A DNA stretch of 36,715 bases from a virus: positions 1-36,715 of IMG/VR virus record IMGVR_UViG_3300009550_000029; one strand, given 5' to 3'. Position 1 is the stretch's first letter, and every line of letters starts with the position of its first letter. Under the pieces are notes generated by a model that was not told where the DNA came from, ran no database searches, and saw only the letters and a list, made by a program, of their open reading frames with translations. Shown here piece after piece: positions 1 to 36,715 of this stretch. A program made the position numbers and the translations under genes.

Positions 1-1159
1 CACCGCCAGTGTTAGGGGTGCCGGCGACAGGAAGCGGCTCACCTCCAACGCCAGCGCCATCCCCACCACCGCCGGTGCCGCCGGATCCGCTACCGGCACC
101 CCCACCCCCACCCCCAAGGGTTTCGCTAGCGCCTCTAAAGTCAACAGTCTTGCCGCTGCCGCCTGACCCACCGACACCGCTAGCTGGAGCGCTCTCCCCA
201 GCCGCGCCAGCGCCACCGCCGCCGCCCCCCGCTCTCTGGTAGGCCGCGCCTCCCCGGCCATCGCCGCCGGCAAAACCTTGGCTAGAAGCGCCAGCGCCGC
301 CCGCCATGTCGCTGCCATTGATTCCCCCGCCACCTCCGCCACCGGAGCCGCCGTTATTGCCTACTGAGTTATCATCGACGTAGGCACCGCCACCGCCACC
401 GCCCTCTGCAGCAAAACCAAATGCCGAGCTATCGCCACCATTCGCCCCCTTGAAAGGCATGCCGGTGTACTCAGGATTCAGGCCTCCATCACCAACAATC
501 ACGGAATAAGTGCCCTCAGTGAGAGAGATAGAATCCTCAACGACGCCGCCACCGCCACCACCGCCAGAGGCGCCATACTGCCAAGGCGAACCGCCTGCGC
601 CCCCGCCTGCGACGATAAGAAACTCGACGTTTACGTCTCCGCTAACAACAAGATCTCCGTCAGACTCGAAAACATGGACCCTGTACGCCTCGCCTTCGAT
701 ATCGACGATACTCTCTATGCCGCCGGTCGCTGATCCAGAGCTATCAGGTAGAGCACCTTTAAGGGGGCCACTCGCCACCGGCCGGTAGTACGGCAAGGCA
801 TTGAAAGTGACGCTCCCACTTGTGACGCTCCCGCCCGTTGACCAGGTCGGCTCCTCGGTGCCGGTAGTGCCGGCGGCCGTCACTTTGTACACATATCCGT
901 TAGGGGTAGACGGGTGGACTACCTGCCCCGCATTGAGGGCGGTTTCCGGGGCGAAGTCGTCGCCGTATTCGTCCAGAGCCAACGCAATAACAGCGCCCGC
1001 CCAATCGTTGTAAGTGATATCGAACGTGCCATCGCCAGCACTTTGCCCTTCAGCCACCACCTGCCGCCCTGCTGGGTCATCCTTGATGACAATCACATCA
1101 CGGGCAGCAGCCACACCGTCGATTTTCACCGTGCCCGCGACACGCGCCTGAGTAGCCAT
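1..1159 (-). CDS. Glycine-rich phage tail fibre / adhesin protein (3' end cut off by window)
   Basis: The frame opens with ATG at 1159 and stays open to position 1, giving at least 386 residues. The start overlaps the stop of the upstream tail gene (TGATG), so the two are translationally linked. The first ~175 residues look like a globular tail-attachment region. From about residue 178 the protein becomes extremely glycine-rich: a VEFLIVAGGGAGG segment, several runs of five or six glycines, then EGTYSVIVGDGG. This pattern is typical of the glycine-rich domain of phage tail adhesins, known from tail-tip proteins that contact the host receptor. As the most distal gene of the tail operon it is probably a receptor-binding fibre. 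That role is inferred from composition and position; the C-terminus is not visible. Confidence 0.75.
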   Translation of the reverse strand, partial: MATQARVAGTVKIDGVAAARDVIVIKDDPAGRQVVAEGQSAGDGTFDITYNDWAGAVIALALDEYGDDFAPETALNAGQVVHPSTPNGYVYKVTAAGTTGTEEPTWSTGGSVTSGSVTFNALPYYRPVASGPLKGALPDSSGSATGGIESIVDIEGEAYRVHVFESDGDLVVSGDVNVEFLIVAGGGAGGSPWQYGASGGGGGGGVVEDSISLTEGTYSVIVGDGGLNPEYTGMPFKGANGGDSSAFGFAAEGGGGGGAYVDDNSVGNNGGSGGGGGGGINGSDMAGGAGASSQGFAGGDGRGGAAYQRAGGGGGGAGAAGESAPASGVGGSGGSGKTVDFRGASETLGGGGGGAGSGSGGTGGGGDGAGVGGEPLPVAGTPNTGG

Positions 1160-2700
1160 CAGTTGTGATCCCCTCGCAATTCGATTTTGAGCTGGTCGTC
1201 GTCGACGGTGGCCTGGCCGGGCAGGATGGTGCGAATCATCCAGAGCGGCGCGGCTGCGGCGTCGGTATCAAAGCGCGTGGTGTTGCCCACGCTCCAGCCA
1301 GCCCCCCAACCATCCGCCTTGATCGTGAAATACGGCGTGCCGGTTTGCGGGTTAACGGGGGAAAAATCCACTGCCGTGGTTCCAGTGGCCACAAGGCCAC
1401 GCTCCTCGCCGTAAAGCTCGAAGGCAGTTGTCGACGTAAATTTGATCTTCCACCGCTCGGGCACACTGCCCCGGTTGTCGATCGCGACCGGGTAGGCGAT
1501 CAAGTTGTAATTTGCGGTGGTCTCTTGGCCGGTGCCGTCGTAGTCGCCCGGGTCCACGGTGTAGCTCACCCAGTTGCGCACACGGGCGCGCAGGTCGCCC
1601 AGGTACACGGCTGAGGCGACCCATGTGTCATTGGCTGGAAAGTCGTGATAGAGCGGCTGCGCCAGTTGCAAGGTGCCATCGATACGGGCCTCTGTGCAGA
1701 GCGCCATATCGTCAATCCGGTGGACAAAGTGCAAGTCACCGCTCAGAGCGTTACTGTCGGCGTCTTGCGCAGTGAAAGGGTTGGCGAGGGTGGCAGTGCC
1801 GGCGGCCTTGTCCAGCGCATACATGGCCGGGTCCAGCCGCGTCCCTGCATCATCTTCAATCCAGGCATCGTGGAGCAGGTCCCGCCCGGCATTTACCACC
1901 AGGTCAGCCGCCGGGCTGGCGATCAAATCCTTCTGGGTATGGGTAAGCACGAGAATATCGGCATCACGCAAAATCGGGACGCGCCCGTCAGCAGGTAGCC
2001 GCACCGGATCGAGGCCCAAGATGGCAGGATCAAGCGGGATCTGCTTAAAGCTCACGGCGTTGTAGTACAGGCTTTCTGCCGTTACAGGCACCGGAAACTG
2101 AATCTCTACGATACCATCCTTGAGCGTTACCTCGCCGGTAATGCCATCACCGGTAACAACGCCCTGATTATCAGCCTCACCGTTGTACTGCTCGCCTGTC
2201 GCGAAGTTATTCGCACGCACCGTAAAACCATTCGGGCGCAGCGGCGCCGCCGCTGTTCGGAAGGTCGCCCCACGGGTGACGCTCCAGTCGTCGCCAATCA
2301 GAATTGAGATGGGCGTCACCGTGGCCGATACAGGCCGCCCTGAATAGCTACTGATCGTAACCAAGCCAGACGTATAACTAATCGTCCCGAGCGCAGTGCC
2401 CGTTCCCGTGGAGGTGCTGTAGTTTCTCAGCAGCCGCCCTTCTCCGTCATCGAACCACAGCTCACCATCAATACTTAACACGACGCTACCAGGCACAATC
2501 GGCGAGCTTTCCGTGATATAGAAACGCCAGTCTTGATCTGTACCCGCAAACAGTTCTTGGGCCGTTACTTCTGTGCCCACCGCAAGTTGGTAGCCCACAT
2601 CAACATCGTGGCTACGAATTTCCTCTGTCTCTACCGTTGCCCGGTACGACGCCGCCGAACCACTCAGGGAAGAACGGGTAACCATTCGGATTGTTGCCAT
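1159..2700 (-). CDS. Distal tail structural protein with one tail repeat module
   Basis: 513 residues from ATG at 2700. It lies 10 bp downstream of the 649-residue tail gene and overlaps the glycine-rich fibre gene by one base. Near residues 70-120 it carries a module beginning PGSVVLSIDG and ending GTISYTSGLVTIS, which also occurs several times in the neighbouring 649-residue protein. The rest is beta-rich and acidic, with no enzyme motif I recognise. Position after the tape measure and before the fibre suggests a baseplate-hub or tail-tip component that carries the fibre. The product family is not identified with certainty. Confidence 0.75.
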   Translation of the reverse strand: MATIRMVTRSSLSGSAASYRATVETEEIRSHDVDVGYQLAVGTEVTAQELFAGTDQDWRFYITESSPIVPGSVVLSIDGELWFDDGEGRLLRNYSTSTGTGTALGTISYTSGLVTISSYSGRPVSATVTPISILIGDDWSVTRGATFRTAAAPLRPNGFTVRANNFATGEQYNGEADNQGVVTGDGITGEVTLKDGIVEIQFPVPVTAESLYYNAVSFKQIPLDPAILGLDPVRLPADGRVPILRDADILVLTHTQKDLIASPAADLVVNAGRDLLHDAWIEDDAGTRLDPAMYALDKAAGTATLANPFTAQDADSNALSGDLHFVHRIDDMALCTEARIDGTLQLAQPLYHDFPANDTWVASAVYLGDLRARVRNWVSYTVDPGDYDGTGQETTANYNLIAYPVAIDNRGSVPERWKIKFTSTTAFELYGEERGLVATGTTAVDFSPVNPQTGTPYFTIKADGWGAGWSVGNTTRFDTDAAAAPLWMIRTILPGQATVDDDQLKIELRGDHN

Positions 2701-2710
2701 GGTGCGAACC

Positions 2711-4660
2711 TTATGCGTTGACCTGTTTCAGGAAGGTGTTACCGGCGATAACAAGCTGGCCGGTGGAATAATTCACAGTACCGATCACCAAAAAATCCCG
2801 ACGACTCATCAGCGATCCGTTGCCGTTGTCCGTTACCCAGTGGGATTGATCGATATAGTTAGTGCTAAGCGCTTGGCCAACATCATTCTCAACCGTCCGC
2901 TTGACCGACTTGGTGATGGTGAAATCCACAGAACCCGGCTCAATACTGGACTCCGTTTCAATCACGATATCCGCCTGGCTGCTGTTGTTCGGCACAGTGA
3001 CAGTTGTTGTGAGTTCGGCCTCATCCTTGTGCGTGTAGTCGACAGTCACATCGCCATCAGCCTGAAGCGCGGTGGTAATATCAATTTCACCGCGGGCATA
3101 GTTAATCTGCCCTGTGGCGTCGCCGGTAATAGAACCATCGCCGGCCACATCGGTGGCCGTTTTTTGAACACTACTGGCTTCCCAGGTGAGCGTGACAGAC
3201 CCAGCAATCACCTTGCGGTTTGCCAGGCGAATGCTCAGTGGGGTAACGCCTGCGTAGGCCTCCGGGTCCTGAACGTAAATGCTTGAATCTGTCCAGCGGT
3301 AGAACAGCACAGAGCCCGCATCTGGCTGCGCTTGCAGAGTGGCGATAACACTGCCCGAGTCGTAACTCACCTGCCCTGAGCCATCGCCCACCATGTTGCC
3401 GGTGCCATCGTCACGGATGGTGTACCACTTGCCCAAATAGCGATAACTCAGGTGCAAGGATAGCGGCGCGGGCGCCGGATCAAGGCTGAGCACGTAGTTG
3501 AAGTTTCGGTTGGAATCCTCAATCTCGATGCTACCGGTATTGGGAATTTGCTGGCGCAGAGCCCCCGGCTTATAGGAAAGCGTCGTTGCTCCAGACGCAC
3601 TACCCGCCCATGCGATCGCGCCCGTTGCATAATCAATGGTGCTGCCTTCCAGCCCAGCGGGCACCCCACCACTGGTGACGAATATGCCGCCCTTATCGCT
3701 GTAGGTTTCCCCTGCCAGCGAGAGCGACACAGACCCCGGCACCACCGCCGTTGGCAGCGTCGAGGTTTCGCCACTGGCCACCGTGACAGCCAAGCTCACG
3801 CTATCGGAGCCACCGGCCACAATTTGGTTCACATAACCGCCAGGGCGCTGATCGATCACCGCCGTTTCATTGCTGGCCGTGGGGATGATCGGGGCGAAGG
3901 TATCCGCTACCTGAATGGATAAATCACCAGAAGACGCAGCCACCCCAAGCGAGGTGGAGCCGTAATACTTGGCAGACGTAGCGGGCTGGGTGCTATAGAT
4001 CAGCGAAGGCCCCGCTGGTTTGGGGCTCGGGTCTGACGCTGGGTAATCGCGCTTTAGCTCTGCAGACAGTTCCAGAATGTACTGGTCCGCTTTGAACGTG
4101 CGAATATCGCCACCGTTCACTTCATAAGTGAAGGTCGCTTCAATGTGCTGCACATTGAGGATCTTGATGAACTGCTGGGTGCCAAGATCCTGCCCCTCTT
4201 GGAGCAACAGCGTGTCGCCAATCTCAGGCGCCGCAATATTATTCACCGTTGGTGCATAGCAAATGATTGAGCGCTGACCTTGCAGCTGGTTGCCCCGCAG
4301 CGCCAAACCGGTGACAGGGCCGGGAATCACAAACGATTCCACCCGCTGCCGCGCCGCCTCGCGCTCATCGTAGAAATCCTGCGTGGTAAACAGCAAACCA
4401 GACACATTCGGGTCCAGCGGCTGGGCACTCAAAATAGAGTGCGCATCCAGGTAAAGGTCTGTGGTTGCGGTATCCACTTTCAAAAACGCCTTACGCAAGC
4501 TCACTTCACCGTAGGTTCTGTCCACACGGGAAATGTCCTCGAAGAGGTTATTGATATCGCCATCAATCACCTCGTTACCCGTCATCTGCCCACCGCCATC
4601 TTCATTGTCGGTGAGCCGTTCGGGCTGCATCAGTTTGATATCGTCGCTTGTGATCGCCAC
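2711..4660 (-). CDS. Distal tail / baseplate protein built from repeated modules
   Basis: 649 residues from ATG at 4660, 10 bp after the 127-residue tail gene. The N-terminal ~200 residues have no repeats. From about residue 290 the protein consists of degenerate copies of a ~60-80 residue unit with the outline GSVxLxxxG...GDGxG...GxIxYxxGxIxI; examples are PGSVSLSLAGETYSDKGG, GSVTLTWEASS and PGSVDFTITKSV. This suggests a string of beta-sandwich domains, as expected for a tail-tip hub or side-fibre scaffold. Order in the operon (tape measure, 127-aa protein, this protein) fits a distal tail location. No enzymatic motif seen. Confidence 0.78.
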   Translation of the reverse strand: MAITSDDIKLMQPERLTDNEDGGGQMTGNEVIDGDINNLFEDISRVDRTYGEVSLRKAFLKVDTATTDLYLDAHSILSAQPLDPNVSGLLFTTQDFYDEREAARQRVESFVIPGPVTGLALRGNQLQGQRSIICYAPTVNNIAAPEIGDTLLLQEGQDLGTQQFIKILNVQHIEATFTYEVNGGDIRTFKADQYILELSAELKRDYPASDPSPKPAGPSLIYSTQPATSAKYYGSTSLGVAASSGDLSIQVADTFAPIIPTASNETAVIDQRPGGYVNQIVAGGSDSVSLAVTVASGETSTLPTAVVPGSVSLSLAGETYSDKGGIFVTSGGVPAGLEGSTIDYATGAIAWAGSASGATTLSYKPGALRQQIPNTGSIEIEDSNRNFNYVLSLDPAPAPLSLHLSYRYLGKWYTIRDDGTGNMVGDGSGQVSYDSGSVIATLQAQPDAGSVLFYRWTDSSIYVQDPEAYAGVTPLSIRLANRKVIAGSVTLTWEASSVQKTATDVAGDGSITGDATGQINYARGEIDITTALQADGDVTVDYTHKDEAELTTTVTVPNNSSQADIVIETESSIEPGSVDFTITKSVKRTVENDVGQALSTNYIDQSHWVTDNGNGSLMSRRDFLVIGTVNYSTGQLVIAGNTFLKQVNA

Positions 4661-4670
4661 GCGGGGGCTC

Positions 4671-5054
4671 CTATTGCGGGGGCTCTACAGTCAGCAGCCG
4701 GAGGGTCGCGGTGTACCACGCCCCCGGCTCCAGGCTGATATGGGTGTGTTCTTTAATCGGAGTGGCCTCAACGGCAACACCCCGGGCGCGGTCAAACACA
4801 ACGGAAAATTCACGGGCGTCATCCAACGTGAGCTCCATTGCACCCAACCCTGCAGATTCTTTGGCCACCAGAGCATCCAGCGTGGCCCGTTCCAGCCAGC
4901 CCACCAGCGTCACTGCCTGGCCGTACTGCTTCACGCCACTTTGAATAATCATGCCGCCAGTGAGGCTGCGCTCTTGAGCCTGGGCCACGCCGTTGTGGCT
5001 GAATTCGTCTTGCCAGATTAGGTTGTCGGTGAGGTCGATCTCATCAAGCGTCAC
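4671..5054 (-). CDS. Small distal tail protein
   Basis: 127 residues. Its ATG at 5054 overlaps the tape-measure stop in an ATGA junction, so it is in the same translational unit. It resembles a widespread family of small phage proteins that follow the tape measure in lambda-like siphophages, with a SLTGGMIIQSG-like beta-hairpin segment and a C-terminal beta-strand (WYTATLRLLTVE). Function unproven; a distal tail or tail-tip adaptor is inferred from synteny. Confidence 0.72.
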   Translation of the reverse strand: MTLDEIDLTDNLIWQDEFSHNGVAQAQERSLTGGMIIQSGVKQYGQAVTLVGWLERATLDALVAKESAGLGAMELTLDDAREFSVVFDRARGVAVEATPIKEHTHISLEPGAWYTATLRLLTVEPPQ

Positions 5055-8000
5055 TGCGTTGCCCTCATGCCGGCTTCATTCAGGAATTCCATCAGCCTGT
5101 TCACGTCATCCGGATCACCGGACAGTGAAGACGTACCGCCATTCGGTAGCGCAATTTCAACACGCTGGGTGGGCGTATTAGGCTGGGTCGTTGCCTGCTG
5201 GCCACCGCCCTGCCCTTGCGCCTGCTGGATGCGTTGTTGCCGCGCATCCGCCTGCGCCTTCACTTCTTCCTGTTTCAGGTCCTGTACGCGCTGGCGGTAA
5301 ATTTGCTCGTTAATCTTCATGGCCTCGGCGTACTCACGAGCCGCGCGGCTTGCCCCTTGCTCGGACGCGGCTTTCATTTGCCGCTGCAGATCCTTCTGCC
5401 GTTCCTCAAACCGCCGCCGCTCAATATCCTGCGCGGTGCCGTTCATGTTGATCAGCTCGGTGCGTAGGCTCTCCGTGGTACTCGCCGCACTGTCGGCCAG
5501 GCCATCGAGCTGCTGCTTGGCGCTTTCAATCGCCGACTTCAGGGTGGACAGCTTCTCTTCGCCCAGCAGCTTAGCCCCCTGCTTTGCCCGGCTTGCCGCA
5601 CGCAGGAAGCTGTTGAGGTTGCCACCTTGGCGCGCCATGGCACGGTCGTAATTTTCCTGCGCGCTGGTCACTTGTTCCTGCACTGCCGCTTTTGTCTCGT
5701 AAACCGTTTTCAGCCAGGTGCCGATGCTCAACACAGCAAAGTCTGTTTGCTCTTTGTAGAGTCGGTCGAACAGTTCCCCCGCTCCCTCGCCGGTGTCGTA
5801 GAAGCTTTGGCGGATACCGGTAAAAATTTGCAGCAGTGCCGCACCGGCACTACCCGCTTTGCTGGCGCCTTGCTGGGCTTTGTTGCCCACCTCTTGCGCG
5901 GCTTGGCCTTGCTGCTGGTAGGCCTGCGTGGTTTTTTGGGCGGCCTGCGCTTTCTGGTTTTCGCCAGCAGTGGCTTGCTCGGTGGTTTTCTGTGTGGATT
6001 CAATCGCGGCCTTGGTGCGCTCCAACATATCGCTGGCTGCTTCGGCGGTGCCTTCCAGCGTCTGCTTGTATTGCTCCAGCGTTTTCAGGTGATCCATTAA
6101 CGCGCTGTCCGTGCGCTTAATCAGATCCGCCTGGGCCTCTTCGCTTTCCAGCTTCTGGTACGCAGCCAACCACGCTTGCACCAGCAAATCCGCTGCTTCC
6201 TTTCCCTTGTAGCCAGCATCTTCGATCGCCAGCGCCGCGGTGCCGAAAGAATCAATCGCCTCGCGCTCTACCGAAGAAATGCCGGTTTTCAGTTTCTGAA
6301 TATCCAGACCAAGGCCCTTTAACGCCCCGCCCAAGCGGATCTCAGCGGCAATTGCAGCCTGCTCAAACGCCGCGCTTTGCTCCTGAGAGGCCTCAAAAGC
6401 CTTATCAATAACGGCATCCAGGTCATCAATGCTCTGGTCTCGGGCTTCGCCACTGGCCTTCTGTTGCTCTGCCGACGCTTTTCTGGAGGAAGTGGTAACC
6501 GCTTCGGCAAGGGTGTCGAAGTGACGTTTGATATCGTCGCCATCTTCTTCTATGGACTTAACCCACTTCCGCGATGTTTCACTAAATGTGTCAGCAACGG
6601 ACTGCATTTCCGCCGCCCACTTATCTGCCCCTACCGCATCAAGCGCTTTAGCCATACTCGATGTGAAAACAGCCAATTGCCCAGATAGGGTAGCCACCGC
6701 AGTGCCAAACGCAGCGGTAATACCATTCCAAACAATAGCAATGCCCGCCCCGAAGGCCTGCGCAGTGGCCAGCGCGGTGGTAAACGAGTCGGAAAAGTCT
6801 TGCGCCCACTCTTTAATGCTGCCGTCTTTCTGCATATCACGCAGAGTGTCCAACAGCTCTTTCAACCGGTCCTTCAGCGCATCCAGCGAGCCAGACTTCG
6901 CAGCCTCCTGGAAGAAATCCGTCACTTCTTTACGCAGGCCAGCCACAATGCCGGTGAAGTTTTTCGCCCGCTCCGCGCCGGCCCCTTCGGACATTCGCCC
7001 AAGCTCATCGATCAACTGGCTGAGCGCATCCCGCCCAAGCTCGCTGGCGCTGGCCATGTCGCGGATTTCCGCACCCGATTTGCCAGTGATCGCGCCCAAG
7101 GCCTCCATGATCGGGACGCCGGAATCGGTAATGCTGTTCAACTCTTCCAGCTGCAATCGACCACTCTGCCAGGCTTGACCCAGCTGAGTGATCACGGTGT
7201 CCAGTGTTTGCGCACCGCTGCCATACTTGGCATTCGTATCGATCAGGCTTTGCAGGGAACCGTTCAGGGGGTCAATGCCCGCCACCTGTAACCGCCGCGC
7301 CGCCTGCGCCGTATCGGCAAGACTCTGGCTATTGCGCTCGGCAATGCGGTCCACTTCAGCCAGCACGCGGCGGCCTTCTTCCATGGAGCCATAGAGCGCA
7401 CCGAACTGCCGCTCAAGTTCCTCCAGGTCACTACCCGCCGTAACCAGCTTGGTAATGCCTGCCCGCAGCGTCTGGAAGATGCCAAAGCCCGCCGCCAACC
7501 CCAGCAGCTTGCCCTTAATGCCCGCCATGGCACTACCGAAGCGGTTACCCTTGGCGCTGGCACGCTCTAGCGCTTCACCATGCTCACGGGCCTCTGCGGT
7601 GGCTTTGCTCAGCTTCTGCTGGGTTTGATCCAGTTCTTTCTGGATGCGGTCTTCCGCCTGCCCCAGCTCATTGGTGTCGATTCCGGCTTTATCGAGCGTG
7701 CGGCTGTATTTGGCCAGCTCTCGGTTGCTGCGCCCGTACTCGGTGGTGGCAATGCTTTGCGCGGTTCGCGCTTGCCGCACTGCCACGGAATATTCAGCCT
7801 GGCTCTGCCCGGCTTTTTTGCCTTCGCGCTTCAGGTCTTCATAGGTATGGACCTGTTTGTCCATTTCCTTGCGCGCTTTTTCGGCCGCTTCCTGTGCCGC
7901 TTTCCAACCCTTGGCCGCTTCCTGCTGTTTATCCAGTTCCCGCAGTTCCGCTTCCAGCTTTTCCGCTTCGCGCTGCACTTCCTGCAGGGATTCCGCCGCC

Positions 8001-8071
8001 GGATCCGCCTCTGGGCTGATCGCGTTCTTGGCCTTCAGTACAAGGCTGACTACGGCTTCTTTAAGTGCCAT
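5051..8071 (-). CDS. Tail tape measure protein
   Basis: 1006 residues if started at ATG 8071. That ATG has a GGAG Shine-Dalgarno about 7 bases upstream, while the longer reading from a TTG at 8089 would begin inside a terminator-like hairpin. The N-terminal ~160 residues are charged coiled coil. A recognisable tape-measure N-terminal domain follows at about residues 200-420 (LEELERQFGALYGS ... QLGQAWQSGRLQLEELNSI ... DSGVPIMEALGAITGKSG). There are hydrophobic stretches around AFGAGIAIVWNG, then long alanine/glutamine-rich helices to the end. It sets tail length and is ejected with the DNA; at 1.5 angstrom per residue a tail near 150 nm would follow (inference). The tail-assembly chaperone normally found just upstream is missing, and a Doc toxin operon occupies that place. 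Confidence 0.93.
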   Translation of the reverse strand: MALKEAVVSLVLKAKNAISPEADPAAESLQEVQREAEKLEAELRELDKQQEAAKGWKAAQEAAEKARKEMDKQVHTYEDLKREGKKAGQSQAEYSVAVRQARTAQSIATTEYGRSNRELAKYSRTLDKAGIDTNELGQAEDRIQKELDQTQQKLSKATAEAREHGEALERASAKGNRFGSAMAGIKGKLLGLAAGFGIFQTLRAGITKLVTAGSDLEELERQFGALYGSMEEGRRVLAEVDRIAERNSQSLADTAQAARRLQVAGIDPLNGSLQSLIDTNAKYGSGAQTLDTVITQLGQAWQSGRLQLEELNSITDSGVPIMEALGAITGKSGAEIRDMASASELGRDALSQLIDELGRMSEGAGAERAKNFTGIVAGLRKEVTDFFQEAAKSGSLDALKDRLKELLDTLRDMQKDGSIKEWAQDFSDSFTTALATAQAFGAGIAIVWNGITAAFGTAVATLSGQLAVFTSSMAKALDAVGADKWAAEMQSVADTFSETSRKWVKSIEEDGDDIKRHFDTLAEAVTTSSRKASAEQQKASGEARDQSIDDLDAVIDKAFEASQEQSAAFEQAAIAAEIRLGGALKGLGLDIQKLKTGISSVEREAIDSFGTAALAIEDAGYKGKEAADLLVQAWLAAYQKLESEEAQADLIKRTDSALMDHLKTLEQYKQTLEGTAEAASDMLERTKAAIESTQKTTEQATAGENQKAQAAQKTTQAYQQQGQAAQEVGNKAQQGASKAGSAGAALLQIFTGIRQSFYDTGEGAGELFDRLYKEQTDFAVLSIGTWLKTVYETKAAVQEQVTSAQENYDRAMARQGGNLNSFLRAASRAKQGAKLLGEEKLSTLKSAIESAKQQLDGLADSAASTTESLRTELINMNGTAQDIERRRFEERQKDLQRQMKAASEQGASRAAREYAEAMKINEQIYRQRVQDLKQEEVKAQADARQQRIQQAQGQGGGQQATTQPNTPTQRVEIALPNGGTSSLSGDPDDVNRLMEFLNEAGMRATQ

Positions 8072-8085
8072 ACTTCGCTCCAGAA

Positions 8086-8120
8086 ACAAAAAAGCCCATA
8101 AATCAATGATTTACGGGCTT
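8086..8120 (-). terminator. Rho-independent terminator-like hairpin in front of the tape measure gene
   Basis: Read on the minus strand, arms 8107-8120 and 8092-8105 pair over 14 bases with one G-U wobble and a one-base loop, followed by six U residues (8088-8093). It lies directly upstream of the tape-measure ribosome-binding site, in the direction of late transcription. It may attenuate tape-measure expression, be overridden by Q-type antitermination, or mark the edge of the inserted toxin operon. Confidence 0.7.
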
Positions 8121-8213
8121 CCCACTCATCCTGTTAATTGTATATTTAATCGCCAAACGCTTGACAAATCTGAATTAGGGTATTGACAGATACAAAATTA
8201 CCAATAGTAAACC

Positions 8214-8241
8214 TTGAGTTTAGGTTCCTAATCCCGATAAT
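8214..8241 (+). promoter_or_regulatory. Probable sigma70 promoter of the Doc toxin operon
   Basis: TTGAGT at 8214-8219 and GATAAT at 8236-8241 are separated by 16 bases, in an AT-rich stretch that differs from the GC-rich tail genes around it. It lies 43 bases before the first gene of the operon. Confidence 0.55.
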
Positions 8242-8244
8242 CCG

Positions 8245-8263
8245 TGTTGCAATTAACGCAACA
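8245..8263. promoter_or_regulatory. Inverted repeat at the Doc operon start, possible autoregulatory operator
   Basis: TGTTGC (8245-8250) and GCAACA (8258-8263) form a perfect 6-bp inverted repeat with a 7-base spacer immediately downstream of the proposed -10 box. Toxin-antitoxin operons are commonly autorepressed at such sites; its use here is inferred. Confidence 0.45.
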
Positions 8264-8284
8264 TCAATCCTACCGGAGAATCCT

Positions 8285-8461
8285 ATGACCGCACTTCGCC
8301 AAGAAGTCGCCTTCAAGCGCATCGACATTAAGCGTCGCGCCAAAGGTGAAGTCATGTCTCCGCGCCCGACGACAGGTGATCACAAGAAGATCGTCCGTGC
8401 CGCAACAGTGGAGACCGTTATTCGCAACGGTGAGCTTCTGTCTGAACTAGCCAAAATCTAA
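8285..8461 (+). CDS. Putative antitoxin partner of the Doc-like toxin
   Basis: 58 residues from ATG at 8285, preceded by GGAG six bases upstream. The frame extends further upstream only from a TTG at 8183 that lacks a ribosome-binding site and lies before the promoter. The gene ends 9 bp before the Doc-like gene, the usual antitoxin-first order. The protein is basic in the first half (FKRIDIKRRAKGE) and has a short amphipathic C-terminus (VIRNGELLSELAKI) that could wrap the toxin. It does not look like Phd, the classic Doc antitoxin, so the family is unrecognised. The antitoxin role is inferred from position and size. Confidence 0.65.
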   Translation: MTALRQEVAFKRIDIKRRAKGEVMSPRPTTGDHKKIVRAATVETVIRNGELLSELAKI

Positions 8462-8470
8462 GCTTCACCA

Positions 8471-8956
8471 ATGTCTGATGAGGTCGAATACCAAGATGGC
8501 TGTATCCGCAACCTTGATACTCAAGACCTCATCGACATCAACAGGTGGATGATTCAATCCTTTACCCCCCGCGAGCCGATAGGGGTTTTGAATCCTGAAA
8601 ACCTAGAGATGGCCCAACAAAAGCCCACTGTCGTAAAGTACGTATGCCAAACTACCGACATGGCGCTTTTAGCAGCCGAGCTAATGCACGCCATCGCTCG
8701 CTTGCACGCATTCCATAACGCCAATAAAAGAACGGCAATAGCATCGGCCATTATCTTTCTTCGAATGAATGGCTACCAATGCACCCCACCGGTCGCGGAA
8801 GGCCTAAATATTTGCGAAGGCATTGTACTCGGCCACTATGAAACAGCCGAAGTAGCAGACTGGCTTGCCTCTCACTCATCCGCTTCAGATTCCGCAGGTC
8901 TTGCTCACGACACGATGTTTATGATTTTAGGTGAGCACTTCGACGAGCAGGATTGA
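8471..8956 (+). CDS. doc: Doc/Fic-family toxin
   Basis: 161 residues. The motif HAFHNANKRTA at residues 79-89 matches the Doc-type Fic signature (HxFx[N/D]ANKRT), with His79 as catalytic base, Phe81, Asn85, Lys86 and Arg87. It is followed by the helix IASAIIFLRMNGY characteristic of the family. Doc of phage P1 phosphorylates elongation factor Tu and stops translation, whereas AMPylating Fic proteins carry a GNGR motif; the ANKR version here favours the kinase type. The gene is on the plus strand within a minus-strand tail operon and has its own promoter, so it is probably expressed in the lysogen. It could stabilise the prophage or act in abortive infection. Confidence 0.82.
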   Translation: MSDEVEYQDGCIRNLDTQDLIDINRWMIQSFTPREPIGVLNPENLEMAQQKPTVVKYVCQTTDMALLAAELMHAIARLHAFHNANKRTAIASAIIFLRMNGYQCTPPVAEGLNICEGIVLGHYETAEVADWLASHSSASDSAGLAHDTMFMILGEHFDEQD

Positions 8957-8962
8957 TTTAAC

Positions 8963-9001
8963 GCCCCAGCCGCCACCATTAAAGAAACAGTTGGCCGGGG
9001 C
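8963..9001. terminator. Hairpin between the Doc operon and the tail tube gene
   Basis: GCCCCAGCC (8963-8971) pairs with GGCCGGGGC (8993-9001) apart from one wobble or mismatch position, with a 21-base loop. It lies between the convergent toxin and tail-tube genes. It has no clear U-tract in either direction, so it is a weak terminator candidate. Confidence 0.35.
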
Positions 9002-9007
9002 AGAGCC

Positions 9008-9760
9008 TTAGTCGAGCATGATCACTTCAAAGGGGCTGGCTTTGCCGGCGGGGGTACGCAGCGCACCACTCAGCTGACCATTGATAAACTCATCGCTCAT
9101 CAGGTCGGTGGCTTCGGAAGCGTTCAGTACGGCTTCATGCACGATCACCCGGGCCTTCTTGCCGGTGGCCAGGTTCTTGCCTTCCAGAATGATGTGGCGG
9201 GGTTTCTGGATTTCCGTGGCACCCAGCACCTGCGTGCCGGTCTCGCCGTTGTATCCGTAGTCCACTTCCACTTCTGTGGCGGCACCCGAGTTCAGCGCTT
9301 TGATGAGCCCGGCATCGGTGTCCACTTCCACGTCAGTACCAACCGCCAGGTTGCTACTGCCGGTGGTTTCAGTCACCTGGACGCTTTGATCATCGATGTT
9401 CGCGTGCGCCAGCTTCACCCACTGCGCTTCGATCAAGGTGACGGTTTCCGCCGTTACCGTGCCCGCAGTAACACTGTGGGCAGCACTGGTGCCCCCCAGC
9501 GCTTCGGCCAGCAGTTCCGCTGGCAGGGAATCAAAGGTGATGGCCATTTGCGCCGGATCACCGGGAATGTTCACTACATCCAGCGCCTGGCCGTAGGTAG
9601 CGGGTTGCTTGGAAATCCGGTTGCGCGCTTCAGTGCTTGGCGGGGTGAGCTCAAAGCTGGGGACGTTGATGGGGCCATTGAATGCGCCGATAACGCCCTG
9701 CTCTACCGGGGCAATGTAGACCTTGCCGGCAAAGATGAGGCCGGTGTCCTGGTAAGACAT
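9008..9760 (-). CDS. Major tail tube protein (lambda gpV-like)
   Basis: 250 residues from ATG at 9760, preceded by a strong AAAGGAG. The protein is beta-rich, with an N-terminal SYQDTGLIFAGKVYIAP segment and two longer strands near the C-terminus (GKKARVIVHEAVLNAS and AGKASPFEVIMLD), as seen in tail-tube proteins of long-tailed siphophages. It sits between the U-like terminator protein and the tape measure, the usual position. It would polymerise into hexameric rings around the tape measure. No contractile-sheath gene lies nearby, supporting a non-contractile tail. Confidence 0.8.
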   Translation of the reverse strand: MSYQDTGLIFAGKVYIAPVEQGVIGAFNGPINVPSFELTPPSTEARNRISKQPATYGQALDVVNIPGDPAQMAITFDSLPAELLAEALGGTSAAHSVTAGTVTAETVTLIEAQWVKLAHANIDDQSVQVTETTGSSNLAVGTDVEVDTDAGLIKALNSGAATEVEVDYGYNGETGTQVLGATEIQKPRHIILEGKNLATGKKARVIVHEAVLNASEATDLMSDEFINGQLSGALRTPAGKASPFEVIMLD

Positions 9761-9799
9761 GCTGTTCTCCTTTGGCGCAGGGCGCCGATGGGTTGGGGT

Positions 9800-10264
9800 T
9801 TACGTTTTAGGTTCGAGGGTCATCTGGTAGCGAGCGGTGACGGTGAGCGCCACCCAAGCGACGGGATAACCGTCTTCGGGAATGTTGTATTCGGCATCGC
9901 CCACTTCACTGTCGAGCGCGTGGCCGTCGAGCTGTTCCGTGTTGTTGCGGTCGGCCAGGGCGTTTATCAGGTCGTGCAGGTGGCGTTGCAGTTTCAGGGC
10001 AACCCCTGCTTCGGCCTTTTCGGCCACGATGATCTGGTGTGACACTTCGCGCACCAGCCGCCCGCCACTGCTTTTACTGGCGCGGCGGTCATCACCCGGT
10101 TGCAGCGCGATAAACGGGAACGCCTGCTGCTGGTCCATCACTAGCGCGTGGGCCAGCCAGCCTTCGTACAGTTCGGCGCCCGCATCGCTGCTGTAACCGT
10201 TTGCGGTGGTAATACTTTCTAGGCGCTGCCGGTACACGCCATAAATGGCTTCGCTCGGGATCAT
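9800..10264 (-). CDS. Tail terminator-like protein (gpU position)
   Basis: 154 residues. ATG at 10264 overlaps the stop of the Z-like gene (ATGA). The start IPSEAIYGVYRQRLESI and the central HQIIVAEKAEAGVALKLQRHLHD are consistent with the small alpha/beta proteins that cap the tail tube at its head-proximal end in lambda-like phages. Assignment rests mainly on synteny (Z, this gene, tail tube) and length; similarity to lambda gpU itself is not obvious by eye. Confidence 0.6.
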   Translation of the reverse strand: MIPSEAIYGVYRQRLESITTANGYSSDAGAELYEGWLAHALVMDQQQAFPFIALQPGDDRRASKSSGGRLVREVSHQIIVAEKAEAGVALKLQRHLHDLINALADRNNTEQLDGHALDSEVGDAEYNIPEDGYPVAWVALTVTARYQMTLEPKT

Positions 10265-10848
10265 TCAAATAGCTCCAGCAGCCGACCAGCAACCACTCGC
10301 GTCATGTGGTCCTTTAGTTCTGGGGAGAGGTCATGGCGCACGGTCTGGAATACTTGGCTCACACTCGGCCCATGCAAAACTTTATAGTTATCGCGGCCCT
10401 TCCCTGTCCGAACAGCAATACCCAGCGCCCCGCTGCCGCGAAGGCCCGGCACGTAGAAAAATCCGGCGGCCGCATAGCTGCTGCCCGGTTTAACCTTGCC
10501 TCTTATGCCCCCGTGCTTAGTGCTACCCTTTCCGCGCCCTGGATGTTTCTTCGGGACACGAATTCCTCTGTTCTCGAAACGAGAAAGCAGCACTCCACGC
10601 TTTGTGGCCTGAACACCGGCCTCCCATGACTTTCCTTTCTGAATGGGCGGAAAGACACGAAGATGCCGAGCAACATAGGACCGGCTCAATGCAACTTGGC
10701 TGCTAATCCTGGACACGGACTGCTCACGAGCGAATTTGGATGTTTCGCTAAGAACGCTCTGAATTGCCACCGCGCTATGCTTCCCACCTATCTGGGCAAT
10801 CGCATCAAGCACGATCTTCATGTCTCGGCTTGTTCTGGGGGTGCTCAT
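10261..10848 (-). CDS. Minor tail protein Z family
   Basis: 195 residues from ATG at 10848. That start has a near-perfect GGAGGTGA ribosome-binding site and overlaps the upstream stop (ATGA). An upstream extension of this frame to 10956 is not needed. The segment with GIRGKVKPGSS, YAAAGFFYVPG, VRTGKGRDN and the terminal GPSVSQVFQ is typical of prophage minor tail protein Z, which in lambda acts at the head-tail joining end of the tail. Basic (Lys/Arg-rich) centre. Confidence 0.8.
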   Translation of the reverse strand: MSTPRTSRDMKIVLDAIAQIGGKHSAVAIQSVLSETSKFAREQSVSRISSQVALSRSYVARHLRVFPPIQKGKSWEAGVQATKRGVLLSRFENRGIRVPKKHPGRGKGSTKHGGIRGKVKPGSSYAAAGFFYVPGLRGSGALGIAVRTGKGRDNYKVLHGPSVSQVFQTVRHDLSPELKDHMTRVVAGRLLELFE

Positions 10849-11162
10849 TGGGTCACCTCCACCACCAAGGTGGTGTCGTTGTCGCGCTCCAGGGTGTGCA
10901 CCGTCCAGACCTTCCCTTTCATCGTGATCTTGTCGCCCCGGCGCGGGTACGGCCACGCAGCTTTGGGGTACTCGATATAAATCAGGGTGGCGATCAGGGC
11001 GTTCATGTCGTCGCGCACGTCGTCGTAATCCAGGGTGGCGACGGTTTCCGGGCTAGTGCCCCGCTCCGGCTTCAGTGGCCCGGCCGTGATGGTGGCCGGG
11101 TCACCGTAGAAATTGAAAACGGCGCCATCCAGCGCCGTTTTGTAGCCATCGAACTGGCTCAT
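10845..11162 (-). CDS. Head-tail connector protein (lambda FII position)
   Basis: 105 residues from ATG at 11162, two bases after the stop of the DUF2190 gene. A longer reading to 11195 would overlap that gene without a ribosome-binding site. The ending (RRGDKITMKGKVWTVHTLERDN ... LVVEVTQ) is a small beta-barrel pattern like the head-tail joining proteins that sit between decoration and Z genes. Function inferred from order and size. Confidence 0.62.
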   Translation of the reverse strand: MSQFDGYKTALDGAVFNFYGDPATITAGPLKPERGTSPETVATLDYDDVRDDMNALIATLIYIEYPKAAWPYPRRGDKITMKGKVWTVHTLERDNDTTLVVEVTQ

Positions 11163-11164
11163 GG

Positions 11165-11491
11165 TTAGAAGCTGCTGTTCAGACGCACGCGGCAAACGAC
11201 GTCACCATTCACACCGCCTTCCACAAACACGCCTACGGCGGTGTTGTCAGTGGATACGGTGGTGATTTTGCTGCCGTTCCAGTAAGCAGGATCGCCCACT
11301 TCAGGTTCGTCGGCAGTGGTTTTGGGAAGCTCGAACACGCCACCGGTTTTCAGGGTGAGCTCTTCGTTGGCAGCCGCGTCATGCAACGCCACACCAAACA
11401 GAGAACCCATAACAACCAGGTCACCAGAGGCGGCCAGGGCGGCAGCAATGACGGTGATGTTCTCGCCACGCTGGATGAAGTTTTTAGCCAT
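11165..11491 (-). CDS. DUF2190 family capsid decoration/cement protein
   Basis: 108 residues with ribosome-binding site AAAGGTG before ATG 11491. The beta-rich pattern (ENITVIAAALAASGDLVVMG, then GVALHDAAANEELTL) and the central DPAYWNG fit the DUF2190 family, which replaces lambda gpD in many prophages and is thought to stabilise the expanded capsid. It directly follows the protease-capsid fusion gene, its normal place. Confidence 0.78.
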   Translation of the reverse strand: MAKNFIQRGENITVIAAALAASGDLVVMGSLFGVALHDAAANEELTLKTGGVFELPKTTADEPEVGDPAYWNGSKITTVSTDNTAVGVFVEGGVNGDVVCRVRLNSSF

Positions 11492-11581
11492 GATTGCACC
11501 TTTGCATCCCTCGTCGGGATAGATGGGTAAATTAGGTGCGGGCCCCGAAGGGCACCGCGGGGAGAGAGGGTTTAGCCGGGG

Positions 11582-13789
11582 TTATTGCCCGGCGTTTTTG
11601 AACAGGCCACGGTGATCGATGACGCCGGCACCGAAGTCCAGACGCGCTTTGATCTTCACGCCATCCACGTCGAAGCCCTGCTGGGTTTCGATGTACACAC
11701 CTTCTTCACCAGTGAGGTAGGCGTATTCGATGGTATCGATACGGGACGGCGCAGCCGCCAGATACCAAGAAGATTCACTCTTCTCATCCAAGCGCGGCTC
11801 AACGATAACCGTGAGGGTGCCCGCGAACGGGTTCACGTCGCTGGACTTCGCGCTGAGGATTTCCGCAACGATCTGCTGGGCCTTGGTTTCCAGTGCCGCC
11901 GGCACAATCAGGAATTCCGCCTGCAGGTTCAGTGGGCGCTTGCTTTTAACGCCTTTCTGCAGACGCAATTGCTTGCGGCCCTCAGAGAGCGTTTCCACAC
12001 TCAGAGCCCCGGCAGTGCCCAGGTTGTTGTGGCTGGCATGGAACAGGGTGACGTTATCAGCCATTTTCACGTTCTCGGTGATCAAGGCCCACACTGTGTT
12101 GCTTTCCAGTTCCGCAGCGCTGGCACCAAAGGCCGCTGGCACCCGGCTGAAAGCGTCCAGGTCATCGTTAATGATGGTCTGGCGGGTCAGGGCGATGATC
12201 TTGCCGTAGGTTTCCAGCTTGTAACGCTGGTTGTCTTCACCCATGGAGCCATATTTGTATTCACCGGCTTCATTGACCTTCTCCAGCTCGGGCGCATCAC
12301 CCAGCTGCGCCCGGTTAATGAACTTGAAGTCGCTGGCGCTGGATTGGCGGCAGAATGCCTTGAACGTCTGCGGTGCCGCTTCATACCCGGCACGCAGGGT
12401 TTTGTTCGCCACATCCGCCAGGATGGCCGGGAAGTCGTCGGTGGAGTGCATGGCTTTGGCGGCGATTTCCATGCCAGTCATGCCACGGGTGGAGCCCCCG
12501 CCCGCGTGGATCACTTCCGCAGCCATATTCAGCAGGTTCATGCCACGAAAGTCGCGCGCTTCATCCGGCAGCTGGTTAGCCCCCGGGTTAACGCGATTCA
12601 TCAACGCTGCCACCATGCCGGCACGCAATGCTTCACCGTTGTGACCGACCACAACATGACCACCGGGCACGGTGTTCTGGCTGCGGGTGGCCAGCAGGTT
12701 CAGCACCTCGTTGCGGGCATCCGCCACGGTGGTGCCGCTGTCGATCATGCGGTTCAGGTCCGCTTCTTCGACACGGTGGGTGGATGCCAAGGCGCGCAGC
12801 TCGCTGACGCGGGTGCGCTCTTGGGCGATGGCTTGGGTAGCCACTTCGCCCGCGTTCTGGGCTTCGGCTGCCGGTACCGGCGGCGGGTCGTTACGGGTAC
12901 CACGGTTCTGGGCACCAGCGGCGGCCAGGGGTGGCTCCTCTTCTTCCTCGCCACCACCGGCAGCTGCAGCGGCCTGGGCTTTGGCTTCAGCGGCAGCCAC
13001 ACGGACTTCCAGCTGCTCATTGGTTTCGCCGGCATGACGGGACAGGCCCACCGCCTTCGCGCGTTGTTCGAGAGTCATAACAGTACCTTTCGGGTTGGTG
13101 TGTGCGGCAGCGGTGGCCGCCGTGATTTGGCCCGAAGCGGGCCGGTGATACAGGTTGACTGCGCCAGCTGGCGCATTCTGGAATGCGGCGAGATCTGCCT
13201 GGGCGACAGCCTGCACCGGTTCAATCAATTCATCGGCAAAGCCCAGTTCTACGGCTTGCTCACCGTTCAGCCAGGTTTCTGCCGCCATCATGGCTTTGAG
13301 GGTGTCTTTATCCAGGCCGGTTTTGGTGGCGTAGATCCCGGCCACGCTATCTTCAAACTGGTCGTACACATCCGCCATACGACGGTGATCGTCCGCCTCG
13401 CCCAGACTGGGCCCCCACGGTTTGTGGATCATGATGAAAGCGTTGGCCGGGATGCGGACCACGTCGCCTGCCATGGCGATAACGCTGGCCATGCTGAGCG
13501 CGATGCCATCAATGGTGACTTCTACACGGCGCTCGCTGTTGGCTAGCGCGTTATAGATGGCGAGGCCTTCAGTGATCTGGCCGCCTTCACTGTGAATCCG
13601 CACAGGCAGCGGGCCATCGTTCAGGGCTTCCACTTCACGCACGATGGTCATGGCGTCGAGGCCATCCCACCAATCACCGATGACGCCGTAGAGCAGCAGC
13701 TCGCCTTTGGCGTTGATCTGGTTTGTTGCAGACAAAGCGAGTCCGCCGTTGACCGCTTGGGCCAACGCTTTCAGTTTCCATTTAGGCAT
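11582..13789 (-). CDS. ClpP-like prohead protease / major capsid protein fusion
   Basis: 735 residues from ATG 13789 with GGAGCACCCC upstream. Residues ~1-195 are a ClpP-like (S14-type) protease: the nucleophile is Ser99 in DGIALSMASVIAMAGD and the general base His122 in FIMIHKPW. The third position is occupied by an ETWLNGEQAVELGFADE segment. Residues ~245-320 are a low-complexity Ala/Glu/Pro linker with a run of glutamates, possibly scaffold-like. Residues ~390-735 are the HK97-fold major capsid domain (FKFINRAQLGD, GEYKYGSMGEDNQRYKLETYG, ...WALITENVKMADNVTLFHASHNN, DVDGVKIKARLDFGAG). The protease would mature the prohead and release the capsid part. Such fusions are known in prophages and replace separate protease, scaffold and capsid genes. 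Confidence 0.92.
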   Translation of the reverse strand: MPKWKLKALAQAVNGGLALSATNQINAKGELLLYGVIGDWWDGLDAMTIVREVEALNDGPLPVRIHSEGGQITEGLAIYNALANSERRVEVTIDGIALSMASVIAMAGDVVRIPANAFIMIHKPWGPSLGEADDHRRMADVYDQFEDSVAGIYATKTGLDKDTLKAMMAAETWLNGEQAVELGFADELIEPVQAVAQADLAAFQNAPAGAVNLYHRPASGQITAATAAAHTNPKGTVMTLEQRAKAVGLSRHAGETNEQLEVRVAAAEAKAQAAAAAGGGEEEEEPPLAAAGAQNRGTRNDPPPVPAAEAQNAGEVATQAIAQERTRVSELRALASTHRVEEADLNRMIDSGTTVADARNEVLNLLATRSQNTVPGGHVVVGHNGEALRAGMVAALMNRVNPGANQLPDEARDFRGMNLLNMAAEVIHAGGGSTRGMTGMEIAAKAMHSTDDFPAILADVANKTLRAGYEAAPQTFKAFCRQSSASDFKFINRAQLGDAPELEKVNEAGEYKYGSMGEDNQRYKLETYGKIIALTRQTIINDDLDAFSRVPAAFGASAAELESNTVWALITENVKMADNVTLFHASHNNLGTAGALSVETLSEGRKQLRLQKGVKSKRPLNLQAEFLIVPAALETKAQQIVAEILSAKSSDVNPFAGTLTVIVEPRLDEKSESSWYLAAAPSRIDTIEYAYLTGEEGVYIETQQGFDVDGVKIKARLDFGAGVIDHRGLFKNAGQ

Positions 13790-13801
13790 GGGGTGCTCCG
13801 G

Positions 13802-15274
13802 TTATTCGTCGCCGGGTTCGGGGTATGCCGCGCCGGGGGCACGGGCCTGGGTAACGCCGGCATCACTCACGCGGCCTGCATCGGTGGTAACGATAATGCC
13901 GTCACGGTTGAGGCTGTCGCGTTCTTGTTTGATTTCGGCGAACACGTCTTCGGGCTCAAAGCCCATGGAGCGGATCTGTTCGGATAGCGAGCCCAGGCCT
14001 GCGCGAACCATGTGGACAATCGGCGGAATTTCCCGCGAGGGGTCGATCATTTCACGGCGTGGCGGGGTCCATTCCCAGCGCACGGGCTGCTTGATTTCAC
14101 CGACCAGCATGGCCGCCTGGTTGAACCATTCGCCCACGCCTTGGCATACCGTGGGGATCAACGATGCCCAGCGGTATTGCTCCACGTTGCGGGTGAATTC
14201 CAGGTGCCCCATGCGCCCGCTGCTAAAATTCACGCGCTCCAGGTTGCCGGTGAGCGCGGCGAACGGTACGCCGTAGGCGATGGCGATGGCGTGTTGTTCA
14301 ACGCTAACGAATTCACCATGGCCGGATACGCTGGGCGGGTTGTTGAAGCGCACGTCTTCGCCGCCTTTCAGGCGCGGGAACATGCCGGGCTCCAGCTTTT
14401 CTGGCAGCACGTCGCCTTTGCGATCGTTGTCGCCTTCTGTCTCCACGACGACCCCCACCAGGCAGGCGGCGCTTTTGGCGGCCTCGATGCGGGCATCTTG
14501 GTAATCGTCCAGGTTCTTCATGCGCATGATGGCGGCGGTGCCACGCGGCACGCCGCGCACTTGCCCTGGGCGCAGCATTTCAAACAGATGGATCACATCC
14601 GCCGCCGGCGTGAGCTTGCTGGCGCTGAAACCGCCCAGCGCATCACCGGGGTGGCTGGTGTGCAGCCAGTAGCCCACGCGCTGGTGCTGCGCGTTGAACT
14701 GCACGCCTTGCACGGCGTAGCCGCCATTCATCTGGCCGTTTTTGGTGTGATCCAGATAATCACCTTCCAACAACCGCAGCTTGAGCGGCACTTTCAGGGC
14801 GGGGTCTCTGTCGGTCACACGCACGATAATCGCATCGCCGCTTTCTACAGCGGTGCGCACGGCCAAGGCTTGCAGGCCGTACAGGTTATGCCGGCCGTCA
14901 TAGTCGATGGCCGTGCTCTCGCACCAATTCAGCATGGTGCGCTGGAGCGGTTTCTTTTCTTCAGCATCGCTCACCAGCGCACTGGGGCGGATGCCAGTGC
15001 CAACGATGTTGGTGGTGAGCACCCGCACTGCGCTGGCGGCATACGGGTTGTTTCGCACCAGCTCACGGTGCCGGGCACGCAGCAGTGGGAGCGCGGCGCG
15101 GCTTTCAGCGTTGGCGCTGCTATCGCTGCCCCGTGTCCAGGTGTTGCGCCGGCCTTTGCCAGCACCGTCGTAGCCGTTCACTGCGCGCAGGCGATCCGTT
15201 ACCACGCGGGCACGGGTGCGGCGGGCTTCGGCTTCCGGGGAAAAGAACCCGATGGTGCGGTCCAGCCAGCTCAT
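13802..15274 (-). CDS. Portal protein, lambda family
   Basis: 490 residues. ATG 15274 overlaps the gpW stop (ATGA). The N-terminal part (SWLDRTIGFFSPEAEARR) and the segments SADVIHLFEMLRPGQVRGVPR-like and AIAYGVPFAALTGNLERVNFSSGRMGHLE are hallmarks of the lambda gpB portal family; the last is the well-conserved Y-SS-R core. It forms the dodecameric ring through which DNA is packaged and to which terminase and gpW bind. Length and position between gpW and the protease gene match lambda. Confidence 0.93.
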   Translation of the reverse strand: MSWLDRTIGFFSPEAEARRTRARVVTDRLRAVNGYDGAGKGRRNTWTRGSDSSANAESRAALPLLRARHRELVRNNPYAASAVRVLTTNIVGTGIRPSALVSDAEEKKPLQRTMLNWCESTAIDYDGRHNLYGLQALAVRTAVESGDAIIVRVTDRDPALKVPLKLRLLEGDYLDHTKNGQMNGGYAVQGVQFNAQHQRVGYWLHTSHPGDALGGFSASKLTPAADVIHLFEMLRPGQVRGVPRGTAAIMRMKNLDDYQDARIEAAKSAACLVGVVVETEGDNDRKGDVLPEKLEPGMFPRLKGGEDVRFNNPPSVSGHGEFVSVEQHAIAIAYGVPFAALTGNLERVNFSSGRMGHLEFTRNVEQYRWASLIPTVCQGVGEWFNQAAMLVGEIKQPVRWEWTPPRREMIDPSREIPPIVHMVRAGLGSLSEQIRSMGFEPEDVFAEIKQERDSLNRDGIIVTTDAGRVSDAGVTQARAPGAAYPEPGDE

Positions 15275-15480
15275 TGGTACCCCCGGTCAAACGTGGGGGC
15301 ATACGCCCGGTGTTGGCCACCGGCGTTTGGGCCCTTCACACTTTTGCGGATCATGTCGCGCACACGAATCATGTCATCGAGGCTGCGGAATTCCGTGGTC
15401 TTACCGTTGTGCGTAATGCGCAGGGTGCCTGTGGCAATCGCGGCTTCAATGCGATCCAGATCTGCTTGCGTGTAAGCCAT
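15271..15480 (-). CDS. gpW-like head-tail joining protein
   Basis: 69 residues. The N-terminus MAYTQADLDRIEAAIATGTL and the helix RSLDDMIRVRDMIRKSV are characteristic of the small gpW family, which plugs the portal vertex after packaging and helps attach the tail. It lies between the large terminase (7-bp gap) and the portal (4-base overlap), exactly as lambda W does. Confidence 0.88.
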   Translation of the reverse strand: MAYTQADLDRIEAAIATGTLRITHNGKTTEFRSLDDMIRVRDMIRKSVKGPNAGGQHRAYAPTFDRGYQ

Positions 15481-15486
15481 GGGCGG

Positions 15487-17529
15487 TTACCAGTAGTTGG
15501 ATTTGCGGCGGCCACCGCCGGCGTCTTCCGGGGTGTCATCGCCACCGAACAGGTCGCTTTGTTTGAGCTGGGCCTCAAGCTGATCCCAGCGTTCATCTTT
15601 CCAGGTGTGCAAGCGCAGGCTGTAGGCCGCGTGCAGGGCGTAGACTTCGCAGTCAGCCGCCTCAATGGGCTGGCCGGGCTTGTCGTGCCACACGAGCTTG
15701 CCGCCCATGCGGGCGTTGGGCGCTTTGATCACACCGGTGAGTTGCTCGTAGTAGTCGTCGCGCACGTTGGTGTACCAGTGCATGCGGCCTGGGCCTTCGC
15801 CTTGCAGGCTGAGCCTGCCGCCTTCACCGAAGATCAGGTCTTTGGCTTTGTGGGTGCCTACCTGATACACCTGCAGGCCGAATTTCGCGGCCTTGGTTTT
15901 GTGGCCGTTCTTCTTGCTGTAATCGGTTTTTCGCGGGGCGCTGAATATCTCGCGACGGCCGTAATCGTTACTGCTGCCCTTGATGGCCATGACGCCGCGC
16001 TTCTGCCGGGGGCGTACCCAGTTGTACACCTGCTCGGTGCTGTGGCCGCCGGAGTCGATACTGATGGCACGCGGGATCATCCTGAATCCGTCCGCGCTTT
16101 TGCGGGGGGTAAACAGGAAATCATCAAGCTCTTTCCAAACCGGGTCGCTGCTATCGGTGGTGCTGACCTTGGCGAAGAATTCGCCCCAGTAGATCAGCCA
16201 GCCTTCCATGCCCCTGCCCCAGGCACGCAGCACAACGGCAACACGATCGCGCTGCACATCGATGCCGGCGGTGAGGATCAGGCCACCATGGGGCACCACC
16301 AGTTCGGGGTAATCTTCCGCGCGTTCGCGCAGGGCGTCCGCGTCTGGTGCCGCTGTTTCGTATTCGAAGGTGCGGCCCAGCTTCTGGTTGGTGAACGTGA
16401 TCAGGCCGGAAAGGTCGCCTTTTTCAGCCAGGTGATCCGCTTTCAGCTTGTCGCGCACCACATCCGCGAGGCTGGTACCCGGTACGCAGGCATATAGCTC
16501 GCCGAGCTGGGTGAAGCCAGCCTTTCCATGGAAGGGCCGTGTTGGAACCCAGCCACATAGCGGGTCGCCCTGCTCCACCGCGTTGTACACGGTGTCGCGG
16601 ATGTTGGTTTGTCGCTGGTGATCATCCCAGCCGCTGCCACAGCCCGGGCAGCAATACACGGCGGTATCCGGCATGGCGCGGCCGTACACTTCGTGCACTG
16701 GGGCTTCGTCATCGGCATCCAGCCAGCTGACGTTTTCCCATGCCAGTACATGGCTCTCTTCGCATTCGTGACACACCACCGGCAGCACCCGGCAATCGGA
16801 TTCACGCACGCGGTGTTCCGTTTTGCTCAGGTCCTTAATGGTTGGGGTGCCACCCACAATCAGCTTGCTGCCGGGGTAGCGTTTCAGCCGCTCTTCCAGC
16901 AGGCCGATCGCATCCCCCTGCCGCTTCACATCCACGCTGGGATCGTCGGGTTCTTCAACTACACCCGCGCCCACCGAGCTGGTGGACCTCACGTTGCCGG
17001 GGCTGTTGGAACCAACCAGTTTCAGGAAGCCGCCCGGGAAGGTTTTCAAATCCCAGCGATTGCCCGCCTTGCGGCTGGTGGTCACATCGACCACGCCTTT
17101 CATGGCAGGGGTAGCGCTGAGCGCGGGCACCAGCTTTTCATCGTGAAAGGCCTTGCCGTCTTTCTCTTTCGCGAACAGCACCATCAGCGGTGCCGGGTGG
17201 CCGTCAATGCGTTTGGCCAGGTACCCGATGAGAAAGTAAGTCCAGCCCAACTGGGCGGCTTTCATCAGGTCCACTTCATCCACGCTGGTGTCATCCAGCG
17301 CCGCGGCGACGCCCAAGAAATAAGGCGAATAATAAAAGTCGTACAGCCCAGCCAGATCACCGATGGTTTCCGGCAGGTGGTAGTGTTCCTGCATCCATTG
17401 CGCTGTCGGCACATGCCGACGGGGCCGGAATTTACTCGACGCCCTCAGTAAGACCTTTCGCAGCGTCGCCTGCAAACTCGCCAATTCGCTCAATTGCAGG
17501 TTCAACGACATCGCTAAGTGTTGCGGCAT
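15487..17529 (-). CDS. Terminase large subunit, GpA family
   Basis: About 680 residues if started at ATG 17529; a TTG three bases earlier and an ATG at 17511 are alternatives, and all overlap the small-terminase end by 80-100 bases. The ATPase region carries the degenerate P-loop typical of GpA (KAAQLGWTYFLIG) and an acidic VVEEPDDP around the Walker-B position. A zinc-binding pair (VCHECEE ... CCPGCGSGW) lies in the middle. The C-terminal nuclease shows AGIDVQRDRVAVVLRAWG and ISIDSGGHSTEQVYNW. It cuts concatemers and drives DNA into proheads. Confidence 0.92.
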   Translation of the reverse strand: MPQHLAMSLNLQLSELASLQATLRKVLLRASSKFRPRRHVPTAQWMQEHYHLPETIGDLAGLYDFYYSPYFLGVAAALDDTSVDEVDLMKAAQLGWTYFLIGYLAKRIDGHPAPLMVLFAKEKDGKAFHDEKLVPALSATPAMKGVVDVTTSRKAGNRWDLKTFPGGFLKLVGSNSPGNVRSTSSVGAGVVEEPDDPSVDVKRQGDAIGLLEERLKRYPGSKLIVGGTPTIKDLSKTEHRVRESDCRVLPVVCHECEESHVLAWENVSWLDADDEAPVHEVYGRAMPDTAVYCCPGCGSGWDDHQRQTNIRDTVYNAVEQGDPLCGWVPTRPFHGKAGFTQLGELYACVPGTSLADVVRDKLKADHLAEKGDLSGLITFTNQKLGRTFEYETAAPDADALRERAEDYPELVVPHGGLILTAGIDVQRDRVAVVLRAWGRGMEGWLIYWGEFFAKVSTTDSSDPVWKELDDFLFTPRKSADGFRMIPRAISIDSGGHSTEQVYNWVRPRQKRGVMAIKGSSNDYGRREIFSAPRKTDYSKKNGHKTKAAKFGLQVYQVGTHKAKDLIFGEGGRLSLQGEGPGRMHWYTNVRDDYYEQLTGVIKAPNARMGGKLVWHDKPGQPIEAADCEVYALHAAYSLRLHTWKDERWDQLEAQLKQSDLFGGDDTPEDAGGGRRKSNYW

Positions 17530-17920
17530 CAATAGTGATGCCGTGCTCCTTTTCCAGTGCCTGGCGCAGACGCTCTACCGCACCGCGAATTTCACGGTTC
17601 GCATAGCCCGCCCAATTCGTGATTGCCTGGGCAGCTTCTTCAGCCAGCACCAGCAATCCCAGTTTTTCGTTATAGGTCAGCCGACCTAGCGCCGCCTTCA
17701 CCTGAGCTTCCTCAGTTTTGGCCGCCGCCAGATCCGCTTGTTTCTCACCGCCCCGCCCTGCCGCGTGGGTGCGCAGGTGGTCGCAGTAATCACGCAGCCA
17801 CTCAGCATAAGAGCCATCGCGGCGCAGGTTTCCATCAGATGCATGCTTGCTAGCCGCCTGCTGGCTAATACCAACCAGCCGCGCGAAGCCAGAAGCCGTT
17901 GCTTGTGCATCAAGATCCAT
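17432..17920 (-). CDS. Terminase small subunit-like (Nu1-type) DNA-binding protein
   Basis: 162 residues from ATG 17920; an in-frame TTG 12 bases upstream is possible. Residues ~10-40 form a helix-turn-helix (FARLVGISQQAASKHASDGNL) like the winged HTH of Nu1 that recognises cos or pac sites. A helical, alanine-rich centre (AAAKTEEAQVKAALGRLTYNEKLG) fits an oligomerisation region. It overlaps the large-terminase start by about 100 bases, a known arrangement. The family assignment is by HTH plus location. Confidence 0.72.
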   Translation of the reverse strand: MDLDAQATASGFARLVGISQQAASKHASDGNLRRDGSYAEWLRDYCDHLRTHAAGRGGEKQADLAAAKTEEAQVKAALGRLTYNEKLGLLVLAEEAAQAITNWAGYANREIRGAVERLRQALEKEHGITIDAATLSDVVEPAIERIGEFAGDAAKGLTEGVE

Positions 17921-18035
17921 GGAAACCACCAATAATCGGGGAACAACTACAACCCCCTATAGAAACCCACATCTGCAAACAACCCGCGCTCTGCGCACCC
18001 GTATGCGTTAGCCGCCTGGGAGGACCCGCGCCCTG
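17921..18035. other. Short intergenic gap between spanin and small terminase genes
   Basis: About 115 bases with no open frame of interest. In lambda the packaging (cos) site lies next to the small-terminase gene, so this is where a cos or pac site might be sought; no convincing repeat pattern is visible. Confidence 0.3.
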
Positions 18036-18539
18036 TTATCGCCCACAAAACGACCAGCTTGCCCCTTCCGGTTCACAAACCGTGCACACATAATCTTGCA
18101 ACCAGCTCAGCGCTCGGAGTCCTTCGTCTCCGTCTTGGGTGATGGTGACAATTCTTCCAGCATGCGCTGGGTCAAGTTCGGCTCGCGGGGCTGCATCACC
18201 CAGGCTTCCGGTGGTGGCCGGTGCGGGGGCTTTACAACCGTTGGTGATGACTGACAGCCGACGATCACCAGACTGGACATCAGCAAGCAGCTTGCGCTCA
18301 GCAGCTTCCGCACGGGCCTTCTCCTCTTGGTGCAACTGGCTCAGGTTAGCCAGCTGGGTGTTCAGCTTGTTCTGCTCAACAGTGAAATACGCCTGGTCCA
18401 CAATCACATCCAGCGCCACTTCCTCGCGGTACTCGGCAAAGGTCTTCCCAACCATGGCGCGGCCCGTAAGCAGGCCTACACCGTAGATCCCAGCAACCAC
18501 CAACAGAATGGCCACGCCACGAACCGTTGCCGCGCTCAC
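18036..18539 (-). CDS. Rz: Rz-like inner-membrane spanin
   Basis: 167 residues, first transmembrane helix at about residues 8-26 (VAILLVVAGIYGVGLL), then a long charged coiled coil (residues ~34-90, EYREEVALDVIVDQAY... EEKARAEAAERKLLAD). This is the architecture of the i-spanin Rz, a type II membrane protein that spans the periplasm and fuses inner and outer membranes at the end of lysis. Its start overlaps the endolysin stop by four bases. A second gene, rz1, is nested in another frame inside it. Confidence 0.87.
   Translation of the reverse strand: MSAATVRGVAILLVVAGIYGVGLLTGRAMVGKTFAEYREEVALDVIVDQAYFTVEQNKLNTQLANLSQLHQEEKARAEAAERKLLADVQSGDRRLSVITNGCKAPAPATTGSLGDAAPRAELDPAHAGRIVTITQDGDEGLRALSWLQDYVCTVCEPEGASWSFCGR
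18107..18313 (-). CDS. Rz1: Rz1-like outer-membrane spanin lipoprotein, nested in rz
   Basis: 68 residues in a different frame and fully inside the Rz gene. It has a lipoprotein signal peptide with lipobox LVIVGC and lipidated Cys20, giving a ~49-residue mature protein. The proline-rich mature stretch (VVKPPHRPPPEAWVMQP) is typical of Rz1. It partners the coiled coil of Rz to form the spanin. Embedded rz1 is the lambda arrangement. Confidence 0.88.
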   Translation of the reverse strand: MRKLLSASCLLMSSLVIVGCQSSPTVVKPPHRPPPEAWVMQPREPNLTQRMLEELSPSPKTETKDSER

Positions 18540-18922
18540 CGGTAAACCCGCCGGTCTAGCTCGAAGTGAGCACCGTCTTTCAGGGTGCGCCAGTCTCCAC
18601 CCCAGATAACGGCGACGCCAAGCTCAGCCGCCGCAGCCTTAATAGCTTCAGCAATCTGCTCGTAGTACTGCCAATCCCAAGAGCCTTGCCCATCAGGGTA
18701 AGCCAGCACATCAATGGCATGGCCCGTCAGATGACGGCTGTTCAGCGTCTGGCTGTCACCATCGGCCACTTCCTGCTTTTGCTCGGCCAGGGTTCGCTCA
18801 CCATCGGTGATACCAAAATCGACAGGAGACAACTGGAGAGCTCGCACTGCCAGCATGGCAAGGTGCGGATGAACCTCAGCCAAGTGCCCCATCGAGCGCT
18901 TGCTGAACTTGTGCCCCATCAT
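18536..18922 (-). CDS. Endolysin, M15-type (D-Ala-D-Ala / L-Ala-D-Glu) peptidase
   Basis: 128 residues from ATG 18922, which overlaps the holin stop (TGATG); longer readings run into the holin gene. Zinc ligands are visible: SRHLTGHAID supplies His64 and Asp71, and AHFEL supplies His119, the M15 family pattern also seen in phage T5 endolysin. It would cut peptide cross-bridges or stems of peptidoglycan after holin opens the inner membrane. No signal peptide, consistent with holin-dependent release. Confidence 0.88.
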   Translation of the reverse strand: MMGHKFSKRSMGHLAEVHPHLAMLAVRALQLSPVDFGITDGERTLAEQKQEVADGDSQTLNSRHLTGHAIDVLAYPDGQGSWDWQYYEQIAEAIKAAAAELGVAVIWGGDWRTLKDGAHFELDRRVYR

Positions 18923-19266
18923 CAGCCTGTTTTCCTTTTGGCGAACATGATGGCCCACTCACTAGCAGCCTTGGTGCCCACAAATCCCAGCGACCCACCA
19001 ATAAAGTTACCCATGGCCACTGGCGCACCAGTGGCTTCCAGGCCGTAAGAAACCGTGACCGCAATGAACCCGCAGGTCAGGCCTTCCAGTAACATTCGAA
19101 GCCAGTCAATCGGTCGCACCTCTTCACCATCCTCGCGTTGCTGATAATGCCGGTACACGTACCCGAGCATCGCGCCAAAGGCGCCCATGGCCAGGGCCCA
19201 TGCATGCCGTGCCAGATCGCCGCCGGCACTCACTAGCTGTGCCCACAGCCCCGGATCGTCCTGCAT
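18922..19266 (-). CDS. Holin (LydA / phage holin family)
   Basis: 114 residues from ATG 19266. A longer frame upstream would translate through three terminators and is not real. Three hydrophobic stretches, roughly residues 22-38 (AWALAMGAFGAMLGYVY), 56-77 (WLRMLLEGLTCGFIAVTVSYGL) and 84-100, are separated by charged linkers, with a basic C-terminus (AKRKTG). First gene of the late lysis cassette, directly followed by the endolysin, as expected for a holin that times lysis. Confidence 0.82.
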   Translation of the reverse strand: MQDDPGLWAQLVSAGGDLARHAWALAMGAFGAMLGYVYRHYQQREDGEEVRPIDWLRMLLEGLTCGFIAVTVSYGLEATGAPVAMGNFIGGSLGFVGTKAASEWAIMFAKRKTG

Positions 19267-19285
19267 AAAGCCCCCACCACCAGAA

Positions 19286-19310
19286 ATAAAAAGCCCCGCC
19301 GAAGCGGGAC
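19286..19310 (-). terminator. Terminator A upstream of holin
   Basis: On the minus strand arms 19304-19310 and 19293-19299 pair over 7 bases around a UUCG tetraloop, followed by a U-rich tract (19286-19292). It is the third terminator met by RNA polymerase leaving the late promoter. Confidence 0.75.
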
Positions 19311-19320
19311 CGGGAGAAAC

Positions 19321-19351
19321 AAAAAAGCCCGCAGGCATAAACCAGCGGGCT
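19321..19351 (-). terminator. Terminator B upstream of holin
   Basis: Perfect 7-bp stem, AGCCCGC (19345-19351 on minus) with GCGGGCT (19326-19332), 12-base loop and six U residues (19321-19326) read leftward. It is second in the tandem set between the Q-like gene and the holin. Confidence 0.8.
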
Positions 19352-19365
19352 CGAATTACAGGCAT

Positions 19366-19401
19366 AAAAAAACCCGCCGAGATTTCTCTGGGCGGGCTTT
19401 T
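19366..19401. terminator. Terminator C, bidirectional, just after the late promoter
   Basis: CCCGCC (19373-19378) pairs with GGCGGG (19391-19396), extended by a GAGA/TCTC pairing with a bulge. There are seven A residues on the left side (U-tract for leftward RNA) and four T on the right. It starts only about 12 bases after the proposed late transcription start. Confidence 0.78.
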
Positions 19402-19414
19402 CCACGATGGGAAA

Positions 19415-19443
19415 ATGATGGTCGGTTTTGTCCCGGTCGTCAA
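19415..19443 (-). promoter_or_regulatory. Candidate late promoter (PR'-like)
   Basis: On the minus strand TTGACG (19438-19443) and CATCAT (19415-19420) are separated by exactly 17 bases. A second TTGACC lies nine bases further upstream. The promoter sits between the Q-like gene and the terminators, the place of PR' in lambdoid phages, and would fire leftward into the lysis genes. Confidence 0.55.
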
Positions 19444-19473
19444 CAGGTCAAGAGAAGAAAAATACAAATTCTC

Positions 19474-20070
19474 TCACGCCGCCATATCGGCGAACTGGTG
19501 CCACAGGTGCCGGAGCACTTTTTCCTCACAGGTAAACAGCGTCGTCATCATGTCGTCAGCACGCGCAGCCCACGTTTCACCAAACCGGCTCTTGCTAATC
19601 TTGGCAATCGCCGCCCGATTCCTCACCGTCAGCACGCTCTGCCCTGTCGCCTTGCAGGCCGAACAATCCACCCACCGGTCCGCCATCCGCAACAACTCAC
19701 CATCATCCGACATTTCCGGCTCCTGCTGCCACACCTTGCCGCGCCCGCCACACGGGCTGCACCGCATCGGGTGAACCAGCTCAAACACACACAGCGTCGC
19801 CAGGCCCTCACAGTAATCCGTCTTCCAGCCACTGCGCATACACCGCCGGCGGAACTCAGTCTGCACCCAGCCGGCCAAGGACAGCTGCGCCTGGTTGTCA
19901 TCACAGAACTTTGCCCGCCCCACTAACTCAGCCTCAGCAGGCAGGTTACCCATTCCCATAGCGCCCGCCACATCCTGTGGCGTCACCAGCACCACACTCC
20001 CACCAAAGCCACCACCATCAATCAGCAGCCCTTTAGCCGTCATCTTTGCCATCAACCGGATCGGATTCAT
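19474..20070 (-). CDS. Q-like late antitermination protein
   Basis: 198 residues from ATG 20070, which has AGGGGTG four bases upstream; an in-frame upstream extension to 20112 lacks a site. The centre holds a paired cysteine zinc module, CSPCGGRGKVW then about 23 residues later CSACKATGQS, spaced like the DnaJ-like zinc finger of lambdoid Q proteins of the phage 82 type. It is followed immediately by a candidate late promoter and three intrinsic terminators, then holin. Q proteins load on RNA polymerase paused at the late promoter and make it ignore terminators. Call rests on motif plus context. Confidence 0.68.
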   Translation of the reverse strand: MNPIRLMAKMTAKGLLIDGGGFGGSVVLVTPQDVAGAMGMGNLPAEAELVGRAKFCDDNQAQLSLAGWVQTEFRRRCMRSGWKTDYCEGLATLCVFELVHPMRCSPCGGRGKVWQQEPEMSDDGELLRMADRWVDCSACKATGQSVLTVRNRAAIAKISKSRFGETWAARADDMMTTLFTCEEKVLRHLWHQFADMAA

Positions 20071-20112
20071 AAAACACCCCTGACCATATTTGAATTGTTT
20101 GTCGTGGAACAC

Positions 20113-20424
20113 TCAGCGGGTGCCCTGCACCACGCGCTCCAGCTCAGCCGCCCACTTCTGAAACTCGAACACAGCCCAACTCACCGAGCGACGATTCATA
20201 AAATCATCAGCCAGGCGTTTAGCCGTTGATAAATCCATCATGAAAGGCCCCGCATGGTGCTTATCGACTTGCAGAGTCACAGACACCGCGTTCCCTGCCC
20301 GCTCACAGCGCACAGAAGGGAAACCCCTGAACATGAACCCATTGACCCGCTGGTCCTCAGCCAAAACAATCGCCACCGCCGCCGCCAAGTGCCCGTCACT
20401 ACATCCAAGATCGTCATGCCACAT
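20113..20424 (-). CDS. Conserved-looking phage protein of unknown function
   Basis: 103 residues from ATG 20424 with AAAAGGAG seven bases before it. Ends 42 bases before the Q-like start, in the same leftward early transcript. No motif recognised; the C-terminal half is helical (LSTAKRLADDFMNRRSVSWAVFEFQKWA). It lies between the origin-like repeats and the Q gene. Confidence 0.68.
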   Translation of the reverse strand: MWHDDLGCSDGHLAAAVAIVLAEDQRVNGFMFRGFPSVRCERAGNAVSVTLQVDKHHAGPFMMDLSTAKRLADDFMNRRSVSWAVFEFQKWAAELERVVQGTR

Positions 20425-20444
20425 AAATCACTCCTTTTACCTCC

Positions 20445-20676
20445 CGACACCTAATTTTCAGCTGTCGGCTTAGGTGTCTAGCCCTAACTGATTGATTTTT
20501 AATTTACTTATCTATAAATCCGACACCTAGACACCTAGACACATGAAAATGGGTGTACGCATGCGCATGTGCACGCGCCCGCACAAGCCCCCTTTTTAGG
20601 TGTCTAGGTGTCTAGCCCAGCAATCCCGGGGCTTGCAGCTGTCGGCCAGCTGTCGGAACAGGTGTCTAGCTGTCGG
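20445..20676. repeat. Iteron-like repeat array around an AT-rich core (candidate replication origin)
   Basis: At least eleven copies of a short element, consensus AG[GC]TGTC[TG][AG]G, occur in 232 bases. Plus-strand copies start at 20460, 20472, 20598, 20606, 20637, 20648, 20660 and 20668. Reverse-strand copies (GACACCT) lie at 20446-20452, 20522-20528 and 20530-20536, with a partial one at 20538. Some overlap in perfect 8-base tandem. Between the groups is an AT-rich stretch, 20486-20519. It lies beside the helicase gene. This is the layout of iteron origins; the function is inferred. Confidence 0.65.
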
Positions 20677-20686
20677 AAAACCACCA

Positions 20687-22144
20687 TTACTGCGCACCAT
20701 CGTTAATCCACTCACCCACAGCCGCCTCATAAAACGCCCTCGCCTGCTCGCCAAGCGCCTCCAGATACCCAGGCATATCGCGGCCCTTGTACACCTCGGG
20801 AGGCACCCACAGCCGCACCGTGCGCTTAGGGCTCATCGGCTTAGGCAGGCAAACATCCCGCCGCTCCGGCTGCATCACACGCTTTAAATCCGCCGCCAGA
20901 TCCCGTTGCCGCCGCTTGTACTCGTTATTGCGCTCGCACCATCGAATAAAAACCTTCCACAAATCTGCCGACGCCACCGCACCATAAGGCAACCCCAAGT
21001 CACCATCCTTCCACAGCTTGTGGAAATACAGCGCCGTACTCATACCCATTTCAACCAGGCTTTCCTTTTCCTCATTCAGCGGCGGCCGCGTCCAGGTGCC
21101 AAAATCACCCAAATCCAAATCCAGCAGGTAGCGGAAAAAGCAGCCCACACCACCGTTATGAATCTCATCAAACAACGCCTGGAAATACGCCTGTCCCGGC
21201 ACATCACCGGCATAAAGCACCATATAGCGCCGGTCACCCTGGTCCATCAGCAACGGCACCGTCTCATTCGACAAGAAAACAATATTCAAATGGTTCGTCT
21301 CCACCCGCTCCGGCGCGTGCTTCTCGTTAATCCGCACCGTCTTACCCGTCACCAAATGCTTCAACTGGCCCTTGTAGTGGCTCTTTTCCGCCCGGCTAAC
21401 CACCTCCTCAGCCAGCGCAAAACACTTGCCTGCTTGCCAGCCCGTGAACTGGCTTTCCAGCTGGGCCTGGCCAATCGTTGCCGCCGCCTCGCCATAAATC
21501 GGCATCACCACGTTTTCCCACACAGCGCTCTTGCCTGGGCCTTCCGCCCCGAACATCACCACACTGGAATCCATCTTCGCGCCCGGATGCTGCAACGGAT
21601 AAGCAATCCATTTAATCAGCCACTCAAACATCTCTTCCCGGTGGCCACACAGCCGCCAAAAGTGCTCAATAATTAACTGGCACCCGGCCTCGCCCTTTGC
21701 ATCCGCCTCCACAGCAAACCCCTTCCACAGGTTCACCCAGTCCGGCCCCAGCTCTTGCCCAGGCTCAAACTTCAAGCCATACACAATTTTCCGGCTCGGG
21801 CTTTCCTCCCAATTCTTAAAAAGCTCCCGCCCCACCGCATGGCGCAAGTGAGACAGCCGCATATAAATCTGATTGCGCGAATCCCAAACCATGTCCGTGC
21901 CATACACCAACATGCAGTGCTTGAGCATCTCAGTGATCTTCCAGCGAACACCACCCCCCGCGCCCCCGCGCGCGTGAACGCGCTTTTCAGAAGTGGGCGC
22001 GGGAGAAGATTCCCCACCGGTATCATTCGCAGCCAGCCGCGCCTTTAGATCGGCACGGAAGCGCTTACGCGCCTCCTTCTTACCAAGCGCCAGCATGAAG
22101 TCATTCCAATCGCCGTGCCACGGCTCAGGCTGGGTTTCCGCCAT
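20687..22144 (-). CDS. DUF5906-type superfamily 3 helicase (primase-associated)
   Basis: 485 residues from ATG 22144 (GGGGGGTG upstream); the extension to 22174 is not needed. Walker A is GAEGPGKSAVWENVV near residue 205, Walker B-like KCFALAEEVV follows, and sensor motif LNIVFLSNETVPL is clear. This is the core of DUF5906 helicases fused to or paired with phage primases. It would unwind DNA at the phage origin, which probably lies just downstream. The N-terminal 80 residues are charged and unassigned. Paired with the PriCT-2/Toprim primase at 22835, from which it is separated by an inverted gene. Confidence 0.87.
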   Translation of the reverse strand: MAETQPEPWHGDWNDFMLALGKKEARKRFRADLKARLAANDTGGESSPAPTSEKRVHARGGAGGGVRWKITEMLKHCMLVYGTDMVWDSRNQIYMRLSHLRHAVGRELFKNWEESPSRKIVYGLKFEPGQELGPDWVNLWKGFAVEADAKGEAGCQLIIEHFWRLCGHREEMFEWLIKWIAYPLQHPGAKMDSSVVMFGAEGPGKSAVWENVVMPIYGEAAATIGQAQLESQFTGWQAGKCFALAEEVVSRAEKSHYKGQLKHLVTGKTVRINEKHAPERVETNHLNIVFLSNETVPLLMDQGDRRYMVLYAGDVPGQAYFQALFDEIHNGGVGCFFRYLLDLDLGDFGTWTRPPLNEEKESLVEMGMSTALYFHKLWKDGDLGLPYGAVASADLWKVFIRWCERNNEYKRRQRDLAADLKRVMQPERRDVCLPKPMSPKRTVRLWVPPEVYKGRDMPGYLEALGEQARAFYEAAVGEWINDGAQ

Positions 22145-22235
22145 TGCGCACCCCCCAGCTTTCCAGAACCTCATTTAGCGTAACTTTTGGTGTAACCTTG
22201 GCCCCAAAACCAGATTCAAAGGAGGAAGGACCCCC

Positions 22236-22832
22236 ATGGCCAGCAAGAAATGCAAAAGCTGCGGAAACGTCATAGGTAGCCGCGCCAGACAATGCCCCAA
22301 CTGCGGGCAGCCGCAAACCACAGGAATAGCCAAGCTCGGCCTGGCGCTCCTTCTTTTCATTGTGGTCACCGCCCCATTCACACTGCTCAACGATGAAACG
22401 CCTACACCACCACCTCAAACGGTTAAATCCGAGAGAGCGACACCGCCCACCCAGCAACCCCAACCAACTGAAAAGCCAAAGCGCAAGATCACCAGCTTTG
22501 CCCACGCAAAGGCTGTGTGCCCAAACGATTTGAAGTGCCTCCACGAAGGCTTGATCGCTGACTTTGGCAGCATCTGCAAAAGCTGGGTCAAACTCGAAAC
22601 AGACAGGGAATACACGGCCTCCAGCGAAGGACTGCCAAAACGAGTTTTCCACTCTTCTGATCCCGTAACCAAGAAGCACCACTGGCGCCTTCTCGGAGAC
22701 GCCTTCTACGACACACGCACCGGCGTCCGGTACTGGTATGGGTGCGAGGTAAATACAAGCACAGGAAAAATCGTCGGAATTGCCCCCCCTGTTCCAGTTG
22801 GAACAAAGCGGCGCTACAAGCAATTCAACTAG
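22236..22832 (+). CDS. Zinc-ribbon membrane protein, inverted moron between primase and helicase
   Basis: 198 residues on the plus strand, opposite to both neighbours, with AAAGGAGGAAGG upstream of ATG 22236. An N-terminal zinc ribbon (CKSCGNVIGSRARQCPNCG) is followed by a membrane helix at about residues 32-51 (AKLGLALLLFIVVTAPFTLL). Next comes a proline/threonine-rich linker, then a ~110-residue domain with cysteines (AVCPNDLKCLHEGL, ICKSW, YGCEV). The antisense frame of 237 residues is treated as a shadow. Probably a self-standing lysogeny gene; function unknown. Confidence 0.78.
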   Translation: MASKKCKSCGNVIGSRARQCPNCGQPQTTGIAKLGLALLLFIVVTAPFTLLNDETPTPPPQTVKSERATPPTQQPQPTEKPKRKITSFAHAKAVCPNDLKCLHEGLIADFGSICKSWVKLETDREYTASSEGLPKRVFHSSDPVTKKHHWRLLGDAFYDTRTGVRYWYGCEVNTSTGKIVGIAPPVPVGTKRRYKQFN

Positions 22833-22834
22833 CA

Positions 22835-23890
22835 TCAAGCCGCCTCCCCAACCGGTGCCGGCGGCAGATGCACTACCCCGCCCAACTCAGCCTGGCAGGC
22901 TGCAGTAGCATCCTGCCCCGCACGCTTCCCGGTTTTCGGGTTCAGCTTGTCGTTATCCGCCATCCAGACCGGCGTCTTTCCGGCCAGCCACCCGGCCTCA
23001 AGGAAAGTCTTGCCGACAGTCAGCATATTGCCCGAATCAAAGCAGGCAACCACCGGCCAGCCACTCCCCAACTCAAACGCCGAGGCAGAAGTGGCATAAC
23101 CCTCTGAAAACCCCACAAGCTCAGCCCCCTCCAGAGAACCAAACAAATGGAAACAGCCTTTCTTCCGGCCATACTTGGGAAACAGCTTTGTACCCAGCCC
23201 ATTGATGGACTGGATCGCCCACAGCTTTCCATCAATATCGACCGTCGGCACCGCAATAGTTTCATGAGAGAACCGCAGAAATGAAATATGGGCGGGCTTG
23301 GGCCTGGGCAACGTGCGGAAGAATTCCCTCACAGCCATACCGGTAAGAACCTGGCATCGACACTCAGCATCATCAATAACCAGCAACACCGCCCGCTTAA
23401 AAAACCGAATGCCGTGCGCCCCAACGCCCTTTCTGCCAAGGTACGGCGAACTGCCAAGGGCATGGGTGTGCTCTTGCCATATCGCCCAACAAGCATCACT
23501 CACGGCTTCCTGCATGGCCAGGTGTCGCTTTTCATCCCTCTCGACTTCTGCCTGCCGATCTTTTCGACGCTGTTCATGCTCCGCCCGCAGAGTGCGCTTT
23601 TCCTCTGCCGTAAGCTCCCGCCTGGGCCGCTGCCACCCACCCTGCACAGCCAGCTTAATCAGCGTACCAATGGTGTAATGCCCAGCCTTTGCGCTACGCC
23701 AAGTGTTTTTACACGCTCCCTTGTCGTAGCTCTGCCCTTGTCGGCTCCAACCATCGAAAGGGTCAAAGCCCGCCTCGCCATATTCATCCTTCAACGCACC
23801 GGCGATGGAGAACCATGTATCCCGGTCGCAATCCGCACTGACATACAGCAACGCCTGCTCCGCCTCATGCATCGGCAACGGCTCATTCAT
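22835..23890 (-). CDS. Primase with PriCT-2 and Toprim domains
   Basis: 351 residues. The ATG at 23890 overlaps the end of the CII-like gene by eight bases. The N-terminus (DCDRDTWFSIAGALKDEYGE ... GWSRQG, then CKNTWRSA, YTIGTLIKLA) matches the PriCT-2 primase C-terminal domain. A charged helix follows, then a Toprim-type domain with VGFSEGYATSASAFELG (conserved Glu) and WMADNDKLNPKTGKRAGQDA (DxD position). It makes primers for phage replication and works with the DUF5906 helicase encoded next. Confidence 0.85.
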   Translation of the reverse strand: MNEPLPMHEAEQALLYVSADCDRDTWFSIAGALKDEYGEAGFDPFDGWSRQGQSYDKGACKNTWRSAKAGHYTIGTLIKLAVQGGWQRPRRELTAEEKRTLRAEHEQRRKDRQAEVERDEKRHLAMQEAVSDACWAIWQEHTHALGSSPYLGRKGVGAHGIRFFKRAVLLVIDDAECRCQVLTGMAVREFFRTLPRPKPAHISFLRFSHETIAVPTVDIDGKLWAIQSINGLGTKLFPKYGRKKGCFHLFGSLEGAELVGFSEGYATSASAFELGSGWPVVACFDSGNMLTVGKTFLEAGWLAGKTPVWMADNDKLNPKTGKRAGQDATAACQAELGGVVHLPPAPVGEAA

Positions 23891-24389
23891 GCGTCACCCC
23901 GCCAAACTGCTTCGCCACTTCCACCAAGCTAAACCCGGATTGAACAAGGCGGTACAAACTCTTTTCCAACACCGCCAGTTCATCCTGATCCACCTGCCCA
24001 TCGGCCAGCGCATCACGCACATCCGTGGTCATCTTGCCCACCCGGCTCACCAGATCGGCCAGCCCGCTGAACAATTCAGATTCAGCAGAGTCAGCAACCG
24101 TTGGCATAGGCAGCCAGACACAACCGGTAATCAAGGAAATCGCATCGAGGATCTGTTCCACATCCCCATGATCACGCGCGTATTCCGTAATCAGCTCGAA
24201 CTGCTGCAAGGTGGGGTTACGGTCAACGTCGTTGAGGTTCAGGTTGTTATAAAGCGCCTGCGGGTGCAGGTCATAGGTAGCGGCGATTTTCTTAAGCCCC
24301 TGCCGCTTGGCTGTCATGGCCAGGGCTGTTTTCAGGTCGGGCAGCGTATTCTGAGCCAGCTCGACGCGGCTCATGCGTGTTGTATTCAT
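23883..24389 (-). CDS. CII-like regulator, phage CP76 family
   Basis: 168 residues, ATG 24389 with GGGAGAGAG upstream. The segment QGLKKIAATYDLHPQALYNNLNLNDVDRNPTLQQFELI is the hallmark of the phage regulatory CII family, with a HTH recognising promoters and the conserved NPTLxQFE stretch. In related phages it influences the lysis-lysogeny choice. It is the second gene of the leftward PR operon, after cro and before the replication genes, the same place as cII in lambda, although the protein family differs from lambda CII. Confidence 0.83.
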   Translation of the reverse strand: MNTTRMSRVELAQNTLPDLKTALAMTAKRQGLKKIAATYDLHPQALYNNLNLNDVDRNPTLQQFELITEYARDHGDVEQILDAISLITGCVWLPMPTVADSAESELFSGLADLVSRVGKMTTDVRDALADGQVDQDELAVLEKSLYRLVQSGFSLVEVAKQFGGVTHE

Positions 24390-24455
24390 GTTGAAACTCT
24401 CTCCCGGGTTTCTCTAACTATCGGCAGCGAACAACCGTAAAGTTGTCGCCGCTGG

Positions 24456-24647
24456 TCAAGCAGCTTGCCGCGATGCGGGGAAAGGTTTGATTTCCTCTGC
24501 CCGGTAGCCGGTATCGGTCTCATAGACATAGACCTGACGCCCTACCCGCACTGCTTTGCTGACTCCGCCCTGCGTCAGCCCCAACAATTCTGCCGCGCGC
24601 GCCTGACCATGCTCTTTCACGAAGTCAGATAATGGTTGCCTGTTCAT
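24456..24647 (-). CDS. cro: Cro-like repressor
   Basis: 63 residues, GAGGTGAACCT before ATG 24647. The helix-turn-helix is FVKEHGQARAAELLGLTQGGVSKAV, ending in a beta-strand pair (RQVYVYETDTGYRAEEIKPF) as in small lambda Cro. It is divergent from the CI gene and is transcribed from a promoter overlapped by operator sites. Expected to compete with CI at OR and OL and favour lysis. Confidence 0.85.
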   Translation of the reverse strand: MNRQPLSDFVKEHGQARAAELLGLTQGGVSKAVRVGRQVYVYETDTGYRAEEIKPFPASRQAA

Positions 24648-24672
24648 AGGTTCACCTCGTACTTACACGAAC

Positions 24673-24700
24673 ATAATACCTAAAGTAGTGACTCAATCAA
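24673..24700 (-). promoter_or_regulatory. PR-like promoter for cro and the early leftward genes
   Basis: Minus strand: TTGATT (24695-24700), 16-base spacer, TATTAT (24673-24678). One operator-like site (24677-24687) covers the -10 region and another (24701-24711) abuts the -35 box, so repressor binding would block it. Confidence 0.7.
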
Positions 24701-24735
24701 TACCCTGGGTTGTTGTTATAAAATTACTAACGGTA
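24677..24735. promoter_or_regulatory. OR-like operator cluster, three sites
   Basis: Three 11-bp near-palindromes of outline TACC-N3-GGTA: TACCTAAAGTA (24677-24687), TACCCTGGGTT (24701-24711) and TACTAACGGTA (24725-24735). Centres are at 24682, 24706 and 24730, exactly 24 bp apart. They span the divergent CI and Cro promoters, with the rightmost site overlapping the CI promoter and the other two the Cro promoter. The same motif recurs at 25889-25946. Confidence 0.78.
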
Positions 24736-24739
24736 ATAA
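24710..24739 (+). promoter_or_regulatory. PRM-like promoter for the CI repressor
   Basis: TTGTTG (24710-24715), 18-base spacer, TAATAA (24734-24739). Predicted transcription starts about at 24746-24747, the A of the CI start codon, so the message would be leaderless, like lambda PRM. Operator site 24725-24735 overlaps this promoter. Boxes are only moderately good. Confidence 0.5.
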
Positions 24740-24746
24740 TTCGGGA

Positions 24747-25469
24747 ATGGGAACAAGAAACCTCACACCAGAAGAGACAGCTGAAAGCCAACGGTTGAAA
24801 GCTATCTTCGAAGCAAAAAAGAAAACTCTCGGCCTCAGCCAACAGGCCGCGGGCAATGCTATGGGCATTAGCCAGGCGGCAGTAGGGCACTACCTGAACG
24901 GCAGAAACCCACTAAATCTCAATGCCGCCCACCATTTTGCGGAAATCCTGAATTGCAGCATTAACGACTTCAGCCCGCGCCTAGCTGCCGAGGCCAGCCG
25001 CTACATGCTGCGCGAGCCCACTGGTAGCTACAACAACCTAGAAACCGCCACCCAACCACGCCAAACGCGCCTGGCCCCAATTGTAAGCACTATCATGGCA
25101 GGCAGCTGGGGTAGCGCTCCTGACATACACCCAGTCGGCCACGGCGAAGACTACGAACCGGTACCATCCGGCGCGTCTGATCATTCTTTCTGGATGCGAG
25201 TGAAAGGTGATTCCATGGTGTCACCGATACCAGCAGCAGACAGCTTTCCACCTGGCACTTTGGTCCATGTTGACCCGGAAATGCATTGGGAATATGGCGA
25301 TTATGTTGTCGCAAAGCTGGATGACAGCGAGGAAGCGACATTCAAGCAGATCGTTGAGGATGCTGGCCGCAGATACCTCAAGCCCCTCAACAACGCCTAC
25401 GGCCTGATTGCTATAAATGGCAACTGCCGAATTGTTGGAAAGGTAACGGAATACAAGAGAAAGCTATAG
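24747..25469 (+). CDS. CI-like prophage repressor (HTH + S24 self-cleavage domain)
   Basis: 240 residues. Residues ~15-70 form an XRE helix-turn-helix (LGLSQQAAGNAMGISQAAVG). The C-terminal LexA/S24 domain shows Ser156 in VKGDSMVSP and Lys200 in EEATFKQIV, with a likely autocleavage bond Ala118-Gly119 in STIMAGSWG. RecA-stimulated self-cleavage would inactivate it on DNA damage and induce the prophage. No Shine-Dalgarno precedes ATG 24747, in agreement with a leaderless message. It is divergent from cro across three operator sites. Confidence 0.92.
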   Translation: MGTRNLTPEETAESQRLKAIFEAKKKTLGLSQQAAGNAMGISQAAVGHYLNGRNPLNLNAAHHFAEILNCSINDFSPRLAAEASRYMLREPTGSYNNLETATQPRQTRLAPIVSTIMAGSWGSAPDIHPVGHGEDYEPVPSGASDHSFWMRVKGDSMVSPIPAADSFPPGTLVHVDPEMHWEYGDYVVAKLDDSEEATFKQIVEDAGRRYLKPLNNAYGLIAINGNCRIVGKVTEYKRKL

Positions 25470-25497
25470 AGGCCATAACAACAACCCCCCTCCGGCT

Positions 25498-25803
25498 CTA
25501 TTCGTAGAGGTTCCAGCAGTAAAGGAAATATTCATCCCTAAAGTCATCAACCACCCTCTTTTTCATTGCAGCGGTGCTGTATCTGTTTTCCTTGTAGGCC
25601 TTGACGATGATGGCAGACAACACTTCCTCGCCATCCGCAACCCCCATTAACTCCGACATCGCCGCCCCATCTTGCCGTTTGGTCATTACAGCTTCAGCGA
25701 TTGCTGACAGCCGAGTGCAAGTCTCTTGCCTGCTGAGATCCTCCTCAGCGCCCACCCGGCCCGCAGCGATGCATATAAAAAGAACGATCAATAACCTCAT
25801 CAT
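25498..25803 (-). CDS. Small secreted protein, candidate lysogenic-conversion moron
   Basis: 101 residues from ATG 25803 (GGGGG upstream); further upstream in-frame starts exist. A clear signal peptide (MRLLIVLFICIAAGRVGA) ends near residue 20. The mature part has two cysteines (QETCTRLSAIA and FLYCWNL) and the segment RYSTAAMKKRVVDDFRDEYFLYC, which resembles a family of small exported phage proteins of unknown role. It is convergent with the repressor gene and just left of the OL-like operators, so it may be expressed in the lysogen. Confidence 0.7.
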   Translation of the reverse strand: MMRLLIVLFICIAAGRVGAEEDLSRQETCTRLSAIAEAVMTKRQDGAAMSELMGVADGEEVLSAIIVKAYKENRYSTAAMKKRVVDDFRDEYFLYCWNLYE

Positions 25804-25888
25804 CACCATCCCCCACCAGTCCGAGAAAGAAAATAACCCCCGTAATTCTGCGTAAAACAACAAAATTCGGCAAATTCCGCATTTTTAT

Positions 25889-25946
25889 AACCCAAGGTAT
25901 TGACCAATAATAATACCTTGGGTAGTGTTTGCTCATACCCAAGGTA
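25889..25946. promoter_or_regulatory. OL-like operator cluster, three sites
   Basis: AACCCAAGGTA (25889-25899), TACCTTGGGTA (25914-25924, perfect palindrome apart from the centre) and TACCCAAGGTA (25936-25946) match the motif found between CI and Cro. Centre spacings are 25 and 22 bp. They flank and overlap a promoter for the rightward operon, so the same repressor would silence both early transcripts. Confidence 0.8.
25900..25928 (+). promoter_or_regulatory. PL-like early promoter of the rightward operon
   Basis: TTGACC (25900-25905), 17-base spacer, TAGTGT (25923-25928). Operator site 25914-25924 covers the spacer and -10 edge; the site at 25889 abuts the -35. The first gene starts 30 bases downstream. 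Confidence 0.62.
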
Positions 25947-25957
25947 GGAGAACAACC

Positions 25958-26200
25958 ATGGCCACAGTCCACATCCACCCCACTGCCGCCACACCGGCAG
26001 CCATCTACAAGCTGCAGCGCCAAACCGGCCTGGTCGCCGTTATCCACGGCACCAGCGCCCAGCTGATTCCCCACAGCCACTGGCTGGCCCGCAAAGGCAA
26101 TGCCCTGCCGCGCCACCAGCGCCGCTCTGCCGTGCCGGCCATCCAGCGCCTGAGCGCCCACCACCGTAATCACGGTGGCGACGGCCCCAGCGCGGCCTGA
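25958..26200 (+). CDS. First gene of the rightward early operon, unknown
   Basis: 80 residues from ATG 25958 with TAGGAG upstream. Basic and histidine-rich (VHIHPTAATPAAIYKLQRQTG, then LIPHSHWLARKG). No domain recognised. Its position directly after PL is that of small early host-takeover or antitermination genes in lambdoid phages, but nothing in the sequence proves a role. Confidence 0.65.
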   Translation: MATVHIHPTAATPAAIYKLQRQTGLVAVIHGTSAQLIPHSHWLARKGNALPRHQRRSAVPAIQRLSAHHRNHGGDGPSAA

Positions 26201-26213
26201 TCGGGTGACCACC

Positions 26214-26444
26214 ATGACCAGCATTCCAGCCCGCATCCACAACGCCCAGCGCGCCTTCAAGCGCCTACAGACCACCGCCGACATGGAGCAAGCCATGCTG
26301 CGCAGTGGCCGGTTGCTGGACCGCTACATGGCCGAACTGCCCGTCAGCAATCAAACGCTCACCGCCCGGGCCCACATCACCGAACAGGCAGACCAGTACT
26401 TGGCCCGCTGCCGCCGCAAACGCACAGGGAGTAACGCCGCATGA
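26214..26444 (+). CDS. Small helical phage protein, unknown
   Basis: 76 residues from ATG 26214, preceded by GGGTGACC. Almost entirely helical and basic (IHNAQRAFKRLQTTADMEQ, ITEQADQYLARCRRKR). Its stop overlaps the next start (ATGA), indicating coupled translation. Function not recognised. Confidence 0.62.
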   Translation: MTSIPARIHNAQRAFKRLQTTADMEQAMLRSGRLLDRYMAELPVSNQTLTARAHITEQADQYLARCRRKRTGSNAA

Positions 26445-26692
26445 GACTCACCATGCAGAACGAAAAGGAACTTCGCACCGCCATTCGCGGTACCGACAAA
26501 GGCGCCAGCAGCACCACGCTAATCCGTGTCCACGGCATCACCCTTGCCGTCGCCGTAAGCAAAAGCGTAGAAGCCACCACCGTGACCATCTACCCCGCCG
26601 CAGACCCGAGCCAGGTGATCTACCACGGCACAGGCACAGCGGGCGAATGCTACGCCGATGCAGCCGATGCTATTGAAGGGGCGGTGGTATGA
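26441..26692 (+). CDS. Small phage protein, unknown
   Basis: 83 residues, joined to both neighbours by ATGA overlaps. Beta-rich centre (TTLIRVHGITLAVAVSKSVEATTVTIYPA) and a short helix at the end. No known motif. Confidence 0.62.
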   Translation: MRLTMQNEKELRTAIRGTDKGASSTTLIRVHGITLAVAVSKSVEATTVTIYPAADPSQVIYHGTGTAGECYADAADAIEGAVV

Positions 26693-26994
26693 ACCTGCTT
26701 ACCGACAAGCTGAGCATGAATGACTACCAGCTCAATCGTGCCCGCGCCGAAATCATGCACAACCTGAACCTCGGGGTAGAGAAAGCGCTTCAGGGTGAGG
26801 CTGACCATACCCACGTGATCCTGCTCCGCCTGGACGGCATCTGGACAGCCTTCATGGGCCAACCACTAGGGCATCTTGCTCAACGCGCCACGACACTCAT
26901 TGCTGCTGCCCAGTACCACCGCATGGGCAGCCCTCACATCCTCACCGACGCCGGACGACAACTCACAGGCCTCACCACCGGAGAACCCGCATGA
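26689..26994 (+). CDS. Small phage protein, unknown
   Basis: 101 residues, ATGA-coupled on both sides. Helical N-terminus (MNDYQLNRARAEIMHNLNLG) followed by HVILLRLDGIWTAFMG. Conserved place before the dNMP kinase gene; no known motif. Confidence 0.62.
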   Translation: MNLLTDKLSMNDYQLNRARAEIMHNLNLGVEKALQGEADHTHVILLRLDGIWTAFMGQPLGHLAQRATTLIAAAQYHRMGSPHILTDAGRQLTGLTTGEPA

Positions 26995-27560
26995 AAATCA
27001 TCGCCTTCACCGGCCCCGGCGGCGCCGGCAAAAACACCGCTGCCGAAGCCCTTGGCACCGAGTGGCACACCAACGAAGTGGCCTTCACCGCCCCGCTGTA
27101 CGACATGGCAGCCGCCGCCTTGGGCCACACCCCCGAACAGATCAACCAGCTCAAGCAGCAGGGCGACAAAGCTATCCGCGCCATGCTGGAACAGCTGGGT
27201 GACGTGGTGCGCAACACCATCCGTCCGGACTACCTCATCGTGCGCCTGGTAGACACCCTGCGCGAACTGGAAGACAGCCAAGACACACCGGAACTGGCCG
27301 TCATCACCGACCTGCGCACCGAAGAGGAAGCCTACTGGGTGCGGGCCATGAGGGGCTTGGTGATCCACGTCAGCCGCCCGGAAGGGACCAGCGACAGCGA
27401 ACACAACACCAACCAGCCCATCACTTTTGCCCAGGGTGATCAGTACCTGCTGAACAACGGCACGGCAGAAGACCTGGGGAAGATCGCCTGCGCGATCGTA
27501 AAAGGCTGGATTGTTGCCAATTCACCCGCAGCCCAGAACCGGTTTCAGGGGGCAGCATGA
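26991..27560 (+). CDS. Deoxynucleoside monophosphate kinase-like protein
   Basis: 189 residues. The P-loop FTGPGGAGKNTAAEAL lies at residues 6-21. A lid-like region (QLGDVVRNTIRPDYLI) and a nucleotide/base-binding strand ELAVITDLRTEEEA follow, as in the phage dNMP kinase family that phosphorylates dNMPs for DNA synthesis. Starts in an ATGA overlap with the previous gene; its 3' end overlaps the end of the inverted gene 27545-28207 by 16 bases. Confidence 0.8.
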   Translation: MKIIAFTGPGGAGKNTAAEALGTEWHTNEVAFTAPLYDMAAAALGHTPEQINQLKQQGDKAIRAMLEQLGDVVRNTIRPDYLIVRLVDTLRELEDSQDTPELAVITDLRTEEEAYWVRAMRGLVIHVSRPEGTSDSEHNTNQPITFAQGDQYLLNNGTAEDLGKIACAIVKGWIVANSPAAQNRFQGAA

Positions 27561-28207
27561 TCAACGCTCACAGCACTAATATCCTCAAATTCCTTAGGAA
27601 CGGCATCAGCATCGTTCATGAAATAATTCTCGTGATAATCCTGAAGATGATCATGCAGATTTTTCATCCTATTGCTGACGTCTTGAACGGTAATCAGATC
27701 TACTTTCGGAAGCTCATCAGAAAGGCAATAAGCAAGATAAGCCTTAAAGTCCTCACCAATAATCACGCCATTGTTGACCAAGACAATCACTCCAGGGTTT
27801 GGAAGGTCACCCAGCATCACTTTTCTAAGATCGACAAGATCATCTACCACAGTCTCAAGGCGCTCAGAAAGCACAAGACGAAACGTGGCTGGAGCATTAT
27901 AGCTAAGCCCGCTGTGGATATGCTTGATGATGTTTTCGGCCCCACCTCCCAGCCGAGACATTATAACTTTAGCTCTCACAATTCCCTTGTGATGTTGCAG
28001 CACCTGATCGTGAATTGCTTTAGCTCTGGATTCCTTTATCTGCCTCTCATGCTGACGTTGAGCATTAAAGATACTCAGCATCGAAACACCAACAGAACCC
28101 GCGATGGCCACGACCGTAAGAATAGCCTGCACCCAAGCCGCAGTACTGTTGCTCCAAAACCAAGTTGCCCAGCAGTTCCAATCACCTTTGCACCAGTACC
28201 ATTCCAT
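27545..28207 (-). CDS. Inverted, AT-rich membrane protein gene (moron), unknown function
   Basis: 220 residues from ATG 28207 (GGGGGAG upstream), on the minus strand inside a plus-strand operon. Tryptophan-rich N-terminus (EWYWCKGDWNCWATWFW), one membrane helix at about residues 25-45 (WVQAILTVVAIAGSVGVSML), then a soluble helical domain (AQRQHERQIKESRAKA ... RLETVVDDLVDLRKVMLGDLP). Base composition is far more AT-rich than the flanking genes, a sign of recent acquisition. Membrane anchoring plus separate transcription would suit superinfection exclusion or another anti-phage role, but no known family is recognised. A complementary plus-strand frame of 244 residues exists and is discussed as a finding. 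Confidence 0.7.
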   Translation of the reverse strand: MEWYWCKGDWNCWATWFWSNSTAAWVQAILTVVAIAGSVGVSMLSIFNAQRQHERQIKESRAKAIHDQVLQHHKGIVRAKVIMSRLGGGAENIIKHIHSGLSYNAPATFRLVLSERLETVVDDLVDLRKVMLGDLPNPGVIVLVNNGVIIGEDFKAYLAYCLSDELPKVDLITVQDVSNRMKNLHDHLQDYHENYFMNDADAVPKEFEDISAVSVDHAAP

Positions 28208-28287
28208 AGCGGTCTTCTCCCCCGATTCAACGAAGGGATAACCATCTGCCAGCTTGCCCCGGCAAGTCAATGGGCAGGAGGTGCCGC

Positions 28288-28812
28288 ATGAACCTGCTAG
28301 CCCACCTCCTATTCCGGCTCACGACCAACCGTCCCACCCGGCTGATCAAGATCAGCGGGCAGCCTTACCTTGAGCGCTACTTCCTGTGCCAGGTACTCGG
28401 CATCACCGTTTACCTGCACCGCTTTGTGCGCGACGACAAAGACCGCGCCCTGCACAACCACCCATGGCGGCACGCCATCAGCTTGGTGCTCACCGGCGGC
28501 TACACAGAACACCAAGGCCTGCTCATGGGTAGAACACCCGACGGCATCGACACAGTGCTCACCACAGTGAAGCCCGTGAAGTGGTTTAACCACATCCGCC
28601 ACAGCAGCCACCACCAGATCGTCCGCGTGAAACCCGAAACCTGGACGCTCTTCATGCACACCCGCTGGCGGTTTGAATGGGGCTTTCTCGAACGCCTCAC
28701 CGGCCCACTGCCGCACTACCGCTACCGCAAGCACATACCAGAACAACCCCGCCAATGGTGGCTCACCGCGCCACCAGCCAAGCGGGCAAACCGAGAACCC
28801 TTCGGAGGTTAA
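28288..28812 (+). CDS. Cupin-like phage protein
   Basis: 174 residues from ATG 28288 (AGGAGGTGCCGC upstream). The pattern YLHRFVRDDKDRALHNHPW, HAISLVLTGGYTEH, SSHHQIVRV, TWTLFMHTRWRFEWGF gives the histidine-rich double-stranded beta-helix of small cupins common in phage early regions. The histidines (HNHPW, HH) could bind metal. Enzymatic activity and substrate unknown. Confidence 0.7.
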   Translation: MNLLAHLLFRLTTNRPTRLIKISGQPYLERYFLCQVLGITVYLHRFVRDDKDRALHNHPWRHAISLVLTGGYTEHQGLLMGRTPDGIDTVLTTVKPVKWFNHIRHSSHHQIVRVKPETWTLFMHTRWRFEWGFLERLTGPLPHYRYRKHIPEQPRQWWLTAPPAKRANREPFGG

Positions 28813-28814
28813 CC

Positions 28815-29075
28815 ATGAGCCAGCCCACCTACCGCATCAAGCACGCCGCGCAGCGCCTTGGCACCAAGCCCGGCCAACTCCGCGAACAGCTACGTGGCAT
28901 GGGCGCCATCACCGCCGAAGAACGGGCCCACCCAACATGGGTGCGCGAGGGCTGGCTCAAAGAAGAACACACCCAGTACCACCACCCCGTAGTGGGCTGG
29001 ACATGGCGAACACGAATCGACATCACCGAAGCCGGCCTTGTGGAACTGTTTGGCCTGCTCGATAACGCCGCATAG
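28815..29075 (+). CDS. KilAC-like DNA-binding / antirepressor domain protein
   Basis: 86 residues from ATG 28815 with GGAGG six bases upstream. The outline YRIKHAAQRLGTKPGQLREQLRGMGAI then TQYHHPVVGWTWRT and DITEAGLVELFGLL resembles the C-terminal KilAC domain of phage antirepressors (winged-helix). Here it stands alone without the N-terminal BRO/KilA-N part. A regulatory role is likely, target unknown. Confidence 0.65.
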   Translation: MSQPTYRIKHAAQRLGTKPGQLREQLRGMGAITAEERAHPTWVREGWLKEEHTQYHHPVVGWTWRTRIDITEAGLVELFGLLDNAA

Positions 29076-29083
29076 AGGGGCAC

Positions 29084-29362
29084 ATGGAATGGACGCAAAA
29101 GCACAAATACGCGCTCAGCGCCGGGGCCTACCAGGTCAGCAAGACATACACAGCCACCAAAGCCGTGTACACCGCCTGGCCACCCAAACCGCCATACAAC
29201 AGAGCCCTGCCATGGCAGGCCCTCGTGCACCAGTGCATTGGCTGCTACAGCGATGCCGGCCAGGCAAAAGCCGCCTGCGAAGCTCACGCGGCCCTGTCCA
29301 GCTTATGCAGCTTCCTCTACCGACAGAGCGACAGCAAAAACAAACCGACTGCGCCCTGCTGA
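29084..29362 (+). CDS. Small phage protein, unknown
   Basis: 92 residues from ATG 29084 (AGAGGGGCAC). Contains tyrosine/proline-rich first half (YTATKAVYTAWPPKPPYNRAL) and several cysteines (QCIGCYS, AACEAH, SLCSFLY). No recognised motif. Confidence 0.55.
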   Translation: MEWTQKHKYALSAGAYQVSKTYTATKAVYTAWPPKPPYNRALPWQALVHQCIGCYSDAGQAKAACEAHAALSSLCSFLYRQSDSKNKPTAPC

Positions 29363-29415
29363 TCATCACCCTGGTCAGCGGCAGCGCCCTAGCAATCTGG
29401 CTGCTACTGCGATGA
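29305..29415 (+). CDS. Possible 36-residue single-span membrane peptide
   Basis: Frame from ATG 29305 overlaps the previous gene and ends in an ATGA junction with the PrtN-like gene. The C-terminal half is one hydrophobic helix (ALLIITLVSGSALAIWLLL) ending in Arg. No ribosome-binding site is evident, so translation would depend on coupling. Weak call. Confidence 0.3.
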   Translation: MQLPLPTERQQKQTDCALLIITLVSGSALAIWLLLR

Positions 29416-29672
29416 ACACACTCTTTCTACTCATGGCCGAATTCGAGACAGCGGAAATCCCGCTCGACGCTCTCGCCGAAAAATACCTCGGCCTGAGCCC
29501 GGCCCAAGCCAAACGCCGTGCTGCCCGCCAGGCACTGCCGTTTCCCGCACACCGGGGAAGCCGCAGCCAGAAGGCCCCGTGGCTAGTGCACACCCAAGAC
29601 CTCGCCAACCACCTCGACGCGCAACGCAACGAAGCCGCCCGGGAATGGAAAGCGATCAACGAAGCAGCTTGA
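29412..29672 (+). CDS. PrtN-family (pyocin activator) regulator
   Basis: 86 residues from ATG 29412. The sequence MNTLFLLMAEFETAEIPLD, KYLGLSPAQAKRRAARQAL and the terminal KAPWLVHTQDLANHLD match the pyocin activator protein family closely. PrtN switches on pyocin genes in Pseudomonas after RecA-dependent release; family members are also carried by temperate phages as transcription regulators. In the PL-like operon it may activate a later phage promoter. Confidence 0.85.
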   Translation: MNTLFLLMAEFETAEIPLDALAEKYLGLSPAQAKRRAARQALPFPAHRGSRSQKAPWLVHTQDLANHLDAQRNEAAREWKAINEAA

Positions 29673-29683
29673 AAGGAGCCCAT

Positions 29684-30088
29684 ATGAAAGACGCAACGAT
29701 TGAAGCAGGAATGGAAGGAATCAGCCAACACGTCACCAACACCACCTGGTTGTGCCACGCACTTTCCAAAAACGCCGGCTGGTGGACCGACCCTGATACA
29801 GGAAACGACATCGACCCCAACCCCACCTTCCCGGTGAAGCTCTGCCTGATCCATTCCGAGATCAGTGAAGCCATGGAAGGCCACCGAAAAGGCCTGAAAG
29901 ACGACCACCTTCCCCATCGGGACATGGCGGAAGTAGAGCTGGCCGATGCCCTTATTCGCATCCATGACCTCGCCGGAGCCATGGGCTACGACCTCGGGGG
30001 CGCTGTTACAGAAAAGCTGGCTTACAACCAACAACGCGCCGATCACAAGCTGGCCAACCGCGCCGGCAACAACGGCAAGAAGTACTAA
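29684..30088 (+). CDS. MazG-like nucleotide pyrophosphohydrolase
   Basis: 134 residues from ATG 29684 (AAAGGAG). The all-alpha NTP pyrophosphatase signature is visible: HSEISEAMEGHRKG (E-x2-E metal ligands) and VELADALIRIHDLAGAMG (E-x2-D). These enzymes hydrolyse non-canonical or excess (d)NTPs. Together with the dNMP kinase and cytosine methyltransferase of the same operon it suggests control of the nucleotide pool during replication. Confidence 0.82.
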   Translation: MKDATIEAGMEGISQHVTNTTWLCHALSKNAGWWTDPDTGNDIDPNPTFPVKLCLIHSEISEAMEGHRKGLKDDHLPHRDMAEVELADALIRIHDLAGAMGYDLGGAVTEKLAYNQQRADHKLANRAGNNGKKY

Positions 30089-30116
30089 CCACCAACCCCC
30101 AATGGGAGAGAGAACC

Positions 30117-30458
30117 ATGCGTACAAACGTAGATGACTTCATCAGCGAACTGGACGGCGGCATGTTCGCCCAAAAGCTCGGCCAGGCCCTGTCCGATGTC
30201 GCCGCCGGCACCATCGACCACGGCAAAGGCAAAAAGAAAGGGAAGATCACCATCGAGCTGGACGTTCAGCAGATCGGTGAATCCCACCAGGTGCAAATCG
30301 GCCACACCCTGAAAGTGTCGCGCCCCACCCTGCGCGGTAAGGCTACCGAAGAAGACACCACCACCACACCCATGTATGTGGGCAAGGGCGGCAAGATGAC
30401 CATCGCCCCCGATGCCCAGATGGACTTCCTGAAAACCCCTGCAACTGAGGAGCAATAA
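30117..30458 (+). CDS. Conserved phage protein preceding DUF2303, unknown
   Basis: 113 residues from ATG 30117 (GGGAGAGAG). Acidic N-terminus (TNVDDFISELDGG), then a lysine-rich stretch (HGKGKKKGKITIELD) and beta-strands. It forms a pair with the DUF2303 gene that starts five bases after its stop. The two probably act together; function unknown. Confidence 0.68.
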   Translation: MRTNVDDFISELDGGMFAQKLGQALSDVAAGTIDHGKGKKKGKITIELDVQQIGESHQVQIGHTLKVSRPTLRGKATEEDTTTTPMYVGKGGKMTIAPDAQMDFLKTPATEEQ

Positions 30459-30462
30459 CCCG

Positions 30463-31290
30463 ATGGAAACAATCACCTCAACCAGCATCCTGGAATACAT
30501 CCAGGATAACGGCACCCGCCTGGCCTTCAACTTCTCGGCAGCGGAACAAAATCTCGACGTAGCCGCCTTGCCCAACGATACAAAGGTGCTGGATCTGGAG
30601 CAGTTCAAGCCACTGCGCAACCGCTTCCGGGGCAAATTCGCCACCACCAGCGTTGAAGATTTCGTCAACTACACCGAGCACAAGGCCGATTCTGGTGCCG
30701 AGTGTTTCGTCTACCCCGACGACATGACCGCCACCGCAGTGTTGAACCTGGGCAACATTAGCGCACCGGGCCACGCCGATAGCTTGGCGAAAATGAACCT
30801 CAAAACCACCGCCGCCTTCGATGCTCTGAACAAAATTGACGGCGCCACCCGCACGCAACAGCAGCTGGCCGAATGGCTGGAAGACTGGCGCGACAGCGTT
30901 CAGGGCCTCACCAGCGACGAACAGAGCCTCACAGCCAACAAAGTCATCGCCGCCATCCGCCGTATTACCATCAAGGCCGGTAGCACCAGCGATCACACCG
31001 AAGGCCAGCTCAGCGCCACCCGTTCCTCACTGGAACAAGTGGAAGCCAGCAGCAACAGCGAACCGCTGCCCAGCTTCATCCTCTTCAAGTGCACCCCCTA
31101 TCAGGGCCTCGCTGAACGCACCTTCATACTGCGCATGAGCCTGCGCGCCGATGAGGAAAAGCCCCTGCTCAGCCTGCGTATCATTCGCCCTGAACAGCAC
31201 GAAGAAGAAATGGCTGAGGAATTCGCCGGCCTGCTGCAAGAAAAATTCGGCGACACCCTCCCCGTCACCATCGGCGCCTTCAGCGCCTAA
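30463..31290 (+). CDS. DUF2303 (YfdQ-like) family protein
   Basis: 275 residues. The pattern VEDFVNYTEHKADSGAECFVYPDDMTATAVLNLG (quoted in parts: NYTEHKAD, CFVYPDDMTA) and LAEWLEDWRD are typical of DUF2303, found in E. coli cryptic prophage CPS-53 (YfdQ) and many temperate phages. The C-terminal part is beta-rich (LRADEEKPLLSLRIIRPEQ). Biochemical role is not established. Confidence 0.8.
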   Translation: METITSTSILEYIQDNGTRLAFNFSAAEQNLDVAALPNDTKVLDLEQFKPLRNRFRGKFATTSVEDFVNYTEHKADSGAECFVYPDDMTATAVLNLGNISAPGHADSLAKMNLKTTAAFDALNKIDGATRTQQQLAEWLEDWRDSVQGLTSDEQSLTANKVIAAIRRITIKAGSTSDHTEGQLSATRSSLEQVEASSNSEPLPSFILFKCTPYQGLAERTFILRMSLRADEEKPLLSLRIIRPEQHEEEMAEEFAGLLQEKFGDTLPVTIGAFSA

Positions 31291-31301
31291 CAGGAAGCCG
31301 C

Positions 31302-31559
31302 ATGCTAATCGCCCGTTTCTCCGTGCACGACGACAACCCATGGATAAGCCCCAAGGCCCGCAGCCTTGGCAGCCGGAAATGGTTAATCAAACCCCACGCG
31401 GGAAACGGGCCTGCACGCAGCACAGACGAAATCCGCAACCAAAACCCCTGCAACCTGGTGGACATACTCGAAACCGCCACCCAGTGCATCGACGACATGC
31501 TGAGCGAACACGCCCACACCGTCACCGATGCCGGGTTCCAGGTGTTTTTGTTGCGGTAG
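31302..31559 (+). CDS. Small phage protein, unknown
   Basis: 85 residues from ATG 31302, 11 bases after the DUF2303 stop (AGGAAGCCGC). Basic N-terminal half (WISPKARSLGSRKWLIKPH) and helical acidic C-terminal half (DILETATQCIDDMLSEHA). No known motif. Confidence 0.58.
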   Translation: MLIARFSVHDDNPWISPKARSLGSRKWLIKPHAGNGPARSTDEIRNQNPCNLVDILETATQCIDDMLSEHAHTVTDAGFQVFLLR

Positions 31560-31569
31560 GGAGAGAGCA

Positions 31570-31749
31570 ATGAGCAAGTACACACGCGAGCAACTGACCA
31601 ACATGGCCACCGAAGTACTGCGCGCCCGCCTTTCCGGCGACGAACGGGAAGCCATTCTGGTAGCGAGAATTTCCACTGCCACCGGTTTGTCGGCTAGGGA
31701 CGTCGAAAACCGAATCGAACTACTCGCCATGGGCGTGCCAACGCCATAA
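31570..31749 (+). CDS. Small phage protein, unknown
   Basis: 59 residues from ATG 31570 with GGGAGAGAG upstream. Fully helical; TGLSARDVENRIELLAMG could be the recognition part of a small helix-turn-helix, but this is not certain. Confidence 0.58.
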   Translation: MSKYTREQLTNMATEVLRARLSGDEREAILVARISTATGLSARDVENRIELLAMGVPTP

Positions 31750-31821
31750 CCAGCAGCCCAACCATAACCGCGAAGTTCAAAGCCGTGCAGCAGGCATGGC
31801 GCCAGTTTCAGGAGCAATACG

Positions 31822-32466
31822 ATGAGTGATATTCGAGAGGCGTTTGAGGCGCTGAACAAGTACCGAAAAGCCTACGACGAAATGTATCAAATGCTAGGCA
31901 TATTCCTCGACGCAGACGAGGGGCTGGAAAAGCCGGACATTGACGAAGCCTGGGCGGCATTCAATCTAGCTCCCGGCCCTGTTTACTGGAAGGCCATCGA
32001 AGCCGCCCTTAGCGCCAATAGTGGGGAGGCGGTGCCCGTCCCATGGCCCGACCATATTGCCGACGCCGGGAAGGTGGATGATATGGGCGGCTGGACGGGG
32101 TCTATTACTCGAAGCCAAGCTATCAAAATTCTAGATAGGGCCACCGACAAAGACGACCCTCACTGGGAGTTTGTTGTTGAAGATTTCTATGACGAAGCCA
32201 GCGACACCATGCCCACAATTTTTCATGTTTTTGCTGCTATCGGAGTCACCGAGGAAGAATACCGGAAGGCAACCGGGGCAGAGAACATTGACTGGCCTGC
32301 CACCGACCCCTCTGTGCCGGAGAACGATGCGGGAGCAGATGCAGTCATCCAGTTCAAAGACGAGCTACTGAAATCTGTTAAGCCTATTTTCCAGCCACAC
32401 ATCGAAGGCGTCTGCGCTGTTGTACTCGAACGCCTCCGCACCGCTGGCGACGAGGGGGAGGATTAA
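31822..32466 (+). CDS. Acidic phage protein, unknown
   Basis: 214 residues from ATG 31822 (CAGGAGCAATACG). Highly acidic, with a mix of helices (REAFEALNKYRKAYDEMYQML) and short turns; no catalytic or metal motif. Its divergence from neighbours in composition (more AT) suggests accessory origin. Confidence 0.62.
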   Translation: MSDIREAFEALNKYRKAYDEMYQMLGIFLDADEGLEKPDIDEAWAAFNLAPGPVYWKAIEAALSANSGEAVPVPWPDHIADAGKVDDMGGWTGSITRSQAIKILDRATDKDDPHWEFVVEDFYDEASDTMPTIFHVFAAIGVTEEEYRKATGAENIDWPATDPSVPENDAGADAVIQFKDELLKSVKPIFQPHIEGVCAVVLERLRTAGDEGED

Positions 32467-32469
32467 ATC

Positions 32470-32706
32470 ATGAAATGGATTTCACAGCACAAGTGTGAGT
32501 GCGGGTTTAGGAAGAAACTTCCCTTTGACAGTACTTTCTTTGCGCACGATGACGCCTGTCCAAAATGCGGGGAATTCCAGTCAGAGATGGAGCTAGTAGT
32601 GGAGCGATGGGTCAGCCTAGCAAAATGGTGGAACCCGCTTACATGGCGGGAGGGCTACTGGGTGCCCCGCCCCACCCATAACGGAGGTGAGAGCGATGAG
32701 CAATAA
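32470..32706 (+). CDS. Small zinc-ribbon protein
   Basis: 78 residues. Paired cysteines HKCECGFRKK and CPKCGEF form a zinc ribbon in the first 40 residues; the tail is tryptophan-rich (AKWWNPLTWREGYW). Overlaps the next start by 11 bases. Function unknown. Confidence 0.62.
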   Translation: MKWISQHKCECGFRKKLPFDSTFFAHDDACPKCGEFQSEMELVVERWVSLAKWWNPLTWREGYWVPRPTHNGGESDEQ

Positions 32707-33031
32707 CCATGCCGCCATGTGCGTTTATTGCGGCGAAGCGGTGATATACGACACGCGAGAAGTCACCGACATGGCCAACGCTCACGCGAAAATCGTTGAG
32801 CATGACCAGCAGTGCCCACGGAATCCGCTTGTGGCTCGCATTGCGGAGCTTGAGAAAGCGCTGGAGCGCACAGTTGATCAAGCGGAGCGGTGCCTGAATG
32901 AAGCATGCTGCTCTGCCGTCGAAAAACTCACCGAGCTTGCCCCGCACATGGGGTGGGATGCTGGCGAGGAAACAGCAAAGCTACACATGCGCCGTGTCCG
33001 CGCCGCCGCCCTGCTCAAGGAGAAGGACTAA
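32696..33031 (+). CDS. Small cysteine-containing coiled protein, unknown
   Basis: 111 residues from ATG 32696 (GGAGGTGAGAGCG). N-terminal CVYCGEA with a later QQCP gives a possible zinc site, followed by a coiled coil (ARIAELEKALERTVDQAERC). TAATG overlap with the next gene. Confidence 0.6.
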   Translation: MSNNHAAMCVYCGEAVIYDTREVTDMANAHAKIVEHDQQCPRNPLVARIAELEKALERTVDQAERCLNEACCSAVEKLTELAPHMGWDAGEETAKLHMRRVRAAALLKEKD

Positions 33032-33243
33032 TGCCCTACTCCCGCGCCAGCTTCCGCCACACCTTCAACTCCGGCGATACCGTGGAAATGACCAGCAACC
33101 CATTTAAGGCCAACAGCTGGAGCCGGGCACGGGAGCTGGCCAGGGCTTTTGGCTATGACGATGACGTGAGAATAGCGGTGGCTGACGTGGATCAGAGCAG
33201 CGGACGCCGCACTGAATACCCGCAACTGACAGTGGTGGAGTGA
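33031..33243 (+). CDS. Small phage protein, unknown
   Basis: 70 residues from ATG 33031, coupled to the previous gene by TAATG; the reading from 32905 would overlap it and is rejected. Segment SWSRARELARAFGYDDDVRIAV suggests a small alpha/beta fold. No known motif. Confidence 0.58.
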   Translation: MPYSRASFRHTFNSGDTVEMTSNPFKANSWSRARELARAFGYDDDVRIAVADVDQSSGRRTEYPQLTVVE

Positions 33244-33246
33244 ATA

Positions 33247-33612
33247 ATGGAAGAGCTAAAAATTCTGGTTGGAATGGTCGCAGATCTGCCTCAGATGGCG
33301 CTCTGGGTTGTTGCCCTGTTTTTCGCATACAAGGTCACGATAGTCGGGTCCATCTTTGGCGTGCTGCGCCTGCTTATCATCAAGGCGCACAGCTGGCTGA
33401 CTACCCCGAGAGAAAACATCGTCAGGGAAGTAAAGGATTCAGATGTCGACCGGCTGACAATCCGGGATGCCTACCCGGAACTGATCAACCAAATTGAACG
33501 CCTTCGCGGCGTGGGCAGAGGGCAGCGCGATTCAAAATACATCCACACCCAGGACGTGGAGTGGTTACGCGATGCCATCACCGAGAAAATAAAGCGCGGT
33601 GATCAAGCATGA
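33247..33612 (+). CDS. Membrane-anchored phage protein, unknown
   Basis: 121 residues. One or two hydrophobic helices in residues ~15-45 (MALWVVALFFAYKVTIVG, IFGVLRLLIIKA), then a soluble helical tail (DRLTIRDAYPELINQIERL, DVEWLRDAITEKIKRG). ATGA overlap with the methyltransferase start. Function unknown. Confidence 0.62.
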   Translation: MEELKILVGMVADLPQMALWVVALFFAYKVTIVGSIFGVLRLLIIKAHSWLTTPRENIVREVKDSDVDRLTIRDAYPELINQIERLRGVGRGQRDSKYIHTQDVEWLRDAITEKIKRGDQA

Positions 33613-35039
33613 ACCACTTTCGCACCCACCCCCAAGCCGGCTTCAACTTCGATGAACTGATCGTGGACAACTTCGCCGGCGGCGGGGGTGCCAGCACCGG
33701 CATCGAGCAGGCCATTGGCCGCCCCGTGGATATCGCCATCAACCACAACCCGGTGGCACTGGCCATGCACGAGACCAACCACCCCCACACCAAGCACTAC
33801 TGCGAATCCGTGTGGGATGTGGATCCGCGCAAGGTCACCCAGGGACGGCCGGTAGGCCTCGCCTGGTTCAGCCCAGACTGCCGCCACTTCAGCAAAGCCA
33901 AAGGTAGCAAGCCCGTCTCACCACAAGTGCGCGGCCTGGCCTGGGTAGTCATGCGCTGGGTGGGTACCGTGAAACCCCGGGTGATCATGCTCGAGAACGT
34001 GGAGGAATTCGTCACCTGGGGACCAGTGATCAAAGAAGAAACCCCGGACGGCATCATTCACATGCCCTGCCCGAAGCGTAAAGGTCACACCTTCCGCAGT
34101 TTCGTGAACGCCCTGAAGCGCCACGGGTACCAGGTAGAATGGAAAGAGCTGCGGGCCTGCGACTACGGCGCCCCCACCATCCGCAAGCGCCTGTTTCTGG
34201 TCGCCCGCTGCGATGGCCAGCCCATCGTCTGGCCAGCCGCCACCCACGGCCCGGGCCTCAAGCCCTATCGCACCGCCGCAGACATCATCGACTGGAGCCT
34301 TCCCTGCCCCAGTATCTTCGAGCGCAAGCGGCCCCTCGCCGATGCCACTTGCCGCCGGATCGCCGAAGGCATCCGCCGCTATGTCGTGGAATCAGGGGAT
34401 CCGTTCATTGTGCCCATCGCCAACTTCAACGGCAGAGACACCACACACAACATCCGCGAACCGCTCCGGACGATCACGGCTTGGCCAAAGGGCGGCCACT
34501 TTGCACTGGTTCAGGCTTTCCTCGCCAAGCACTACACCGGCGTAGTCGGTACCGACCTGCGCCAACCCCTTGGCACCGTCACCACAGTGGATCACCACAG
34601 CCTGGTGACCAGCCACATGGTGAAGCTGCGCGGCAGCAACACCGGCCACGAAGCCCGGGAGCCCCTGCACACAATCAGCGCCCAGGGCACCCACCATGGC
34701 GAAGTCCGGGCCTTCCTGATGAAGTACTACAGCGAGGGAGGCCAGTGGCAGGCCCTGAAGGAGCCCCTGCACACCATCCCCACCAAAGACCGACTCGGCT
34801 TGGTCATGGTGAAAGGCGAGCCCTACCAGATCGTGGATATCGGCATGCGCATGCTGCAGCCCCACGAGCTATTCACCGGCCAGGGCTTCCCGGCTGACTA
34901 CATCCACACCCACACCTTCGACGGCACCCGCCTCACCAAGGCCGACCAGGTGAAGATGTGCGGCAACAGCGTCTCACCCTACCCTTGCCGGGCACTGGTG
35001 GAGGCAAATATGGTTCAATCAATGGAGGCAGCAGCATGA
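33609..35039 (+). CDS. DNA cytosine-5 methyltransferase with repeated recognition region
   Basis: 476 residues. Motif I FAGGGGASTG (residues 22-31), catalytic Cys91 in FSPDCRHFSKAKG where the usual Pro before Cys is Asp, ENV at 129-131, a motif VIII-like APTIRKRLF, motif IX MLQPHELFTGQGFP and motif X MCGNSVSPYPC are all present in order, so it should be active. Between VIII and IX the target-recognition region contains four repeats of the outline [REK][EQ]PLxTI. The enzyme transfers a methyl group from SAM to cytosine C5 and may shield phage DNA from host restriction. Target sequence unknown. Starts and ends in ATGA overlaps. Confidence 0.9.
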   Translation: MNHFRTHPQAGFNFDELIVDNFAGGGGASTGIEQAIGRPVDIAINHNPVALAMHETNHPHTKHYCESVWDVDPRKVTQGRPVGLAWFSPDCRHFSKAKGSKPVSPQVRGLAWVVMRWVGTVKPRVIMLENVEEFVTWGPVIKEETPDGIIHMPCPKRKGHTFRSFVNALKRHGYQVEWKELRACDYGAPTIRKRLFLVARCDGQPIVWPAATHGPGLKPYRTAADIIDWSLPCPSIFERKRPLADATCRRIAEGIRRYVVESGDPFIVPIANFNGRDTTHNIREPLRTITAWPKGGHFALVQAFLAKHYTGVVGTDLRQPLGTVTTVDHHSLVTSHMVKLRGSNTGHEAREPLHTISAQGTHHGEVRAFLMKYYSEGGQWQALKEPLHTIPTKDRLGLVMVKGEPYQIVDIGMRMLQPHELFTGQGFPADYIHTHTFDGTRLTKADQVKMCGNSVSPYPCRALVEANMVQSMEAAA

Positions 35040-35287
35040 ACACAGGAGCCACCATGGTCACCGATGAGCAACGCCTGCACCAACTGGGCATGGCGACCCT
35101 CAGCGATAAAGCAAAAAGCATCTGCGAGCAGCAGTACCGCCTGCATGGCCCCATCGCTGGCTGCAGCAGCTGCCCACTGGCCTCGCCATGCAGAGCAAAC
35201 CCGGTACCGGATACTCTGGACGAACACCAAAGCCGCATTGAGGCGATCAACACAACGGCGGAAGGCTGCCAGGTGGGTGCGTCATGA
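35036..35287 (+). CDS. Small cysteine-rich phage protein, unknown
   Basis: 83 residues, ATGA overlap with the methyltransferase and with the next gene. Contains CSSCPLASPC, a possible metal site, in a helical context. No known family. Confidence 0.6.
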   Translation: MNTGATMVTDEQRLHQLGMATLSDKAKSICEQQYRLHGPIAGCSSCPLASPCRANPVPDTLDEHQSRIEAINTTAEGCQVGAS

Positions 35288-35496
35288 CCAGTATGCGTTT
35301 TCTCACCGAGGCCGAGTTAGAGCACCTGACCGGCTACAGAGCGCCCAGCTGCCAACGACGAGAGCTGCTGACGATGGGCATCCGCTTCTTTACCCGGCCA
35401 AAAGACGGGCACCCAGTTGTGCTGCACGAAGATGTCGCCGCAACCCAGAAGAAGAGCACCAAAGGGAGAGAGCCAGCATGGCAAAAAGCCAGCTGA
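35284..35496 (+). CDS. DUF4224 family protein
   Basis: 70 residues. FLTEAELEHLTGYRAPSCQRRELLTMGIRFF (parts: ELEHLTGYRAPS, MGIRFFTRPKDGHPVV) is the DUF4224 pattern, a small protein that almost always precedes phage integrase genes and may act as an excision or accessory factor. It overlaps the integrase start by 19 bases. Confidence 0.8.
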   Translation: MTSMRFLTEAELEHLTGYRAPSCQRRELLTMGIRFFTRPKDGHPVVLHEDVAATQKKSTKGREPAWQKAS

Positions 35497-36530
35497 AGCC
35501 ATTTGCGCAAGGGGTGCGATGGAAAAATGGCGCGTGGCGTTACCGCGTACCCCGCTGGGTAGACCCCATCACCCTGAACCGTGTCTTTGAGGGCCGCAAG
35601 GAAGTCACACTGGGCCCCAATATGGCAGACGCGGCCCAGCGTTACTCCGAACTAATGAGAGAACTGGAAGGCGGCATCAGCACCATCCGCACCATCGGCG
35701 AGCTGATGGACCGATATGCCGCCGAAGTGATCCCCCTGAAAGCCCCTGCCACCAGGAAAAACAATCTGATCAGCATCAGCCGCCTGCGCCCCGTGTTCGG
35801 CGCCATGCTCCCCCATGAATTCGAGAGCCACCACGCATTCAAATACCGGGATATCCGCCGGGAAACGCCCACATCAGCAAATAGAGACATAGAAGTCCTA
35901 TCACACCTGTTCAGCAAGGCGATTGAATGGGGGCTATTGCGCAACGATCAGCACCCCATTCGAGGCCTTCGGATCAAAAACCCGAGCAAGACACGGGATC
36001 GGTACGTGAGCAACGCGGAACTGGAAGCCGCCCTGGAACTGGCCAGCCCCTTCCTCTGCGCCTACGTTCGCCTGAAGGTGGCCCTTGGCCTCAGGAAAGC
36101 CGACATGCTGCGTCTGGAGCTCAGGAACGCCTCACCGGACGGTATCACCGCCAAACCCTCGAAAACGGCCTCCACGTCCGGGAAATCGACGGTATACACC
36201 TGGAACGAAGAACGGCAGTCAGCCTGGGAAGCGGCAAAAGCCATGCGGCCCAAGCGAGTGGCCAGCATTACCTACCTGTTCTGCACCCGCAGCGGCGACC
36301 CGTATATCAAGGAAGACGGCACCACCAGTGGCTTTGACAGCATCTTCCGCCGGTGGATCGACAAGTGCCTGGAGAAAGGAGTGATCGGGGAGAGATTCAC
36401 GGAGAACGACCTTCGAGCGAAGGTAGCCAGCGATAGCCAAGACTTGGAACAAGCGCGCCGTAGACTGAGCCACACCAGCGCCACGACCACCCGCCGCCAC
36501 TACGCCAGAAAGCCCGAGAGAGCAGACTAG
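35478..36530 (+). CDS. int: Tyrosine-type phage integrase
   Basis: 350 residues from ATG 35478 (GGGAGAGAGCC). Catalytic residues are visible: Arg206 in ALGLRKADML, the ENDLR313 segment where the usual His is Asn310, His332 in LSHTSATTT and nucleophile Tyr342 in RRHYAR. The N-terminal arm-binding part (VRWKNGAWRYRVPR) and core-binding SAM-like domain (residues ~70-165) precede. It integrates the phage at the neighbouring tRNA-Lys gene. Last gene of the PL-like operon. Confidence 0.93.
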   Translation: MAKSQLKPFAQGVRWKNGAWRYRVPRWVDPITLNRVFEGRKEVTLGPNMADAAQRYSELMRELEGGISTIRTIGELMDRYAAEVIPLKAPATRKNNLISISRLRPVFGAMLPHEFESHHAFKYRDIRRETPTSANRDIEVLSHLFSKAIEWGLLRNDQHPIRGLRIKNPSKTRDRYVSNAELEAALELASPFLCAYVRLKVALGLRKADMLRLELRNASPDGITAKPSKTASTSGKSTVYTWNEERQSAWEAAKAMRPKRVASITYLFCTRSGDPYIKEDGTTSGFDSIFRRWIDKCLEKGVIGERFTENDLRAKVASDSQDLEQARRRLSHTSATTTRRHYARKPERAD

Positions 36531-36560
36531 TGTGGGACAACTGGCCACCTGTGGGACAAC
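36531..36560 (+). repeat. Two direct repeats, probable integrase arm-type sites
   Basis: TGTGGGACAAC occurs at 36531-36541 and 36550-36560, spaced 19 bases, between the integrase stop and the tRNA. This is where arm-type binding sites of tyrosine integrases are expected, since the core site lies in the tRNA end next to them. Confidence 0.6.
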
Positions 36561-36561
36561 G

Positions 36562-36590
36562 AAAAAGGGCCCGCCAGTGGCGAGCCCTTT
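36562..36590. terminator. Bidirectional terminator between int and tRNA-Lys
   Basis: AAAGGGC (36564-36570) pairs with a GCCCTTT arm (36584-36590), extended by GCC/GGC around the loop. Leftward it is followed by five U residues (36562-36566), suiting the tRNA transcript; rightward it can stop the int message. Confidence 0.68.
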
Positions 36591-36595
36591 AAATA

Positions 36596-36640
36596 TGGTG
36601 GGTCGTGCTGGATTCGAACCAGCGACCAATTGGTTAAAAG
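36596..36640. other. Probable attachment-site core (att) in the tRNA 3' half
   Basis: Inferred from the integrase gene ending 65 bases away and the tRNA 3' end facing it. The second copy needed to fix the exact core lies left of the window. Boundaries given are only the 3' half of the tRNA. Confidence 0.5.
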
Positions 36641-36671
36641 CCAACTGCTCTACCAACTGAGCTAACGACCC
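36596..36671 (-). tRNA. tRNA-Lys (UUU anticodon), prophage attachment gene
   Basis: 76 bases on the minus strand, beginning GGGTCGTTAGCTCAGTTGG and ending with an encoded CCA. Anticodon loop CTTTTAA gives UUU (Lys). The T-arm GGTTCGAATCC is perfect and the acceptor stem GGGTCGT pairs with ACGACCC. Its 3' end faces the phage integrase gene, the usual arrangement at a tRNA attachment site where the phage restores the 3' half. Confidence 0.96.
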
Positions 36672-36690
36672 GCTCCCGAAGGAGGCGCAA

Positions 36691-36696
36691 ATAATA
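36691..36696 (-). promoter_or_regulatory. -10 box of the tRNA-Lys promoter
   Basis: TATTAT on the minus strand, followed by a GC-rich discriminator (GCGCC) as in stringently controlled stable-RNA promoters. The -35 box would fall at or past the window edge. Lies in presumed host DNA. Confidence 0.5.
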
Positions 36697-36715
36697 CGGA
36701 TTTATTTCTGGGTGA

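Follow-up and report, generated by a model that had tools for sequence, protein, structure and literature searches.

Phage lambda carries divergent cI and cro genes with three operators between them, and a second group of three operators at the opposite early promoter. The half-site in lambda is TATCACC, OL3 lies upstream of pL, and OR and OL are 2.4 kb apart. Another operator class, with the half-site AATACC and a 3-bp centre, is found in HK620 (AF335538). Among other lambda-like switches, the OL side departs from the three sites of lambda in 933W, described as having no OL3 (PMC3317979), and in N15/phiKO2, described with two OL sites (PMC4997575). In the parts of these two papers available to us, a third site downstream of pL is not reported for either. 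In this study, we analysed the immunity region of a whole virus record of 36,715 bases, referred to as the window. Its large genes match head, portal, terminase, tail, and integrase families of tailed phages, and no end repeats of 11 bases or more were found at its ends. The terminase (15487-17532) was closest to those of Pseudomonas phage KT1 (58%) and Marinobacter phage PS3 (46%), and these matches hint at a gammaproteobacterial host.

As shown in Table 1, cI and cro are divergent with three operators between them, and a second operator cluster is located at the opposite early promoter. The Cro protein belongs to the Pfam Cro family, and CI has a helix-turn-helix and an S24 domain. We interpret this region, with a probability of about 0.9, as the immunity cassette of a temperate tailed phage, which would work like the switch of lambda with operators of the HK620 class. 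Gene order, the three plus three sites, and the Cro and CI families are shared with lambda. An OL3 upstream of OL2, a detail of lambda that does not define all members, was not found in the window. A lambda-like OR/OL system had been proposed in the initial annotation. The homologous Cro, CI, and CII families, the lambda-like site positions, and the change of operators together with repressors in relatives all agree with this proposal, and at the sequence level a lambda-type CI/Cro switch appears well supported. CI contains a cleavage-site-like Ala118-Gly119, a catalytic-like Ser156 (GDSM), and a catalytic-like Lys190 (VAKL). A well-placed Shine-Dalgarno was not seen upstream of cI, and the gene is probably leaderless, as is cI of lambda. 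Primase-type genes lie beyond the CII-like gene. A zinc-ribbon ORF (22236-22832, plus strand) was observed between two minus-strand genes of this type, running in the opposite direction.

Table 1. Features of the immunity region in window coordinates; mismatches are relative to the motif TACCNNNGGTA.
Feature	Position	Strand	Sequence or product	Remarks
CII-like regulator	23883..24389	-	168 aa; Phage_CP76	outside the swapped cassette
Immunity cassette	24418..25957			no more than 18% of its length alignable in any of the eleven relatives
cro	24456..24647	-	63 aa	Pfam Cro family, E=5e-18
Predicted pR (cro)	24673..24700	-	TTGATT-16-TATTAT	consensus match only
OR1	24677..24687		TACCTAAAGTA, 1 mismatch	overlaps -10 of leftward cro promoter; centre about -16
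OR2	24701..24711		TACCCTGGGTT, 1 mismatch	abuts cro -35, centre about -40; about -41 from cI start codon
Putative cI maintenance promoter	24713..24740	+	TTGTTA-16-AATAAT	predicted; overlaps OR3
OR3	24725..24735		TACTAACGGTA, 1 mismatch	overlaps putative cI promoter; centre 17 bp 5' of cI start codon
cI	24747..25469	+	240 aa	helix-turn-helix and S24 peptidase
OL2	25889..25899		AACCCAAGGTA, 1 mismatch	abuts pL -35 TTGACC; centre -41
Predicted pL	25900..25928	+	TTGACC-17-TAGTGT	predicted start about 25935
OL1	25914..25924		TACCTTGGGTA, exact	reaches pL -10; centre -16
Third OL site	25936..25946		TACCCAAGGTA, exact	centre about +7; abuts Shine-Dalgarno AGGAG
First pL-operon gene	25958..26200	+	80 aa	unknown function

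The whole window was scanned for the 11-bp motif with at most one mismatch. Twelve matches were found, compared with a mean of 5.73 in shuffled sequences. Half of them form two triplets, with centres at 24682/24706/24730 and 25894/25919/25941, and the other six are solitary, as expected for background (about 5.5). The matches cluster at OR and OL only. All six centres reported in the initial annotation were confirmed, including the exact spacing of 24/24 at OR; the spacing at OL is 25/22. The statement that the same near-palindrome occurs six times holds if one mismatch is allowed, but exact copies are limited to two of the six sites (centres 25919 and 25941), and OR1, OR2, OR3, and OL2 each have one mismatch. 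Two triplets within 60 bp were present in the window, compared with none in 300 whole-window dinucleotide shuffles, and local shuffles gave three or more matches in 5 of 20,000 cases at OR and 0 of 20,000 at OL. Palindromes that arise by chance or from base composition in AT-rich intergenic DNA would be compatible with the four off-pattern sites and with the solitary matches at background frequency. The shuffles make this explanation very unlikely, and HK620 has annotated operators of the same class.

The relation of the OR sites to the promoters was as initially described, with OR1 over the cro -10, OR2 abutting the -35, and OR3 over the putative cI promoter. For pL, a consensus promoter scan ranked another candidate higher (TTTATA-16-AATAAT, start near 25918), and TAGTGT is a poor match for a -10. 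Despite this ranking, TTGACC was taken as part of pL because eight of the nine relatives in which the pL region was seen have TTGAC at the corresponding position. It had been claimed that the OL sites surround TTGACC/TAGTGT; this was correct for the site abutting the -35 and the site reaching the -10, and the location of the third downstream of the promoter had been missed. The positions of OR1, OR2, OL1, and OL2 relative to the predicted promoters differ by no more than about 1 bp from those in lambda. The annotated OL2 and OL1 of lambda are centred at about -41 and -17, compared with -41 and -16 in the window, if the lambda pL start is 35582, as we assume. OL2 and OL1, in opposite orientation, form a 13-pair hairpin (25890-25923) that scores as an intrinsic terminator, and a cI transcript reading through would include it. 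We did not retain it as a terminator, since two oppositely oriented operators account for the hairpin. A minus-strand ORF of 121 aa (25498-25863, phrog_2315; unknown function) was also found between cI and OL, where rex-like or exclusion genes are located in other phages.

We then compared the operator sequence with those of described phages. It had been considered unfamiliar, which proved wrong, since the AATACC-N3-GGTATT class is already present in HK620, mEpX2, Serratia OS31, and Erwinia EhrS_49. A novel specificity is ruled out by HK620, for which GenBank lists OR1-3 and OL1-3. Both the half-site AATACC and the 3-bp centre of this class were found in the window. The HK620 sequence contains AATACTACAGGTATT, AATACTCAGGGTATT, AATACCTTGGGTATT, and AATACCTACAGTATT, and the core of its OL2, TACCTTGGGTA, is identical to OL1 of the window. 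The OR spacing in HK620 (25/24) is nearly that of the window, the OR-OL distance is about 1.3 kb, and CI and Cro are about 41% and 40% identical, respectively, between the two phages. Unlike in the window, the annotated OL3 of HK620 is 22 bp upstream of OL2, in a stretch unlike the consensus; an N gene and a long nutL leader follow pL, and the CII and replication genes are annotated differently. Six further loci with a related CI, namely mEpX2, the Serratia and Erwinia phages, and the IMG/VR loci L035, L126, and L037, had AATACC-type sites at 24-25 bp spacing. By itself, the operator sequence does no more than add another phage group to the known HK620 class.

Ser45 of lambda CI and Ser28 of Cro contact base pair 4 (PMC5222340). 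The lambda-type loci have TCACC where the HK620 class has ATACC, and we compared residues with bases using an alignment of related phages and a half-site table, in which L143 was mixed and three loci gave no Cro. The position of Ala49 in lambda CI was occupied by His in the xTACC loci and by Ala, Gln, or Ser in the TCACC loci. At position 28 of Cro, the TCACC loci have Ser, and the residue in the xTACC loci is Gly, Cys, Thr, or Ile. Position 45 of CI was not a clean marker, with Ser kept in several xTACC loci. Because the compared sequences are few and many are closely related, the correlation rests on few independent events. Hall et al. (2005; cited in PMC4997575) reportedly described a similar relationship between the helices of Cro and its operators.

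Relatives were collected from IMG/VR. Ten contigs were found by the CII-like protein (L150-L159, 74-91% identity), and L001 was found by CI (CII-like protein, 59%). All share the gene neighbourhood with the window, and those with a visible OL have a third site a short distance 5' of the first pL gene, but they carry another cro, another CI DNA-binding domain, and other operators. The flanks and the cassette were compared by blastn over three segments. At least 95% of the left flank (22835-24417) aligned at 71-84% identity in L150-L159, compared with 19% in L001, and the alignments ended at 24415-24417 in the ten contigs. The right flank (25958-27500) aligned over 29-99% of its length at 69-88% identity in eight of the ten, with single stretches of up to 97% (L156, L158), and over 7% in L001; no blastn match to this flank was obtained in L152 and L157. 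The Cro of the window had no match in any of the ten contigs, and the alignable part of CI began only at residue 16 to 88, which differed between types. The protein of the first pL gene had 92-97% identical copies in five contigs found through this gene (L160-L164, four of which are the same as L154, L156, L153, and L158), and all five have other operators. According to these alignments, the close relatives form a natural heteroimmune series, in which the flanks are kept and cro, the CI DNA-binding domain, and the operators are exchanged. L159 (4492-7952, reverse complement) differs in having about 3.5 kb between CII and the first pL gene, compared with about 1.2-2.1 kb in the others.

The operator types of the relatives were identified by consensus scan, with patterns picked by eye and site counts made without the shuffle test run on the window. 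Sites of the form TTAGC-N4-GCTAA were found in L151, L153, L154, L156, L158, and L159, TGTAC-N5-GTACA in L150 and L152, TTAGC-N5-GCTAA in L001, and ACTAC/AATACC-type sites in L155 and L157. OR and OL sites change together with the CI N-termini and cro, and each type has a different sequence. This co-exchange of operators and repressors is seen directly in the sequences, as are the sites, the genes, and their geometry. The OR spacing was 25/24 in L001, 24/32 in L150, 23/25 in L155, and 25/14 in the TTAGC-N4 loci, compared with 24/24 in the window. It varies, and the lambda-like OR triplet is therefore not kept throughout the group. In L150 (3797-3900) and L001 (912-950), the third OR site overlaps or lies directly next to the likely start codon of cI (TGTACCCATGGTTCA; TTAGCAATTTGCTATGG).

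The comparison of OL leaves out L152 and L157, in which the first pL gene was not located. Three OL sites were present in the window, the six TTAGC-N4 loci, L150, and L001, and the upstream site was weak in L155. Their centres relative to the predicted pL start were -41, -16, and +7 in the window, -41.5 to -42.5, -16.5, and +3.5 in the TTAGC-N4 loci, and -50, -21, and +5 in L150. The window and two other operator types thus share a third site downstream of a called TTGAC promoter. For L155 and L001, the scan chose other hexamers, placing the third centre at -12.5 and -1 (runner-up in L001, -9), respectively, and these picks lend no support to a downstream placement. In L155, TTGACA is correctly positioned but has no good -10, and TTGCAT-17-TAATGT was noted by eye in L001. 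Since no promoter was called where one was expected, we claim no start-relative positions for these two. The third centre precedes the start codon by 19.5 bases in L155 and 18 in L001, similar to the 17 bases in the window. No site was found at 25870-25876 of the window, where an upstream OL3 was sought, and TAACCCCCGTA at 25839, 55 bp upstream of OL2, was only a weak candidate for it. We tentatively propose, as the less probable case, that in this phage group the third OL operator was relocated to where the pL transcript begins and has been kept there across several unrelated repressor specificities. If this is true, the topology of the CI loop would differ from that in lambda.

The third OL site may mainly act locally, with CI or Cro blocking the start of transcription or translation of the first pL gene and no role in looping. 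Its centre at about +7, directly 5' of the Shine-Dalgarno, is consistent with such a block, but a looping role leads to the same sequence expectations, and we consider the chance of a purely local role to be about even. Alternatively, the site may be a displaced OL3, which would pair with OR3 in a CI loop and help to lower cI transcription as OL3 does in lambda. The perfect palindrome, the similar location of a third site in most relatives, and the lack of a site at the upstream OL3 position in the window point in this direction. However, the site is on the far side of OL1 from OR, and the loop would therefore have to be arranged differently; we regard this role as rather doubtful.

In the lambda-type switch that we favour, CI dimers at OR1/OR2 and OL2/OL1 would shut both the leftward early promoter (cro, CII, and replication) and the rightward pL, and CI at OR2 is placed such that it could assist its own promoter. 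Cro would act on the same sites and, at OR3, oppose cI transcription. The helix-turn-helices of both proteins would read AATACC half-sites, as expected for the HK620 class. A dimer on the third OL site would cover the first transcribed bases of pL, near the ribosome site of the first gene, and would probably add to the repression of pL. Binding by CI and Cro, activation, promoter use, cooperativity, looping over about 1.2 kb, and SOS cleavage and induction are what the protein families lead us to expect.

The architecture and the operator class described here were known. What is new is the relocated third OL site common to relatives of other specificity, together with the natural series of cassette exchange. 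The group consists of phages with similar flanking genes and at least five repressor/operator sets. Comparison within this group makes it testable which parts of a lambda-type switch are conserved and what effect moving the third OL site has.
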